Shown here piece after piece: positions 1 to 64,000 of a stretch of 64,000 nt of DNA (within the stretch, counting starts at the first letter, position 1; every line of letters starts with the position of its first letter). This stretch comes from Rhizobium phaseoli (GTDB taxonomy: Bacteria; Pseudomonadota; Alphaproteobacteria; Rhizobiales; Rhizobiaceae). The position numbers and the translations under genes are program-made. The DNA lies in contig NZ_ML133566.1 of NCBI RefSeq assembly GCF_003985125.1, positions 310,001 through 374,000 of the forward strand, given 5' to 3'. The notes below the pieces were generated by a model. It was not told where the DNA came from. It made no database searches and saw nothing but the letters and a program-made list of their open reading frames with translations.

Positions 1-114
1 TTCAGGTTTTCTGGAGCAATCCTCACAGAAATCCGAACCCTTGCCGAAGCGGTGCGGCTCGCCCATAAAGGTTCCCCCATAAGGTTCGACGACGGCGCGA
101 CGAAAGCAAACGGC

Positions 115-1021
<907 letters not shown>

Positions 1022-1032
<11 letters not shown>

Positions 1033-1390
1033 CGACCGCACCGCCATCAGACGAAGGGCGCTGCGCCGCGGCCTGATGTCGGAATATGTCGCCGCCGTCT
1101 TCCTGATGTTGAAGGGCTATCGCATCCTGGCGCTGCGCCACCGCACCCGGCTCGGCGAGATCGATATCGTCGCCCGCAAGGGCGATCTCGCCGTCTTCGT
1201 CGAGGTCAAGGCCCGCCACGGCGAGGCTGCGGCGGTCGATGCCGTCTCCGCTGCCGCGCAGAAGCGGATACGGGCGGCAAGCGATCTCTGGCTCGCCCGC
1301 CAGGCGGACCAGGCCCGTCTTTCCCAGCGCTACGATATCGTCGCGGTCACCCCCGGCCGCCTGCCGCGGCATTTCCCCGACGCCTTTTAG
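1022..1390 (+). CDS. YraN family protein (UPF0102), putative endonuclease fold
   Basis: A 122-aa protein of the YraN/UPF0102 family. The segment GEIDIVARKGDLAVFVEVKAR-like, at about residues 40-62, carries the E...D...EVK pattern of a PD-(D/E)XK nuclease-like fold. The molecular function of the family is not settled. The ATG lies inside the 3' end of rsmI, which supports co-expression. Family identity is clear from length, motif and neighbourhood; nuclease activity is only inferred from the fold. Confidence 0.9.
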
Positions 1391-1503
1391 CGGTTCCGGT
1401 CCAGCCGTTCCGGATCGTTAAAATTTTAGTCCCGGCTTGAACCAGCTCCTTACGACTCTCTGCTATCGCAGTCCTCGTAGGGGTAACAATTGGGGGTTGT
1501 TTC

Positions 1504-2007
1504 ATGGCCTGGAAGATGATGCTGGCAAGTGCGGTCGCCATGGCCGCGCGTTCGGTGCCTTATGCGGTGGCGAAGCCGGCCGGCAGATCCTTCGTCGCCC
1601 ATGCAAGCGACCTGCTGCCGCTGAAATCGACGCCGATCAATCCGGACTGGATCATCAGCGGCAACCCGCAAGCGCGCACCGCCGAACATTCGCGCGGCCA
1701 CGACGAGGCGTCGCTGACGGCGATCTGGGACTGCACATCAGGCGAATTCCGCTGGTATTTCGGCTGGGACGAGACGGTGATGATCCTCGAAGGCGAGGTT
1801 CATATCACCGCCGAAGACGGCACCGAACGAACCCTGTGCGCCGGCGACGTCGCCTTCTTCGCCGGTGGAACCTGGGCAAGCTGGCGGGTCGACAATTACG
1901 TCCGCAAGGTCGCCTTCCTGCGCAAGCCCTTCCCGAAGCCCTTGGCGATCGCCTACCGCCTGCGCAACCTGCTGCGCAATGGCGGCAACCAGGGGATCGC
2001 CGCCTGA
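1504..2007 (+). CDS. Cupin domain protein (DUF861 / Cupin_3 type)
   Basis: A 167-aa protein with a single cupin barrel in its C-terminal two thirds. The visible core is FGWDETVMILEGEVHIT, followed by a glycine turn and GDVAFFAGGTWASW, the usual Cupin_3 pattern for small-molecule enzymes and EutQ- or ureidoglycolate-lyase-like proteins. A purine-rich GGGGG tract lies about 9 nt before the ATG. It sits between yraN and gshB in the same direction with a 113-nt gap upstream, so it may have its own promoter. Substrate unknown; no catalytic assignment is possible from sequence alone. Confidence 0.75.
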   Translation: MAWKMMLASAVAMAARSVPYAVAKPAGRSFVAHASDLLPLKSTPINPDWIISGNPQARTAEHSRGHDEASLTAIWDCTSGEFRWYFGWDETVMILEGEVHITAEDGTERTLCAGDVAFFAGGTWASWRVDNYVRKVAFLRKPFPKPLAIAYRLRNLLRNGGNQGIAA

Positions 2008-2092
2008 CGACCGGTGCCGGCAAGCCTTGATTGACCGTTGCGTTTGATACCGGGCCGACCTACATCTGTCCGGCATTCAGCGAGGGACGGAA

Positions 2093-3040
2093 ATGGCCAA
2101 GATCACCAATGTAGCGGTCCAGATGGATCATGTCGCCGGCATCAACATCGCAGGTGACTCCACCTTCGCCATGAGCCTGGAAGCCCAGGCGCGCGGCTAC
2201 CGGCTGTTCCATTACACGCCCGAACGCCTGAGCTTCCGCGACGGCAAGCTCTTTGCCAGCGTCGAGCCGATGCTGCTGCGCGACGTCAAGGGCGATCACT
2301 TCGAGCTCGGCGAGCCCGAGCGCGTCGATCTCTCCACCATGGATGTAGTGCTGCTGCGCCAGGATCCGCCCTTCGACATGGCCTATATCACCTCGACGCA
2401 TCTGCTCGAGCGCATCCATCCGAAGACGCTCGTCGTCAACGATCCGGCCTGGGTGCGCAATTCGCCGGAGAAGATCTTCGTCACCGAATTTGCCGACCTG
2501 ATGCCGAAGACGCTGATCACTAGGGATGCGGCCGAAATCCGCCGCTTCCGCGACGAGATGGGCGATATCATCCTGAAGCCGCTCTACGGCAATGGCGGCG
2601 CCGGCGTCTTCCATTCGACCCGCGACGACCGCAACCTCTCCTCGCTGCTGGAAATGTTCGGCCAGCTCTTCCGCGAGCCCTTCATCGCCCAGCAATATCT
2701 GCCCGATGTGCGCAAGGGCGACAAGCGCATCATCCTGGTCGACGGCGAATTTGCCGGCGCCATCAACCGCGTGCCGGCCGAGCACGACAGCCGCTCCAAC
2801 ATGCATGTCGGCGGCCGCGCCGAGGCGACCGAGCTGACGCCGCGCGAAAAGGAAATCTGCGAACGCATCGGCCCGGCGCTGAGGGAACGCGGCTTCCTGC
2901 TCGTCGGCATCGACGTGATCGGCGATTACATGACCGAGATCAACGTCACATCGCCGACCGGCATCCGCGAGGTGAAAAAGTTCGGCGGCGCCGATATCGC
3001 AGCCCTGCTCTGGGATGCGATCGAGCGCAAGCGCAGCTGA
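2093..3040 (+). CDS. gshB: Glutathione synthase
   Basis: Joins gamma-glutamylcysteine and glycine with ATP in the second step of glutathione synthesis in the cytoplasm. The 315-aa length is standard. The N-terminal domain starts with a hydrophobic strand and the [13 protein letters not shown] segment. The ATP-grasp region is visible as [14 protein letters not shown] near residue 163, and the C-terminal metal-binding part as [19 protein letters not shown] at 2093 follows GAGGGACGG. It is the last gene of the rsmI group and is followed by a GC-rich hairpin at 3069-3092. Confidence 0.96.
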
Positions 3041-3068
3041 GGGCCGCGGCTCCAGCCCCACGCCTGCT

Positions 3069-3092
3069 GTGACCGGGTACAACCCCGGTCAC
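3069..3092 (+). terminator. GC-rich hairpin after gshB, possible terminator
   Basis: An 8-bp perfect stem, gtgaccgg with ccggtcac, closes a short loop 29 nt after the gshB stop. There is no clear T tract after it, so it could be a Rho-dependent or mRNA-stabilising hairpin rather than a classical intrinsic terminator. Confidence 0.4.
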
Positions 3093-3214
3093 CACTCATA
3101 TCTGAAAACGTTCCTTGATCGTTCTTGTTTTATTCTCGCTTCCATGCCAGATTGCAACCGCTGGCCCTGAAGGGTTGCGGGCGGTATAAGAGTTTGCGGG
3201 CAGGGGATGGGCAT

Positions 3215-4747
3215 ATGGTCGCGCGTGTCGGTACGGTGGCATTCCAGGGCATAGAAGGCGTGCCGGTCGAGGTCCAGGTCATGATCGCGCCCGGCAAGAT
3301 TGGCATGCAGATCGTCGGCCTGCCCGATAAGGCGGTGGCCGAAAGCCGCGAGCGGGTGCAGGCCGCCCTTCACGCCTCCGGCCTGGCGCTGCCGGCAAAG
3401 CGGGTGACCGTCAATCTTGCGCCGGCCGATCTGCCGAAGGAAGGCTCGCATTTCGACCTGCCGATCGCGCTCGCGCTGATGGCGGCGCTGGGCGCCATTC
3501 CCGCCGATGCGCTGTCGGATTATGTCGTCGTCGGCGAACTCAATCTCGACGGCACGATCGCCGCCATTGCAGGCGCGCTGCCGGCCGCGATCGGCGCCAA
3601 TGCGCTCGGCAAGGGGTTGATCTGCCCGGCTGAAAGCGGCGCCGAGGCCGCCTGGGCCGGCGCCGACGTCAATATCCTCGCGCCGCGCAGCCTGATTGCC
3701 ATTGCCAATCATTTCCGCGGCACCCAGGTGCTGTCGAGGCCGGAGCCGTCGATCCGCGCCAATGCCGCCAACCTGCCGGATCTCGCCGAGATCAAGGGCC
3801 AGGAAAGCGCCAAGCGCGCGCTGGAAGTCGCGGCCGCCGGCGGTCACAATCTGCTGATGGTCGGCCCTCCCGGCTCCGGCAAGTCGATGCTGGCCTCGCG
3901 GCTGCCGTCGATCCTGCCGCCGCTCTCGGCGGCGGAATTGCTTGAAGTCTCGATGGTCCATTCCATTGCCGGCCAACTCACCGGCGGCAAGCTCTCCGAC
4001 CGCCGTCCCTTCCGCACGCCGCATCATTCCGCCACCATGGCCGCCCTCGTCGGCGGCGGCCTGCGCGCCCGTCCGGGCGAAGCCTCGCTCGCCCATCACG
4101 GCGTGCTCTTCCTCGACGAGTTTCCCGAATTCACGCCGCAGGCGCTCGACGCGCTGCGCCAGCCGCTCGAAGGCGGCGAATGCGTCATTGCCCGCGCCAA
4201 TCACCGCGTCTCCTATCCGGCGAAATTCCAGCTGATCGCGGCGATGAACCCCTGCCGCTGCGGCATGGCGGGCGAACCCGGCCATACCTGCGCCCGCGGC
4301 CCGCGCTGCATGAGCGATTACCAGGCCCGCATCTCCGGCCCACTGATGGACCGTATCGATATCCGCATCGACGTGCCCGCCGTCTCCGCCGCGGATCTCA
4401 TCCGCCCGATGGCCGCCGAGGCGAGCGCCGACGTCGCCCGCCGCGTCGCCCGCGCCCGCGAACTCCAGCAAGAGCGCTTCGAGGCCGCCGGCGCCAAGGG
4501 CATCGGCACCAACGCCCGCTGCTCCACATCAATGATCGAGAAACTCGCCGAGCCGGATGCCGCCGGCCTGCAGCTCCTGCGCGACGCCGCCGAAAAAATG
4601 AAATTCTCCGCCCGCGGCTACCACCGCGTCCTCAAGGTCGCCCGCACCCTTGCCGATCTCGACGGCAAACCAACCGTCGGCCGCCTGCATCTGGCCGAGG
4701 CGATTTCCTATCGCATCGCCGGGGAGAGGTTAACGGCGGCGGCGTAG
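3215..4747 (+). CDS. comM: YifB/ComM family Mg-chelatase-like AAA+ ATPase
   Basis: A 510-aa protein of the ComM/YifB family. In naturally competent bacteria ComM is a hexameric helicase that drives branch migration during integration of foreign DNA; its role in rhizobia is inferred. Visible parts are the N-terminal ChlI-like domain, Walker A GPPGSGKS at about residue 215, the Walker B-like GVLFLDEFPEF, and the NPCRCG motif of the chelatase-like domain. ATG at 3215 fits the family length and follows CAGGGGAT; an open frame continues to 3125 but lacks a good ribosome site. Part of the gene is repeated in decayed form just downstream at 4795-4937. Confidence 0.93.
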   Translation: MVARVGTVAFQGIEGVPVEVQVMIAPGKIGMQIVGLPDKAVAESRERVQAALHASGLALPAKRVTVNLAPADLPKEGSHFDLPIALALMAALGAIPADALSDYVVVGELNLDGTIAAIAGALPAAIGANALGKGLICPAESGAEAAWAGADVNILAPRSLIAIANHFRGTQVLSRPEPSIRANAANLPDLAEIKGQESAKRALEVAAAGGHNLLMVGPPGSGKSMLASRLPSILPPLSAAELLEVSMVHSIAGQLTGGKLSDRRPFRTPHHSATMAALVGGGLRARPGEASLAHHGVLFLDEFPEFTPQALDALRQPLEGGECVIARANHRVSYPAKFQLIAAMNPCRCGMAGEPGHTCARGPRCMSDYQARISGPLMDRIDIRIDVPAVSAADLIRPMAAEASADVARRVARARELQQERFEAAGAKGIGTNARCSTSMIEKLAEPDAAGLQLLRDAAEKMKFSARGYHRVLKVARTLADLDGKPTVGRLHLAEAISYRIAGERLTAAA

Positions 4748-4794
4748 GGCGAATGCGCGCAAATATTTTGAACTTTTAGTCGTCGGGCCGCCAG

Positions 4795-4937
4795 CGATCT
4801 GCCGATCGCGGTTGCGCTGATGGCTGTTTCGGTGACGCTGATGCGCTGGATTATAAGGTTATGTCGCCGTCGGCGAATCAACCTCGACGGAACGATGGGT
4901 CGCTGCCATGGCGGGAATGCTGCCGGCCGCGATCGCG
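4795..4937 (+). pseudogene. Decayed partial duplicate of the comM-like gene
   Basis: This 143-bp stretch can be aligned along its length with 3454-3594 inside the adjacent comM-like gene. Shared blocks include the start (cgatctgccgatcgcg against cgacctgccgatcgcg), the middle (ttatgtcgccgtcggcgaa against ttatgtcgtcgtcggcgaa) and the end (ctgccggccgcgatcg, identical). Substitutions and small indels break the frame. It encodes nothing by itself; a 66-codon open frame from 4861 is a by-product of the broken frames. It looks like an old tandem duplication remnant or recombination scar. The rest of the gap, 4748-5064, shows nothing I recognise. Confidence 0.75.
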
Positions 4938-5064
4938 CTGTGTTGCTTATCCGTTAGCGGTAAGAGCCTCTCCTCATTTCGTCGCTATTTACAATATTAG
5001 CTTCGGCTGGAAAAATTTCGAGGATGATGTCGGTCCGTCCGACATGGTCGGTCGGAGGTGAGGG

Positions 5065-5100
5065 ATGAGAAAGCCTGTTGCCGGGAATGCCCATGAGTAA
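5065..5100 (+). CDS. 11-codon leader ORF overlapping the start of the HEPN-like gene
   Basis: ATG at 5065 directly follows a strong Shine-Dalgarno-like GGAGGTGAGGG. It reads 11 codons to TAA at 5098-5100, overlapping the ATG at 5093 of the next gene in another frame. The strongest ribosome site of the region therefore serves this tiny frame, which could couple translation of the downstream gene by termination-reinitiation. No function is suggested by the peptide. Confidence 0.35.
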   Translation: MRKPVAGNAHE

Positions 5101-5676
5101 TGAATATCCGGGCTCAAACGCCAATCCCTTGGAAGTTCTAGACTTGGCGAATGCCTACTTTGACGCTTCCAAACTCCTGTTCAACGAGGGTCGGAAGCAA
5201 GTTGCACTATCCCTCGCACCGGCTCGAATGTGCGCCATTCATGCTATTGAACTCTACCTAAATGCCTTCCTGCGCTATGAGGGCGTTGCTCCCGAGGAAA
5301 TACGAAAACGCATGCACAATCTCGCTGAGCCAATGTTCGTCGATAAACTCAAACTGAGAAAGAAAACCGCCCTGCATCTGGAGGCAATGACAACAAAGCG
5401 TGAGTACATCATATCGCGCTATGCTCCGGAGCGGACGAGGGAGCACACTGCGCTGAACCGCCTGAACGCGACGCTGTCGGAAGTCATGGCGAAGGTTGGC
5501 AAACACATGCATTCAACGAGCTCAGCTGGACATCGGCAATCATTATTGCGGACTGCCATAGAACTTTCGTCCCACTTCGATTGGGATGCAGATGATGGCA
5601 CAAGAGAAGGGGCGCTGAAGCGCCCCAATGTTAGCCAAGACAAAGCGCCGGCCGAAAGACTCGGCCACGGCCCACT

Positions 5677-5680
<4 letters not shown>
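5093..5680 (+). CDS. Hypothetical protein with a HEPN-like helical region
   Basis: A 195-aa protein without a recognised family name. The first half is helical: a conserved-looking [17 protein letters not shown] segment at about residues 44-60, then a charged turn and MHNLAEPM. This resembles HEPN domains (higher eukaryote and prokaryote nucleotide-binding). The catalytic Rx4-6H of HEPN RNases is not exact; only R-x3-H is seen in RKRMH. The C-terminal third is polar and probably disordered. Base composition is clearly more AT-rich than the neighbours, suggesting acquisition from elsewhere. An ATG at 5087 is an alternative start. The stop overlaps the convergent cysK stop by 4 nt. No antitoxin-like partner gene is visible. 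Confidence 0.6.
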
Positions 5681-6639
<959 letters not shown>

Positions 6640-6782
6640 GGATGCCTCCCTTTGGACTTCGGTCCCTGAAATCGGAAGGAGAATAGGGGCAAAGGCCGAA
6701 TGAGGCCAGCCCGCGTTGATACCGACGGAGCCGGACGCGAAGAAAAAAAGCTTTGAAAACCGCTTCTTGGCGGATGTTTATT

Positions 6783-7400
6783 TCAGGCCGCCCGCGTGGC
6801 GATGAAGGCGGCGGTGCCCGCCAGGATGCCGGCCGCTACCCGGTTCAGCGCCTGCAGGGCGCGCGGCTGTTTCAGCATCGTGCGGGCCCGTGAGGCAAGC
6901 AGCATATAGGGCACGAGCACGGCAATCAGCACGACGAAGGTGACGGCGAGCAGCATCACATAATCACGCAAGCCGATATTGCCGATATCGATCAGCGTCG
7001 GCGCCAGCGCGACATAGAACAGCATCGTCTTCGGATTGCCGAGTGTCACCAGCAGGCCGGAGAGGAAGGACAGGCCGATATTGCTGGATTTCTTCGCCGC
7101 GATGTCTTGCGGCAGCAGCCCCGCCGTCCAGAGTTTCCAGGCGATATAGGCGAGATAGAGGGCGCCGGCGATCTTGATCGCGATAAAGACCTCGGTGAAG
7201 GTCTGCGCCACGAAGGCAAGGCCGAGAATAACGGCGGTGAGATAGGTCATGTCACCGAGCACCAGGCCGAGGCCCATGAAGAAGGTCTCGCGGAAATTCG
7301 AGCCGAGCGCGCGGGCGACGATCGCGGTAATCCCGGGTCCGGGAATGGCGGCGGCGATAAACAGCGCTCCGGCATAGGCAAGTAAGGCGGCAAGGCTCAT
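6783..7400 (-). CDS. LysE/RhtB family amino acid exporter
   Basis: A 205-aa inner-membrane protein of the LysE/RhtB efflux family, which exports amino acids or derivatives. The N-terminus shows the family signature IPGPGITAIVARALGSNFRETF and GLVLGDMTYL, then about six hydrophobic segments, and GNPKTMLFY in the middle. ATG at 7400 follows GAGGGAG; an upstream in-frame extension to 7439 lacks a site. Lies between cysK and a drug/metabolite exporter on the same strand, with a 117-bp gap to the latter. Substrate cannot be told. Confidence 0.9.
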   Translation of the reverse strand: MSLAALLAYAGALFIAAAIPGPGITAIVARALGSNFRETFFMGLGLVLGDMTYLTAVILGLAFVAQTFTEVFIAIKIAGALYLAYIAWKLWTAGLLPQDIAAKKSSNIGLSFLSGLLVTLGNPKTMLFYVALAPTLIDIGNIGLRDYVMLLAVTFVVLIAVLVPYMLLASRARTMLKQPRALQALNRVAAGILAGTAAFIATRAA

Positions 7401-7517
7401 GGATGGGCTCCCTCTTCCCAGCTGTTTTATAGCCGCCAAGCCTTGCCATCAATCGACCGGCGTTGATGGGTCCATCACCAGAAGAAATGCCTGCCGCCGC
7501 ATGCCTGCCCCTTCTCG

Positions 7518-8420
7518 TCAGCCTTGAAGTGCCCGCGGCCGCAGCCAGCGCGGCGTCCAGCCGAGATTCATGCCGGCGGCGGCAAGGAGGATGATGGCGG
7601 CGCCTGCGATCTGCATCGGCTGCAGCGCGTGGCCGAAGGCCAGCCGGTCGACGAGGATCGCGGCGATCGGATAGAGGAAAGACAAGGCCCCGGTCAGATG
7701 GGTCGGCAGCCGCTGGATGGCACCGTAGAGCAGCACATACATCAGCCCGGTATGGACGACGCCGATGGAAACGAGGATTGCCCAGCTTCCGGCATCCTGA
7801 GGCGGTTGCGAAAAATCCGTCATCGGCGCCAGCATCAGCATGCCGGTTGCGACCTGGATCAGTGCGATCAGATGCGGCGGCGTGCCCTTCAGCCACTTCG
7901 CGGCAAGCGCTGCCAGCGCGTAGAAGAAAGCCGCGCCCAGCGCCATCAGGATGCCGAGGCCGTAGCTCTCGAACGTATTGCCGCTTCCGCCCGGCTTTGC
8001 CTGGACGATCGCTATCATGCCGGCAAAGGCGAGCGTCAGCCAGAACAGCTTGGCGGCGGTGATCTTTTCGCCGAGAAACAGCGCGCCGAGCACCAGCAGC
8101 ATGAAGGGCTGGGTGTTGTAGACGGTGGTGGCGATCGAGATCGTCGCATGCGAATAGGAGGCAAAGAGCAGCAGCCAGTTGACGACGATGGCGATGCCGC
8201 CGAGCACGGCGATCGCGAAGGTGCGCAGCGTCAGGATGCCCGGCCGCAGCAGCCCGAGGGCGCCGCAGATGGCAAGCAGCGTGAGCGCGCCGAACAGGCA
8301 ACGCCAGAAAACCACGCCGCTGACCGGCTGGCCCGACATCACCACGAACCAGCCGATCGTCCCCGAGATCAGCATTGCTGCCGTCATTTCCGCCGTGCCT
8401 CTTTTGATGTCGCCGCTCAT
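7518..8420 (-). CDS. EamA/DMT family transporter
   Basis: A 300-aa inner-membrane protein with ten predicted hydrophobic segments arranged as two EamA repeats: residues about 10-140, and about 155-290 after the KPGGSGN hinge. The first repeat ends with the typical FLGEKIT segment. ATG at 8420 follows GGAGG. It is divergent from an Lrp/AsnC regulator gene across a 111-bp AT-rich gap, so that regulator probably controls it, a common arrangement for amino acid exporters. Substrate unknown. Confidence 0.9.
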   Translation of the reverse strand: MSGDIKRGTAEMTAAMLISGTIGWFVVMSGQPVSGVVFWRCLFGALTLLAICGALGLLRPGILTLRTFAIAVLGGIAIVVNWLLLFASYSHATISIATTVYNTQPFMLLVLGALFLGEKITAAKLFWLTLAFAGMIAIVQAKPGGSGNTFESYGLGILMALGAAFFYALAALAAKWLKGTPPHLIALIQVATGMLMLAPMTDFSQPPQDAGSWAILVSIGVVHTGLMYVLLYGAIQRLPTHLTGALSFLYPIAAILVDRLAFGHALQPMQIAGAAIILLAAAGMNLGWTPRWLRPRALQG

Positions 8421-8450
8421 GATCGCCTCCGTTTTGCTGAGGTGATAATA

Positions 8451-8477
8451 TTGCGGCGACAGCCGAAATTATATAAT
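8451..8477 (+). promoter_or_regulatory. Possible sigma-70 promoter in the EamA/Lrp divergent gap
   Basis: TTGCGG at 8451-8456 and a consensus TATAAT at 8472-8477, spaced 15 bp, point toward the regulator gene at 8532. The spacer is short, so this is a weak prediction. The gap is AT-rich and would also be the expected place for Lrp-type binding. Confidence 0.3.
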
Positions 8478-8531
8478 GATAAAAATGTGGTTTGCCGTCA
8501 CGGCCTAATAATAAAAGGAAAAGTCATCACC

Positions 8532-8996
8532 ATGCCTAACGATGTCCAGCCGCTTGACGAAATCGATCAGGCCATTCTCGAAGCGCTGGCCGGCAATGCC
8601 CGGATCTCGCTGAAGGAGCTGGCGCAGCAGGTGGGGCTTTCCTCGCCGAGTGCTGCCGAGCGCCTGCGCCGGCTGGAGGAGCGCGGCGTCATCAAGGCCT
8701 TCACCATCGATCTCGATCCCGCCGCCGTCGGCTATCCCCTGCAGGCCATCGTCCGCGTGCGTCCGCTGCCGGGGCAGTTGCATGTCGTCGAGCGCCTCAT
8801 TCAGGAAATTCCCGAAATCGTCGAATGCGACAAGGTGACTGGCGAGGATTGCTTCATCGCCCGCCTGGTCATCCGCTCGATGGCGGAACTTGACGGTCTC
8901 CTGGACAGGGTTGCCGAACGTGCGGAGACCAACACCGCGATGATCAAAGCCTCGCCCGTCAAGCGCCGCCTGCCGCCGCTGTCGCGTGGGAAATAA
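8532..8996 (+). CDS. Lrp/AsnC family transcriptional regulator
   Basis: A 154-aa DNA-binding protein. The N-terminal helix-turn-helix reads DQAILEALAGNARISLKEL followed by SSPSAAERLRRLEE, and the C-terminal RAM/ligand domain starts near residue 68 with the usual strand IVRVRP. Start ATG at 8532 is preceded by AAAAGGAAAAG. Divergent from the EamA exporter, its likely target; it probably senses an amino acid. A dispersed palindromic repeat follows the stop directly. Confidence 0.93.
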   Translation: MPNDVQPLDEIDQAILEALAGNARISLKELAQQVGLSSPSAAERLRRLEERGVIKAFTIDLDPAAVGYPLQAIVRVRPLPGQLHVVERLIQEIPEIVECDKVTGEDCFIARLVIRSMAELDGLLDRVAERAETNTAMIKASPVKRRLPPLSRGK

Positions 8997-9103
8997 TGCA
9001 TGCCGCCCGGAAGTGCTCAGCGGTTCCGGGACAACGACAGGCATAGAAACAAAGATCTAAAGCGCGTTGCATGAAATAAGTTTGATGCGACGCGCCTTAG
9101 ATC
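8997..9103. repeat. Dispersed intergenic palindromic repeat, copy 1
   Basis: 8997-9071 is, in reverse complement, nearly identical to 42931-43003: both contain gtcgttgtcccggaaccgc, cacttccgggcg and ctttgtttt/ctttgtttc blocks in the same order. A second inverted repeat lies at 9054-9102: tctaaagcgcg pairs imperfectly with cgcgccttaga around an AT-rich loop. This is a typical rhizobial non-coding repeat; it may also end transcription between the two convergent genes. Confidence 0.7.
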
Positions 9104-9113
9104 GGCGAACGGG

Positions 9114-10013
9114 CTAGAAATCCGCCATCGGCGAGAGCATCGCCGGAAAATGCGGAGCGTCGTCGCCGAGCCCGCGCAGCATCAGCGTCGTGCCGCCTTC
9201 AAACGGCTGCGGAGTGCCCGTCCAGCCGAGCTTGTCCGGTCGGAAGAGCACCTCGACGGCGGCCGAGGCAATGTCGAGCCCGCCTAGGATCGCGGCAAGC
9301 GACGGGATCTCCGCTGCCACGACATCGAGAAGGCTGAAGCGGCCTGTCCCATCCATCTTCCAAGCGACGACGGCCTGGCAGTCTTCCAGGAAGCTGATGC
9401 GGACATCGGCATCGAGCTGCGTGTTGATGAGAAACATCGCTGCATTTGCGGTCACCGAGAGCGTCGTCGAAACCGGGCTGCGTGCTTTCAGCAGCAATTG
9501 CAGCAGGGCGAGATCGTCCGCACTCGCCGGCAAAAGCGGCCGGGCAGGTATGGCGTCAATCTCGGGGGTGGGTGCCGTTCCCACATATCGGTGCAGCGGC
9601 ATCGCGCGAAAACCGTAAGGCTCATAGAGCGACGGTTTGTCGGTGTAGAGGATGACTGCTTCGAAGCCCTGCCGCTCGCACCAGTCGAGCGCCTTCACCG
9701 TCAGGTCGCGATAGAGTCCGCGGCCGCGCCAAGGGGGCCGCACCGCGCCCGATTGCAGCCCGGCAGCATGGACGATCCTGCCGTTGAGGACGAAGGGCAG
9801 CGCGAAGGCCGAGAGATTGGCCGCAAGCTCGCCGTCGGCATCAAACCAGCCGAACGGCATGCTGGTGGGATCGGGGCCGCCAAGCTGCTGCAGCGGACCG
9901 ATGTCGATGCCGAAAATATCCTGGAGCAGGCGGACAAGAGCCGCCCAGCCGGCAGCGTCGCCGAAATAATCCTGTCGGAAGGTCAGGCCTGTGCTGTCCA
10001 GGCGCTTTGTCAT
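9114..10013 (-). CDS. GNAT family N-acetyltransferase (Eis-like)
   Basis: A 299-aa acetyltransferase with the acetyl-CoA loop RPPWRGRGLYRDL near residue 92, preceded by LQSGAV and followed by the YTDKPSLYEPYGFR strand-helix that marks the end of a GNAT fold. The C-terminal half carries a second, diverged GNAT/SCP2-like region, as in Eis-type enhanced-survival proteins. ATG at 10013 overlaps the dut stop by one base (TGATG), so it is translationally coupled to dut. Acceptor substrate unknown. Confidence 0.8.
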   Translation of the reverse strand: MTKRLDSTGLTFRQDYFGDAAGWAALVRLLQDIFGIDIGPLQQLGGPDPTSMPFGWFDADGELAANLSAFALPFVLNGRIVHAAGLQSGAVRPPWRGRGLYRDLTVKALDWCERQGFEAVILYTDKPSLYEPYGFRAMPLHRYVGTAPTPEIDAIPARPLLPASADDLALLQLLLKARSPVSTTLSVTANAAMFLINTQLDADVRISFLEDCQAVVAWKMDGTGRFSLLDVVAAEIPSLAAILGGLDIASAAVEVLFRPDKLGWTGTPQPFEGGTTLMLRGLGDDAPHFPAMLSPMADF

Positions 10014-10483
10014 CACACGCCGGTGGAGCCGAAGCCGCCTGCGCCGCGCACGGTTTCGCTTGCCGCTGTAATCTCGGCCACCCGTGCCTGAGTGACCGGC
10101 GCGATCACCATCTGGGCGATGCGCATGCCGCGCTCGATGACGAAGGCTTCTTCACCGAGATTGGCGAGCAGCACCTTCACTTCGCCGCGATAGTCGCTGT
10201 CGACGGTGCCGGGTGAGTTGAGGCAGGTGATGCCGTGCTTGAAGGCAAGACCGGAGCGCGGCCGCACCTGGCCCTCGTAACCCTCGGGGATCTCGAAGAT
10301 GAAGCCGGTCGGCACCAGCGCCCGCTTGCCGGGCAGCAGCGTCAGGGGCGCATCGCCGTCGACGGCGGCGCGCAGGTCCATGCCGGCCGCCCCCTGGCTT
10401 TCATAGGCGGGCAGCACGAGGCCTTCGCCGTTGGCCAGGCGGATGAGGTTCAGCGTCGGGCGCGTGTCGTGATGAATGGTCAT
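10013..10483 (-). CDS. dut: Deoxyuridine 5'-triphosphate nucleotidohydrolase
   Basis: Hydrolyses dUTP to dUMP and pyrophosphate, keeping uracil out of DNA and feeding thymidylate synthesis. All five trimeric dUTPase motifs are present in 156 aa: [30 protein letters not shown] and the C-terminal [10 protein letters not shown]. Divergent from prfC; the acetyltransferase gene follows with a one-base overlap. Confidence 0.97.
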
Positions 10484-10573
10484 GGGCCATTACTTTGCGC
10501 GCCGAGGGCCGAGGTCAATTGCAATGCCGGGCTTTAATCGTTAGATACGCGGCAATTCCACAGGATTCATAAT

Positions 10574-12157
10574 ATGGCCGAAAGTCTCGCCGAGGCGGTC
10601 TCCCGCCGCCGCACATTCGCTATTATCGCCCACCCGGACGCGGGCAAGACGACGCTCACCGAAAAGCTGCTGCTGTTCGGCGGCGCCATTCAGCTGGCCG
10701 GTGAAGTCAAGGCGAAGAAGGACCGCATGCAGACGCGCTCCGACTGGATGAAGATCGAGCGCGAGCGCGGCATCTCCGTCGTCACCTCGGTGATGACCTT
10801 CGAATATAACGACAATGTCTTCAACATCCTCGACACGCCCGGTCACGAGGACTTTGCCGACGACACCTATCGCACGCTAACCGCCGTCGACGCCGCCGTC
10901 ATGGTCATCGACGCCGCCAAGGGCATCGAGCCGCGCACGCTGAAGCTCTTCGAAGTCTGCCGCATGCGCGATATCCCGATCATTACCTTCATCAACAAGA
11001 TGGACCGCGAAAGCCGCGATCCCTTCGAGATCCTCGACGAGGTGGAAGAGAAGCTGGCGCTGGATACGGCGCCGATCACCTGGCCGATCGGCCGCTCCAA
11101 GACCTTCTGCGGCTCCTATCACCTGGCCAACAGCACCGCCCGCGGCTCCGACACCGAAGTCGAGACCACGCCGGTCAATGGCCCGCAGGCCGTTGCCGGC
11201 AGGCTGCCGGAAAACGAACGTCAGGCCTTCATCGACGAGACGGAGCTGGCGATCGAGGCCTGCCGGCCCTTCGACCGCGACTCGTTCCTGGAGGGCCATA
11301 TGACGCCGGTCTTCTTCGGCTCGGCGCTGCGCAATTTCGGCGTTCGCGACCTCATCAATGCGCTCGGCGAATTCGCCCCGCCGCCGCGTGACCAGGTCGC
11401 CGATACCAGGACGGTGCACGCGACCGACGACAAGATGACGGCCTTCGTCTTCAAGATCCAGGCCAACATGGATCCCAACCACCGCGACCGTATCGCCTTT
11501 GCCCGCATCTGCTCCGGCAAGCTCGAACGCGGCATGAAGGCGAGGCTCGCCCGCACCGGCAAGCAGCTCGGCCTGACGGCGCCGCAATTCTTCTTCGCCT
11601 CGCAGCGCCAGCTGGCCGACACCGCCTATGCCGGTGATGTCGTCGGCATTCCCAATCACGGGACGCTGCGCATCGGCGATACGCTGACCGAAGGTGAATC
11701 GCTGGTCTTCCAGGGCGTGCCGAATTTCTCGCCCGAGATCCTGCGCCGCGTGCGCCTCGAAGATGCGATGAAGGCGAAAAAGCTCAAGGAAGCCCTGCAG
11801 CAGATGGCCGAGGAAGGCGTCGTCCAGCTGTTCTCGCCGGAAGACGGCTCGCCGGCAATCGTCGGCGTCGTCGGCGCCCTGCAGCTCGACGTCCTGAAGG
11901 AGCGCCTGATGGCCGAATACGGCCTGCCGGTCTCCTTCGAAATGTCGCGTTTCTCCGTCTGCCGCTGGATCTCCGCCGATCAATCGGCCGATCTCGACAA
12001 ATTTCTCACCGTCAAACGCGGCGATATCGCCCGCGATCTCGACGGCGATCCCGTCTTCCTCGCCCAGGACGCCTTCTCGCTGCGTTACGAGGCGGAGCGT
12101 TATCCGGCAATCAAGATGGTCGCCATCAAGGAATATCACGCCGCCAAGGCGGCGTGA
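10574..12157 (+). CDS. prfC: Peptide chain release factor 3
   Basis: A translational GTPase that removes RF1/RF2 from the ribosome after termination. In 527 aa it shows the G1 loop HPDAGKTTLTEKLL at about residue 20, the G2 region RGISVVTS, G3 DTPGHEDF, and G4 NKMD near residue 142, followed by domains II and III. Length is exactly of the family. Start ATG at 10574. It stands alone and is followed by an inverted repeat element. Confidence 0.97.
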   Translation: MAESLAEAVSRRRTFAIIAHPDAGKTTLTEKLLLFGGAIQLAGEVKAKKDRMQTRSDWMKIERERGISVVTSVMTFEYNDNVFNILDTPGHEDFADDTYRTLTAVDAAVMVIDAAKGIEPRTLKLFEVCRMRDIPIITFINKMDRESRDPFEILDEVEEKLALDTAPITWPIGRSKTFCGSYHLANSTARGSDTEVETTPVNGPQAVAGRLPENERQAFIDETELAIEACRPFDRDSFLEGHMTPVFFGSALRNFGVRDLINALGEFAPPPRDQVADTRTVHATDDKMTAFVFKIQANMDPNHRDRIAFARICSGKLERGMKARLARTGKQLGLTAPQFFFASQRQLADTAYAGDVVGIPNHGTLRIGDTLTEGESLVFQGVPNFSPEILRRVRLEDAMKAKKLKEALQQMAEEGVVQLFSPEDGSPAIVGVVGALQLDVLKERLMAEYGLPVSFEMSRFSVCRWISADQSADLDKFLTVKRGDIARDLDGDPVFLAQDAFSLRYEAERYPAIKMVAIKEYHAAKAA

Positions 12158-12187
12158 TTCCGGGGCAATGGTTGGCGCGCCCTCTCT

Positions 12188-12339
12188 CCAGCCTCGTCCT
12201 GAGGCGCGTAGGCCAAAGGTCGGAGCCTCGAAGGAGGGGGCTGGCCACCGGTCTCGGCAAATGCAGATGCTGAGCGGTATTCAGCCACCCGCCCCCGTCC
12301 ATCGAGGCCCCTTGCGGGGCACCTCAGGATGAGGGCTGG
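12188..12339. repeat. Intergenic inverted-repeat element
   Basis: Two imperfect arms, 12188-12241 and 12291-12339, are reverse complements. Matching blocks are ccagcc-tc-tcctgagg, the GGCCTCGA-GGA core, and a terminal run of G/C. The arms enclose about 50 bp. This resembles rhizobial RIME-like mosaic palindromes and is distinct from the other two repeat types of the window. Located between convergent prfC and the GFA gene. Confidence 0.7.
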
Positions 12340-12377
12340 TCGTTGTGCGTGCCACCTGAAGTAAGCCTACCGGCCTG

Positions 12378-12785
12378 CTAATCCTCTCGATCGAACCGCG
12401 GCAGCGGTTCGATATTGTCCACCCAAGGCAAGGCCGACCGGCACCATATCTGTTTCCTCGGCGTCAGGTCGCGCCGCTGGTCGATGCTGCCGAGACGGAT
12501 GCCGATCGCGCCTCCTTTACCATCGGTGCGGTAGAGCGGCGATCCGCACGTCGGGCAGAAGAACTGCCGGCTGAGACCGCCGCTGTCGCCATATTTGCTG
12601 TAGCCGCGCGGTTCGCCTGAAATCAGCGTGAAGCTGTCCGGCCGCGCCGGCGCGGTGACGCGATAGGCGGAGCCCGTCAGCCGCTGGCAATCGGTGCAAT
12701 GGCAGATCGAAACCCGCTCCGGATCGATCTCCGCCCGATAGCGGATCGCCCGGCAATGGCATCCTCCTGATATTTGCATCGGCAT
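12378..12785 (-). CDS. GFA family (Mss4-like) zinc-binding protein
   Basis: A 135-aa protein with the Cys pattern of glutathione-dependent formaldehyde-activating-type proteins: CHCRAIRY near the N-terminus, CHCTDCQ about 20 residues on, and CPTCGSPLY in the middle, ligands for structural and putative catalytic zinc. Most members have no proven GSH-formaldehyde activity. ATG at 12785 is chosen; a TTG at 12791 would overlap the preceding peptidase gene's stop. Possibly co-transcribed with that gene (2-nt gap). Confidence 0.88.
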   Translation of the reverse strand: MPMQISGGCHCRAIRYRAEIDPERVSICHCTDCQRLTGSAYRVTAPARPDSFTLISGEPRGYSKYGDSGGLSRQFFCPTCGSPLYRTDGKGGAIGIRLGSIDQRRDLTPRKQIWCRSALPWVDNIEPLPRFDRED

Positions 12786-12787
12786 CC

Positions 12788-14317
12788 TCAATCTGCCGGC
12801 GGGGAAGCCGGGCGCGTGGTATAGAAGGCCTTGGCATCCGCCGTGAAGGCGGCCCGCTGATCGGCATGGGTGTAGAACATATGGCCGCCGCGATAGAGTT
12901 TCAGCCCGACGCGGCCGCCGGCGAGCGAGGGCGGCAGGTGGTCAACCACGTAGCGGCTGACCCCGTAAGGCGTCACCAGATCGCTGTAGCCATGCGCGAT
13001 CAGCAGGTGGAAGGCCGAGTTCGAGGCGAGCAACTGCCTGAGGTCATCGGAGGCGCTCGCCTGGGCGCGTGATCCGCCGCGCCCGCCGCCCCATTCCCAG
13101 CGCCGGCTGATATCGCTGTCGAGCAGCGAATAGGTCATTTCGGTCCTGAAGCCGAGCATATTGCGGGCATAATCGGTGAAGGCGCCGCCATAGGCGCGGG
13201 TGAAGCCGTCAAGAATGGCGTCGTCGCCGCGGTCGTAATCCGATTCCGGATAGGGATCGGGTGCGGCAAAGGAAGCGTCGTAGGGGCTCATCACCGCGCC
13301 GCTGCCCCCGTCTGAATGTTTGACGAAGGAATTGCCGAGGAAGCCGCGATTGCGCGCGACGATATCCTCAGGAATACCCGTCAGTCCGGCGATCCTGCCA
13401 TAGAAGGCGGCGGCGCTGGCGCCCGTCGGCGGCGGACCGGCGAGCGTCGTCAGATAGTCGCCGAGCGCGAAGGTCTCGGCCTCGCGCTGTTTCTGTTCGT
13501 CGAAGGTGTTGTGTCGGTCGAGTTCGGCCGCCGCCAGCGACGGCAGCTCGAGTGCCGCGCCGAGTGCAAACTGGTCGGCGTTGAACATCAACTGTCCCTC
13601 CAGCAAGGGCGATAGCATCACCGCACCGGCGATGACGATGCCCTGGCTTTCCTGCAGCACGGAGGCGACCTTGGCGGCGCGGAAACCGCCATAGCTTTCG
13701 CCGAGCAGATATTTCGGCGAATTGGAACGGTTGTTGTGCGCGACATAGAGCGCGATCGCCTTGGCGATGCTCTGGGCGTCGGAGCTGACGTTGTAATAAT
13801 TGGAGGCGTCGTCGGCCTTGACCGTCCGGCTCCAGCCGGTGCCGATCGGATCGATCAGTACGAGATCGGTGAAATCGAGCCAGCTGTGGGCGTTGTCGAC
13901 GAGCTTGGCATTGGCGCCGTCGCGGCCCTGAGGCCCGAAGTCGAGCACTTTGGGCCCGACCAGCCCGAGATGCAGGAAGGCGGACGCTGCCCCCGGTCCG
14001 CCATTGAAGGCAAAGGTCAGCGGCCGGTCGGCCCCCGCGTCATTCGCAACGTAGGCGGTGTAGAAGATCGCGCCGGTCTGGGCGCCGTCCCGGTCGAAGA
14101 GATCGAGCGTGCCGGCGGTCGCGGTATAGGCGATCTTCCGGCCGCCGATCGTCAACTCGTGCTCGGTGACGGAATCGGCCGGCAGCAGCTTCAGCACGCC
14201 GTCGCGCGCGCCGCTTTCGACATTGGCTCTGGATTGGGCGCTTTCCTGTGCCGGGGACAGGGCGGGGGCCAGCGACGCCGCAAGCGCGGCCAGCAGAAAC
14301 AGGAATCGTCGGCGCAT
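12788..14317 (-). CDS. Secreted S10-like serine carboxypeptidase
   Basis: A 509-aa alpha/beta-hydrolase of the serine carboxypeptidase (S10) type. An N-terminal signal peptide is visible (MRRR, a long Leu/Ala stretch, then SPAQ), so it is exported. The nucleophile motif is GESYGG in LLGESYGGFRAAK. The catalytic Asp is in HGYSDLVTPY and the His in GGHMFYTH near the C-terminus. ATG at 14317 follows an excellent GGAGGAGA; a longer open frame to 14362 is not needed. Likely a periplasmic peptidase or acyl hydrolase; substrate unknown. Confidence 0.87.
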   Translation of the reverse strand: MRRRFLFLLAALAASLAPALSPAQESAQSRANVESGARDGVLKLLPADSVTEHELTIGGRKIAYTATAGTLDLFDRDGAQTGAIFYTAYVANDAGADRPLTFAFNGGPGAASAFLHLGLVGPKVLDFGPQGRDGANAKLVDNAHSWLDFTDLVLIDPIGTGWSRTVKADDASNYYNVSSDAQSIAKAIALYVAHNNRSNSPKYLLGESYGGFRAAKVASVLQESQGIVIAGAVMLSPLLEGQLMFNADQFALGAALELPSLAAAELDRHNTFDEQKQREAETFALGDYLTTLAGPPPTGASAAAFYGRIAGLTGIPEDIVARNRGFLGNSFVKHSDGGSGAVMSPYDASFAAPDPYPESDYDRGDDAILDGFTRAYGGAFTDYARNMLGFRTEMTYSLLDSDISRRWEWGGGRGGSRAQASASDDLRQLLASNSAFHLLIAHGYSDLVTPYGVSRYVVDHLPPSLAGGRVGLKLYRGGHMFYTHADQRAAFTADAKAFYTTRPASPPAD

Positions 14318-14429
14318 TCTCTCCTCCGGCAGTGCGGCACGCTGGTTGAGATAGCGTAGCATCCGCGGCTGGCGACCGGCATCAAGAGATGGTGATGGGC
14401 CGGTGAGCTACCAATCGTGCAGGCTGGGC

Positions 14430-15722
14430 TCAGCCGGTCTTCGCGACCGCACGGACATTGACGTCAACCGAACGGCCGGCCTTCCAGCCGTTGATCGCGG
14501 CGCCGAGCCCGAGCGCGACGAAGAGAAGCGCGCACCAGGAAAAGCTGCCGGTCCAGCCGCGGATGAGGCCGACGATGAGCGGGCCGATGGCCGCAAGCAG
14601 GTAGCCGACGCATTGCGCCATGCCGGAAAGATGGGCGGCGACATCGGGATCGCGCGAGCGCAGCACGATCGTCGTCATCGCCGCTGCGATCAGCCCGCCC
14701 TGGCCGATACCCTGCAGCAAAGCCCAGAGCCAGACCGTCGACAGCGGCGCGAAGAGCAGGCCGAGCAGGGCGGTGACGGCGACGCCGCAGAGGCTGGCAT
14801 TGATCAGCCGCTGGTCTTTGCCGCGCACGGCGATATGCGGCACGATGAGACAAGATGCGGCCTGCACCATCACCGAGAGCGAAACGATCGCCCCGGCGGT
14901 GACGCCGTCGAGTCCGCGTTCGCGCAGGATCGGAACCAGCCAGCCGAACACGCAATAGGCAAGCGCCGATTGCAGCCCCATGAACAGTGTCACCTGCCAG
15001 GCAAGCCGGTCTCGCCAGAGGCCTTTGACATGGAATCCGTTTCGCCTTGCCTGGCCGTTGCTGCGCAGCACCTGTGGCAGCCAGATCAGGCCGACGGCGA
15101 GCGCCGGCAGTGCCCAGATGGCGAGCGCACCGGCAAGCGAGCCGCCGAGAGCGTGCTCGACCGGCAGCGTCAGCCCGGCGGCACTTGCCGCACCTGCGCA
15201 GAGCGCCATCGTGTAGAAGCCGGTCATCAGGGCGGTGCGCGTGGCGAAATCCCGTTTGACCAGTCCCGGCAGCAGTACGTTGCCGATGGCGATGCAGGCG
15301 CCGGCGAGCGCCGTGCCGATGAAGAGCAGCGGCACGGAGGAAAGCCCGCGCAATGCAGTGCCAAGGGCCAGGAGCAGGACGACGCCGAGCAGCGTACGCT
15401 CCGAACCGAAGCGCTGGGCAAGGCGCGGCGCCAGCGGCGAGAAGGCCCCGAGGCAGACGACCGGCAGCGTCGTCAGCAGGCTGGCGCCGAGTGCCGTCAG
15501 GCCAAGTTCCGAGCGGATTTCGGGCAGCAGTGCCGAGGCGCTTGAGAAGACCGGGCGCAGGTTGAAGGCGATCAGCACGAGGCTCGCCCCGAGCAGGACA
15601 CGATCCGCGGCGCCGCGGATCGGTGTCGTCTGCGGCGGCGGCCGGCGGCCGGCCTCGGCGTCGATCAGCAGTTCGTCGGCCGGGTCGAGCGTGGCTGTGA
15701 GATCGTTAGAAGGTGCGCTCAT
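14430..15722 (-). CDS. MFS transporter (CynX/NimT type)
   Basis: A 430-aa inner-membrane protein with about twelve hydrophobic segments. The first ends in the family-typical FNLRPVFSSASALLPEI, and LAPRLAQRFGSERTL follows in the first cytoplasmic loop. A polar N-terminal tail of about 40 residues precedes the first segment. The start overlaps the stop of the FadR-type regulator by 4 nt, so the two form an operon in which the regulator is read first. Related proteins export or import small organic anions, cyanate or nitroimidazoles; substrate unknown. Confidence 0.87.
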   Translation of the reverse strand: MSAPSNDLTATLDPADELLIDAEAGRRPPPQTTPIRGAADRVLLGASLVLIAFNLRPVFSSASALLPEIRSELGLTALGASLLTTLPVVCLGAFSPLAPRLAQRFGSERTLLGVVLLLALGTALRGLSSVPLLFIGTALAGACIAIGNVLLPGLVKRDFATRTALMTGFYTMALCAGAASAAGLTLPVEHALGGSLAGALAIWALPALAVGLIWLPQVLRSNGQARRNGFHVKGLWRDRLAWQVTLFMGLQSALAYCVFGWLVPILRERGLDGVTAGAIVSLSVMVQAASCLIVPHIAVRGKDQRLINASLCGVAVTALLGLLFAPLSTVWLWALLQGIGQGGLIAAAMTTIVLRSRDPDVAAHLSGMAQCVGYLLAAIGPLIVGLIRGWTGSFSWCALLFVALGLGAAINGWKAGRSVDVNVRAVAKTG

Positions 15723-16408
15723 GAAAGGATCATCCGCTCGAGGGCGGCGAGAACCGGGGCCATGAAGCGGCGCACCGCAGCATCCGCCTGATCGGGATTG
15801 CCGGTTTCGATCGCGTCGACGATATCGGCATGCGCCTGCATATCCGGTTCGGGAATATCTTGCCCCAGCGTCGCCGCGATCGTCTCGGCGATCGAGGCGG
15901 AGAAGAAATCATAGATCTCGACCATCGCCCGGTTGCCCGACGCGGCGATGACCGCCTTGTGGAAGGCGAGGTCGCGCTCGATGAAGCCGGCCTTGTCGCC
16001 GCCGTCATAGGTGCCGCGCTCGGAAAGCAGCCGGCGAAGCTCCGTCAGCGTCTCCGGCGTCTTGCGGATCGCCGTCAGCCGGGCGGCCTCGACGTCGAGC
16101 GCCAGGCGCGCCTCGAACTGGTCGCGCAGGCTGGCGCGCCGCGCCATTGTCAGCGGCCGGCCGGCATCGCTGGTCGAGCGGACATAGGTGCCCGAACCCT
16201 GCCGCGTTTCGAGATAGCCCTGCGAGACGAGGACGCGTACCGCTTCACGCACCGTGCCGCGGCTGACGGAGAGCATGGCCGAAAGCGCGGCTTCATTCGG
16301 CAATTTATCGCCGACCGCCCAGCGTTTGCCGAGGATGTCGCTGCGGATCGCCTCGATCGCCTCCTCGGCGAGATTTGTCCTGCTGATCGCACGCATGTCG
16401 CTACTCAT
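15719..16408 (-). CDS. FadR/GntR family transcriptional regulator with FCD domain
   Basis: A 229-aa repressor-type protein. The winged helix occupies the first 70 residues (AIRSDILGKRWAVGDKLPNEAALSAMLSVSRGTVREA, the classical GntR sequence), followed by an all-helical FCD ligand domain with the FHKAVIAASGN helix that carries a metal/ligand His. It precedes and overlaps the MFS gene. A 37-bp perfect palindrome covers its start codon and has the GTCATC-GATGAC core typical of FadR-type operators, implying autoregulation of the pair. Confidence 0.92.
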   Translation of the reverse strand: MSSDMRAISRTNLAEEAIEAIRSDILGKRWAVGDKLPNEAALSAMLSVSRGTVREAVRVLVSQGYLETRQGSGTYVRSTSDAGRPLTMARRASLRDQFEARLALDVEAARLTAIRKTPETLTELRRLLSERGTYDGGDKAGFIERDLAFHKAVIAASGNRAMVEIYDFFSASIAETIAATLGQDIPEPDMQAHADIVDAIETGNPDQADAAVRRFMAPVLAALERMILS

Positions 16409-16436
16409 AAAGTCATCGGATGACTTTATGAGTAGC
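16400..16436. promoter_or_regulatory. 37-bp palindromic operator over the FadR-type regulator start
   Basis: Eighteen-bp arms (gctactcataaagtcatc and its exact reverse complement) surround a single central base at 16418. The core gtcatc-g-gatgac fits the FadR/VanR-type operator pattern. The regulator's ATG lies in the left arm, so a bound repressor would block initiation. Confidence 0.75.
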
Positions 16437-16473
16437 TGACTTTGTCCCGTTCGTCAAAGCAAAATCCGGGCAT

Positions 16474-16500
16474 AAAAAAGGGCCGCCTCAGCGACCCTTT
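16474..16500 (-). terminator. Intrinsic terminator on the minus strand
   Basis: Read on the minus strand, GGGTCGC and GCGGCCC pair (one G-U) around TGAG, extended by AAA/TTT and followed by six T. It would end a transcript coming from about 16670, i.e. the small ORF at 16559-16630. Confidence 0.75.
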
Positions 16501-16558
16501 CCATGAGTTTGGCCTCGAACTGGCCTGGACTGTCGAAGCAGCCCCAGGAAGGCGGGTC

Positions 16559-16630
16559 TTAGAGCGAGGGCTGCCTCGCTTTCATCACCACTTCCATGCC
16601 CGTTACGAGGTCCGAAATCTCATTAGACAT
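16559..16630 (-). CDS. Putative 23-aa microprotein (or the gene of a small RNA)
   Basis: ATG at 16630 starts a 23-codon frame beginning MSNEISDLVTGM and ending in RQPSL. Upstream is GGAAGGTGAT at ideal Shine-Dalgarno distance. A strong intrinsic terminator lies about 60 nt after the stop. A weak promoter (TTGCAT, 16-bp gap, TACCTT on the minus strand) can be drawn about 40-70 nt upstream. Together these look like an independent short transcription unit of roughly 200 nt. No family recognised. It may be a small protein, a leader peptide, or a regulatory RNA with an accidental frame. The remaining gap, 16690-16901, holds nothing I can identify. Confidence 0.45.
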   Translation of the reverse strand: MSNEISDLVTGMEVVMKARQPSL

Positions 16631-16901
16631 TGGATCACCTTCCTTTCGTTCTGTTGCTGATAGATCGAAGGTAGGCCGATTCTACTCGGATGCAAGAAGA
16701 AATTGCTTCGATGGGCCGCTGTCGGGGCCGTTTGCTGTTCACAAAAGAACACAGAGCTTCGCTGAATTTGAAGGCGCCGGGCGCCACGAAACCGTCATCT
16801 TGCGCTTGCAAACCGGCCGGGCGTTAAGCTGTTATTAGCCTTGACGTTCGACAATTTCAGCATTCCCGCCGAAGCGGCGGCGGGTCCCCGGAGCAAAAGC
16901 C

Positions 16902-17714
16902 ATGTGTCGCTGGGCAGCCTATCGCGGAAACCCTCTCTATCTCGAGGAGCTGGTATCCTCGCCCGCCCATTCGCTGATCGAGCAGTCCCATTGCGCCACC
17001 CGCGCCAAGACAGCGACCAACGGCGACGGCTTCGGTATTGCCTGGTATGGCGACAGACCGGAGCCCGGTCGCTACCGCGATATCCTGCCGGCCTGGTCGG
17101 ACTGCAATCTGAAGAGCCTGGCGCGGCAGATCCGCTCGCCGCTCTTCCTCGCCCATGTCCGCGCCGCGACCGGCGGCGGTACGCGCCGCGACAACTGCCA
17201 CCCCTTCACCCACGACACCTGGTCCTTCATGCATAATGGCCAGATATCCGGCTTCGAGCGCCTGCGCCGGCCGATGGAGGCGATGCTCGACGACGAGCTG
17301 TTCAATGCCCGCAGCGGCACGACCGATTCCGAACTGATGTTCCTGCTGGCGTTGCAATTTGGCCTGCGTGAGGCGCCGGTCGCCGCGATGGCTGCTATGG
17401 TCGGCTTCGTCGAAGACCTGGCCGAGAATATCATCGGTTCGATCCTGCTGCGCTTTACTGCCGCCTTCTCCGACGGCAATACGCTCTATGCGATCCGCTA
17501 TGCCACGGATCGCAAGGCCCCGACGCTTTATGCCTCGCCGGTCGGCGCCGGCTATTGCCTCGTCTCCGAACCGTTGAACGACGATGTCGACGCCTGGGCG
17601 GAAATTCCCGATGGCAGCGCCGTCACCGTCGGCAAAAACGGTATCGACGTCGCCGATTTCCGGCCGGAAAATCGAAGCGTCGCCAAGCTGCAGCCTTTGG
17701 CCGCCTCCGTATAA
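16902..17714 (+). CDS. Class II glutamine amidotransferase (YafJ/EgtC superfamily)
   Basis: A 270-aa Ntn-hydrolase. The mature nucleophile is Cys2 right after the initiator Met (MCRWAAYRG). Other glutaminase elements are GDGFGIAWYG, HVRAAT and CHPFTHDTWSFMHNGQI. No synthetase domain is attached, as in YafJ and EgtC. EgtC acts in mycobacterial ergothioneine synthesis, but no egtB or egtD is visible here, so that role is not supported. Stands alone; a GAAAATCG/CGATTTTC hairpin follows. Confidence 0.88.
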   Translation: MCRWAAYRGNPLYLEELVSSPAHSLIEQSHCATRAKTATNGDGFGIAWYGDRPEPGRYRDILPAWSDCNLKSLARQIRSPLFLAHVRAATGGGTRRDNCHPFTHDTWSFMHNGQISGFERLRRPMEAMLDDELFNARSGTTDSELMFLLALQFGLREAPVAAMAAMVGFVEDLAENIIGSILLRFTAAFSDGNTLYAIRYATDRKAPTLYASPVGAGYCLVSEPLNDDVDAWAEIPDGSAVTVGKNGIDVADFRPENRSVAKLQPLAASV

Positions 17715-17722
17715 TCTTCGTC

Positions 17723-17742
17723 GAAAATCGAAAGCGATTTTC
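17723..17742. terminator. Hairpin between convergent amidotransferase and coaBC genes
   Basis: Perfect 8-bp stem gaaaatcg/cgattttc with an aaag loop, 9 nt after the amidotransferase stop. AT-rich and symmetrical, it could act in both directions, but there is no long T run. Confidence 0.4.
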
Positions 17743-17782
17743 TAAAGCGTTCGCAATCGTTCAGACTCGCGAGCCATGCCCA

Positions 17783-18991
17783 CTATGCGTGGAAATGCTC
17801 GGCGATCAGCGCCGCCAGCCTTTCGGCAACCTCTTCCTTCGCCAGGTCGGGCCATCGCTCGACGCCGTCGTGCCGGATGAGTCTGACGCTGTTGCGGCTG
17901 CCGCCCATGATGCCGGTCGCCGGAGAAACGTCGTTGGCGACGATCATGTCGGCGCCCTTCCGCTCGAGTTTCGCTCTCGCATTGCTCTCCACGTCCTGCG
18001 TCTCGGCGGCAAAGCCGATCACCAGTTTCGGCCGCATCGTGTGATGGCCGACGGTTTTGAGGATGTCGGGATTTTCCGTCAGCGCCAGCGTCGGAATCGA
18101 TTCGCCCGGATGTTTCTTCAGCTTCTGATCGGCGGCCGAGGCGACGCGCCAGTCCGCCACCGCCGCCACCATCACGGCGATATCGGCCGGCAGCGCCGCC
18201 AGCACGGCATCACGCATTTCCTCCGCCCGCTCGACATGGACGGTGTTGATACCGACGGGGTCGGCGATCGCTACCGGCCCGGAGACAAGCGTCACCTCAG
18301 CCCCGAGCTTGGCAAGCGCTGCGGCGATCGCATGGCCTTGCCGGCCGGAAGAGCGGTTGGCGATGTAGCGCACCGGGTCGATCGGCTCATGCGTCGGTCC
18401 TGAGGTGACGATCGCCTTGCGGCCTTTCAGCGGTTTTTCCCCGTCCTCGAGCATGGTTTCGGCGGCAGCGACGATGTCGAGCGGTTCCGCCATCCGGCCG
18501 AGCCCGGCCTCGTGGCTTTCCGCCATCTCGCCGGCCATCGGTCCGACAAAGCGGATGCCGTCTTCCCGCAGCCTTGCCACATTGCGCCGGGTCGCCGGAT
18601 GCGCCCACATTCTGGGGTTCATCGCCGGAGCCGCAAGCACCGGCCTTGCCGTTGCCAGCAGCACCGTCGAGGCGAGATCGTCGGCAAGGCCGTTCGCCAT
18701 CTTTGCCATCAGGTCGGCGCTGGCGGGCGCAATCAGCACGAGATCGCAGTCGCGCGCCAGCCTGATATGGCCGACATCCTGTTCGTCCTGCCGCGAAAAC
18801 AGATCGGTGAAGACGTGATCCGCGGCCAGCGCACCGACGGCCAGCGGTGTCACGAATTCCTGCGCCCCCTTGGTCATGATGGGACGCACACTTGCGCCAC
18901 GCTCGCGCAGCCGGCGGATCAGATCCAGGCTCTTATACGCGGCGATGCCGCCTGAGATGATGAGGAGGATGCGTTTGCCGCTGAGAGCCAT
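17783..18991 (-). CDS. coaBC: Bifunctional phosphopantothenoylcysteine decarboxylase / phosphopantothenate-cysteine ligase
   Basis: Catalyses two central steps of coenzyme A synthesis: CTP-dependent joining of 4'-phosphopantothenate and cysteine, and FMN-dependent decarboxylation of the product. The N-terminal CoaC half shows the flavoprotein start LLIISGGIAAYKSLDLIRRL, and APAMNPRMW with its catalytic region near residue 120. The CoaB half begins near residue 185 with VTSGPTHEPIDPVRYIANRSSG, with the lysine-rich KLKKHPGE further on. Length (402 aa) is standard. Start ATG at 18991. Confidence 0.96.
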   Translation of the reverse strand: MALSGKRILLIISGGIAAYKSLDLIRRLRERGASVRPIMTKGAQEFVTPLAVGALAADHVFTDLFSRQDEQDVGHIRLARDCDLVLIAPASADLMAKMANGLADDLASTVLLATARPVLAAPAMNPRMWAHPATRRNVARLREDGIRFVGPMAGEMAESHEAGLGRMAEPLDIVAAAETMLEDGEKPLKGRKAIVTSGPTHEPIDPVRYIANRSSGRQGHAIAAALAKLGAEVTLVSGPVAIADPVGINTVHVERAEEMRDAVLAALPADIAVMVAAVADWRVASAADQKLKKHPGESIPTLALTENPDILKTVGHHTMRPKLVIGFAAETQDVESNARAKLERKGADMIVANDVSPATGIMGGSRNSVRLIRHDGVERWPDLAKEEVAERLAALIAEHFHA

Positions 18992-19116
18992 GGCTTTCTA
19001 CCCGTCGCCTTTTTTTGCCCGGCCTCGACCCTAAGCCTTTGGCGCAGAACATGCAATCGCGCGGACGGGCTGGAGAGGGATCCCCAGCCCACCGGCGAAT
19101 ATCATGCCGCGCCGTC

Positions 19117-19881
19117 TCAGCTGCGGGTGATCGAAATGCCGCCGTCGACCAGCGACGCCGTGCCGGTGACGAAGCTGGCATCGTCGGAGGCAAGGTAGAG
19201 CACCGAGCGGGCGACTTCGTCCGGCGTCGCGACCCGCTTCAGGGCATGCATAGCGGTGACGGCAGCCTGCTTGTCGGCCGTATCGTTCATGTCGCGGTAC
19301 ATGTCGGTATCGACGGCGCCCGGCAGGACGGCGTTGACGCGCACGCCCTGCGGCCCGAATTCGGCGGCGAGCGCCTGCGTCAGCCCGATCAGGCCGGATT
19401 TGCTGGCGGCATAGGCGGCAACGCCGGGAAAGGCGAAGCTGTAGCCGACGAAGGTCGAGGTGAAGATCACCGAACCGCCGCCATTTTGCGCCATCGCACC
19501 GATCTGATGTTTGGCAGCGAGGAAGGATGCGGTCAGGTTGACGGCCAGTGCCTCGCTGAAGCCTGCTTCCGAGACACCGGTGCTCGGACCCGCTTCGCCG
19601 ATGATGCCGGCATTGTTGAAGGCGATGTCGAGTTTGCCGTAATGGGTCACGGCGGCCGCAACCAGCGCCTGGTGATATTCTTCCGACCGGACGTCGCCGG
19701 CAACGGCCACGGCATCGCCGCCCTCGGCACTAATCTCCGCCACCAGGCTGTCGAGTTCGGCTTGACGTCGGGCGCCGACAATGACCTTGGCGCCTTCGGC
19801 GGCAAAAAGCTTTGCCGTGACGCGGCCGATGCCGGAGCTTGCGCCGGTGACGATTGCGACCTTGTTGTTCAAGCGGTTCAT
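19117..19881 (-). CDS. SDR family NAD(P)-dependent oxidoreductase
   Basis: A 254-aa classical short-chain dehydrogenase. Cofactor loop TGASSGIG near residue 13; NNAG in the middle; catalytic Tyr and Lys in YAASK near residue 155; and the GAVDTDMYRD region after it. The R in GARRQAEL at the second strand end suggests NADP(H). ATG at 19881 follows AGGAGAT; the open frame continuing to 20007 runs into the divergent LysR promoter. Divergent from a LysR regulator, its likely controller. Substrate unknown. Confidence 0.92.
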   Translation of the reverse strand: MNRLNNKVAIVTGASSGIGRVTAKLFAAEGAKVIVGARRQAELDSLVAEISAEGGDAVAVAGDVRSEEYHQALVAAAVTHYGKLDIAFNNAGIIGEAGPSTGVSEAGFSEALAVNLTASFLAAKHQIGAMAQNGGGSVIFTSTFVGYSFAFPGVAAYAASKSGLIGLTQALAAEFGPQGVRVNAVLPGAVDTDMYRDMNDTADKQAAVTAMHALKRVATPDEVARSVLYLASDDASFVTGTASLVDGGISITRS

Positions 19882-19980
19882 GGTTCCATCTCCTATTTTG
19901 AGGCGAGGCGGCCCCTGCCGTCCCTTCCGTTGAATGGAAGATGGCATTTTCCTTTCGTTCGGATTAGTCTCCAGATCGGG

Positions 19981-19992
19981 GAATTCGAATTC
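19981..19992. promoter_or_regulatory. 12-bp palindrome in the SDR/LysR divergent gap
   Basis: gaattcgaattc is a perfect palindrome 15 bp before the LysR gene start. LysR proteins bind dyads in such gaps, but the classical T-N11-A pattern is not obvious, so this is only a candidate. Confidence 0.25.
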
Positions 19993-20006
19993 GGAAAGAC
20001 CGAACA

Positions 20007-20933
20007 ATGATCAGGGTCGAAGGCATTGCCGCTTTCGTTGCTGTCGTCGAGGCCGGCTCGGTCAGCGAGGCGGCCCGGCGGCTGCGCCTCTCCAAATCCG
20101 TCGTCAGCGAAAGGCTGGCAGAACTGGAGAAGGCGCTTGGCGGCACGCTGCTGCACCGTACGACGCGCAAACTCACTCTGACGGAAGACGGTGCGGTCTT
20201 CCTGGAACGAGCCGGGCGCATCGTGCGCGAGATCGAGGAGGCCGCCGCCGACATGGCCGAGCGGCGCGGCGCGCTGTCCGGCCCGATCCGTATTGCTGCA
20301 CCCGTCACCTTCGGCCGCATGCATCTCGGTCCGGCGCTCTATCCCTTTCTCGCCCAACATCCCGACATCCACCTGACGCTCGATATCGACGACCGCCGTG
20401 TCGATGCTGCCTCGGACGGTTATGACGCCATCATCCGCAACGGCCCGCTCGCCGACAGCCGGCTGGTTGCCTGGAAGCTTGCGCCGAGCCGCCGGCTTCT
20501 CTGCGCGGCGCCGGATTATCTCGCCCGCCAGGGAATGCCGACCTCGCTCGCCGACCTCAACAATCATCGCGGTATCTTCTACACCAATCGCGGTGTCGCC
20601 GACTGGCGCTTCCAGACGCCGGAGGGGGCGATCCTCGTCCGGGCAAAACCGGCGCTCGGCATCAACAACGGCGATATGCTCCGCGACGCCGCCATCGCCG
20701 GCCTCGGCATTGCGCTGCTGCCCGCCTTCATCGCCGGCCCGGCCATCCGCGAGGGCCTGCTTGCCGAAATCGATGTCGGTCACAGGCCGGAGGCCGAATT
20801 CATCTATATGGCTCATCCCGCCGGCCGGAACCCCTCGGCCAAGCTGCGCGCCATCGCCGATCACCTGAAGAAGAGTTTTGGCGATCCGCCCTATTGGGAT
20901 ATTGCGGATGAACACGAAGGTTCGTCAGGATGA
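20007..20933 (+). CDS. LysR family transcriptional regulator
   Basis: A 308-aa regulator. The winged helix-turn-helix covers residues 1-60 (AFVAVVEAGSVSEAARRLRLSKSVVSERLAELE), followed by the linker helix and a periplasmic-binding-like effector domain ending near residue 300. Sequence type resembles the CrgA/AaeR-like group with EGRRGALSGPIRI-like spacing. It is divergent from the SDR gene and directly upstream (4-nt gap) of an MFS gene that it may also regulate. Confidence 0.93.
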   Translation: MIRVEGIAAFVAVVEAGSVSEAARRLRLSKSVVSERLAELEKALGGTLLHRTTRKLTLTEDGAVFLERAGRIVREIEEAAADMAERRGALSGPIRIAAPVTFGRMHLGPALYPFLAQHPDIHLTLDIDDRRVDAASDGYDAIIRNGPLADSRLVAWKLAPSRRLLCAAPDYLARQGMPTSLADLNNHRGIFYTNRGVADWRFQTPEGAILVRAKPALGINNGDMLRDAAIAGLGIALLPAFIAGPAIREGLLAEIDVGHRPEAEFIYMAHPAGRNPSAKLRAIADHLKKSFGDPPYWDIADEHEGSSG

Positions 20934-22559
<1,626 letters not shown>

Positions 22560-22589
22560 CGTTCGATAGGCCGATACCTGCCTTCGGTT

Positions 22590-24251
22590 TCAATCCAGCC
22601 GGATATAGGGCACGTCCTTCTTCGTCACCTCGTCCAGCGCCTCCTCGTAGCCCGCATCGGCATACCGCATGACGCCGAGGGCGGTGTCGTTGGTCAGCGC
22701 GTGGTCGAGCCGTTCGTCGGCGGAATCGGTGCCGTCGGCGATGACGGTGACGCCGCAGCTCGTCATGTAGCCGGCATAACCGCCGCCGCCGGAATGGACG
22801 ACGACGAGATCGGCCATCGACGAGCAGAGCATCATCGCATCGATCAGCGGCCAGTCGGCGATCGCATCCGAACCGTCCTTCATCCGCTCGGTCATGATGT
22901 TGGGATGCGCCATGGCGCCGGCATCGAGATGGTCGCGGGAAAAGGCCACCGGGCCTTTGAGTTCGCCGCCTGCGACCAGCGCATTGACGCGCCGCGCCAG
23001 CATCGTGCGTTCGCCGTGGCCGAGCCAGGCGATGCGCGCCGGCAGCCCCTCGAAGGGGACGTGCTCGCGCGCCAGCCGGATCCAGTTTGTGATGATCTTG
23101 TTGTCGGGGAAGAGTTCGAGCAACAGATCGTCGACGCGGGCGATATCGTTATTCTCGCCCGACAGCGCCATCCAGCGGAACGGGCCGATCGCCCGAGCAA
23201 AGAGCGGCCTCAGATAGGCTTCGGTGAAGATCGGAATGTCGAAGGCATTGGTGACGCCGCCCTCTTTGGCCTGGGTGCGGATGAGGTTGCCGTTGTCGAA
23301 GACTTCGGAGCCGCGCTTCTGGAAATCCAGCATCGCCGTTACATGTTCGACGATCGAGGCGCGGCTTGCCGCCATCAATTGCCCCTGGCCGTCGTCGCGC
23401 AGCCCTTTGACCTGATCCAGGCTCATGCCCTTCGGCACATAGCCATAGACGAGGTCATGCGCCGAGGTCTGGTCGGTGACGATGTCGGGCACGATGCCGC
23501 GCCGGGCGATTTCGGGATAGACCTCCGCCGCATTGCCGACGAGCCCGACCGACAGCGCCCGCTTCTCCTTAACCGCCGCATCGATCATCTGAAGGGCGGT
23601 ATCGAGATCGGGCGCTATTTCCTGGAGATAACCGATCTGCTGGCGCTTGTGCGCGCGCTCCGGATCGATGTCGATACAGAGGATCGCAGCCCCCGCCATG
23701 CGGCCTGCGAGCGGCTGCGCCCCGCCCATGCCGCCGAGACCCGCCGTCAGCACGAAGCGGCCGGCGAGATCGCCGCCGAAGCGCCGCTCGGCAATGCGCA
23801 TGAAGATCTCGTAGGTTCCCTGGATGACACCCTGGCTGCCGATATACTGCCAGGCCCCCGCCGTCAGTCCGCCCCAGCAGATCAGTCCCTTGCGCTGCAG
23901 TTCGTAGAACACCTCCGCTTTAGCCCATTGCCCGACGATATTGCAGTTCGCCATGATGACGAGCGGCGCCCTGGCGTGCGTCCTCACCAGCCCGATCGGC
24001 TTGCCGGACTGGATAAGCAGCGTCTGGTCCTCCTCCATCTCGGTCAGCGCCTTGACGATGCCCTTATGCGCCGCCCAGCTGCGGGCCGCCTTGCCGAGCG
24101 CGGCATAGACGATCAGGTTTTCGGGATCCTCGCCAACGGAAAGCACGTTTTCGAGCAGGCGCAGCAGCGCTTCCTGCCGCCAGCCCTTGGCGCGCAAGTC
24201 CGGCCCGCCGGGAATCGGAAATTTCGGATGACGCGGATTGGCCTTCGACAT
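22590..24251 (-). CDS. Urocanase-family hydratase, predicted thiourocanate hydratase
   Basis: A 553-aa protein covering the whole urocanase fold. The NAD-binding loop GLGGMGGAQPLAG is intact. However, the urocanase signature, normally FQGLPARICWLG, reads FEGLPARIAWLG: the active-site Cys is Ala408 (codon at 23028-23030), and the later HHGGGVGMG is changed to HSGGGGYAG. It is therefore unlikely to be a normal HutU. The gene set beside it fits thiourocanate hydratase of ergothioneine breakdown, which would make the thiohydantoin-propionate. ATG at 24251 matches the family start. A RIME-like repeat separates it from the TfoX-like gene. A standard annotation would be hutU; specific substrate is inference. 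Confidence 0.7.
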   Translation of the reverse strand: MSKANPRHPKFPIPGGPDLRAKGWRQEALLRLLENVLSVGEDPENLIVYAALGKAARSWAAHKGIVKALTEMEEDQTLLIQSGKPIGLVRTHARAPLVIMANCNIVGQWAKAEVFYELQRKGLICWGGLTAGAWQYIGSQGVIQGTYEIFMRIAERRFGGDLAGRFVLTAGLGGMGGAQPLAGRMAGAAILCIDIDPERAHKRQQIGYLQEIAPDLDTALQMIDAAVKEKRALSVGLVGNAAEVYPEIARRGIVPDIVTDQTSAHDLVYGYVPKGMSLDQVKGLRDDGQGQLMAASRASIVEHVTAMLDFQKRGSEVFDNGNLIRTQAKEGGVTNAFDIPIFTEAYLRPLFARAIGPFRWMALSGENNDIARVDDLLLELFPDNKIITNWIRLAREHVPFEGLPARIAWLGHGERTMLARRVNALVAGGELKGPVAFSRDHLDAGAMAHPNIMTERMKDGSDAIADWPLIDAMMLCSSMADLVVVHSGGGGYAGYMTSCGVTVIADGTDSADERLDHALTNDTALGVMRYADAGYEEALDEVTKKDVPYIRLD

Positions 24252-24274
24252 GGTTGTTCCTCGCTTGGTCTCTG

Positions 24275-24432
24275 TTTTCCCTTCTCCCCGGTCGGTGGCC
24301 CGAAGGGTCGGATGAGGGCGCCACACGGTAGGCCTTTGCTTGCCTTCGCTTGCGCTCAGGCACTCGTGGCCCTGCCGCTCGCCCCCTCATCTGTCCTTCG
24401 CACATCTTCTCCCCGCCGGGGAGAAGGGAAAA
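24275..24432. repeat. RIME-like intergenic mosaic palindrome, copy 1
   Basis: Arms 24275-24320 and 24380-24432 are imperfect reverse complements, carrying the blocks ttttcccttctccccgg, gg-cgaagg-t/c and gatgagggcg. The same blocks form the arms of 45803-46009. It sits inside the predicted catabolic operon, between the TfoX-like gene and the urocanase-like gene. Confidence 0.75.
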
Positions 24433-24434
24433 CT

Positions 24435-24764
24435 CTACTTCCCCGGCAGCGATTCCACATAGGCGATCGCGCCATCGAGCAAGCGCCGTCGCAGCGCATC
24501 GCCGCCGTAGACCTCGGCGGTCACCTGCAGCCAGCCCTGCATGACCCGCTCGCCCGACAGCATCTGGATCACCCCGGGCAGGGCCAGCGCCCAGCCGTCA
24601 TTGCCCTTGCCGAGACGCATCAGCATGCCGTCGCTGCGCGCGCCGCAGAGAAGATTGCCGTTCAGCAGGAAGGCCCGGCCGCCGAACATCGATTGTTCGG
24701 TCAGCCCTGGCCGATCGCCGAGTTCTTCGCGCAGCAGTTCTTCGAGGCCGGGATCGCGCGTCAT
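24435..24764 (-). CDS. TfoX/Sxy N-terminal domain protein
   Basis: A 109-aa protein with the TfoX N-terminal domain pattern: LTEQSMFGGRAFLLNGNLLCGAR, then LGKGN and ending in the YVESLPGK helix. The C-terminal Sxy domain is missing, as in many rhizobial single-domain members. Known full-length TfoX/Sxy proteins are competence regulators; the single domain has no proven role. It starts 3 nt after the DUF917 stop and so belongs to the same transcript; a functional link to catabolism is not evident. Confidence 0.82.
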   Translation of the reverse strand: MTRDPGLEELLREELGDRPGLTEQSMFGGRAFLLNGNLLCGARSDGMLMRLGKGNDGWALALPGVIQMLSGERVMQGWLQVTAEVYGGDALRRRLLDGAIAYVESLPGK

Positions 24765-24767
24765 GAC

Positions 24768-25865
24768 TCAGGCCTTCGTTTCCAAAGCGTAGCGGGCAAT
24801 CTCGATCCCCATCGCCTTTTCGACGACGGGATAGACGGTGGGATCGAGCACGCTCGCCGACAGCGGGATGATATCCTTCGGCACATGCAGGATGAAGACG
24901 GACATGCCCTCCTGCAACTGGCCGACGCTGAGCGGCTCGCCCTCCGGAGAAAGCGTGGTGATCACCGCGGGGAAGGTGGCAAGCCGTGCGCCATCGGCAT
25001 CGTCCACGGCCATATATTCGTTCATCACATGCAGCCTCACCGATTTTGCGCCCGTGCCGACGGTGACCGTGCCGATATCGAAAGCTTCTTTGGTGTAGAC
25101 GACGTCCTTTCGAGAGATGACGCCCTCGGCGAGGATATGCCCGCCCGTTGTCTTGCAGATGGCGTCGATCACAGCAGATCCGCCGCGTTTCTCCGCCGCG
25201 ATGATCGCCTCGCCGAGCGCAAGCGCCATCGAGATGCCGCCGAGTGCGGCGTGACTGCGGACATAGGAAGCGCGCAGCGGGTTGCGGCAGCTGGCGATGA
25301 AGCCGCCGGATTGATCGGCGGCGGCGCGCAGTACCGGCGAGATCTTCGCCGTCGCCCCCTTCACCACCAGCTCGATATAGCGGTTTTCGGCCCGATTGCC
25401 GCCGACCGCAGTCTGGATCATCGGCTCGGGCGAGCCGGCCATGCCGATCGAGCCCATGTCGCCGGTCGGATGGGCGCGGATATCGCCGACCGCGTCGACC
25501 ACCTTGGTGCCGAGGATCGCCGAGGGCAGCCAGCCGTTCAGGGTCGAGGATTTGCCGTTCTGGCCGATGATCAGCCCGAAAAGCTTTTCGCCGAGCGCCT
25601 CCTGCAAGAGCTGCACCGCCTTCACATAATCGATGCCCTGCATTTCCCAGGGCGTGGTGGAGGCGGGCGCGCCGATGGCAGCGGCCGTCGCGATCCAGTC
25701 CTCGTCCCGCAGCTCGTCGATCGAGACCAGCTCCGGTTTCCCGACATTGACGGCCGCAAGCCCGAGCATCCGCCCGTGATCGGCCCAGCCGCCGCCGCCG
25801 GCGGCATAGACGGAGCCGCCCTTGACGGCGGCTTCGACGTCTTTCTCAACCAGTATGCGTCCCAT
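24768..25865 (-). CDS. DUF917 family protein, predicted thiohydantoin desulfhydrase
   Basis: A 365-aa protein of the DUF917 family, recognisable from the glycine-rich GGSVYAAGGGGWADHGRML start, PEPMIQTAVGGNR and the NPLRASYVRSHAALGG segment. Relatives lie beside hydantoinase genes and share features with HyuA/oxoprolinase-type proteins. In this gene set the only step without another candidate is removal of sulfur from the thiohydantoin-propionate made by the upstream hydratase, so I assign that by elimination. Overlaps the M20 hydrolase gene by 20 nt, and the TfoX-like gene follows after 3 nt. Family call is firm; the reaction is inferred. Confidence 0.65.
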   Translation of the reverse strand: MGRILVEKDVEAAVKGGSVYAAGGGGWADHGRMLGLAAVNVGKPELVSIDELRDEDWIATAAAIGAPASTTPWEMQGIDYVKAVQLLQEALGEKLFGLIIGQNGKSSTLNGWLPSAILGTKVVDAVGDIRAHPTGDMGSIGMAGSPEPMIQTAVGGNRAENRYIELVVKGATAKISPVLRAAADQSGGFIASCRNPLRASYVRSHAALGGISMALALGEAIIAAEKRGGSAVIDAICKTTGGHILAEGVISRKDVVYTKEAFDIGTVTVGTGAKSVRLHVMNEYMAVDDADGARLATFPAVITTLSPEGEPLSVGQLQEGMSVFILHVPKDIIPLSASVLDPTVYPVVEKAMGIEIARYALETKA

Positions 25866-27126
25866 CGGCCTTCTCCCGCTTCAAATCCTTGTCCATCTCG
25901 CGCACCGCTTCGAACAGCACGGCGGCGCCGAGCGCGATGTCGTCATTGTCGGCCCATTCGTCGGGGCAATGGCTGCGGCCTCCCCGGCAGGGCACGAAGA
26001 TCATCGCCGCCGGCGCCACCTTGGCTATCCAGGCCGTGTCATGTCCGGCGCCGGACGCCATGCGCCGATTTTTCGCGCCGACACGCTCGCAGGCAGCCTC
26101 AAGCGTCGAAAGCAGGCTGGCATCGCCTGGTGTCGGCATGTTGTCGGACACCCGGTTCGGCGTCTCGATCGTCACGCCGTAGGCGGTGGCGAGCTTTTCG
26201 ACATGGCCGTCGAGCCAGCGGCAGAAGGCCTCCATGTCGGCGCGGATTTCCGCACGGCCGTCGATCAGCAGCACCACTTTCGACGGCACGACATTGGCGG
26301 CGTTCGGCTCGATCCTGAGTTCGCCGACCGTCGCGGCGAAGTGGCCCGGCATCTTGGCAAGTTCGGCGGCGGCGTTGCGGATGTCGAGCACCAGCTGCGA
26401 AGCCGCCACCAGCGCATCCGCCCGCCGGTCCATCGGCGTCGTGCCGGCATGGTCGGCTCGTCCCTCGACGGCAATTTCGATGCGGGTGATGCCGGCGATC
26501 GCGGTGACGACGCCGATATCCTTGCGTTCGGCTTCGAGCACCGGCCCCTGCTCGATATGCAGTTCTAGGAAGCCTGCCAGATCGGGCCGCTTCTGCTGGT
26601 CCAGCACGCCAGGCCTGCCACCCATTTCGGCGATACCTTCGGCCAAGTCGCGCCCATCGCTGACGCGCGATAGCCAGGCTTCCGGCAATTGCCCGGTCAT
26701 GCCGCGGCTGCCGATGCAGGAGACACCGAAGATGCTGACTTCTTCGGCGAGGAAATCGACGATCTCCAGATCGTGCTCGAGTTCGATGCTCTGGTCGCTG
26801 AGCGCCCGCGCCACCTCAAGCGCCGCGATCACCCCGGCAATGCCGTCGAAGCGGCCGCCGTCGGGCACCGTGTCGGAATGCGAACCGAGCATGATCGTGC
26901 CGAGCCACGGTTTGCGACCCGTGCGCCGGCCGATCAGATTGCCGGCCGCGTCGATCCGCGTTTCCAGTCCGGCCGCCTTCATCCGCGCTTCGAGATAGGC
27001 CCGGCCTTCGAGAAAGAGCGGCGAGAAGGCCCGCCGCGTCCAGGGGTGCCCCGGCTCGGTGATTTCGGCCAGCGCCACGATATCCTCGGCGATCCGGCTG
27101 ACATTGACGGGAAGATTGCGATTCAT
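25846..27126 (-). CDS. M20 family N-carbamoyl-amino acid hydrolase, predicted N-carbamoyl-glutamate hydrolase
   Basis: A 426-aa zinc-dependent amidohydrolase of the AllC/HyuC/beta-ureidopropionase group. Metal ligands are visible in GSHSDTVPDGGRFDG (H83, D94), LAEEVSIFG and ELHIEQGPVLE; the dimer-domain substrate motif is HAGTTPMDRRADA. The family removes carbamoyl groups from linear ureides. Next to a hydantoinase-like gene it would act on the ring-opened N-carbamoyl-glutamate, giving glutamate, carbon dioxide and ammonia. ATG at 27126 overlaps the upstream amidohydrolase stop by 4 nt. Allantoate amidohydrolase is the alternative, but no other allantoin genes are here. Confidence 0.78.
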   Translation of the reverse strand: MNRNLPVNVSRIAEDIVALAEITEPGHPWTRRAFSPLFLEGRAYLEARMKAAGLETRIDAAGNLIGRRTGRKPWLGTIMLGSHSDTVPDGGRFDGIAGVIAALEVARALSDQSIELEHDLEIVDFLAEEVSIFGVSCIGSRGMTGQLPEAWLSRVSDGRDLAEGIAEMGGRPGVLDQQKRPDLAGFLELHIEQGPVLEAERKDIGVVTAIAGITRIEIAVEGRADHAGTTPMDRRADALVAASQLVLDIRNAAAELAKMPGHFAATVGELRIEPNAANVVPSKVVLLIDGRAEIRADMEAFCRWLDGHVEKLATAYGVTIETPNRVSDNMPTPGDASLLSTLEAACERVGAKNRRMASGAGHDTAWIAKVAPAAMIFVPCRGGRSHCPDEWADNDDIALGAAVLFEAVREMDKDLKREKADGTHTG

Positions 27127-28502
27127 GCACCGGCTCCCGCAATGAGGTGGCGCGGCGGCGGCCGGACGAACCGGCCGGTGCCGGGCTTGGCCAGCACCTT
27201 GCCGCCTTCCGCGATCTTTTCGCCGCGCAGGTAGGTGGCCGCGACGGTCCACGGCAAGGCAATGCCGTTATAGGGGCTCCAGCCGACGACATTGTTGCCG
27301 CTGGCCGACGCATCATAGACATTTTCCCGCGGTTCCAGCACGGTGATATCGGCGTCCTTGCCCGGCGTCAGCGCTCCCTTGATATGGTCGAGCCGGAAAT
27401 GCTTGGCCGGATTTTCCGCCATCAGCCGGGCCGCCCAAGTCAGCGGAATTCCGCGCTCGATCGCGCCTTTGACGAAAAGCGGCACCATGACCTCGAGGCC
27501 CGGCACGCCGGATGCATTGGCGAGCATGTCGGGATTGGTCTTGCGGTTCTCCGACCAGCTGACGTGATCGGTCGAAACCAGCCAGACATCGCCCTCGGCC
27601 ACCTTCCGCCAGAGCTTCTCAACCTCGGCGCGCGGCCGCAGCGGCGGATTGATCTTCGCCTTGCCGCCGAGGCGCTTCACGTCATTCTCTTCGTCGAGCG
27701 TCAGATAGTGGATGCAGCATTCGACGGTCGCCGCAAAACCGTCACGCCGATAGGCGCGGGCGATATCGTAGCCGCGCCCGAGCGAGCAATGCACCACATG
27801 CGCCGGGCAGCTGGTGGCCGCACCCGTCTCGAAGATCGTGTGCATCGCCAGAAGTTCGGTGATCGGTGGCCGTGACAGGCCGTGCGCCCGCCAGTCGGTG
27901 ATGCCGCTCGCCTTTACTTGCTCCATGTAGCTGCGCACCGCCTCGTCGTCCTCGTTGTGCACGCCTGATGTCAGTCCCGTCGGCGCGATCGCCGCAAAGC
28001 AGGCGTCGAGCAGGGCCGGCGGAATGCGCGGAAAGCGCTTGGGGTCGGTGCCGAAAGTGGAAAACTTGAAGGCGGCGACGCCCGCCGCGACCATCTCGCC
28101 GATCCGCGCCGGGCCTTCTTCCGGATCGACGGTGCCGTAAAGCGCGAAGTCGACACGCGCCTGCGCGCCCGCGTGGTCGATCTTGCGTTTGACCGCTGCG
28201 GCCGAGCAGACGAGATCGCCCTCGTCATAGGGCATGTCGACGATCGTCGTGACGCCGCCGGCCGCCGCCGAGCGCGTCGACCAGATGAAGTCTTCCTGGT
28301 CTTTCTGCGAAAGCGAGTGCACCTGGGCGTCGATCGCACCGGGCAGGATCAGTGCTTTGCCGAGCAGATGCCGCTCGCGCGCTGAAGGCGGCACGCCGAG
28401 GCCGACCTCGGCGATCTTGCCGTCGCGGGCGGCGACATAGCCTTCGTCGAGAATGCGGTCCGGCAGCACCACCGTGCCCTGCAGAACGAGATCGAAGTCC
28501 AT
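27123..28502 (-). CDS. Hydantoinase/dihydropyrimidinase-like cyclic amidohydrolase, predicted hydantoin-5-propionate hydrolase
   Basis: A 459-aa cyclic-imide hydrolase of the allantoinase/dihydropyrimidinase/dihydroorotase superfamily. The metal motif that is normally HxH reads QVH (Q60, H62, in IDAQVHSL), as in some dihydroorotase-like subgroups. Downstream ligands appear as HNEDDE, HVVHCSLGRG and the Asp in STDHVSWSE near residue 310. The predicted role is opening hydantoin-5-propionate to N-carbamoyl-glutamate, the substrate of the next gene (4-nt overlap). ATG at 28502 rather than the longer frame to 28556. A generic annotation would be dihydropyrimidinase or allantoinase. Confidence 0.75.
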   Translation of the reverse strand: MDFDLVLQGTVVLPDRILDEGYVAARDGKIAEVGLGVPPSARERHLLGKALILPGAIDAQVHSLSQKDQEDFIWSTRSAAAGGVTTIVDMPYDEGDLVCSAAAVKRKIDHAGAQARVDFALYGTVDPEEGPARIGEMVAAGVAAFKFSTFGTDPKRFPRIPPALLDACFAAIAPTGLTSGVHNEDDEAVRSYMEQVKASGITDWRAHGLSRPPITELLAMHTIFETGAATSCPAHVVHCSLGRGYDIARAYRRDGFAATVECCIHYLTLDEENDVKRLGGKAKINPPLRPRAEVEKLWRKVAEGDVWLVSTDHVSWSENRKTNPDMLANASGVPGLEVMVPLFVKGAIERGIPLTWAARLMAENPAKHFRLDHIKGALTPGKDADITVLEPRENVYDASASGNNVVGWSPYNGIALPWTVAATYLRGEKIAEGGKVLAKPGTGRFVRPPPRHLIAGAGA

Positions 28503-28631
28503 GCGGCTTCCTCCTAGACTGAAGTCAGACCGTTGCCGGCTGGAGCGTGGTGCCAAAAGCGTGACGTCTGTCGAATGGCATCATCTGGTTAATGTAGAAC
28601 AGGATCCCAATTTTCAGGCCCTGGCCGGACA

Positions 28632-30209
28632 TCATCCTGTTCGGCTGGCCAGCCGCTCCTCGATGGGCTCCGGCGAGCCGAGTGCGAAGAAATCGTCGAA
28701 GGAGGCGATCGGAACCTGTTCGATCAATTTTGCCAGAAACTCGTCCGATCCGAGCTCTTCCTCGATCGCTTCCACCTCGGCCGAAAGCGGCCGGTCGACG
28801 GTATAAAAAGCCGCGTGTTTGCGCACGACCTGATAAAGCATGCCGGCGACGCCCTTCGGTTCGTCTCCGAGAATGTCGATTGCCTGGGCCGACAGCAGCG
28901 CCTCGAGTGCGGCAAGCCGCTTCAGCGCCTGCATCTGCCGCTCGAAGCGCTCGATGACGAGCGGCAGGAAGGCCGCCTCGTCCTCCAGGCCGGCTGCCAC
29001 GACCAGCGACTGCGCCGAAACGGGACCGGACATCGACAAGACGCGCGAGAAGATCTCGCCGGCAAGCTTGATGATCGGCCCGAAGCCGGTGGCGATCCGA
29101 CCCGGAGGCACGAGATTGACCGGCAGGTCGCGCCGCTGGCCATTGCCGAGAATGACGCAGCGGTTGAAGGCGTTGCGTGCCGCATGCGCCATGCAGAGGG
29201 CGGCCGATTCGAGCAGGATGGTCACATCGAGCGGCAGCGAGCCGCCCGAGGTCATCACCCTGCCTTCCACCACCACGGGATTGTCGTCCGAGCGGCCGGT
29301 GGCGGCAAGGATCTTGTGGCCGGTCGACAGCAGGTTTTCGATGACGGCGCCGAACACCTGGGCGATCATGCGCAGGCTGAGCGGATCCTGCACATGCGTT
29401 GCAACAGGCCAGTTCCAGTCCTCCGACGCATTGCAGAGCCAGGCGCCGATCAGTGCCTCGCGCGCCGTGCCGACATGGCGGACGGCTTTCCAGGGATCGC
29501 GGGAGGCGCCGAGTGCGCCGGCCGCCATCATCGCCGTCGCCAGCAGGATGCGGATCGAGGCCGCCGCATTGCGTGTCGTTTCCGCAGCGGCCGCAAAGCT
29601 CACCGCATTGATGCTGAGCGAGGCGAGGCTGTCGCGCGGCGCCATCCGCACCGGTTCCAGTCCCGCGGCCCGGAAGGCGTCGGCCGCCTGCATCCGCTTG
29701 CCGCGATAGACCGCTTCGCCGACGCCGGTGAGCACCGCGCCGATCTGCCCCATCAGGCCGATATCGGCGCAGCCGATCGAGCCGGTGCGGCGCACGACCG
29801 GGATGACATCGGCCTCCAGCATCCTGATATAGGCCTCGATCAGCTCCGGCGTGCAGCCGACCTGGCCGGTCAGCGCCGTATTGACGCGGATCGCCATGGC
29901 GTTGCGCACGACATTGCAGGAAAACGGCGTGCCGGTGCCGAAATGATGGGCGCGCACCAGGCCGAGATTGAAAGTGTCGAGTTCGTCGGCCGACCACTCC
30001 ACATCCTTCATGGCGCCCACACCGGTCGTCGAGCCGTAGACCGGCATGCCTGATGCAATCGCATCCTCGACGATCTCGCGGGCGATGGCGATGCGGGCCA
30101 TGCCGGTTGTCGAAGCGGAAACCGTCGCCTTGCCCGCACCGATGGTCACCATCTCGGCAAAACCAAGCGGTCGTCCGGAAAGTTCGATGCCGGGGCGTTC
30201 GTGCTGCAT
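28632..30209 (-). CDS. MIO-less aromatic amino acid lyase homologue, predicted ergothionase
   Basis: A 525-aa member of the histidine/phenylalanine ammonia-lyase fold: the catalytic Tyr loop VYGSTTGVG (Tyr58), QDPLSLRM and RSDDNPVV are all recognisable. The Ala-Ser-Gly triad that cyclises into the MIO cofactor is absent: GSVGASGD is replaced by GSIGCAD at residues 143-149 (codons TGC GCC GAT). Such an enzyme should not deaminate histidine. Ergothionase, which eliminates trimethylamine from ergothioneine to give thiourocanate, is as far as I recall a MIO-less member of this family because trimethylamine is a good leaving group. It is first in the operon, with AGGAG before the ATG. A standard annotation would be hutH. 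Confidence 0.72.
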   Translation of the reverse strand: MQHERPGIELSGRPLGFAEMVTIGAGKATVSASTTGMARIAIAREIVEDAIASGMPVYGSTTGVGAMKDVEWSADELDTFNLGLVRAHHFGTGTPFSCNVVRNAMAIRVNTALTGQVGCTPELIEAYIRMLEADVIPVVRRTGSIGCADIGLMGQIGAVLTGVGEAVYRGKRMQAADAFRAAGLEPVRMAPRDSLASLSINAVSFAAAAETTRNAAASIRILLATAMMAAGALGASRDPWKAVRHVGTAREALIGAWLCNASEDWNWPVATHVQDPLSLRMIAQVFGAVIENLLSTGHKILAATGRSDDNPVVVEGRVMTSGGSLPLDVTILLESAALCMAHAARNAFNRCVILGNGQRRDLPVNLVPPGRIATGFGPIIKLAGEIFSRVLSMSGPVSAQSLVVAAGLEDEAAFLPLVIERFERQMQALKRLAALEALLSAQAIDILGDEPKGVAGMLYQVVRKHAAFYTVDRPLSAEVEAIEEELGSDEFLAKLIEQVPIASFDDFFALGSPEPIEERLASRTG

Positions 30210-30299
30210 GTGCCTTATCTCCTAATTCGAGAGACTAAGCGAGCCCTCCGTCACATGGGATATCCTAAATGCCGAACACAGCATGTTATCGGGAGGCGG

Positions 30300-31874
30300 T
30301 CAGCTCAACATCCAGGCAATATAGAGAAGCGTCAATGCGATGATCCACAGCGCGATCTTGCCCGAGCGGTTGTGGCGTGCTTCCGCCTTGCCGATCGCCT
30401 CGGCCGTCTCCTCGTCGAAACGCAGGCCGTGCTCGCTCATATGCAGGAGCTGATGATGGAATTTTTCGGTCTTTGCCGCAATTTCCGGCACGGCTTCAGC
30501 AAGCTTGACCGCCGCCTTCAGCCCGTCCTTGAGATCGGTCGCGATCCGCTTCGGCCCGAGATTGTTGCGAATCCAGTCGCCGACAACAGGCTCGGAGGCC
30601 TTCCACATGTTGAAGCGCGGATTGAGCATGCGTGACACGCCTTCGACCACGACCATGGTCTTTTGCAGCATCACCAGTTCCGGCCGCGTCGCCATGTCGA
30701 AGAGTTCGGTCACTTCGAACAGCAGCGTCAGCAGCTTGCCCATCGAGATCGTCTCGGCCGGCTGTCCATGGATCGGCTCGCCGATCGCCCGGATTGCCTG
30801 GGCGAAGCTCTCGACATTGTGGTGGCCCGGCACATAGCCGGCCTCGAAATGCACCTCGGCGACGCGGATGTAATCGCGGGTGATGAAGCCATAGAGGATT
30901 TCGGCCAGGAACCGCCGTTCCTTCTTGCCGAGCCGCCCGACGATACCCATGTCGACGGCGACGATCATGCCATCGGCATCTACGAACAGATTGCCCGGAT
31001 GCATGTCGGCATGGAAGAAGCCGTCGCGCAGCGTATGGCGCAGGAACGACTGGATCAGCGTGTCGGCGAGCAGGTTGAGATCGTGGCCGGCCGCGCGCAG
31101 CCCCTCGACATCCGACATTCTCGTGCCGTCGATCCACTCCATGGTGATGACGTCGCGGCCCGTGCGCTCCCAGTCGACCTTCGGTACGCGGAAGCCGGGA
31201 TCGCTGTCGGTGTTTTCGGCAATCTCCGAAAGCGCTGCCGCCTCCAGGCGCAGATCCATCTCCACCTTCGTCGTCTGTTCGAGCGTCTTCGTCACCTCGA
31301 CCGGCCGCAGCCGCCGGCTCGACGGCATGAAACGCTCCTGCATATGGGCAACGAGGTACATGGCTTCGATATCGTGCGCAAAACGCTGGCGCACCCCGGG
31401 TCGCACGATCTTGACGGCGACCTTCTTTCGGCCTTGCGGTGTCTCGACTTCGGCCGGGTGCACCTGGGCGATCGAGGCGGCGGCGATCGGCTCGCCGAAG
31501 CTCGCATAAAGCTCGCCGATCGGTCGCCCGAGCGAGCCTTCGATATTCGCCTTGGCGGCAGCCGATGAAAAGAAGGCCATGCGGTCCTGCAACTGCGACA
31601 GGTCGTTGGCGAATTCGACGCCGACCACGTCAGGCCGCGTCGCCAGGAACTGTCCGATCTTCACATAGGAAGGGCCAAGCCGCTCGACGGCCTGCGCCAA
31701 TCGGTCGCTGCGCTTCTGATGCTTTGCCTTGCTTCGCTCGAAAATCGTGACGAAGGATTTGGCGAGCGCGACCGAAGGCGGCAGGCCTTCGGAAGGAAGC
31801 GCCGAGACGACGCCCTCACGCACGAGCACCCAGCCGACGCGCCAAAGGCGGAAATAGGCTCCGAAAGTGCTCAT
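30300..31874 (-). CDS. ubiB: UbiB atypical kinase-like protein of ubiquinone synthesis
   Basis: A 524-aa ADCK/ABC1-family protein needed for ubiquinone synthesis; the name 2-polyprenylphenol 6-hydroxylase is historical. Seen: the KxGQ motif in YVKIGQFLATRPD near residue 70, VAVKIVRPGV, the metal/ATP region HADMHPGNLF and DMGIVGRL, and C-terminal hydrophobic segments for membrane anchoring. Directly downstream of ubiE in the same direction (48-nt gap), the usual ubiE-ubiB pair. Confidence 0.95.
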   Translation of the reverse strand: MSTFGAYFRLWRVGWVLVREGVVSALPSEGLPPSVALAKSFVTIFERSKAKHQKRSDRLAQAVERLGPSYVKIGQFLATRPDVVGVEFANDLSQLQDRMAFFSSAAAKANIEGSLGRPIGELYASFGEPIAAASIAQVHPAEVETPQGRKKVAVKIVRPGVRQRFAHDIEAMYLVAHMQERFMPSSRRLRPVEVTKTLEQTTKVEMDLRLEAAALSEIAENTDSDPGFRVPKVDWERTGRDVITMEWIDGTRMSDVEGLRAAGHDLNLLADTLIQSFLRHTLRDGFFHADMHPGNLFVDADGMIVAVDMGIVGRLGKKERRFLAEILYGFITRDYIRVAEVHFEAGYVPGHHNVESFAQAIRAIGEPIHGQPAETISMGKLLTLLFEVTELFDMATRPELVMLQKTMVVVEGVSRMLNPRFNMWKASEPVVGDWIRNNLGPKRIATDLKDGLKAAVKLAEAVPEIAAKTEKFHHQLLHMSEHGLRFDEETAEAIGKAEARHNRSGKIALWIIALTLLYIAWMLS

Positions 31875-31922
31875 GCTGGAATGCCCCGGTGACGGAGGTT
31901 CGTCTCTTTTTTCTTCATTCCC

Positions 31923-32699
31923 TCAGAGCTTCCAGCCGGAATGCAGCGCGGCGATGCCGCCGGTATAATTGGTGAAGCTGACACGCGAAAAGCCGGCCTG
32001 GCGGATCATCGCCGCGAAATTCTCCTGGTTCGGGAATTTGCGGATCGATTCCACCAGATACTGGTAGGGCTCGGCATCGCCGGTGATCGCCTTGCCGAAT
32101 TGCGGAATGGCGTTGAACGACCAGGCGTCATAAATCTTGTCGAGCAGCGGCATGTCGACTTCGGAAAATTCCAGCACCAGCAGCCGGCCGCCGCGCTTCA
32201 GCACACGATAGGCCTCAGCCAGCGCGACATCGATCCTGGGCACGTTGCGGATGCCGAAGGCGATCGTGTAGGCGTCGAAGCTGGCGGCCTCGAAGGGCAG
32301 TTCCTCGGCATTCGCCTCGACGAAGGTCAGATTGGCCGAAAGCTTCTTCTTTTCCGCCCGCTCGGCGCCGACGCCGAGCATCGATCCGTTGATGTCGAGT
32401 ACGGTGGCATGCGCCTGCCGACCGGAAGCCTCGACGATGCGGAAGGCGATGTCGCCGGTGCCGCCGGCAACGTCGAGCACTTTGTAGCCCGGTTCCTTGC
32501 GCGGATTGAGGGCGGCGATCATCGCATCCTTCCAGACGCGGTGCATGCCCATCGACATGACGTCGTTCATGATGTCGTAGCGCTTGGCGACCTTGTGGAA
32601 CACCTGGTTGACCAGGCCCTGCTTCTCGCCGCCGGGCACTTCGCGAAAGCCGTAGGAGGTCTCCATGCCGCCATCGGCGGAAGTGCGGCTTTCTGACAT
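31923..32699 (-). CDS. ubiE: UbiE C-methyltransferase (ubiquinone/menaquinone)
   Basis: A 258-aa SAM-dependent methyltransferase for C-methylation of demethoxy-ubiquinol intermediates. Signature regions: [18 protein letters not shown] near residue 43, SAM motif [23 protein letters not shown] and the C-terminal [14 protein letters not shown] at 32699 gives the normal length; a much longer open frame upstream is spurious. Divergent from fpg, followed by ubiB. Confidence 0.96.
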
Positions 32700-32849
32700 C
32701 AGGCTGCTCCGTTCCTTCAAGATTCGGGCACGGCGGCCATAGCGAAAGACCGCGCGCGACGCTATCACTGGGCTGCGCTCTCCGCGGCCCACTGGCGCTA
32801 TAGCGCACATCGACCTCGGTTGAAACACGTTCGATATAGATGGGTTAAG

Positions 32850-33740
32850 ATGCCGGAATTGCCAGAAGTCGAAACGGTCAAGCGCGGGCTGGCGCCGGCG
32901 ATGGAAGGGGCTCGCGTCGCGCGGCTGGAACTGCGCCGCCAGGACCTTCGCTTCCCCTTTCCCGAAGCCTTGGCGGACAGGGTTTCCGGCCGCACCATCG
33001 TCGGGCTTGGCCGCCGCGCCAAATATTTGCTGGTCGATCTCGACGACGGCAATACGCTGGTTTCCCATCTCGGCATGTCCGGTTCCTTCCGTATCGAGGA
33101 GGGCGCGGCCTCGGCGATGCCGGGCGAATTCCATCACGCCCGCACCAAGGACGAGAAGCACGATCACGTCGTCTTTCATCTCGAAGGCCAGGGCGGCCCG
33201 CGCCGCGTCGTTTATAACGACCCGCGCCGTTTCGGCTTCATGGATATGGTAAGACGAGCCGATCTTGCCGCCCATCCCTTCTTCCGTGACCTCGGCCCGG
33301 AGCCGACGGGCAACGATCTCGGCGCCGCCTACCTCGCCGAACGTTTCCGCGACAAGGCGCAGCCTTTGAAGAGCGCGCTTCTCGACCAGAAGAACATTGC
33401 CGGTCTCGGCAATATATATGTCTGCGAGGCGCTGTGGCGTTCGCATCTTTCGCCGATCCGCGCAGCCGGCACCCTGGTGACGCCGGGCGGCAAGCCGAAG
33501 GAAAAGCTCGGCCTGCTCGTCGCCTCGATCCGCGACGTCATCGCCGATGCGATCGCCGCCGGCGGATCGTCGTTGCGCGACCATATCCAGACCGACGGGT
33601 CGCTCGGCTATTTCCAGCATTCCTTCTCCGTCTATGATCGCGAAGGTCAGGCTTGCGGCACGCCCGGCTGCGGCGGTACGGTCGCCCGTATCGTGCAGGC
33701 GGGCCGCTCCACCTTCTATTGCGCCGCCTGCCAGAAATAA
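32850..33740 (+). CDS. mutM: Formamidopyrimidine-DNA glycosylase
   Basis: Base-excision repair enzyme (Fpg) that removes 8-oxoguanine and formamidopyrimidines and nicks the strand. The mature N-terminus [13 protein letters not shown] supplies the catalytic Pro after Met removal. Other marks are [27 protein letters not shown] with the helix-two-turn-helix, and the C-terminal zinc finger CGTPGCGG...YCAACQK. ATG at 32850 is fixed by the need for Met-Pro. Total 296 aa. Confidence 0.97.
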
Positions 33741-33759
33741 CAGTGAACCGGAGACCAGC

Positions 33760-34533
33760 ATGGCTTACGAGACCCTGATCGTCGAAACCCGAGGCAATGT
33801 CGGCCTCGTCACGCTGAACCGCCCGCAGGCGCTGAACGCATTGAATTCCACCGTGCTGAAGGAGTTGAAGGTGGCCTACGCCGCCTTCCATGACGACGAG
33901 GCGATCGGCGCGATCGTCATCACCGGCTCCGAACGCGCCTTTGCCGCCGGCGCCGATATCAAGGAGATGCAGTCGCTCCAGTTCGCCGACATGTATAAGA
34001 GTGACTTCATCAGCGGCTGGGACGACATTGCCAAGGCGCGCAAGCCGGTCATTGCCGCCGTCAGCGGTTTTGCGCTCGGCGGCGGCTGCGAGCTGGCGAT
34101 GATGTGCGATTTCATCATCGCCTCGGAGACGGCGAAGTTCGGCCAGCCGGAAATCACCCTCGGTGTCATCCCCGGCATGGGCGGCTCGCAGCGGCTGACG
34201 CGCGCCGTCGGCAAGGCGAAGGCGATGGATCTTGTCCTGACCGGCCGGATGATGGATGCGGCGGAAGCCGAACGATCGGGACTCGTTTCGCGTGTGGTGG
34301 CGCCCGAGCGTCTGCTCGACGAGGCGCTTGCCGCCGCCGAGAAGATCGCCTCGCTTTCGCAGCCCTCGGTGATGATGGCCAAGGAGGCAGTCAACCGCGC
34401 CTTCGAGACGACGCTGGAGGAGGGACTCCGCTTCGAACGCCGCCTGTTCCACAGTCTCTTTGCCACCGATGATCAGAAAGAAGGCATGGCGGCCTTTGTC
34501 GAGAAGCGCAAAGCCGTCTTTAAGCACCGTTGA
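33760..34533 (+). CDS. Enoyl-CoA hydratase
   Basis: A 257-aa crotonase-fold enzyme that hydrates 2-enoyl-CoA in beta-oxidation. The oxyanion-hole strand is AGADIKEM near residue 65. Catalytic Glu residues are expected in [13 protein letters not shown] and in [16 protein letters not shown]. The C-terminal [26 protein letters not shown] is typical. It starts 19 nt after mutM with CCGGAGA in front, so they probably form an operon. Precise acyl preference unknown. Confidence 0.93.
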
Positions 34534-34576
34534 ATGCTTTTCGGCGCCTGCCGGCTGGAAAGCTTGAAAATCCGCG

Positions 34577-34604
34577 TTGACGTGGGCCGGCTTTAGGGTT
34601 ATAT
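34577..34604 (+). promoter_or_regulatory. Sigma-70-like promoter of rpsT
   Basis: TTGACG at 34577-34582, 16-bp spacer, TTATAT at 34599-34604. It leaves a leader of about 110 nt before the rpsT start, long enough for the autogenous control known for S20. Confidence 0.55.
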
Positions 34605-34725
34605 GCCCGCCCACGGTTCGGAAAGCCGCTCTGGTTTTCCGCGATTGCTCCCGCATTGCTGGATTTGGTGGCCGCAGGGCCCGCGGTGATGGCGGAGTTT
34701 GTTCGAATTCTTGAGAGAGGCATCC

Positions 34726-35004
34726 ATGGCCAATACAACTTCGGCGAAAAAAGCGACCCGCAAGATCGCCCGCCGTACCGACGTCAATAAGGCTCGTCGC
34801 TCGCGCGTTCGCACTTTCGTTCGCCAGGTCGAAGAGGCTATCGCATCCGGTGACGCCGACAAGGCGAAGGCGGCTTTCCTGGCCGCTCAGCCGGAGCTTG
34901 CCCGCGCCGCCAGCAAGGGCGTGCTGCACTCCAACACGGCATCGCGCAAGGTCTCGCGCCTGGCCGCTCGTGTGAAGGCGCTTTCGGTCTCCGCGACCGC
35001 GTAA
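34726..35004 (+). CDS. rpsT: 30S ribosomal protein S20
   Basis: A 92-aa very basic ribosomal protein that binds the 16S rRNA 5' domain and helix 44. N-terminus [17 protein letters not shown], long helices with [16 protein letters not shown], and [15 protein letters not shown] near the end. ATG at 34726 follows GAGAGAGG. Followed by a perfect intrinsic terminator at 35035-35060. The rpsT-dnaA order is the common one in Rhizobiales. Confidence 0.98.
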
Positions 35005-35034
35005 TCTTCCATTAACGACCTCCTCGTTATGATT

Positions 35035-35060
35035 AGCCCGGTAATTTTACCGGGCTTTTT
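35035..35060 (+). terminator. rpsT intrinsic terminator
   Basis: Nine-bp perfect stem agcccggta/taccgggct with an attt loop, followed by five T, 30 nt after the rpsT stop. Confidence 0.9.
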
Positions 35061-35061
35061 C

Positions 35062-35333
35062 GATTCTGCCGATCGGCGTCTTCATGGTTAATCGCACGAC
35101 TGTTTCGTGTCAGCGCCATGACAGGAAAAGTCTTTAAAAAACAACGGCTTGCGCAAGGATGCTTTCGCGCTGCGCGACTCTGGCCTACGCTCCGGGGACC
35201 CTGGGCGAGTCAAGAAGATTTTTATTTTTTTTCTTTCTTTGCGTGTCAAAATAGCCCGAACGGGGAATCTCCTTGATTCAAAAGCGATTCTTTTTTGACG
35301 CTGGTGTGACGCCCGAAAAGGGCGGGCGGAGTC
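35062..35333. promoter_or_regulatory. Cluster of seven GANTC (CcrM) sites upstream of dnaA
   Basis: GANTC occurs at 35062, 35176, 35207, 35265, 35275, 35286 and 35329; about one would be expected by chance in this length. GANTC is the target of the cell-cycle DNA methyltransferase CcrM of alphaproteobacteria, and methylation state controls dnaA transcription in Caulobacter. A CtrA-like TTAA-N7-TAAA lies just after, at 35346-35360. No TTATCCACA DnaA boxes are seen in the whole gap, 35005-35860. Confidence 0.65.
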
Positions 35334-35484
35334 AATGGCCGCATCTTAATTTTGCGTAAAATTCATCGTTGATCTTGCCATTTGATCCTGCCTAAATGGC
35401 TTCCAACAAAGGGCGCGGACATCACCTGCAGAGGCTCGGTCTTAACTGCCACGTCGGCAGGGCGATAAGTTTGTACCATTTGTT

Positions 35485-35509
35485 ACGGAGCTTTGCGCTT
35501 CCGTTTTTT
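35485..35509 (+). terminator. Intrinsic terminator inside the rpsT-dnaA gap
   Basis: acggagc pairs with gcttccgt (one bulge), followed by a run of six T. It faces dnaA and lies about 375 nt before the chosen dnaA start. It must either end a short unannotated transcript arising at about 35060-35450 or attenuate the dnaA mRNA. Confidence 0.6.
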
Positions 35510-35530
35510 CAAGCACTTGACGGATTTGAG

Positions 35531-35593
35531 CCGTAACGTGGCTGTTACGGGGCAGGGATGTTTTGTGCCTATGGTAACCACACGTTTAACGTG
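35531..35593. repeat. Short inverted repeats in the dnaA leader
   Basis: CCGTAAC at 35531-35537 pairs with GTTACGG at 35544-35550, and another GTTACGG is at 35482-35488. cacgtttaacgtg at 35581-35593 is a second dyad with a one-base centre. They may be binding sites or leader RNA hairpins. Otherwise 35594-35860 shows no gene or known motif. Confidence 0.4.
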
Positions 35594-35860
35594 CGGCTGC
35601 GGGATAGGGGATAGTAATATTGCGTTCGGGCTGGTCGGCCGAAAACGAGGATCGACCGCCAGCCTGGCACGGAAGGCCGATGAAGGCGCCGCATGAACGC
35701 GGTACCTGCAGCGGAGTTCTGCGCCGGTCCCTTCGGGGGCAGTGTTTGAGTGAACCGGCAGGCGAGCGGCTTCATGAGGATGCCGCCAGCCCGTCAAAGG
35801 CGGGGAATGCTCGGGCGGCTGTTTAGCGGAGGCCGCCCGGTGGAATTGAAAGGCGGCACT

Positions 35861-37411
35861 ATGCAGATGAATACGATGACGGCAGGCGGGCACGACAACG
35901 GGGATGCGGCACCGCAGGCGTTCGGCTCCATTCGCCTGGAAATGGGGGAAGTAAAGGCGGAAATGAAGCAGAGCATATTGTTTGAGCGCGTCAGCGCGCG
36001 CTTGAAGGCCCAGGTCGGACCTGACGTCTATGCCAGCTGGTTTGCCAGGTTGAAGCTGCATTCGGTATCGAAGAGCGTCGTTCGCCTGTCGGTTCCCACG
36101 ACCTTCCTGAAGTCGTGGATCAACAATCGTTATCTCGATCTCATCACCGGTCTGTTCCAGGCTGAAGATCCGGAAATTCTCAAGATCGAAATTCTGGTGC
36201 GCACGGCAACGCGCAGCGGCATGAAGGCTGCCGACGAGGTGGTCCAGCCCGAGCCGGCCGCTCCCGCGCAGATGCGCCGCCCGGCGAGCGCCCAGCCGGC
36301 CAGCCAGGCCGTCCAGCAGGCAGTTTCGGCTGTCGCCGCCGCAAGGCCGGCAAGCCTGGGTTCGCCGCTGTTCGGTTCGCCGCTCGATAGCCGTTTCACC
36401 TTCGATACCTTCGTGGAAGGCAGCTCGAACCGCGTCGCACTTGCAGCTGCCAAGACGATCGCGGAAGCCGGATCCGGCGCCGTGCGCTTCAATCCGCTCT
36501 TCGTCCATTCGACGGTCGGGCTCGGCAAGACCCACCTGCTGCAGGCGATCGCCAATGCGGCGGTGCAGAACCCGCGGGCTCTGCGCGTCGTCTATCTGAC
36601 GGCGGAATATTTCATGTGGCGCTTCGCCACCGCGATCCGTGATAACGACGCGCTGACGCTGAAGGATTCGCTGCGCAACATCGACCTCTTGATCATCGAC
36701 GACATGCAGTTCCTGCAGGGCAAGATGATCCAGCACGAATTCTGCCATCTCCTCAACATGCTGCTCGACAGCGCCAAGCAGGTCGTCGTCGCCGCCGACC
36801 GCGCGCCCTGGGAGCTGGAATCGCTCGATCCCCGCGTCCGTTCGCGCCTGCAGGGCGGTGTGGCGATCGAACTCGACGCGCCGGATTACGAAATGCGTCT
36901 CGAAATCCTCAAGCGGCGCCTTGCGGCCGCCCGCCAGGAGGATCCGTCGCTGGAAATCCCGGCCGATCTGCTCCAGCACGTCGCCCGCAACATCACGGCC
37001 AGCGGCCGCGAACTAGAAGGCGCCTTCAACCAGCTGATCTTCCGCCGCTCCTTCGAACCGAACCTGTCGATCGAGCGCGTCGACGAACTGCTCGCCCATC
37101 TCGTCGGCTCCGGCGAACCGCGCCGCGTGCGCATCGAGGATATCCAGCGCATCGTCGCCCGGCATTACAATGTCTCGCGCCAGGAGCTGGTCTCCAATCG
37201 CCGCACCCGCGTCATCGTCAAGCCGCGCCAGATCGCCATGTATCTGTCGAAGACGCTGACGCCACGCTCCTTCCCCGAGATCGGCCGCCGTTTCGGCGGG
37301 CGTGATCACACGACCGTGCTGCACGCCGTGCGCAAGATCGAGGAGCTGATTTCGGGAGACACCAAGCTTTCGCACGAAATCGAGCTGCTGAAGCGGCTGA
37401 TCAACGAATAA
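35861..37411 (+). CDS. dnaA: Chromosomal replication initiator DnaA
   Basis: A AAA+ protein that binds and opens oriC and regulates transcription. Domain I starts near [24 protein letters not shown]; an Ala/Pro/Gln-rich linker follows; Walker A is [10 protein letters not shown], Walker [11 protein letters not shown], and the C-terminal DNA-binding signature is [17 protein letters not shown]. The start is uncertain: ATG at 35861 (516 aa) has AAAGG in front. The same frame is open to 35750, and the conserved part begins only about 35 residues inside. Followed by a strong terminator. Confidence 0.95.
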
Positions 37412-37435
37412 TTGGTGGATTTTCGAGGAAATTCG

Positions 37436-37462
37436 ACGGCCGGGAGCGATTCCGGCCGTTTT
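37436..37462 (+). terminator. dnaA intrinsic terminator
   Basis: Eight-bp perfect stem acggccgg/ccggccgt followed by tttt, 25 nt after the dnaA stop. Confidence 0.85.
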
Positions 37463-37574
37463 CCTTTATAAGCTTTTTATTCTATACCTCCGCCCATCCC
37501 GTGCATGTCCGATTTGGAGCGGCACGCATCGGGCAAAAACGAAAGCGCCGAAGCGGGCGCGTGGGAGGATATGC

Positions 37575-38657
37575 ATGAGTTTCAAAAAGATTGCCGTTCT
37601 CGGCCTGGGCAAGGTCGGACGGCTGGCGGCGACGCTGTTGCATGAAGGCGGCTTCGAGGTCATCGGCGTCGATGCGCAATTGCCGCTGGGCGATCTGCCC
37701 TTCCGGTGCCGCACCGGCGATATCTCCGATCCCCAGGTGATTGGCGAACTGCTCTCCACTGTCGAGGCGGTGCTCTCCTGCCTTCCCTACCATCTGAACA
37801 TCGAACTGGCCCGCGCCGCCCATCTTGCCGGCATCCATTATTTCGATCTGACCGAAGACGTTCCGACCACCAATTTCATCATCGAACTGTCGAAGACCGC
37901 CCGCGGCCTGATGGCGCCGCAATGCGGCCTGGCGCCGGGTTTCGTCGGCATCGTCGGTGCAAGCCTCGCCGACGGCTTCGATCGCTGCCGCTCGATCCGC
38001 ATGCGCGTCGGCGCCCTGCCGCAGCATCCGACCGGCCTTCTCGGCTATGCATTCAACTGGTCGCCGGAAGGCGTCGTCAACGAATATCTGAATGATTGCG
38101 AGGTCATCGAGGGCGGTGTGCGCAAGCTGGTCTCGCCGATGGAATGGCATGAGACGGTCTATGTCGGCGGCGTCAAGCTCGAAGCCTTCACCACTTCGGG
38201 CGGGCTTGGCACCATGTGCGACACCATGCTCGGCAAGATCGACAATCTCGACTACAAGACCATGCGTTATCCCGGCCATATGGAACTGATGAACTTCTTC
38301 TTCCATGAGCTCTTGATGCGCGACAAGCGCGCACTCGCCGGCGAGATCCTGACCAATGCCAAGCCGCCGGTTGAAGACGATGTCGTCTATGTCCATGTCG
38401 CCGCCGAAGGGACGGAGAATGGCAGCCTGCGCCGCAAGGAGTTCGTGCGCGCCTATTATCCGATCGAGATTGCCGGCGCCCGCCGCACGGCGATCGCCTG
38501 GACGACCTCGGCTTCGGTCGTCGCCGTCATCGAGATGGTCCGCGACGGGTTGCTGCCGGCGACCGGCTTCCTGCACCAGGAGCATATTCCGCTGGAGATG
38601 TTCCTGAAGACGCCGACCGGCAGCCTGTTCAAGGCGGGCGCCACCAATCACGGCTGA
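37575..38657 (+). CDS. Saccharopine dehydrogenase-like NAD(P)-dependent oxidoreductase
   Basis: A 360-aa protein of the saccharopine dehydrogenase / lysine 6-dehydrogenase family. The N-terminal Rossmann fold shows VLGLGKVGRLAATLLHEGGFEVIGVD, followed by EAVLSCLPYHLNIELARAA and the HYFDLTED segment typical of the group, and GLAPGFVGIVGASLA at the domain border. Soluble, no signal peptide. The related enzymes act on lysine, saccharopine or carboxynorspermidine; exact substrate unknown. Stands alone between dnaA and hemW, closed by a bidirectional terminator. Confidence 0.85.
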   Translation: MSFKKIAVLGLGKVGRLAATLLHEGGFEVIGVDAQLPLGDLPFRCRTGDISDPQVIGELLSTVEAVLSCLPYHLNIELARAAHLAGIHYFDLTEDVPTTNFIIELSKTARGLMAPQCGLAPGFVGIVGASLADGFDRCRSIRMRVGALPQHPTGLLGYAFNWSPEGVVNEYLNDCEVIEGGVRKLVSPMEWHETVYVGGVKLEAFTTSGGLGTMCDTMLGKIDNLDYKTMRYPGHMELMNFFFHELLMRDKRALAGEILTNAKPPVEDDVVYVHVAAEGTENGSLRRKEFVRAYYPIEIAGARRTAIAWTTSASVVAVIEMVRDGLLPATGFLHQEHIPLEMFLKTPTGSLFKAGATNHG

Positions 38658-38663
38658 AGATGA

Positions 38664-38699
38664 TTTCGGCGCGGCGGTAAGGTCATCGCCGCGCCGAAA
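38664..38699. terminator. Bidirectional terminator between two convergent genes
   Basis: Thirteen-bp perfect stem tttcggcgcggcg/cgccgcgccgaaa with a 10-nt loop between the saccharopine dehydrogenase-like gene and hemW. T/A runs are on both sides, so it serves both strands. Confidence 0.85.
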
Positions 38700-38717
38700 A
38701 CAATCAGTTGTCCTCAG

Positions 38718-39920
38718 TCAGCAGGCGAGATCGGCGACGACGGAATCGAGGATCAGCATGCCGGATGGCGTGCAGCGCAGCCGTGAATTGCCGATCCGCT
38801 CGATGAATTTGTGTTCGAGCAAAAACTCTTCGCGCTTCGGGTCCAGCTCGCGACCGGAAAGCTGCTGCCAGCGGGCGAGATCGACACCTTCCCGGAGACG
38901 CAGCCCCATCAGCAGCAATTCGTCGGACTGCTCCTCGTAGCCGAGCCGCTCCTCGTCGAGAATGCCGTGGCCGTCGCGCTCGACCATCTCGAGCCAGGCT
39001 TCCGGCCTGCGCTCTGTTGCCGTCGCGATCTTCTCGCGGCCGCGCGTCAGCCGGCCGTGCGCGCCCGGGCCGATGCCGGCGTAATCGCCGTAACGCCAAT
39101 AGGTCAGATTGTGCCGGCTTTCCGCACCCGGCCGGGCGTGATTGGAGACCTCATAGGCGGGCATGCCCTCACGCGCAGTGATCTCCTGCGTCGCCTCATA
39201 GAGCACAGCCGATTGCTCGCCATCCGGCACGATCAGCTTGCCCGCCTTGTGCAGGCCGTAGAAGGGCGTGCCTTCCTCGATAGTCAGCTGGTAGAGCGAC
39301 AGATGGTCGACCGCATAGGAGATCGCCTGCTTCAGCTCGCTTTCCCATTCCTCGACCGTCTGGTCCGGCCGGGCATAGATGAGATCGAAGGACATGCGCG
39401 GAAAAATCTCGCGCGCCAGCCGGATCGCCTTCAGCGCATCGGCGACATCATGCAGCCGGCCGAGAAATTTCAGGTCCCGGTCGTTCAGCGCCTGCACGCC
39501 GAGCGACACGCGGTTGACGCCGGCCGCCCGGTAGCCGCGGAAGCGCTCGGCCTCGACGCTCGACGGATTGGCCTCCATGGTGATCTCGATGCCGGCGGGC
39601 ACGTGCCAGTGCCGGGCAATGCCGTCGAGAATGGCGGCAACCGTTTCCGGCTTCATCAGCGAGGGCGTGCCGCCGCCGAGGAAGATGCTCGTCACGGTCT
39701 TCGGCCCGCTCATCGCCCGCACCGCTGCCGTCTCCTTCAGAAAGGCGGCGGCAAAGCGTTCCTGATCCACCGGCTGGTGGCGCACATGGCTGTTGAAGTC
39801 GCAATAGGGACACTTCGCCGCGCAGAAGGGCCAATGGACATAGACGCCGAAGCCGGGCTCGCCGGTATCGGGCAGCAGCGCCGCATCGCGCGGGGAGCCT
39901 GGCGTGTCGAAATTGTCCAC
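38718..39920 (-). CDS. hemW: Radical SAM heme chaperone HemW
   Basis: A 400-aa radical SAM protein, formerly called oxygen-independent coproporphyrinogen oxidase-like. The 4Fe-4S cluster motif is C33AAKC37PYC40, after VYVHWPF. It is followed by LGGGTPSLM and the GVNRVSLGVQALND stretch. It lacks the fourth Cys pattern of true HemN, which supports the HemW (heme insertion) assignment. Last gene of the rph-VOC-rdgB-hemW operon, 9 nt after rdgB. Confidence 0.92.
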   Translation of the reverse strand: MDNFDTPGSPRDAALLPDTGEPGFGVYVHWPFCAAKCPYCDFNSHVRHQPVDQERFAAAFLKETAAVRAMSGPKTVTSIFLGGGTPSLMKPETVAAILDGIARHWHVPAGIEITMEANPSSVEAERFRGYRAAGVNRVSLGVQALNDRDLKFLGRLHDVADALKAIRLAREIFPRMSFDLIYARPDQTVEEWESELKQAISYAVDHLSLYQLTIEEGTPFYGLHKAGKLIVPDGEQSAVLYEATQEITAREGMPAYEVSNHARPGAESRHNLTYWRYGDYAGIGPGAHGRLTRGREKIATATERRPEAWLEMVERDGHGILDEERLGYEEQSDELLLMGLRLREGVDLARWQQLSGRELDPKREEFLLEHKFIERIGNSRLRCTPSGMLILDSVVADLAC

Positions 39921-39929
39921 GTGGTGACC

Positions 39930-40574
39930 TTATGCCTCCAGGCAGGTTTCGACGAAGAGTTTGAAGGCGCGCGCCCGGTGCGACAGCGCCTGCGGCTTGC
40001 CGATATTCCAGCCGTGTTTTTCCTCGCCGCTCATCTCGCCGAAGGTAACGCCGTAACCCTCCGGCTGGAAGACCGGATCGTAGCCGAAGCCCTGCGTGCC
40101 GCGCGGCGGCCAGACGACGTTGCCTTCCACTTCGCCGCGGAAGAGTTCGGTATGCCCGTCCGGCCAGGCGAGGCAGAGCACGCTGACGAAACGTGCGGTG
40201 CGCTGTTCGGGCGCCGTGGCGCCTGCATCCTGCAGCGCCTTTTCCACCTTGGCCATCGCCATGTCGAAATCGCGCGTGCCGTCGGCTTTTTCTGCCCAAT
40301 TGGCGGTGTAGACGCCGGGATCGCCGCCGAGCGCATCGACCACCAGTCCGGAATCGTCCGACAGCGCCGGCATGCCGGCGGCATTGGCGGAGGCGACCGC
40401 CTTGATCGTCGCATTCTCCTCGAAGCTGGTGCCGGTCTCGTCGGGCTCGACGAAATTCAGCTCGGCGGCCGATTTGGCGGTGAAGCCGAGCGGCCCGATC
40501 AGTTCCTGGATCTCGCGGATCTTGCCGGCATTGTGGCTGGCGACGACGATGGTCTTCGTTTCAAGCTTGCGCAT
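39930..40574 (-). CDS. rdgB: XTP/dITP pyrophosphatase (non-canonical purine NTPase)
   Basis: A 214-aa house-cleaning enzyme that hydrolyses dITP, XTP and dHAPTP to monophosphates. The N-terminal substrate-binding [10 protein letters not shown] is at residues 13-22. Conserved [23 protein letters not shown] lies in the middle, and GFGYDPVF and SHRARAF toward the end complete the HAM1 pattern. Stop codon 9 nt before hemW start; its own start touches the VOC gene's stop. Confidence 0.96.
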
Positions 40575-41000
40575 TCAGATATCCTGTTCGATGCCCCAGA
40601 TTTTGGCCTCCGCGCATTCCAGGCTGTTACCTTCAGGATCGCGGAAATAGATCGAGCGGCCGCCGTTCGGCCAATGCACCTCGGATTCGATCGCCACACC
40701 TGCCGCTTTCAGCCGTTCGGCCATCGCATCGATATTGCGGCCGGAGACCCGGAAGCAGGCATGGCCCTCGCCTGATGTGCCGTGCGGCGGCACCTGCAGG
40801 GCATTGGGCGCCGGCGGCTTTACCGTTTCCTCGGGATTGAAGATCAGCAGCACGCCGGGGCCGCAGCGGAAGAAGACATGCCGGTTGCCCGCTCGGCTGA
40901 TCTTTTCAAGGCCGAGAACGTCTTCGTAGAAGGTCTCGGCCTTGTCGAGATCGCGCGCATAGAGCGCCGTTTCCAGCATGCCTTCCAGCATGGGGTTCAT
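40575..41000 (-). CDS. VOC family protein within the rph-rdgB operon
   Basis: A 141-aa glyoxalase/bleomycin-resistance-type protein: [23 protein letters not shown] opens module one, HACFRVSG and [19 protein letters not shown] the second half, giving His and Glu ligands typical of the metal site. ATG at 41000 overlaps the rph stop by 4 nt and its stop touches the rdgB start, so it is fully embedded in the operon. The reaction is unknown; relatives are lactoylglutathione lyase-like. Confidence 0.9.
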
Positions 41001-41716
41001 CCCGCAATCGCCTGTTTCTGCAGGGCGACGAGTTCGCCGATGCCGTTCTTGGCAAGACCCATCAGCGAGGTGAATTCCTCTTCGGTGAACGGCGTGCCTT
41101 CGGCCGTGCCCTGGATCTCGACGATGCCGCCGGCGCCGGTCATGACGAAATTGGCATCGGTCTCGGCCGAGGAATCCTCGAGATAGTCGAGGTCGATCAC
41201 CGCCTGGCTGGCGAAGACGCCGCAGGAGATGGCGGCGACGTGATCCTTGAGCACCCGGTCGACCTTGATCATATTGCGGCTTTCCATCCATTTCAGGCAA
41301 TCGTAAAGCGCGATCCAGCCGCCGGTGATCGACGCGGTCCGCGTGCCGCCATCGGCCTGGATGACATCGCAATCGAGCGTGATCTGCCGTTCGCCGAGCG
41401 CCTGCAGGTCGACGACGGCGCGCAGCGACCGGCCGATCAGCCGCTGGATTTCCTGGGTGCGGCCGCCCTGCTTGCCGGCGGCGGCCTCGCGCTTCATGCG
41501 TTCGCCGGTTGCCCGCGGCAGCATGCCGTATTCGGCCGTCACCCAGCCCTTGCCGGTATTGCGCAGCCACGGCGGCGTCTTGTCCTCGAGGCTTGCGGTG
41601 CAGAGCACATGCGTATCGCCGAACTTGACCAGGCAGGAGCCTTCCGCATGCTTGGAAAAGTTGCGCTCGAACGAGACCTTGCGCATCTGGTCGGTTTTTC
41701 TGCCTGAAGGCCGCAT
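40997..41716 (-). CDS. rph: Ribonuclease PH
   Basis: A 239-aa phosphorolytic 3'-5' exoribonuclease that trims tRNA 3' ends. Start MRPSGR at 41716 is the typical N-terminus. [24 protein letters not shown] and [26 protein letters not shown] with the catalytic Asp residues are present, as is [13 protein letters not shown] near the end. First gene of the operon, divergent from hrcA over 125 bp. Confidence 0.97.
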
Positions 41717-41778
41717 TCTTATCTCCTGGAGTTGCTGACCGCTTCTACGATTGGCCGCGCCCATTTGCAAATTCCCTT

Positions 41779-41806
41779 TTGCCACGGGGGCGAGTTTGAC
41801 TATATT
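41779..41806 (+). promoter_or_regulatory. Sigma-70-like promoter of hrcA
   Basis: TTGCCA at 41779-41784, 16-bp spacer, TATATT at 41801-41806, 35 bp before the hrcA start. No CIRCE dyad (TTAGCACTC-N9-GAGTGCTAA) is visible, so hrcA itself does not look self-repressed here. Confidence 0.5.
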
Positions 41807-41841
41807 TTCGAAAGCATCATCAGTGTGGGTTCGAGAGGTTC

Positions 41842-42930
41842 ATGGGCATCAGGTCGACGTCGGTTTCGGATGCCGTTGCTGTGCTGGACGAGCGCTCCCG
41901 GGAGATCTTTCGCCGCATCGTCGAGGGGTATCTGGAAAGCGGCGAACCGCTCGGCTCGCGCAATCTGTCGCGCCTCCTGCCGATGTCGCTGTCGCCCGCC
42001 TCGGTGCGCAACGTCATGAGCGATCTCGAAGAGCTCGGCCTGATCTATTCGCCGCATATCAGCGCCGGCCGGCTGCCGACCCAGATCGGCCTGCGCTTCT
42101 TCGTCGATGCCTTCATGCAGGTCGGCGATCTCTCCGCCGAGGACCGCGCCAATATCGACCGCCAGGTGCGGGCCGAAAGCGGCGGCAATCCGGTGGAATC
42201 GATGATGAATGAGGCGAGCCGCATGCTATCGGGCATTTCGCGCGGCGCCGGCCTCGTCATCACTTCGAAGAGCGATCCGGTGCTGAAGCATGTCGAGTTC
42301 ATCCGGCTCGAGCCGACAAAGGCGCTCGCCGTGCTTGTCGGCGATCACGACCAGGTGGAAAACCGCATCATCGAGCTGCCGGCCGGCGTCACCTCCTCGC
42401 AGCTGACGGAGGCGGCGAATTTCCTCAATGCCCATATGTCCGGCCAGACGCTGCCGGAGCTGCGCAAGCAACTCAGCCGGCTGAAGGACGATGTCCGCCA
42501 CGAGCTCGATGCGCTGTCGCGCGATCTGGTCGAGCGCGGCATCGCCGTCTGGGCCGGCAGCCCGGACGAGGGAAAGCCCGCCCAGCTGATCATTCGCGGC
42601 CGCGCCAACCTGCTCGAAGGCCTTGGCGGCGCCGAGGATCTCGACCGGCTGCGCATGCTGTTCGACGATCTGGAAAAGAAGGACAGCCTGATCGAGATCC
42701 TCAATCTGGCCGAAAGCGGCTCGGGCGTGCGCATCTTCATCGGCTCGGAAAACAAGCTCTTCTCGCTGTCCGGCTCGTCGCTGATCGTCGCGCCCTATCG
42801 CGACGAGGATGATCGGATCGTCGGCGCCGTCGGCGTCATCGGCCCGACGCGGCTCAATTATTCCCGCATCGTGCCGATGGTGGATTACACGGCCCAGCTC
42901 GTCTCCCGCCTGTCGCGCAATCCGCTTTGA
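41842..42930 (+). CDS. hrcA: Heat-inducible transcription repressor HrcA
   Basis: A 362-aa repressor that binds CIRCE elements upstream of groESL-type operons. The N-terminal winged helix reads FRRIVEGYLESGEPLGSRNLSRLLPMSLSPASVRNVMSDLEELGLI, and HISAGRLPTQIGLRFFVDA follows. The GAF-like and dimerisation parts fill the rest, ending in GVIGPTRLNYSRIVPMVDYTA. Position beside grpE is the normal hrcA-grpE order. Confidence 0.96.
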   Translation: MGIRSTSVSDAVAVLDERSREIFRRIVEGYLESGEPLGSRNLSRLLPMSLSPASVRNVMSDLEELGLIYSPHISAGRLPTQIGLRFFVDAFMQVGDLSAEDRANIDRQVRAESGGNPVESMMNEASRMLSGISRGAGLVITSKSDPVLKHVEFIRLEPTKALAVLVGDHDQVENRIIELPAGVTSSQLTEAANFLNAHMSGQTLPELRKQLSRLKDDVRHELDALSRDLVERGIAVWAGSPDEGKPAQLIIRGRANLLEGLGGAEDLDRLRMLFDDLEKKDSLIEILNLAESGSGVRIFIGSENKLFSLSGSSLIVAPYRDEDDRIVGAVGVIGPTRLNYSRIVPMVDYTAQLVSRLSRNPL

Positions 42931-43003
42931 CACGCTTTAGCTCTTTGTTTTGATGCGTGTCGTTGTCCCGGAACCGCGGCACACTTCCGGGCGACAGGCA
43001 TGA
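42931..43003. repeat. Dispersed intergenic palindromic repeat, copy 2
   Basis: Starts directly at the hrcA stop and matches the reverse complement of 8997-9071 over its whole length (cgctttag-tctttgttt, gtcgttgtcccggaaccgc, acttccgggcg). It lies between hrcA and grpE and may form a hairpin in their transcript. Confidence 0.7.
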
Positions 43004-43107
43004 GCGGACAACTCCACGGAATTTTCGCTTCTTTGTCACGCAGACTTGATTTTTTTCGGTCAAACCTCGATATCGGGCGCATCTGAAGACACCAACCGGA
43101 GACCGTC

Positions 43108-43740
43108 ATGACCGATGAAACGACGAAAAACGGACCTGACGCAACTGCGGCCGATGCCGCAGCCGACGCTGCCGCCTACGTCGAGAACGATACCGTGCAG
43201 GAAGAGACCGCCCAGCCAGACCCGCTTGAGCTTCTGAAAGCCGAAAACAGCGAGCTGCGCGACCGCTACCTGCGCCTTGCCGCCGAGATGGACAATCTGC
43301 GCCGCCGCACCGAGCGCGAGGTCAAGGACGCCAAGTCCTATTCCGTCGCGGGTTTCGCCCGCGACATGCTCGCCGTCTCCGACAATCTGCGCCGGGCGCT
43401 GGATGCCATCTCTCCGGAGGCCAAGGCCACGGCCGATGCCGGCCTGACCACGCTGATCGAGGGTGTGGAGATGACCGAACGCGCCATGCTGTCGGCGCTC
43501 GAACGCCATGGCGTGCGCAAGCTAGAGCCGGTCGGCCAGAAGTTTGATCCGAATTTCCATCAGGCGATGTTCGAGGTGCCGAACCCTGAGGTGGCGAACA
43601 ACACGGTCGTCCAGGTCGTGCAGGCAGGCTTCACCATCGGCGAGCGCGTGCTGCGCCCGGCCATGGTCGGTGTCGCCAAGGGCGGCCCGAAGCCGGCCGA
43701 AGCTGAAACCAACTCCGTCTTCGACGAGAAGGACGCCTAA
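43108..43740 (+). CDS. grpE: GrpE nucleotide exchange factor of DnaK
   Basis: A 210-aa cytoplasmic dimer that drives ADP release from DnaK and acts as a thermosensor. An acidic Ala-rich N-terminus of about 40 residues is followed by the long coiled coil ([30 protein letters not shown]) and the C-terminal beta domain with [16 protein letters not shown] and [19 protein letters not shown]. Followed by a hairpin terminator. Confidence 0.97.
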
Positions 43741-43746
43741 GATCGC

Positions 43747-43774
43747 TTCCTTCCCCTCTCTTGGGGAAGGAAAA
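43747..43774 (+). terminator. grpE terminator hairpin
   Basis: Ten-bp perfect stem ttccttcccc/ggggaaggaa with a tctctt loop, 6 nt after the grpE stop. The flanks are A-rich on the + strand (T-rich on the other), so it may serve the convergent nucleoside hydrolase gene as well. Confidence 0.6.
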
Positions 43775-43782
43775 CCAAAAGA

Positions 43783-44727
43783 TCAGATGCGGGCGAAGCG
43801 TTCGATCAGCAGATCGAAGAAACCGTCCGCATCGACATGGCGCATCACCTTCGCATTGCGCTTGCGCTCCGTCACATGCCACCAGTCGACCACGGTCATG
43901 CCGACGGTGAGTTCAGATTGGACCTCGATCTCGACATTGCAGTCCCGGCCGTTGAAAAGCTCCGGCTTCAACAGATAGGCGACCACCGTCGGATCGTGCA
44001 GCGGCCCGCCGTCGGAGCCGTATTTCTCGATATCGAAGCGTTCGAAGAATTCCAGCATCTCGACCATCGCCTGGGCTGGCGCCGTACCGATCTCGGCCAT
44101 GCGCTTCACCCGGTCCTTGCGGGTCAGCAATTGATGCGTCACGTCGAGCGGCATCATCACGATCGGCACGCCCGAGCGGAAGACGATGTCGGCGGCCTCA
44201 GGATCGACATAGATGTTGAACTCGGCCGCCGGCGTGATGTTGCCGCCCTCGAAGAAGCCGCCGCCCATCATCACCAGTTCGCGGATGCGCGGGATGATGT
44301 CGGGCGCCTTCTGGAAGGCCATGCCGATATTGGTGAGCGGCCCGAGCGTGCAGAGCGTCACCGTGCCTGCCGGCTCTTGGCGCAGCGTCTCGATGATGAA
44401 ATCGACGGAATGGGCCGGCTGCAGCGCCATCGTCGGCTCGGCGAGCGCGGGTCCGTCGAGGCCGGTCTTGCCGTGCACATGCTCCGCCGTCACCAGCTTG
44501 CGGGCAATCGGCCTGTCGGCACCGGCGAAGACCTTCGTCTCCGGCCGGCCGCAAAGCTCGCAGACGATGCGCGCATTGCGGCTCGTCAGCGAAAGCGGCA
44601 CATTGCCGGCGACCGTCGTGATCCCCAGTACCTCCAGCTCGTCGGGGCTGCCGAAGGCCAGCATGATGGCGGCCGCGTCGTCCTGGCCGGGATCCGTGTC
44701 GATGATGATTTTTCTTGCGCTTGCCAT
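43783..44727 (-). CDS. Inosine/uridine-preferring nucleoside hydrolase
   Basis: A 314-aa calcium-dependent nucleoside N-ribohydrolase of the IunH/Rih family. The Asp cluster IIIDTDPGQDDAAAI is at residues 8-22, the VMMGGGFFEGGNITPAAEFNIYVDPEAAD segment carries the substrate-binding residues, and the catalytic His region appears as LHDPTVVAYLLKPE near residue 240. Acts in purine/pyrimidine salvage. Divergent from hsp20. Confidence 0.93.
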   Translation of the reverse strand: MASARKIIIDTDPGQDDAAAIMLAFGSPDELEVLGITTVAGNVPLSLTSRNARIVCELCGRPETKVFAGADRPIARKLVTAEHVHGKTGLDGPALAEPTMALQPAHSVDFIIETLRQEPAGTVTLCTLGPLTNIGMAFQKAPDIIPRIRELVMMGGGFFEGGNITPAAEFNIYVDPEAADIVFRSGVPIVMMPLDVTHQLLTRKDRVKRMAEIGTAPAQAMVEMLEFFERFDIEKYGSDGGPLHDPTVVAYLLKPELFNGRDCNVEIEVQSELTVGMTVVDWWHVTERKRNAKVMRHVDADGFFDLLIERFARI

Positions 44728-44923
44728 GACCGTCCCGTCCTCGCCATGCCTGTTGCTGCGGCATGCACTACTTGTTCATTTCCCGTCACAAATCAGCACA
44801 TTTCGCACGGGTACGTTTTGATGCGAGGCGATAGGCGCTTTGTCAAGCAAGGAGACGCAAGCCGTCGATCTGAACTGGAGAGATCCTTAAGTCCGCAACG
44901 GGTCGCCGACAGGCCGCCTGTGC

Positions 44924-44954
44924 CTTGCAGCGTCGGCATCCTGTCCCCATATTA
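44924..44954 (+). promoter_or_regulatory. RpoH-type heat shock promoter of hsp20
   Basis: CTTGCA at 44924-44929 (consensus CTTGAA) and CCCCATATTA at 44945-44954 (consensus CCCCATNTA) are spaced 15 bp, the classical sigma-32 arrangement. Predicted transcript start is about 55 nt before the gene. Confidence 0.7.
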
Positions 44955-45017
44955 GCGGCATCCGGATGCTGCGCTTGAGGTCCGGGATGGTCGCTTGCAT
45001 CAAGGACTTGAAAAGAG
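44955..45017 (+). ncRNA. ROSE-like RNA thermometer in the hsp20 5' leader
   Basis: The short leader can form a hairpin (gcggcatcc/ggatgctgc, one mismatch). It then forms a second, in which cgcttg pairs with caagg(a), sequestering the AAGGA Shine-Dalgarno at 45002-45006. The UCGCU sequence facing the Shine-Dalgarno, with a G-G mismatch, fits the UYGCU rule of ROSE elements known from rhizobial small heat shock genes. Identified by eye only. Confidence 0.55.
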
Positions 45018-45443
45018 ATGAGCCGCATTACCCCTTTCGCCAGTCCGCTGCTTCTGGGCTTCGATGCCATGGAAAAGACGCTGGAGCGCATTTCCAAGGC
45101 GAGCGACGGATATCCGCCCTACAATATCGAACGCATCGCCGCCGACAGCGGCGCGCCGGAACGTCTGCGCATCACCCTTGCCGTCGCCGGCTTCAGCGAG
45201 GAGGAGCTAGACGTCACCACCGAGGAGAACCAACTGGTCATCCGTGGCCGCCAGGTGGAGCAGGGCGAGCGGGATTATCTCTATCGCGGCATCGCCGCCC
45301 GCCAGTTCCAGCGCACCTTCGTTCTTGCCGACGGCATGCAGGTACTCGGCGCCGGCCTGAAGAACGGCCTGCTCTCCGTCGATCTAATTCGGCCGGAACC
45401 TGCGCGCATGGTCAAGAAAATTAACATTTCGGTTTCACAGTAG
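45018..45443 (+). CDS. Small heat shock protein Hsp20/IbpA family
   Basis: A 141-aa alpha-crystallin-domain chaperone that holds unfolding proteins. The N-terminal arm is followed by YPPYNIERIAADSG; the crystallin domain spans about residues 33-125, with LRITLAVAGFSEEELDVTTEENQLVIRG and the signature ADGMQVLGAGLKNGLLSVDL. The C-terminal I-x-I-type motif is KKINISVS. Heat control is predicted from both the RpoH-like promoter and the ROSE-like leader. A DUF1150 gene follows after 47 nt. Confidence 0.95.
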   Translation: MSRITPFASPLLLGFDAMEKTLERISKASDGYPPYNIERIAADSGAPERLRITLAVAGFSEEELDVTTEENQLVIRGRQVEQGERDYLYRGIAARQFQRTFVLADGMQVLGAGLKNGLLSVDLIRPEPARMVKKINISVSQ

Positions 45444-45490
45444 CACAACGGTTTGTCGAACCGTTGGTCCCTTCTTCCGGAGGAACAGGA

Positions 45491-45748
45491 ATGTTGATGA
45501 AAGAAGCCACGTCTCACTTGACCAAATCCGAGCTTGCCCACATCGGCAACGGCGAGGTCGCCTATATCAGGAAAATGCGCACCGAAGAGGTCGCCAAGTG
45601 TTTCCCCGAGGCGCCGGATATCGATCCGAACGTCGATCTCTGGGCGCTCTTCGGCGCCGACGGCACGCCGATTCTCTTGACGGACAACCGCTCCAGCACC
45701 TTCTTCAAGGCGGCCGAGGACGAACTGAAGACGGTCAGCCTGCACTGA
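45491..45748 (+). CDS. DUF1150 family protein
   Basis: An 85-aa acidic protein of DUF1150, which in alphaproteobacteria usually follows an hsp20 gene. Typical segments are YIRKMRTEEVAKCFP and DLWALFGADGTPILLTDNR. GGAGG lies 9 nt before ATG 45491; an upstream in-frame start at 45464 is less well placed. Function unknown; by context perhaps connected with small heat shock proteins. Confidence 0.9.
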   Translation: MLMKEATSHLTKSELAHIGNGEVAYIRKMRTEEVAKCFPEAPDIDPNVDLWALFGADGTPILLTDNRSSTFFKAAEDELKTVSLH

Positions 45749-45802
45749 CCGTCAGATAGCGCCTAATTGTCGCGACGCTGCTTCACTAGTCGCCGTTGCT
45801 GC

Positions 45803-46009
45803 TGTGCCTGCGGCCCCCTCATCCGGCCCTTCGGGCCACCTTCTCCCCGAGGGGAGAAGAGGGAGCAAGCTGTGCTAACACCGCCTAAAACGAACGTGTC
45901 TGCTTAAAGGCATTCCGTCCAATGCGGGCGATGGCGAAGCGGCATTCTCCCTCTTCTCCCCAACGGGGAGAAGGTGGCCCGAAGGGCCGGATGAGGGGGC
46001 CGCAGGCAC
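45803..46009. repeat. RIME-like element with 62-bp near-perfect inverted arms
   Basis: Arms 45803-45864 and 45947-46009 are almost exact reverse complements (gtgcctgcggccccctcatc at the outer end, ttctcccc-ggggagaagagg at the inner end), with an 82-bp centre. The same blocks occur at 24275-24432. It fills the gap between the convergent DUF1150 and trmB genes and could terminate both. Confidence 0.85.
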
Positions 46010-46017
46010 GCCCGTCA

Positions 46018-46746
46018 CTACTGCCCTTTAGCCACCGTTGAAACTGAGATCTTCCGGAACGTCAAATAAGCCGAAGACCGGCCTTCGCGCCGTGCCTTCG
46101 CCTCGTAGCGCGTGCTCGGCCAGCCCTCGAAGGGCGTCAGCCAGTCGGCGGCATTGTCGGCGATCCAGTCGAAGCCGCCGTGGTCGCGGCATTTGAGCAG
46201 CGTCCAGTTCACATAGGTGTCGATGTCGGAGGCGAAGCAGAACAGGCCGCCGGGCTTCAGCACGCGATGAAAGCGGTCGAGATTGGTCTTCGAGACGAAG
46301 CGGCGTTTCCAGTGTTTCCGCTTCGGCCAGGGATCGGGATAGAGCAGATCGATCTGGTCGAGCGACGCGTCCGGCAGCCAGTCGAGCAGCTGCGTCGCAT
46401 CGTCGTTGTAGACACGGATATTGCGCGCCCCCGTCTCGCCGATGCGCGACAACAGCTTCTGCATGGAGTTGACGAAGGGCTCCACGCCGATGAAGCCGGT
46501 CGAAGGCCTTTCCAGGGCGCGGTGCATCAGATGCTCGCCGCCGCCGAAACCGATTTCCAGCCGTAACGTTTCGACAGGAACCGGAAAGAGAGAGGTCAGC
46601 GGCTCCGGAGGAGCCGCCGAGAGGTCGACGAGGAATGCCGGGAGCAGGCTGTTTAGCGTCTCGGCCTGCTGTTCGCGCAGGGCCTTGCCCTTGCGGCGAC
46701 CGAAAAAGGCTTCGGTCGCCCGGCCCCGGCGTTCCATATCCGTCAT
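46018..46746 (-). CDS. trmB: tRNA (guanine-N7-)-methyltransferase
   Basis: A 242-aa SAM-dependent enzyme making m7G46 in tRNA. SAM motif [10 protein letters not shown] at about residue 62, then the [16 protein letters not shown] signature near residue 135, and [14 protein letters not shown] near the C-terminus, all typical of TrmB. ATG at 46746 overlaps the metK stop by 4 nt, so it is the last gene of the lnt-praR-metK-trmB series. Confidence 0.97.
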
Positions 46747-47996
46747 GCAGCAGCCTTGGTCTTGACGGCTTCCTTCAGCGCCTTGACGAGGTCGGTGCGC
46801 TCCCAGGAGAACGAGCCGTCGCGGCCGGCCTTGCGGCCGAAATGGCCGTAGGCCGAGGTCTTGGCGTAGATCGGCTTGTTGAGGTCGAGGTGACGGCGGA
46901 TGCCCGACGGCGACAGATCCATGTTCTCGCGGATCGCCGCTTCGACCTGGTCTTCCGAAACGTCCTTGCCGGTGCCGTGCAGATCGACATAGATCGACAG
47001 CGGCTGAGCGACGCCGATCGCGTAGGAGAGCTGGATCGTGCAGCGGTCGGCAAGGCTGGCGGCCACGACGTTCTTGGCGAGGTAGCGGGCGGCATAGGCG
47101 GCCGAACGGTCGACCTTGGTCGTGTCCTTGCCGGAGAATGCGCCGCCGCCATGCGGAGCCGCACCGCCGTAAGTGTCGACGATGATCTTGCGGCCGGTGA
47201 GGCCGGCGTCGCCATCCGGGCCGCCGATGACGAACTTGCCGGTCGGGTTGATGTACCACTTGCAATCATCGGCAATCTTCAGCTCGCCGAGCGCTTCGCG
47301 GATATAGGGCTCGACGACGGCGCGGACCTTGTTGGAATCCCAGCTGTCGTCGAGATGCTGGGTCGAAAGTACGATCGAGGTCGCTTCCGACGGCTTGCCG
47401 TCGACATAACGCACCGTCACCTGGCTCTTGGCGTCCGGGCCGAGCTTGGCGACTTCGCCATCACCCTTCTTGCGGGCGGTTGCGAGCAGCTGCAGGATCT
47501 TGTGGGAATAGTAGATGGGGGCCGGCATCAGGTCCGGCGTTTCCTTGCAGGCATAACCGAACATGATGCCCTGGTCGCCGGCGCCCTCGTCGCCCTGCTG
47601 ATCGGCGGCGCTATCGACGCCCTGGGCGATGTCGGCCGACTGCGAGTGCAGGAGCACGTCGATCTTTGCCTTCTTCCAGTGGAAGCCGTCCTGCTCGTAG
47701 CCGATATCCTTGATCGCACGGCGGGCAGCGGCCTTGAACTTCGACGGGTTGATGACGTCGTTGCCGTCCTTGTCCTTCTTCATCAGGCTCGGCGGCAGGC
47801 GAACTTCGCCGGCGATGACGACGCGGTTGGTCGTCGCCAGCGTCTCGCAGGCAATGCGCACGCCCCACGGATTGACGCCGGTCTTGGCCGCTTCGCGGTA
47901 GACCAGGTCGACGATCTCGTCGGAGATGCGGTCACACACTTTGTCCGGGTGACCTTCGGCAACAGATTCGCTGGTAAAGAGATAATTCGCGCGCAT
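46743..47996 (-). CDS. metK: S-adenosylmethionine synthetase
   Basis: Makes SAM from methionine and ATP. Signatures: [15 protein letters not shown] at residue 13, [12 protein letters not shown] with the hexapeptide, and [19 protein letters not shown]. At 417 aa it is somewhat longer than E. coli MetK (384), normal for Rhizobiales. Upstream, 47997-48125 is a 130-nt AT-rich stretch in which I did not recognise a known SAM riboswitch. Confidence 0.97.
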
Positions 47997-48125
47997 TCCG
48001 GGATTCCCCTCAAAGAATAATAGCCTGCTAGTAGGTACTCAGTTCATGCGCCGATGACAAGCGCAGAAGGACATAAATATATCTTTATATCTGCCGTAAA
48101 GTGACAAATTTTGCCCCAAAAACGC

Positions 48126-48147
48126 AAAAAAGCGGCCTTTCGGCCGC
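48126..48147 (-). terminator. praR intrinsic terminator
   Basis: GCGGCC and GGCCGC pair around GAAA and are followed by six T on the minus strand, 28 nt after the praR stop. It separates praR from metK, which then needs read-through or its own promoter. Confidence 0.85.
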
Positions 48148-48175
48148 CTTTCCATTCCGGTGAAGGGCGCTGTGA

Positions 48176-48595
48176 TCAGTCGGCGTCGGCTTCGGCGGCA
48201 AGCGCCTTGACCAGTTCCACGACCTTGCGGCGAACCTTGGGATCGGAAATCTTCACGAAGGCGCGGTTGAGCTGCAGGCCTTCGGAGGAAGAGAGGAAGT
48301 CGACGACATAATTCGAGCTGGAGGCTTCGGCCATGCCGCCGATGGCGCCGGAATGTTCGCCGGGCGCATCCTCGAAGAAGAAGGAGACCGGAACATTCAA
48401 AATGCTCGAGATGTTCTGCAGACGGCTTGCGCCGACGCGGTTGGTTCCCTTTTCATATTTCTGGATCTGCTGAAAGGTGATGCCGAGGCTTTCGCCAAGC
48501 TTTTCCTGGCTCATGCCCAGCATCGTTCGGCGAAGGCGAATGCGGCTGCCAACATGGATGTCGATCGGATTCGGCTTCTTTTTGTTTTCAATCAT
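48176..48595 (-). CDS. praR: XRE-type helix-turn-helix regulator PraR/PhrR
   Basis: A 139-aa DNA-binding protein. Xre helix-turn-helix at residues 16-70: GSRIRLRRTMLGMSQEKLGESLGITFQQIQKYEKGTNRV in pieces. A variable middle and a short helical tail follow. Sequence and the lnt-praR-metK order match PraR of Rhizobium leguminosarum (PhrR in Sinorhizobium), a repressor acting on quorum-sensing and attachment/biofilm genes. Followed by its own terminator. A SinR-like family call is certain; the orthologue name is by recognition. Confidence 0.85.
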   Translation of the reverse strand: MIENKKKPNPIDIHVGSRIRLRRTMLGMSQEKLGESLGITFQQIQKYEKGTNRVGASRLQNISSILNVPVSFFFEDAPGEHSGAIGGMAEASSSNYVVDFLSSSEGLQLNRAFVKISDPKVRRKVVELVKALAAEADAD

Positions 48596-48729
48596 GGTCG
48601 TGCCCTAGCTACGAATTTCAACCTGTTTCTAACCGGCATGCCCCTGATCCATCCCAAAACGCCACGTTGCAGTCAGTGGGAACCCACCTTCCAACATACG
48701 TTAAGAACGCCGATTGTCATCACTATGCA

Positions 48730-48764
48730 ATTTTAGGGGTTTTTGGTCAATTCAACCCTAAAAT
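48730..48764. repeat. AT-rich dyad across the lnt stop codon
   Basis: attttaggg at 48730-48738 is the exact reverse complement of ccctaaaat at 48756-48764. The dyad covers the end of lnt and the start of the praR upstream region. It may be a weak terminator or an operator for praR autoregulation; nothing decides between them. Confidence 0.3.
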
Positions 48765-50351
48765 AAAACCTCCGCGCGAGATCAGCGCAATCAAAATCAG
48801 CAGAGCCTCGGTCAACCAGAAGTATGTCTGGCGGGGGTATGTGCTTCCGAACCCTTCACTGAGGCTATCGACAGTTGCATCAATAAAGCCGGTTTCTCCA
48901 AGATCGAGGCCGGCGATTATTTCTCCATGCGCGTTCACTAGCGCCGAAATGCCGCTATTGGCATCGCGAATCAGCGGCAGGCCGGTCTCGACCGCCCGCA
49001 CCCGCGCCTGCAGGAAATGTTGGTAGGGGCCGGGCGTCATGCCGAACCAGGCATCATTGGTGAGATTGAGGAGGGCGTTGGCGTCTTTGATGTCGCGGGT
49101 CATTTCATCAGGAAAAATGATCTCGTAGCAGATCAGCGGATAAAGATTGAGCCCGCCGGGCAGCGCCAGCAGGTGCCGGCTTGCGGCGGCCGAAAACCCG
49201 CCCGGTACCTCGACGACGTTCTGGATGCCGAGTTCGGTGAGCAGCTCCTCGAGGGGCAGATATTCGCCGAAGGGCACCAGATGCACCTTGTCGGAGGCGG
49301 CGATGATCTGGCCGCGGCCATCGATGACATAGATGGAATTGTAGTAGCGCACCGGCGTGCCCGGTCCCATCTCCTCGGCGCGCACCGCGCCGGCGATCAG
49401 GATCTGGTCGTCGTCGAGCGTATCGGCGATCCGCGTCAGGGCATCCTGGTTGTCGGTCAGGATGAAGGGGATCGAGGTTTCCGGCCAGACGATGATATTG
49501 GGCTTGCGCCCGCCATTCCTCGGCGCCTCGGCCGAAAGCTTCAGATGCGTCTCGAAGATCGCATTGCGATCGGCGTCATTGTCCATCTTCGCCGCCTGGT
49601 CGATATCAGGCTGTACCAGCCGCACCACGGGCCGCTTGTCCTCGGGCAGCGGCGCGGGCCGTGGCGCCAGATAGAGAGCGTAGGCGCCGTAGCCGAGATG
49701 GGCGGCAAACAGCGCGACGGCCAGCGCAAGGCCGGTGCGAGCGCCCTGCCGGGTCCCGACAAGGGCGGGGGCGGAAAAGACGAAGACGGCAAGGGCGGTG
49801 ACGCCCATCGCCCCGATCACATGCGCCGACTGCATCATCAGCGGCACCGGCATCAGGCCGTAGCCGATGGCGTTCCAGGGGAAACCGGTGAGGATGACGC
49901 TGCGAAGCCATTCCATCAGCCCGAAGCCAGCCGCAAGTGCGGCGATCCGCCCCATGCCGTCGGACCAGAAGATGCGGGCCAGCGCAACAGCCAGCCCGTA
50001 GAAAATCGCCAGACAGGCCGGCAGACCGAGGATGGCGAGCGGCAGTGCCCAGGCGAACTCCTCCGAATCGACGAGCAGCGCGTGGCCGAGCCACCAGAGG
50101 CCGGTGACGAAATAGCCGAAGCCGAACAGCCAGCCGACCGCAAAGGCCGGCCACAGCCTGCCGATCAGGCCGCTTTCAGGAGAAGCCGCCGCTCCGTCTA
50201 TCAGCCAGACGAGCAGCGTGAAGGAGAGAAACATCGCCGCGAAAAAGCCGAAGGGCGGCAGCGCCAGCACGGCGAATGCCCCTGCGCCGATCGCCAGCAA
50301 CGACCGTTTGAACCCCCAGACGAGGATAATCCTGTCCGCAAGCCGCTCCAT
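48747..50351 (-). CDS. lnt: Apolipoprotein N-acyltransferase
   Basis: Adds the third acyl chain to lipoproteins at the inner membrane. 534 aa with about seven N-terminal membrane segments, then a nitrilase-type periplasmic domain with the triad Glu in IVWPETSIPF, Lys in SDKVHLVPFGEYLP, Cys in YPLICYEIIFP, and a last membrane helix at the end. ATG at 50351 has GGGAG 5 nt before it; in-frame ATG codons at 50363 and 50378 are alternatives. Confidence 0.95.
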   Translation of the reverse strand: MERLADRIILVWGFKRSLLAIGAGAFAVLALPPFGFFAAMFLSFTLLVWLIDGAAASPESGLIGRLWPAFAVGWLFGFGYFVTGLWWLGHALLVDSEEFAWALPLAILGLPACLAIFYGLAVALARIFWSDGMGRIAALAAGFGLMEWLRSVILTGFPWNAIGYGLMPVPLMMQSAHVIGAMGVTALAVFVFSAPALVGTRQGARTGLALAVALFAAHLGYGAYALYLAPRPAPLPEDKRPVVRLVQPDIDQAAKMDNDADRNAIFETHLKLSAEAPRNGGRKPNIIVWPETSIPFILTDNQDALTRIADTLDDDQILIAGAVRAEEMGPGTPVRYYNSIYVIDGRGQIIAASDKVHLVPFGEYLPLEELLTELGIQNVVEVPGGFSAAASRHLLALPGGLNLYPLICYEIIFPDEMTRDIKDANALLNLTNDAWFGMTPGPYQHFLQARVRAVETGLPLIRDANSGISALVNAHGEIIAGLDLGETGFIDATVDSLSEGFGSTYPRQTYFWLTEALLILIALISRGGFILGLN

Positions 50352-50423
50352 GCGCACTCCCATCAAGCCGCGAATCAACCCTTCCGCAGTCTTTCAAAAA
50401 AGCGGCTCTTTGTCCTGTTAATG

Positions 50424-50462
50424 CATGTCACCAGGAACCGCGCAGCGGTTCCTGACGACATG
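50424..50462. repeat. Short palindromic element between corC-like gene and lnt
   Basis: Nested arms catgtc/gacatg and aggaaccgc/gcggttcct around gca. The outer and inner words resemble parts of the larger dispersed repeat (gcatgtc, gaaccgc). It would form a hairpin in the transcript between the two genes. Confidence 0.6.
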
Positions 50463-50475
50463 TTCAAGCAAGGGA

Positions 50476-51621
50476 CTAGTTGGCGGTCGATTCAGTCGGC
50501 CGGTCGTCGCCGGTCTCGGAGCCGGGCGTGATATCGCCGGCCTCCTTGGCGCGGCGGCGGATCGCGTGGCGCTTGCGGGTGATGCGCAGCCGTTTGATGC
50601 GGCGCGGATCGGCGTCGAGGATGTGGAACTCGAAATTCGGCAGCGCCTGAACGACCTCGCCGCGCACCGGAATGCGGCCGAGCGCCGAGAAGATCAGCCC
50701 GCCCAGCGTATCGACTTCGTCGACCTGCTCGCTGATGTCGAAATCCGGCCCGATCGCCTCGGCGATTTCTTCCAGCTCGACGCGGGCGTCGGCGACGAAG
50801 ACGTCTTCGGCGACGCGCTTGAACATCACCTCTTCGTCGTCATGTTCGTCATCGATGTCGCCGACCACCATTTCGACGATGTCCTCATGCGAGGCGAGGC
50901 CGTCGGTGCCGCCATATTCGTCGATGACGAGCGCCATCTGCGTGCGGTTCACCTGCATCCGGCGCAGCAGGTCGGAGGCCAGCATCGACGGCGGTACGAA
51001 CAGGATCTTGCGGATGATGCCGGCCTCCTCCAGCGTCTTCTGCAGATCGACGCGGGCGAGATCGAAATTCTGCTTGGCCGAACGCGGCGGCTTCTGGATG
51101 TTCTCAGGCGCGACGTCGATCGCCGGCACGGCGACGGCCGGTTTTGCCGGACCGCGGCGCTTGTTGCGCGCCTGCTTGGCGACATAGGACAGCAGGTCGC
51201 GGATATGCACCATGCCGCGCGGATCGTCGAGCGTATCGGCATAGACGGGCATGCGCGAGCGGCCGGATTCCTCGAACAGGATCATCAGTTCGCCGATGGT
51301 GATGTTCTGGTCGACCGCCTCGATATCGGCGCGCGGCACCATCACGTCGGCGACGCGCACCTCGCGGAAGCGCAGGATATTATGCAGCATCGCCCGCTCG
51401 TCGGGCGAAAAGGCATCATCGCCGGCCGCGTCGGTCATCAGCGCGTCGGCCAGATCCTCGCGCAGTCGCGAGCCCTGCTGCGGACGGAGAATGCGCGCGG
51501 CGCGCGACCAGAAGGATTGGGATCGGCCGGATGGCCGACTACTACTGCCCGCCTCGTCCGAAGAAGAGGATGGCTCGGAGTCCTTGGCGTCTGCCGCCGG
51601 CTTCGTCGTAAAGTCGCTCAT
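50476..51621 (-). CDS. CorC/HlyC family CBS-domain protein
   Basis: A 381-aa soluble protein with a Ser-rich N-terminal tail, the [15 protein letters not shown] start of a CBS pair (about residues 88-240, including [22 protein letters not shown] and [25 protein letters not shown]), and a C-terminal CorC/HlyC domain. Often labelled hemolysin TlyC; a haemolytic role is not supported, and magnesium/cobalt efflux support is the better family role. Overlaps the ybeY stop by 4 nt. Confidence 0.92.
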
Positions 51622-52133
51622 GGTTCCATTTTAAGGTCTTGACCCTCGTAAGGATCAGATAGGCCGAGCTGCGCCAAAATGCGAGTCTCCAGCCCCTCCA
51701 TAATTTCGGCTTCGGCACTATTCATATGGTCGTAGCCGAGAAGATGCAAGAAACCGTGCACCAGAAGATGGGTCAGGTGGTCGTCGAAACTCTTTTCGAG
51801 CTCATGCGCCTCCCGCTCCACCGTCTCCCGGGCGATGATGATGTCGCCGAGCATCGGGCCGGGCATTTTGCCCGGCTGCACCGGAAAGGCCGGAAAGGAG
51901 AGCACGTTGGTCGCCTTGTCCTTGCCGCGCCACTCGGCGTTGATGTCCTGGATCGAGGCGTCGTCGGTAAAGACCAGCGACACTTCGGGCGGCATCGTCG
52001 GGAAGGGCTGCTTTTCGCTGTCGCGCAGATAGACCGCCGCTGCCCCGAGCACGCGGCCGCAAAAGGCCAGCAGCGTCTCCTCCTCGGGCCAGCCGATGTT
52101 CTCGATGCTGATCTGGATGTCGAGCTCGGCCAT
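51618..52133 (-). CDS. ybeY: Endoribonuclease YbeY (rRNA maturation)
   Basis: A 171-aa zinc-dependent RNase for 16S rRNA 3' maturation and ribosome quality control. The metal site is [11 protein letters not shown] (H-x3-H-x5-H) near residue 133; NVLSFPAF and [11 protein letters not shown] precede it. ATG overlaps the phoH stop by one base; standard phoH-ybeY-corC order. Confidence 0.97.
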
Positions 52134-53185
52134 CAGTCCTGCCGGCTGACGTCTTCAGCGTCGACGGCATAGGTGGAATCATAGGCCCTGACGATGCGCC
52201 CGACCAGCGGATGACGCACGACGTCGGTATCCTTGAAGCGCACGATCGAGATGCCCTCGACGCCGTTCAGCAGCTGCAGGGCCTCGACGAGGCCGGATTT
52301 GACGCCGCGCGGCAGGTCGATCTGGCTCGGGTCGCCGGTGACGATCATCCGGGCATTCTCGCCGAGGCGCGTCAGGAACATCTTCATCTGCATCGACGTG
52401 GTGTTCTGCGCTTCGTCGAGGATGATCGCGGCATTGGCGAGCGTGCGGCCGCGCATGAAGGCGAGCGGCGCGATCTCGATGACGCCGGCGGTGATCGCCC
52501 GGTCGACCTTGTCGGCGGGGATCATGTCGTAGAGCGCGTCATAGAGCGGGCGAAGATAGGGATCGACCTTTTCCTTCATGTCGCCGGGCAGGAAGCCCAG
52601 GCGCTCGCCGGCCTCGACGGCCGGACGCGACAGGATGATTTTTTCGACGGCGCCGCGCTCCAGCAACTGGGCGGCATGGGCGACGGCGAGATAGGTCTTG
52701 CCGGTGCCGGCCGGGCCGACGCCGAAGACCAGTTCGGAGCGTTCCAGCGCCCTGATATAGGCGTCCTGGGTCGGCGTGCGGGCGATGATCGTCTTCTTGC
52801 GGGTGGAAACCTGCGCCATCGTCAGCTTGGCCTTGCGCTCCATGGTCGGCAGGCTGAGCTGATCGTCGGCGGCGACCGCCATGCGGATTGCGCCCTCGAC
52901 GTCGGATCGTTCCACGCTGCCGCCTTTCTGAAGCTTTTCATAGAGATAGTCGAGCGTGCGCCGCGCCTGGTTGGTGGTCACGACATCACCCGAGATGACG
53001 ACGGAATTGCCGCGCGCCCGCGCATCGATGTTCAGCCGCTCCTCGAGCAGCTTCAGGTTCTGGTCGAATTGACCGAAGAGCTCGCTGGCGAACCGATTGT
53101 TCTCGAACGTCAGGACGAAGTGATTGGTGTCGCTCGGCGTGCGGGGGTGGCGCGGTGAAGAAGAAACCAATTCTTGTCCGTTCAA
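52133..53185 (-). CDS. PhoH family ATPase
   Basis: A 350-aa PhoH-like protein. Walker [16 protein letters not shown] near residue 155, Walker [23 protein letters not shown], and the sensor [12 protein letters not shown]. The first 130 residues form the N-terminal PhoH-like/KH part. No ATG fits: translation seems to start at TTG 53185 with AAGGAG 9 nt upstream. Likely works with YbeY in RNA metabolism. Followed by ybeY with a one-base overlap. Confidence 0.93.
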
Positions 53186-53203
53186 GCGGTCGGGCTCCTT
53201 GGG

Positions 53204-54613
53204 TTAGACCGCAGCCTCTGCGCGTTCGGCAAACAGGCTGTTCGTTCCGGTTCCGGTGATTCGCACTTTAATAATGTCACCGATTTGCGATGCTTTTGCA
53301 TCAACATTCACTGATTGAAGCCAGGGAGAACGTCCGATTAGCTGGCCGGGCATGCGGCCGGGCTTTTCGAGCAGCAGATCGATCTCCTTGCCGATGCAGG
53401 ATTCGGCAAATTCCTGCTGCTGCTTCAAAAGAAGCGCTTGCAGGCGTTCCAGCCGTTCTGCCTTGATTTCTTCCGGCACCTGGTCCTTCAGTTCCGCGCC
53501 GGGGGTGCCCGGCCGTGTCGAGTATTTGAACGAGAAGGCCTGCGCGTAGCGCACCTCCTCCACAAGTTTCAGTGTATCCTCAAAATCCGCGTCTGTCTCC
53601 CCCGGAAAGCCGGTGATGAAATCGCCCGACAGCGCGATGTCGGGCCGCACGGTGCGGATGCGTTCGATCAGCGAGAGATATTCGGCGGCCGTGTGGCGCC
53701 GGTTCATCGCTTTCAGGATGCGGTCGGAGCCCGATTGCACCGGCAGGTGCAGATAGGGCATCAGCGCCCTCAGGTCGCGATGCGCCTCGATCAGCCGGTC
53801 GTCCATGTCGCGCGGATGGCTGGTGGTATAGCGCAGCCGGGCGAGGCCGGGGATTTCGGCCAGGCGGTAGAGCAGGTCGCCGAGGCTCCATGCCTCGCCC
53901 CGCGGTCCGGCGCCGTGCCATGCATTGACGTTCTGGCCGAGCAGGGTGATCTCGCGCACCCCGGCTTCGACCAGCTTTTCGGCTTCCTCGACGATCTGGG
54001 AAACCGGCCGCGACACTTCCGAGCCGCGTGTGTAGGGCACGACGCAGAAGGTGCAGAACTTGTCACAGCCCTCCTGCACCGTCAGGAAGGCGGTGACGCC
54101 GCGGGCGCGGATCTTCCGGCTCTCGGCGATCGGCAGATGCTCGAACTTGTCCTCAATCGCATATTCGGTGTCGACGACGCGCTGGCCCTGTTGGGCGCGG
54201 CGCAGCGCTTCCGGCAGGCGATGATAGGTCTGCGGACCGATGACGACGTCGACGGCGGGTGCGCGGCGCAGGATCTCCTCGCCTTCGGCCTGGGCGACGC
54301 AGCCGGCAACGCCGATCATCATCTCCCGGCCGTCCGCCGCCTTCTTTTTCTTCATCTCGCGCAGCCGGCCGAGCGCGGAATAGACCTTCTCGGCCGCCTT
54401 TTCGCGGATATGGCAGGTGTTGAGAAGGACGAGGTCGGCCTCTTCCATGTCTTCCGTCGGCTCGTAGCCGTCGCGGGCGAGCGCATCGCTCATGCGCGTG
54501 GAATCATAGACGTTCATCTGGCAGCCATAGGTCTTGATGAAGACCTTGCGGCTGTTGGAGCCGTCGCGGAGCATCGGCTCCGGGGCCTGGAGAAGGGCGC
54601 TGTCCTGTGTCAT
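53204..54613 (-). CDS. miaB: tRNA-2-methylthio-N6-dimethylallyladenosine synthase MiaB
   Basis: A 469-aa radical SAM methylthiotransferase that makes ms2i6A37 in tRNA. N-terminal UPF0004 domain with [21 protein letters not shown] and GVAGCVAQ (three auxiliary cluster Cys). Radical SAM motif CDKFCTFC near residue 165 in [17 protein letters not shown]. The C-terminal TRAM domain ends near residue 465. ATG at 54613 gives the normal length. Confidence 0.96.
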
Positions 54614-54761
54614 GGCGGCTATGTAGTGGTTTTTGCCGTCCGAGAAAATCAAAATCTTGTTTTAGCAGCCGCGCAAAAGTGTGGAGCGACCCTGAGGCAG
54701 CGACATGCGCGAAAACCAGGAGCGCAAGCGCAACGGGCGCATCCGAAGATCGCGGTGCGCT

Positions 54762-55559
54762 TCAGGAAATTTCCCGCCCGCGCAGGCGGCTGTTCAGGAG
54801 GTTGCGGATGCGCGAGGCGATCGTCGCGCTCACCTCCTTGCGGTTGGTGTCGGCGCGGTATTCCACCGCTTCACCGAAGGAAACCTCCGCATCGAGGGCG
54901 CCGCATCTGACGATGTCGATCAGATGCGGTAGGAGCTCGATATCACCCGGCCAGGCGGCGAGCGGCCGGTGATAGCGTCCCATGGCGATGCCGTGTACGC
55001 GGGTATAGGCGATCGCTACCGGCTGCACCACGACGGTTCCCGTCGGCGAGGCGGGAACCGCCATCGCGGCGGCGCCGAACAGCGAGGATTTCACCTCCAG
55101 CAGCCGGTTACCGTCCGAGGTCGTGCCCTCGGGGAAGAGCACGATGATTTCGCCGTCGGCCATGCGCCCGGCGATCTCATTGGCCTGATGGCCGGTTTTG
55201 CGCCTCTCCTCGCGCACGACGAAGACGCTTTTCTGCAGCTTGGCGAGCGTGCCGAAGATCGGCCAGTCGGCCACCTCGATCTTGGCGATGAAGGCGACGT
55301 CGGCGACGGCCGACATCACCATGATATCCATCCAGGACGAATGGTTGGAACAGAGCATCAGCGGCCGCCGGCCTTCCAGCCTGCCGGTGACGCGCACGCG
55401 GATGCCGAGGCAGTAGCAGATGATGCGGTGCCAGACCCTCGGCAGCCGTCGGCGCAGCCGCCAGTCGAAACGCAGCGCCAAGAGCTGCAGCGGTATGAGC
55501 ACGATGCTGACGGCAAGGATGACGGCCGCAGCCAAGACAATGCGCAGCCAGACGATCAA
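54762..55559 (-). CDS. 1-acyl-sn-glycerol-3-phosphate acyltransferase-like protein (PlsC family)
   Basis: A 265-aa membrane-associated acyltransferase. An N-terminal hydrophobic helix at residues 5-28 is followed by the catalytic block NHSSWMD (H-x4-D) near residue 74 and the phosphate-binding FPEGTTSDG near residue 143. Makes phosphatidic acid or acylates a related lipid such as lyso-ornithine lipid; which one cannot be told. Fur-family gene lies 27 nt upstream, on the same strand. Confidence 0.9.
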   Translation of the reverse strand: MIVWLRIVLAAAVILAVSIVLIPLQLLALRFDWRLRRRLPRVWHRIICYCLGIRVRVTGRLEGRRPLMLCSNHSSWMDIMVMSAVADVAFIAKIEVADWPIFGTLAKLQKSVFVVREERRKTGHQANEIAGRMADGEIIVLFPEGTTSDGNRLLEVKSSLFGAAAMAVPASPTGTVVVQPVAIAYTRVHGIAMGRYHRPLAAWPGDIELLPHLIDIVRCGALDAEVSFGEAVEYRADTNRKEVSATIASRIRNLLNSRLRGREIS

Positions 55560-55586
55560 ATGTGCTGCTCCCGGGCGGCCATCGCT

Positions 55587-56015
55587 TCAGAGATCGTCCT
55601 TCTTCAACGGAATGCCGTAGAGCTCCAGGCGATGGTCGACCAGCTGGAAGCCATGCTCGCGGGCGATGCGCTCCTGCAGCGCCTCGATCTCCGGCGAGCG
55701 AAATTCGATCACCGTGCCGGTCTTCAGGTCGATGAGGTGATCGTGATGCTCTTCCGGCACGGTTTCGTAGCGCGAGCGCCCGTCGCGGAAGTCGTGGCGG
55801 GCGATGATGCCGGCATCCTCGAACAGTTTGACGGTGCGATAGACGGTCGAGATCGAAATTTTCGCATCGACCTTCACCGAGCGGCGGTAGAGCTCTTCGA
55901 CGTCGGGATGATCTGCCGAATCCTCCAGGATACGCGCGATCACGCGGCGCTGCTCGGTCATGCGCATGCCGCGTTCGGCGCAAAGCTCCTCAAGGGTCTT
56001 GGCTACATCAGACAT
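55587..56015 (-). CDS. mur: Fur family metalloregulator (Mur type)
   Basis: A 142-aa regulator. Winged helix: GMRMTEQRRVIARIL, then SISTVYRTVKLFEDAGII. The metal site region is ETVPEEHHDHLIDLKTGTVIEF, and the H of DHRLELYG is near the end. The C-terminal CxxC pairs of enterobacterial Fur are absent. In Rhizobium the single Fur-like protein responds mainly to manganese (Mur), iron control being taken by RirA and Irr, so I use that name; a general Fur label is also correct. Confidence 0.9.
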   Translation of the reverse strand: MSDVAKTLEELCAERGMRMTEQRRVIARILEDSADHPDVEELYRRSVKVDAKISISTVYRTVKLFEDAGIIARHDFRDGRSRYETVPEEHHDHLIDLKTGTVIEFRSPEIEALQERIAREHGFQLVDHRLELYGIPLKKDDL

Positions 56016-56093
56016 GGCCCGCCTTCACACTCGCGTTTCGACAACGCCCGCACGGTCATCGCGCCGGCCGGCCTGTCATCTCCTGCCAGGGAA

Positions 56094-56588
56094 CTACCGA
56101 AGAACGCGCTTCATGACAAGCGCCGTGGAAAGGGCGCCGTTTTCCTGCTTGTAGTAGCCTTGGCGCTCGCCGACCTTCTCGAAGCCGAGCTTGCGATAAA
56201 GGCCGAGGGCGGCCGTATTGCCGTTATCGACCTCGAGAAACATGCTCTCGCCGCCGCGCGCCCGCGCTTCCCGCATCGCTGCCTGCATCAGCCGCCAGCC
56301 GAGCCCGGCGCGCGCTGCCTTGGCCTGGACGGCGATCGTCAGGATTTCCGCCTCGCCGGCGACCTGACGGGCAAGGATGAAGCCGGGGAGCGGCTTCTTC
56401 AGGATAGCATTGGTCTGGCGCGCGACGAAGCCGAACACCGTCTCCTGCGACAGCAGGCTGTGAAATTCGCCGTCACCCCAGGGCCTGGCAAAACGCTCGC
56501 CGTGCAGCACGGCGACATCGCGGCAATCCTCGCGCTCCATGGCGATGATCTCGAATTCCGGCTTCAGCGTCAGATAGGCTTCCAGCAT
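56094..56588 (-). CDS. rimI: Ribosomal-protein-alanine N-acetyltransferase RimI
   Basis: A 164-aa GNAT enzyme that acetylates the N-terminal Ala of ribosomal protein S18. The acetyl-CoA part reads ILTIAVQAKAARAGLGWRLMQAAM, and the catalytic/terminal part FLEVDNGNTAALGLYRKLGFEKVGERQGYY. ATG at 56588 is chosen; a GTG at 56594 would overlap the tsaB stop. The tsaB-rimI order is usual. Confidence 0.93.
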   Translation of the reverse strand: MLEAYLTLKPEFEIIAMEREDCRDVAVLHGERFARPWGDGEFHSLLSQETVFGFVARQTNAILKKPLPGFILARQVAGEAEILTIAVQAKAARAGLGWRLMQAAMREARARGGESMFLEVDNGNTAALGLYRKLGFEKVGERQGYYKQENGALSTALVMKRVLR

Positions 56589-56590
56589 GG

Positions 56591-57253
56591 TCACACTCGT
56601 CGCGCAATCGCATATCCGGCCTGCGGTTTGGCATCCGGTCCGCGCAGATAAAGGGGCTTTGGCTTTCCGGCATCGGCCGAGGCAGCAGCACCGAGGCGCG
56701 CCACCACCGAAATCGGAAACACGTTGGCATGGTCGCCGCCGGCGCCCGCCTTCAGCAGCGGCGTTGCCGAACCGGTGATCTCGCCGTCGAAGCCGGCGGC
56801 GAAAGCCTGCGCATCGGCGACGCTCGCCGCCCGCGGTGCATCGAGCGGCGAACCATCCGCGGCAAAGGACTGGAGGTAGATTTCGTCCCGCTTGGCGTCC
56901 ATTGCCGCAAGCACGGCGCGGCCGGGTGTCCTCTCCCGTTCGGCGGCCGCCATCACTTCGAGCGTGGTGACGCCGACGACGGGGATTTGCAGGGACAGGG
57001 CAAAGCCGCGGGCTGCGGCCACGCCGACGCGGATACCGGTAAAGGAGCCAGGGCCAACGGTGACGGCAAGGCGGTCGACCTCAGAAAGCGTCATATCGGC
57101 CTGACCGAGCGCACGGTCGACGATACCGATCAGATGTTCAGCATGCCCCTTGCCGATCATGTCCGATGCCTCCCCCAGCACCGTATTCCTGCCGCTGTCA
57201 TAAACGGCGGCAGAGCAATCTACACCTGCCGTGTCGAGCGCCAGAACGATCAT
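56591..57253 (-). CDS. tsaB: tRNA threonylcarbamoyladenosine synthesis protein TsaB
   Basis: A 220-aa ASKHA-fold partner of TsaD in t6A37 synthesis. MIVLALDTAGVDCSAAVY opens the first lobe; GPGSFTGIRVGVAAARGFAL near residue 68 is the family signature. Like other TsaB proteins it lacks the catalytic metal His pair of TsaD. ATG at 57253, followed by rimI. Confidence 0.94.
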   Translation of the reverse strand: MIVLALDTAGVDCSAAVYDSGRNTVLGEASDMIGKGHAEHLIGIVDRALGQADMTLSEVDRLAVTVGPGSFTGIRVGVAAARGFALSLQIPVVGVTTLEVMAAAERERTPGRAVLAAMDAKRDEIYLQSFAADGSPLDAPRAASVADAQAFAAGFDGEITGSATPLLKAGAGGDHANVFPISVVARLGAAASADAGKPKPLYLRGPDAKPQAGYAIARRV

Positions 57254-57341
57254 GCCATCAATTTCCGAATAAACTCTTGTCGCTAACCATAAATCCGTCC
57301 GGCCGAACGAGAGATGAACGGCCCGAACGAATTCGAGATTT

Positions 57342-57908
57342 TCAAGCGGCAATCACTTCCTGCACTTCGGGTACGAAATGGCGCAGCAGGTTCTGGACGC
57401 CGTGCTTCAGCGTCGCCGTCGAAGACGGGCAGCCGGAGCAGGAGCCCTTCATATTGAGATAGACCTTGCCGTCCTTGAAGCCGCGGAAGGTGATGTCGCC
57501 GCCGTCCTGGGCAACGGCCGGGCGCACGCGGGTCTCCAGAAGTTCCTTGATGGTCAGCACGATCGATTCGTCGCCTTCGTCAAAGAACTCGTCGCCGGCA
57601 TCGGCGTCTTCGGACAGAATCGAAGCGTCGCCCATGACCGGCTTGCCGGACATGAAATGCTCCATGATCGAGCCCAATATAGCCGGCTTAAGATGCTGCC
57701 ATTCAGCATTGTCCTTGGAGACGGAAATGAAATCATAGCCGAAATAGACCCCGGTGACGCCGGGTATTTCGAACAGCCGGGCGGCAAGCGGCGAGGCTTC
57801 GGCCTCCGCGGCGCTGCGGAATTCGGCGGTGCCGTTTTCCATGACCACCTTGCCCGGCAGGAACTTCTGGGTGGCGGGATTCGGCGTGGCTTCGGTCTGA
57901 ATGAACAT
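57342..57908 (-). CDS. NifU family Fe-S scaffold protein (Nfu1/NfuA type)
   Basis: A 188-aa iron-sulfur carrier. The N-terminal Nfu_N domain starts MFIQTEATPNPATQKFLPGK, and the C-terminal NifU domain holds the cluster motif CSGCPSS near residue 160 in MKGSCSGCPSSTATLKHGV. ATG at 57908; an ATG at 57920 is 4 codons upstream. It hands 4Fe-4S clusters to target enzymes; not part of nitrogenase genes here. 88 nt upstream of tsaB. Confidence 0.94.
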   Translation of the reverse strand: MFIQTEATPNPATQKFLPGKVVMENGTAEFRSAAEAEASPLAARLFEIPGVTGVYFGYDFISVSKDNAEWQHLKPAILGSIMEHFMSGKPVMGDASILSEDADAGDEFFDEGDESIVLTIKELLETRVRPAVAQDGGDITFRGFKDGKVYLNMKGSCSGCPSSTATLKHGVQNLLRHFVPEVQEVIAA

Positions 57909-58017
57909 CTGGCTCTCCATGCGGCAGGCCCGTGACCTCGGCCGTCTTTAGAATTCTTCAAAAGAAAATAGGCCCATTGCCTGATCTAATCAAGAGACTT
58001 GTACTCAAGAAATAGGC

Positions 58018-58509
58018 TCAGCAGAGCGCATCGATTTCCTCGTTCGTCAGCGTATCCGGCAGCACGGTGACTGGAATCGGGAACGCCGCCGCGCGTCCGG
58101 CGACCGACGAAACCAGCGGTCCCGGACCCTCCTTCGCCGAACCGGCGGCAAGAACCAGGATCGCCACGTCGCGGTCTTCCTCGATCACGGCGTTGATCTG
58201 CTCGGCCGCACTGCCTTCGCGGATGACGATCTCGGGCTCGATGCCGATCGTCTCGCGCACGATCTGGGCGATCTTGGCGACCGTTGCCTCGGCTTCCTCG
58301 CGCGCCTCGGCCCGCATGATCTCCTCAACGCCGAGCCATTGCTGGAAATCGCCGTTGGGGATCACATAGAGCAGCACCAGGCCGCCATTGGAATTCTTCG
58401 CGCGCCGGCCGGCATAATGAACGGCGCGCTGGCATTCGGGGGTCCCGTCGATCACCGCCATGAACTTGCGCCGGTGACCTTCGAGCCGTGAGAGTCGCTT
58501 CGATACCAT
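58018..58509 (-). CDS. Universal stress protein UspA family
   Basis: A 163-aa single-domain Usp protein: KFMAVIDGTPECQRAVHYAGRRAKNSNGGLVLLYV in pieces forms the first strand-helix, and VLAAGSAKEGPGPLVSSVAG near the C-terminus is a variant of the G-x2-G-x9-G(S/T) ATP-binding loop. Possibly ATP-binding and stress-induced. Alone, between nfu and trpS. Confidence 0.9.
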   Translation of the reverse strand: MVSKRLSRLEGHRRKFMAVIDGTPECQRAVHYAGRRAKNSNGGLVLLYVIPNGDFQQWLGVEEIMRAEAREEAEATVAKIAQIVRETIGIEPEIVIREGSAAEQINAVIEEDRDVAILVLAAGSAKEGPGPLVSSVAGRAAAFPIPVTVLPDTLTNEEIDALC

Positions 58510-58616
58510 GGGGCGGACTCTGACACCTGAAGCGGAAAAATTGCAAGCGCAGTTTTTGCCGCTTCTCCTTCCGAATAGATCCTCTTCCCCCGAAGGGTAA
58601 GCAGAGGAGATCTGCC

Positions 58617-59681
58617 TCAGTAAAGGAAGCCGATGATGTCGCGCAGCTGGTTCATCGTCACCTCGGCGCGGGCCCGGGCGCGTTCGCCACCCTTGCGCAG
58701 GATCGCATCGATGTGGCTGGTATCGTCCATCAGCCGGCGCATTTCGCCGGTGATCGGCGCCAGCACGTGGATGGCGAGATCGACCAGCGCCGGCTTGAAG
58801 ACGGAGAACTGCTGGCCGCCGAATTCGGCAAGCACTTCCGACTTCGACTTGTCGGCAAGCGCGGCATAGATCGCCACCAGATTGTCGGCTTCCGGCCGAC
58901 CCTGCAGACCGTCGATCTCGCTCGGCAAGCCGTCCGGATCGGTCTTGGCCTTGCGGATCTTCTTCGAGATCGCATCCTCGTCGTCCATCAGGTTGATGCG
59001 CGACAGGTCGGAAGGGTCCGATTTCGACATTTTCTTGGTGCCGTCGCGCAGCGACATGACGCGCGGCGCCGGTCCGCCGATCAGCGGCTCGACCATCGGG
59101 AAATAAGCATGCACCGGCTCGTCGCCGACGGTGATGTCGATGCCGTAGCCGGTCCTGGCGATATGCTGGGCATAATCGAGGTTGAACTTCATGGCGATGT
59201 CGCGGGCAAGCTCGAGATGCTGCTTCTGGTCCTCACCGACAGGCACATGCGTTGCACGGTAGACGAGAATGTCGGCGGCCATCAGGCTCGGATAGGCGTA
59301 GAGCCCGAGCGAGGCCTGCTCGCGGTCCTTGCCGGCCTTGTCCTTGAACTGCGTCATGCGGTTCATCCAGCCGATGCGGGCGACGCAGTTGAAGATCCAG
59401 GCGAGTTCGGCATGCTGCGGCACGGCCGACTGATTGAAGACGATATGTTTTTCCGGATCGATGCCGGCGGCGATGAAGGCGGCGGCGATAGAGCGCGTCT
59501 GGCTCGGCATATCCTCGTGCACCAGCTGAGCGGTGAGCGCATGCATGTCGACGACGCAGTAGATGCAGTCATTGCCCTCCTGCAGCGCCACGAAGCGGCG
59601 GATCGCGCCGAGATAATTGCCGAGATGCAGATTGCCGGTCGGCTGCACGCCGGAGAATACGAGTTTCTTGAATTCGCTCAT
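58617..59681 (-). CDS. trpS: Tryptophanyl-tRNA synthetase
   Basis: A 354-aa class I synthetase. HIGH-type motif in [12 protein letters not shown] near residue 16; KMSKS in [12 protein letters not shown] near residue 217; [16 protein letters not shown] before it. Length slightly above E. coli TrpS, normal for alphaproteobacteria. Downstream of murJ and glnD in the usual rhizobial order glnD-murJ-trpS-usp, here with two small genes inserted between murJ and trpS. Confidence 0.97.
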
Positions 59682-59777
59682 GTCGTCCTCAATAGGCTGG
59701 TGGAGGGCCCCAAGGCTTGTCGCCTGTGTTGCTAACGCCGCGGCTTATGCACGGGCAGCCGGTCGCAATCAAGGGGT

Positions 59778-60176
59778 TCAGTCTGCGGCATGCTGGATCA
59801 GATCGAAGCTGTTGCCGTAGGGATCGGCAAAGACCGCCACCGTGCCGTAGACCTCATGCCGCGGCGCTTCCAGAAAGCGCACGCCGGCTGCAACCATGGC
59901 GGCGTGATCGCGGGCGAAATCGTCGGTCTTCAGGAAGAAGCCGACCCGGCCGCCCGTCTGGTTCCCGATGGCCGCCCGCTGTACTTCGGTTGCCGCCTGC
60001 GCCAACAGAAACGCGGCGCCGTCCCCGCCTCTCGGCTTCACCACCACCCAGCGCTTGCCCTCCGGCTGCGGCTGGTCCTCAACGCAGTCGAACCCAAGCA
60101 CATCGCAATAAAAGGCCTTGGCGCGGTCGTAATCGTCGACGACGAGGGTGACGAGGAAAAGCGACTTGATCGTCAT
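59778..60176 (-). CDS. VOC family protein
   Basis: A 132-aa glyoxalase-like protein: LVTLVVDDYDRAKAFYCDVLGFD, then EDQPQPEGKRWVVVKP, FFLKTDDFARDH and the end ADPYGNSFDLIQ. The N-terminal metal His is replaced (LVTLVV), so the metal site may be incomplete, as in many antibiotic-resistance-like VOC proteins. Sits between trpS and the divergent M15-like gene. Confidence 0.88.
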   Translation of the reverse strand: MTIKSLFLVTLVVDDYDRAKAFYCDVLGFDCVEDQPQPEGKRWVVVKPRGGDGAAFLLAQAATEVQRAAIGNQTGGRVGFFLKTDDFARDHAAMVAAGVRFLEAPRHEVYGTVAVFADPYGNSFDLIQHAAD

Positions 60177-60363
60177 GCGACCTCCTGAGATTGGATGTTT
60201 TTTTCATTTCGAGGCAGATAATACCCCGATTTTAAGCCGAATTGATCAGAGCGTTTAGCCATAATTGAGTATAAAATTTCACAGAAAAGCTTTTATTGAA
60301 CTGAAAATCCTCGACCGAGCAGTGGCGGCCGGATGGCCGCCGTTCCAACCGCCCGGAGGGACC

Positions 60364-60792
60364 ATGCAGAACCTCGCTTTGCTGGCCATGGCAGGCCTTT
60401 TCGCCCTACAATCAGCAACCAGCGCTGTCGGTCAAGACAGCAAAAGGCCGGCCATTCATCTGCCGAAACACGAGGCGCGTCTCGCCTACACGGTCCAGAC
60501 CGTCAGTGTCCGTGCCGGGTGTTTTCCAACCCGCCTTCAGGCGATCCTGTCGCATATCGCCGCAAAAACCGGACGCCGTCCGATCATCACCTCCGGCCTG
60601 AGGCCGCATCCAAGCCGTCATGGCTCCCTGCACGGCAAATGCCTGGCGGCCGATTTCAGGATGCCGGGCCTGTCGGAGCGCACCATCATCGCCGCCGCCA
60701 GAAGCGCGCCGGGGATCGGCGGCATCGGCAGTTATTGCAACGGCATCATTCACGTCGACGTCGGGCCGCAGAGGCGATGGGTCGATTGTTAG
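60364..60792 (+). CDS. Small secreted M15/DUF882-like peptidase domain protein
   Basis: A 142-aa protein with an N-terminal signal peptide (MQNLALLAMAGLFALQS, cleavage after TSAVG). The rest matches the YcbK/VanY-like peptidase M15 fold: ITSGLRPH, then SLHGKCLAADFR (H-x6-D zinc pattern) and GSYCNGIIHVDVG with the last His. Zinc ligands H, D and H are all present, so a periplasmic peptidoglycan peptidase or binding role is plausible. ATG at 60364 after GGAGGGACC. Divergent from VOC, convergent with murJ. The AT-rich 60193-60363 probably holds its promoter. Confidence 0.75.
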   Translation: MQNLALLAMAGLFALQSATSAVGQDSKRPAIHLPKHEARLAYTVQTVSVRAGCFPTRLQAILSHIAAKTGRRPIITSGLRPHPSRHGSLHGKCLAADFRMPGLSERTIIAAARSAPGIGGIGSYCNGIIHVDVGPQRRWVDC

Positions 60793-60795
60793 AGC

Positions 60796-62376
60796 TTATG
60801 CATCTTCTGCCGCCGCCGGCTTGCGGTTCAGATTGCGGCGGATCATGCCGAGATTTGCCCCGCCGATCAGGAAGGCGGCGGCGAAATAGACCAGCATGGA
60901 AATCGCAATCAACAGCCCCAGCGTACCGATCTTGGTCAGAAGCGGTGCGCCCGAGGCAAGCCAGGGGGCAAAATACTGCTTGAGGAAGACGATCGCCGCG
61001 CCCATGACGGCGGCGGCGACGATCAGAAGGGCGGCGCGTTTTGCCAGCGCCCATTCCCATGTCAGATGGCCGCGGCGCAGAAGCGTGGTGAACAGCAGCA
61101 CCGTGCTGATCCAGCCGGCGGTGGCCTCGGCGACCGCGATACCGGGCGCGCCCATATAGGGGAAGAGCGTCAGCGCGGTGGCGCAGTTGGTCGCAACGGC
61201 GATCGCCGAGAAGCGCATCGGCGTCTTGGTGTCCTCGCGGGCATAGAAGCCGGGCTGCAGCGCCTTGATCAGAACGAAGGCCGGCAGGCCGATGCCGTAG
61301 ATCGCCAGGATTGAGCCGACGACGAGGGTATTTTCCTGATGGAAGGCGCCGCGCTCATAGAGCACGCGGATGATCTCGTCGGACAGGATCCAGAGCGCGA
61401 AGGCGGCGGGAATGGTGAGGAACAGCACGAATTCGATCGAGCGGTTCTGCAGGTTGCCGGCCTCGCGCAGGTGGCCGGCCTTCAAGGCGCGCGCCAGCTC
61501 CGGCAGCAGCACCACGCCGACGGCGACGCCGACGACGCCGAGCGGCAGCTGGTAGATGCGGTCGGCATATTGCAGCGCCGCGATCGCGCCGTCGCGGGAC
61601 GAGGCGATCGCTTGGCCGATCAGCTGGTTGATCTGGGTGATGCCGCCGGTGACCGCGGCCGGCACGGCCAGGATCAGCAGCCGCTTGACGTTGGGCGTCA
61701 TCTTCGGGAAGCGTAGGCCGATGCTCATGCCGGCCGCAAGGACGCCGATATAGACGACGGCAAGCTGCAGCAGGCCGGCGATCAGCACGCCCCAGGAGAG
61801 ATACCAGGCCGTCGCCAGCGGATCGGCGCCGGTATAGAGGGCATAGAACAGCGCCCCGATCATCACCACGTTGAGGAAGACGGGCGCGATGGCGGCGGCG
61901 AAGAAATGATGCAGCGAATTCAGCATGCCGCTCATCATCGCCGTCAGCGACATGCACATGAGATAGGGAAACATCACGGCCGCCATGCGGATCGTGATCG
62001 AGAACTTCTCGGGATCGTCGGCAAAGCCCGGCGCGATGACGAAGCGCACGAGCAGCGGCATGGCAAGCTCCATCACGATGGTGATGAGGAGCAGCACCGA
62101 AAACAACACGCCGAAGACTTCCTCCGAAAAGCGCTTGGCGCCATCCGTGCCGTTCGCCTCGATCTCCTTGGCAAAGAGCGGCACGAAGGCGGCGTTGAAG
62201 GCGCCTTCGGCAAACAGCCGGCGGAAGAGGTTCGGAAAACGGAAGGCCGCGTAGAAGACGTCGGCCATCGGCCCGGTGCCGAGTGCGGCCGCCATCAGCG
62301 TTTCGCGGGCGAAGCCGAAGATGCGGCTGCCGAGGGTGGCGCCGCCGACGGTCGCGAATTTCTTGACGAGGCTCAT
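60796..62376 (-). CDS. murJ: Lipid II flippase MurJ
   Basis: A 526-aa inner-membrane protein with about fourteen hydrophobic segments, which flips the peptidoglycan precursor lipid II to the periplasm. Conserved stretches: VGGATLGSRIFGFARETLMAAALG near residue 10, FRLPNLFRRLFAEGAFNAAFVPLF-like, and the Arg/Asp-lined AFFAREDTKTPMR-like region (YAREDTKTPMRFS) near residue 385. glnD lies 10 nt upstream, a stable rhizobial pair. Confidence 0.96.
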   Translation of the reverse strand: MSLVKKFATVGGATLGSRIFGFARETLMAAALGTGPMADVFYAAFRFPNLFRRLFAEGAFNAAFVPLFAKEIEANGTDGAKRFSEEVFGVLFSVLLLITIVMELAMPLLVRFVIAPGFADDPEKFSITIRMAAVMFPYLMCMSLTAMMSGMLNSLHHFFAAAIAPVFLNVVMIGALFYALYTGADPLATAWYLSWGVLIAGLLQLAVVYIGVLAAGMSIGLRFPKMTPNVKRLLILAVPAAVTGGITQINQLIGQAIASSRDGAIAALQYADRIYQLPLGVVGVAVGVVLLPELARALKAGHLREAGNLQNRSIEFVLFLTIPAAFALWILSDEIIRVLYERGAFHQENTLVVGSILAIYGIGLPAFVLIKALQPGFYAREDTKTPMRFSAIAVATNCATALTLFPYMGAPGIAVAEATAGWISTVLLFTTLLRRGHLTWEWALAKRAALLIVAAAVMGAAIVFLKQYFAPWLASGAPLLTKIGTLGLLIAISMLVYFAAAFLIGGANLGMIRRNLNRKPAAAEDA

Positions 62377-62386
62377 GCTTGATAGC

Positions 62387-64000
62387 TCATGCGGGGGAAT
62401 CGGCTTTCTTTTCGGCTGGGGGCGATGTCCGGGCGGTGGCGGCGGGCGCGATGATGCCGGAAGGCATGCGTTCGCGCAGTTCGTCCTCCTCTTCGGCCAT
62501 CACCGCCTTCATCCGGGCGGTGATGTTGGCGCGCTTGCTGTCGCCCGAGATTTTCTGGCCGACCAGGTCGGTGACGTAGAAGGTGTCGATTACCTTCTCG
62601 CCGAAAGTGGTGATGCGGGCCGACTGAATGTCGAGCGACAGATCGGAGAGCACGGCGGTGATCTCCGACAAGAGGCCAGGGCGGTCGAGGCACTCGACCT
62701 CGATGACGGTGAACTTGTTCGACAGGCTGTTGGTGATGTTGACCGAGGGCGGAATGACGAAGGCCTTGCTTTTCTTGCGGTTGCGCGTGCGTGTGGCGAT
62801 GACCTCGGGCAGGCGCTTGCGCCCCGACAGCACGTCCTCGATCATCCGCCCGATCGTGCCGGCGCGGCGCAGCTCGTCGGCGTCGTCGGCAAATTCCCGG
62901 CTGACATGGATCGTATCGAGCGCCCGCCCGTCCGAAGTCGTGAAGATCTGCGCGTCGACGATGTTGGCGCCGGCCGCCGCACACGCGCCGGCGATGACGG
63001 CAAGCAGCCGCGGATGGTCGGGCGACAGCACGGTGATCTCGGTGATGGCGTGGAAACTGTCGGTCCGCACCATGGTGGCGAGCGCCTGGCCCGCCTTGTC
63101 GGCCTGGCGGATGAAATGGGCGTGACGGATCTGGTCTTCCAGCGGCACGGAGAGCAGATAGGGCTGGTAGTGCAGCTTGGTATAGGTGTTGCGGTCCTTC
63201 TGGCTCCAGTCTGAGAGCGCGCCGCGCAGCGCCTCGGCGGCGGCGTTGGCCCGCTCCTTGCGCGAGACTTCCGAGAAACCGCCGGCCAAAAGCAGCTCGG
63301 TTTCATAATAGAGCGTCCGCAGAAGCTGGCCCTTCCAGCCGTTCCAGACGCCGGGGCCGACGGCGCGGATATCGCAGATCGTCAGGATCAGCAGCATCTT
63401 CAGCCGGTCGAGTGACTGCACCCGGTCGGCGAAATCGGTGATGGTCTTGCGGTCGGTGAGGTCGCGGGTCTGCGCCACCATCGACATGGTCAGATGTTCC
63501 TCGATCAGCCAGACGACGATTTCCGTCTGCTTCTGCGACAGGCCGAAACGGGCGCAGAGCTTGCGGGCGACGCGGGCGCCGGCGATCGAGTGATCCTCCA
63601 GCCGGCCCTTGGCGATATCGTGGAGAAGAACGGCGACGTAGAGCGCCTCGCGGTCCTCGATATTTGCGATCAGCTTGTTGGCGAGCGGGTGCAGATCCTC
63701 GGAGCGCGACTTGTCGATCTCCGAGAGAACGTCGACGGTGCGGATCAGATGTTCGTCGACCGTATAGTGATGATACATGTTGAACTGCATCATCGCGACG
63801 ATCTTGCCGAAATCGGGAATGAAACGGCCGAGCACGCCGGCCTCGTTCATGCGGCGCAGGATCAGCGCCGGGTCGCGTTTCGATGTCAGGATCGACATGA
63901 ACAGGCGGTTGGCTTCGTCGTTTTCCCTGAGCCGGTTATCGATCAGGGCAAGCGAACGGGTGACGCGCTTCAGCGCGTCGGGATGAAATTCCAGCCCATT
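62387..64000 (-). CDS. glnD: PII uridylyltransferase/uridylyl-removing enzyme GlnD (3' part, truncated by window end)
   Basis: The last 537 residues of GlnD; the reading frame is open to the window edge and the N-terminal nucleotidyltransferase domain lies outside. Visible are the HD domain (LHDIAKGR with [18 protein letters not shown] and [12 protein letters not shown]) and two C-terminal ACT domains ([29 protein letters not shown] and [19 protein letters not shown]). It uridylylates PII under nitrogen limitation and removes UMP when glutamine is high. Co-oriented with murJ, 10-nt gap. Confidence 0.96.

Follow-up and report, generated by a model that had tools for sequence, protein, structure and literature searches.

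A DUF917 protein is the predicted thiohydantoin desulfurase of a five-step ergothioneine catabolic operon in Rhizobium

The DUF917 gene at positions 24768-25865 of the window (the whole stretch of Rhizobium DNA analysed, 64,000 nucleotides) very probably encodes a thiohydantoin desulfurase, which would catalyse the third of the five steps encoded by an operon for ergothioneine catabolism. We put the probability of this reading at roughly 0.93. The family and the gene context are read from the sequence, and the chemistry (substrate and product) is taken from named models and the literature. The gene lies in a run of six same-direction genes on the minus strand (22590-30209), in which all five enzyme genes (MIO-less lyase, ErtD, ErtE, desulfurase, and hydratase) stand together. 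The genes and two codon features are as follows.

28632-30209, minus strand: ergothionase-like MIO-less aromatic amino acid lyase, 525 aa (PF00221, 281 bits)
27123-28502, minus strand: ErtD, hydantoin-5-propionate amidohydrolase of the hydantoinase type, 459 aa (NF058538, 777.3; cut-off 600)
25846-27126, minus strand: ErtE, N-carbamyl-L-glutamate amidohydrolase, an M20-type carbamoylase, 426 aa (NF058540, 640.2; cut-off 520)
24768-25865, minus strand: DUF917/S-Me-THD family protein, predicted thiohydantoin desulfurase (desulfhydrase), 365 aa (NF058529 and Pfam)
25464-25472, minus strand: codons of H132-P133-T134 in the sulfur-clade signature RAHPT (generic members mostly RA[FY]PE)
25077-25079, minus strand: codon of D263, a sulfur-clade residue (19 of 19 rows versus fewer than 10% of 55 generic rows)
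24435-24764, minus strand: TfoX_N-like small protein, 109 aa (PF04993, 30.6 bits; cut-off 30.1)
22590-24251, minus strand: thiourocanate hydratase, a urocanase homologue, 553 aa (NF058530, 1052.5; cut-off 930)

The coordinates of the DUF917 gene in the original prediction are exact. No strand was given there; the gene is on the minus strand, where a single open frame from ATG to TGA leaves it intact. The protein contains S-Me-THD_N (PF06032; 58.4 bits, cut-off 27) and S-Me-THD_C (PF20906; 74.2 bits, cut-off 27), which are the two halves of the old DUF917, renamed in Pfam. It matches the NCBIfam equivalog NF058529, "thiohydantoin desulfurase", over its full length (residues 1-362) at 603.3 bits, with a cut-off of 440, and is the sole match to this model in its own genome at E ≤ 0.001. 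The equivalog name is an annotation, and the function that it gives to this protein is a predicted one. The closest records are from Rhizobium species and are 97% identical, and two scans of viral contigs (alignments A1 and A2) confirmed no relatives. The plus-strand frame over the same bases is likewise open (366 codons), and several further long frames within the window run antisense to real genes. A chance or antisense-frame reading was rejected, since both Pfam domains and the conservation fall on the minus strand.

The DUF917 gene had been described as translationally overlapped with the N-carbamoyl hydrolase gene, and the frame coordinates bear this out: with ErtE reaching to 25846 and the ATG of DUF917 at 25863-25865, the two frames have 20 nt in common. 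ErtD and ErtE overlap by 4 nt (27123-27126). For ErtE, the broader Zn-hydrolase model NF009531 outscores NF058540, at 845.5 bits. The best PDB match of the hydratase is 7ned (818 bits, versus 616 for the next), which carries the name 'Urocanate hydratase' in the PDB and which we take to be thiourocanate hydratase. A separate HutU-type urocanase (685.9 bits) is encoded elsewhere in the genome, on contig C4 (G000:C4), with a HutH-like lyase close to it; the ert copies of the lyase and the hydratase are therefore not needed for histidine. The operon is flanked upstream by ubiB and ubiE, and downstream by coaBC and by oppositely oriented LysR and MFS genes. No transporter was recognised within the window ert operon. 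A consensus scan returned 0 promoter-like sites and 6 terminator-like sites (5.3 expected), nothing above shuffles. By Pfam, the convergent genes at 20007-22559 (+) encode a LysR regulator and an MFS transporter, and a glyoxalase/VOC-like protein was noticed by eye from the translation near the 3′ end.

The first enzyme is best described as an ergothionase-like lyase. It scores 208 bits against the NCBIfam HutH model, far under the cut-off of 539, and its best PDB match is ergothionase (6s7j; 167.5 bits, versus 134 for the next). The Ala-Ser-Gly triad that forms MIO is missing, with GC-AD in its place. The lyase passes no NCBIfam cut-off, and there is no ergothionase model among its matches. 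The PDB match and the loss of the MIO triad make ergothioneine a candidate substrate.

With these assignments, the operon would support the following route. In step 1, ergothionase would free trimethylamine and leave thiourocanate, which thiourocanate hydratase would convert in step 2 to 3-(5-oxo-2-thioxoimidazolidin-4-yl)propionate. In step 3, the DUF917 protein would add water to the C2 thiocarbonyl and release hydrogen sulfide, giving hydantoin-5-propionate. In step 4, ErtD would open the ring, and in step 5, ErtE would yield L-glutamate. Hydrolysis of the C-S bond of the thiohydantoin is the step that the other operon genes leave open, and the window protein very probably removes the sulfur. 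The attack of water on the C2 thiocarbonyl would give a tetrahedral intermediate, from which hydrosulfide would then be expelled. Residues H132, T134, R194, and D263, which are fixed only in the sulfur clade described below, may bind and activate the substrate and water and transfer protons, and would be positioned on a scaffold common to DUF917 (D124, R130, N282, and E283). D263 is a candidate catalytic acid/base partner. An AlphaFold model of the protein, computed from alignment A3 (the window protein and 25 Rhizobium-type homologues, 86-97% identical), has a mean pLDDT of 46.1, with residues 1-212 under 50, and was set aside.

The order and the strand of the five enzyme genes are kept in 79 of 80 Rhizobium-type loci; the odd one (L034) starts inside ErtD at a contig end. 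Conservation of the five-gene arrangement is well beyond chance. Many Rhizobium genomes thus hold the full predicted route from ergothioneine to glutamate, which would release sulfide and trimethylamine and may bear on what becomes of this antioxidant in soil. The 20-nt overlap of ErtE and DUF917 is a lineage trait: it occurs in 37 of the 80 loci, among the 79 listed, and in the 42 other listed loci the spacing lies between a 1-nt overlap and a ~70-nt gap. The TfoX_N-like gene is present in 71 of the 80 loci and absent from 9, indicating that it is a passenger and not a required part of the operon. Its spacing to the hydratase gene varies among Rhizobium loci. In the window, this gap (24327-24434) contains a GC-rich palindrome, CTTCTCCCCGGCGGGGAGAAG as read on the minus strand, which is perhaps a repeat element.

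The distribution of the genes among genomes argues for the desulfurase assignment. Among 385 genomes sampled from the class, NF058529 gives a DUF917 match of any strength in 35 and one above its cut-off in 5; urocanase-type matches occur in 100, of which 5 exceed the cut-off for thiourocanate hydratase. The two sets of five are the same genomes, the window's own included, and the remaining four are each from a different family. The probability of such agreement by chance is ~1e-9 if the genomes are independent. In a sample of the phylum, over-cut-off desulfurase and hydratase occur in the same 6 of 398 genomes, which are not independent, as four of them (the window's own included) belong to one genus and one more to the same family. 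At most three hydratase candidates per genome were scored in both samples, so that a second hydratase in a genome could be missed. The desulfurase and hydratase profile matches are adjacent each time, 72-637 nt apart in all ten genomes.

Co-occurrence of DUF917 with MIO-less lyases across genomes had been proposed as a check, and this check, once run, favours the assignment. Ten genomes were checked individually, nine of them with an over-cut-off desulfurase. In 8 of these nine, a lyase resembling ergothionase (at least 36% identity) is encoded no more than ~8 kb from the desulfurase, and the MIO triad is absent in all five of these eight lyases that were inspected. Over-cut-off ErtD and ErtE occur in 8/9 and 7/9 of the same genomes, respectively. 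One genome (G283) has the desulfurase and the hydratase but lacks an MIO-less lyase, and its matches to ErtD and ErtE fall short of the cut-off. Another (G213) has no over-cut-off ErtE, and its ErtD is on a different contig. A tenth genome that was checked (G150) has no over-cut-off match for desulfurase, ErtD, or ErtE, and has a lyase 32% identical to that of the window (184.8 bits). Taken with the NF058529 score and the operon context, the co-occurrence supports the candidacy of this predicted protein as a C-S bond hydrolase, as put forward in the original prediction.

The desulfurases are separable from the rest of DUF917. We built a tree of 74 rows, comprising the window protein and 73 of 150 distinct sequences; we left out Rhizobium sequences almost identical to one another, repeat copies where loci overlapped, and rows shorter than 300 aa. 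The 16 desulfurases form one clade (support 100/99). Together with the S-methyl representative L164, L086, and L177, they make up a 19-row sulfur group, which a long branch (100/100) parts from 55 generic rows. The placement of the long-branched L164 inside the group is weak (83/59). Seven residues (W112, H132, T134, R194, D263, Y284, and M285) are fixed across the 19 rows of the sulfur clade and occur in under 10% of the generic rows, and H132 and T134 are not listed among the top residues of the generic rows. Five others (D124, R130, M137, N282, and E283) are present in 19/19 sulfur-clade rows and in at least 52/55 generic rows. Generic DUF917 proteins thus have in common with the window protein these five residues and the two-domain Pfam architecture, but those beside HyuA-type genes are only ~22-27% identical to it, fall in a separate clade, and mostly lack the seven sulfur-clade residues.

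The genomic neighbours differ as well. A HyuA-type hydantoinase/oxoprolinase relative, recognised by Pfam, lies within ~1.5 kb on either side in 36 of 40 generic DUF917 loci, which include several from one genome. Matches to ErtD, ErtE, the lyase, or urocanase at E 1e-5 were found in 0 of these 40 loci. The statement that genes for hydantoin-processing enzymes are general neighbours of DUF917 genes is therefore correct as an observation, but the enzymes in question are HyuA-type, a different class of hydantoinase from ErtD. The expectation that a function would follow for members annotated only as DUF917 is not supported: in view of the separate clade, the residues, and the HyuA-type neighbours, the desulfurase function should not be spread over the DUF917 family. 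The useful result is to mark where this function ends within DUF917. In this sample, the signature RAHPT, D263, and NEYM splits the sulfur clade from generic DUF917; it could keep DUF917 proteins from being labelled desulfurases too freely, and it points to an orphan third lineage of the sulfur clade.

Three other readings of the gene were weighed, of which one retains the fold family and changes the reaction. The S-methyl thiohydantoin desulfurases, which would release methanethiol in the S-methyl-ergothioneine branch, are a sister family inside the same sulfur clade and have all seven clade residues in common with the window protein, and NF058532, the S-methyl model, matches that protein. 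The match (282.5 bits) is nevertheless far under the cut-off of 450, whereas the cut-off of NF058529 is passed. The hydratase behaves likewise, passing NF058530 and failing NF058531, the S-methyl type (741.1 bits, cut-off 880). Moreover, the S-methyl-type hydratase and desulfurase of G283 occupy a locus (L164) separate from that of its thiohydantoin type (L165), and the L164 protein has H where the window protein has Q102. We therefore regard an S-methyl specificity of the window protein as highly improbable. The HyuA neighbours of generic DUF917 raise a different reading, in which the protein is a HyuA partner or scaffold subunit without desulfurase activity and another enzyme takes the sulfur off. 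Generic DUF917 may indeed have such a role. Among the window operon genes scanned with Pfam and NCBIfam, however, no HyuA-type gene was recognised, and the window protein belongs to a different clade with fixed residues of its own. The sole other operon gene without an assigned step, the TfoX_N-like gene, is missing from the 9 loci that keep the rest. For the window protein, a mere partner role thus has a very small probability.

The order of the reactions and the substrate of the operon also have to be considered. In gut bacteria, sulfur is reported to be removed earlier, by a thiourocanate desulfhydrase (Feng et al. 2025, as described in PMC13405746). That enzyme, as described there, likewise releases H2S in ergothioneine breakdown but acts on thiourocanate itself, and it is by this description that it is set apart from the window protein. 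The dedicated thiourocanate hydratase adjoining the DUF917 gene argues for sulfur loss after hydration in the window operon. As to the substrate, the operon might instead act on another 2-thioimidazole betaine or on 2-thiohistidine, and in G283 an MIO-type lyase, not an MIO-less one, is found beside the same desulfurase-hydratase pair. The window lyase, in contrast, is MIO-less and closest to ergothionase, and at another ert locus (L169) an MIO-less ergothionase-like lyase is paired with a glycine-betaine-type binding protein of an OsmF-type betaine ABC system (OsmF model 471.5, cut-off 400). A substrate other than ergothioneine is thus quite unlikely, and we retain the assignment of the window protein as a thiohydantoin desulfurase in ergothioneine catabolism.

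The desulfurase identity is very probably right for the window gene but is already known, and the enzyme type was named beforehand. The new biochemical function that was anticipated for DUF917 is already carried by NF058529 and the renamed Pfam domains. The 2021 work of Beliaeva and co-workers reportedly introduced the enzyme that removes the sulfur as a type not described before. Later work (PMC9732360) credits Beliaeva, Leisinger and Seebeck (2021) with five-step ergothioneine catabolism. Together with the Pfam names and the NCBIfam equivalogs, this citation shows that the function was established outside the window. Our literature search found no open-access description of the thiohydantoin step and no paper titled for the function of DUF917. 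The family of NF058529 has the same neighbours and predicted reaction as the window protein, and no sequence difference was found. The window operon differs from the known five-step system in its Rhizobium host, its location between ubiB and the coaBC region, and the inserted TfoX_N-like gene. The only solved relative by sequence is a hypothetical protein, PDB 2o3i (E 2.5e-9 with the single sequence, 2.7e-37 with the profile), which has RAVPSLPM where the window protein has RAHPTGDM, lacks the H132/T134 motif, and is without an assigned function.

It is conceivable, although doubtful, that the sulfur-handling DUF917 clade extends beyond ergothioneine breakdown through a third lineage and, separately, that MIO-type lyases feed the same route. 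The third lineage comprises L086 (from G150) and L177 (from G871), which are 51% identical to each other and 33-34% identical to the window protein, and keep all seven sulfur-clade residues. Its loci L172 (G150) and L199 (G871) have no recognised ert gene nearby; each has a permease, NCS1-type in L172 and OPT-type in L199. The substrate of this lineage may be a different thio-heterocycle, imported into the cell and then desulfurised.

The MIO-type lyase of G283 (L165:6314-12500; ASGD present) is followed by a desulfurase 72% identical to the window protein and a thiourocanate hydratase. Neither ErtD nor ErtE was recognised in the 18 kb of L165 examined. Next to the hydratase, on its far side from the lyase, comes a gene similar to type III sulfide:quinone reductase (178 bits, below the cut-off of 525), which fits sulfide release. 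A related arrangement in G238 (L202:6828-11168) combines an MIO-type lyase with second copies of ErtD and ErtE, both over the cut-off, and no urocanase or DUF917 match was found among the ORFs called there. The L202 lyase is 59% identical to that of L165, and only 43% identical to the HutH-like lyase of G283. The two lyases could be 2-thiohistidine or related ammonia-lyases feeding the same route. Finally, at the S-methyl locus of G283 (L164:6178-16460), the hydratase passes the S-methyl thiourocanate hydratase model (890.8, cut-off 880), and the desulfurase comes near to the S-methyl desulfurase model (409 bits, under the cut-off of 450). Four tandem aromatic-lyase paralogues without the MIO triad follow and perhaps form a hetero-oligomeric lyase.
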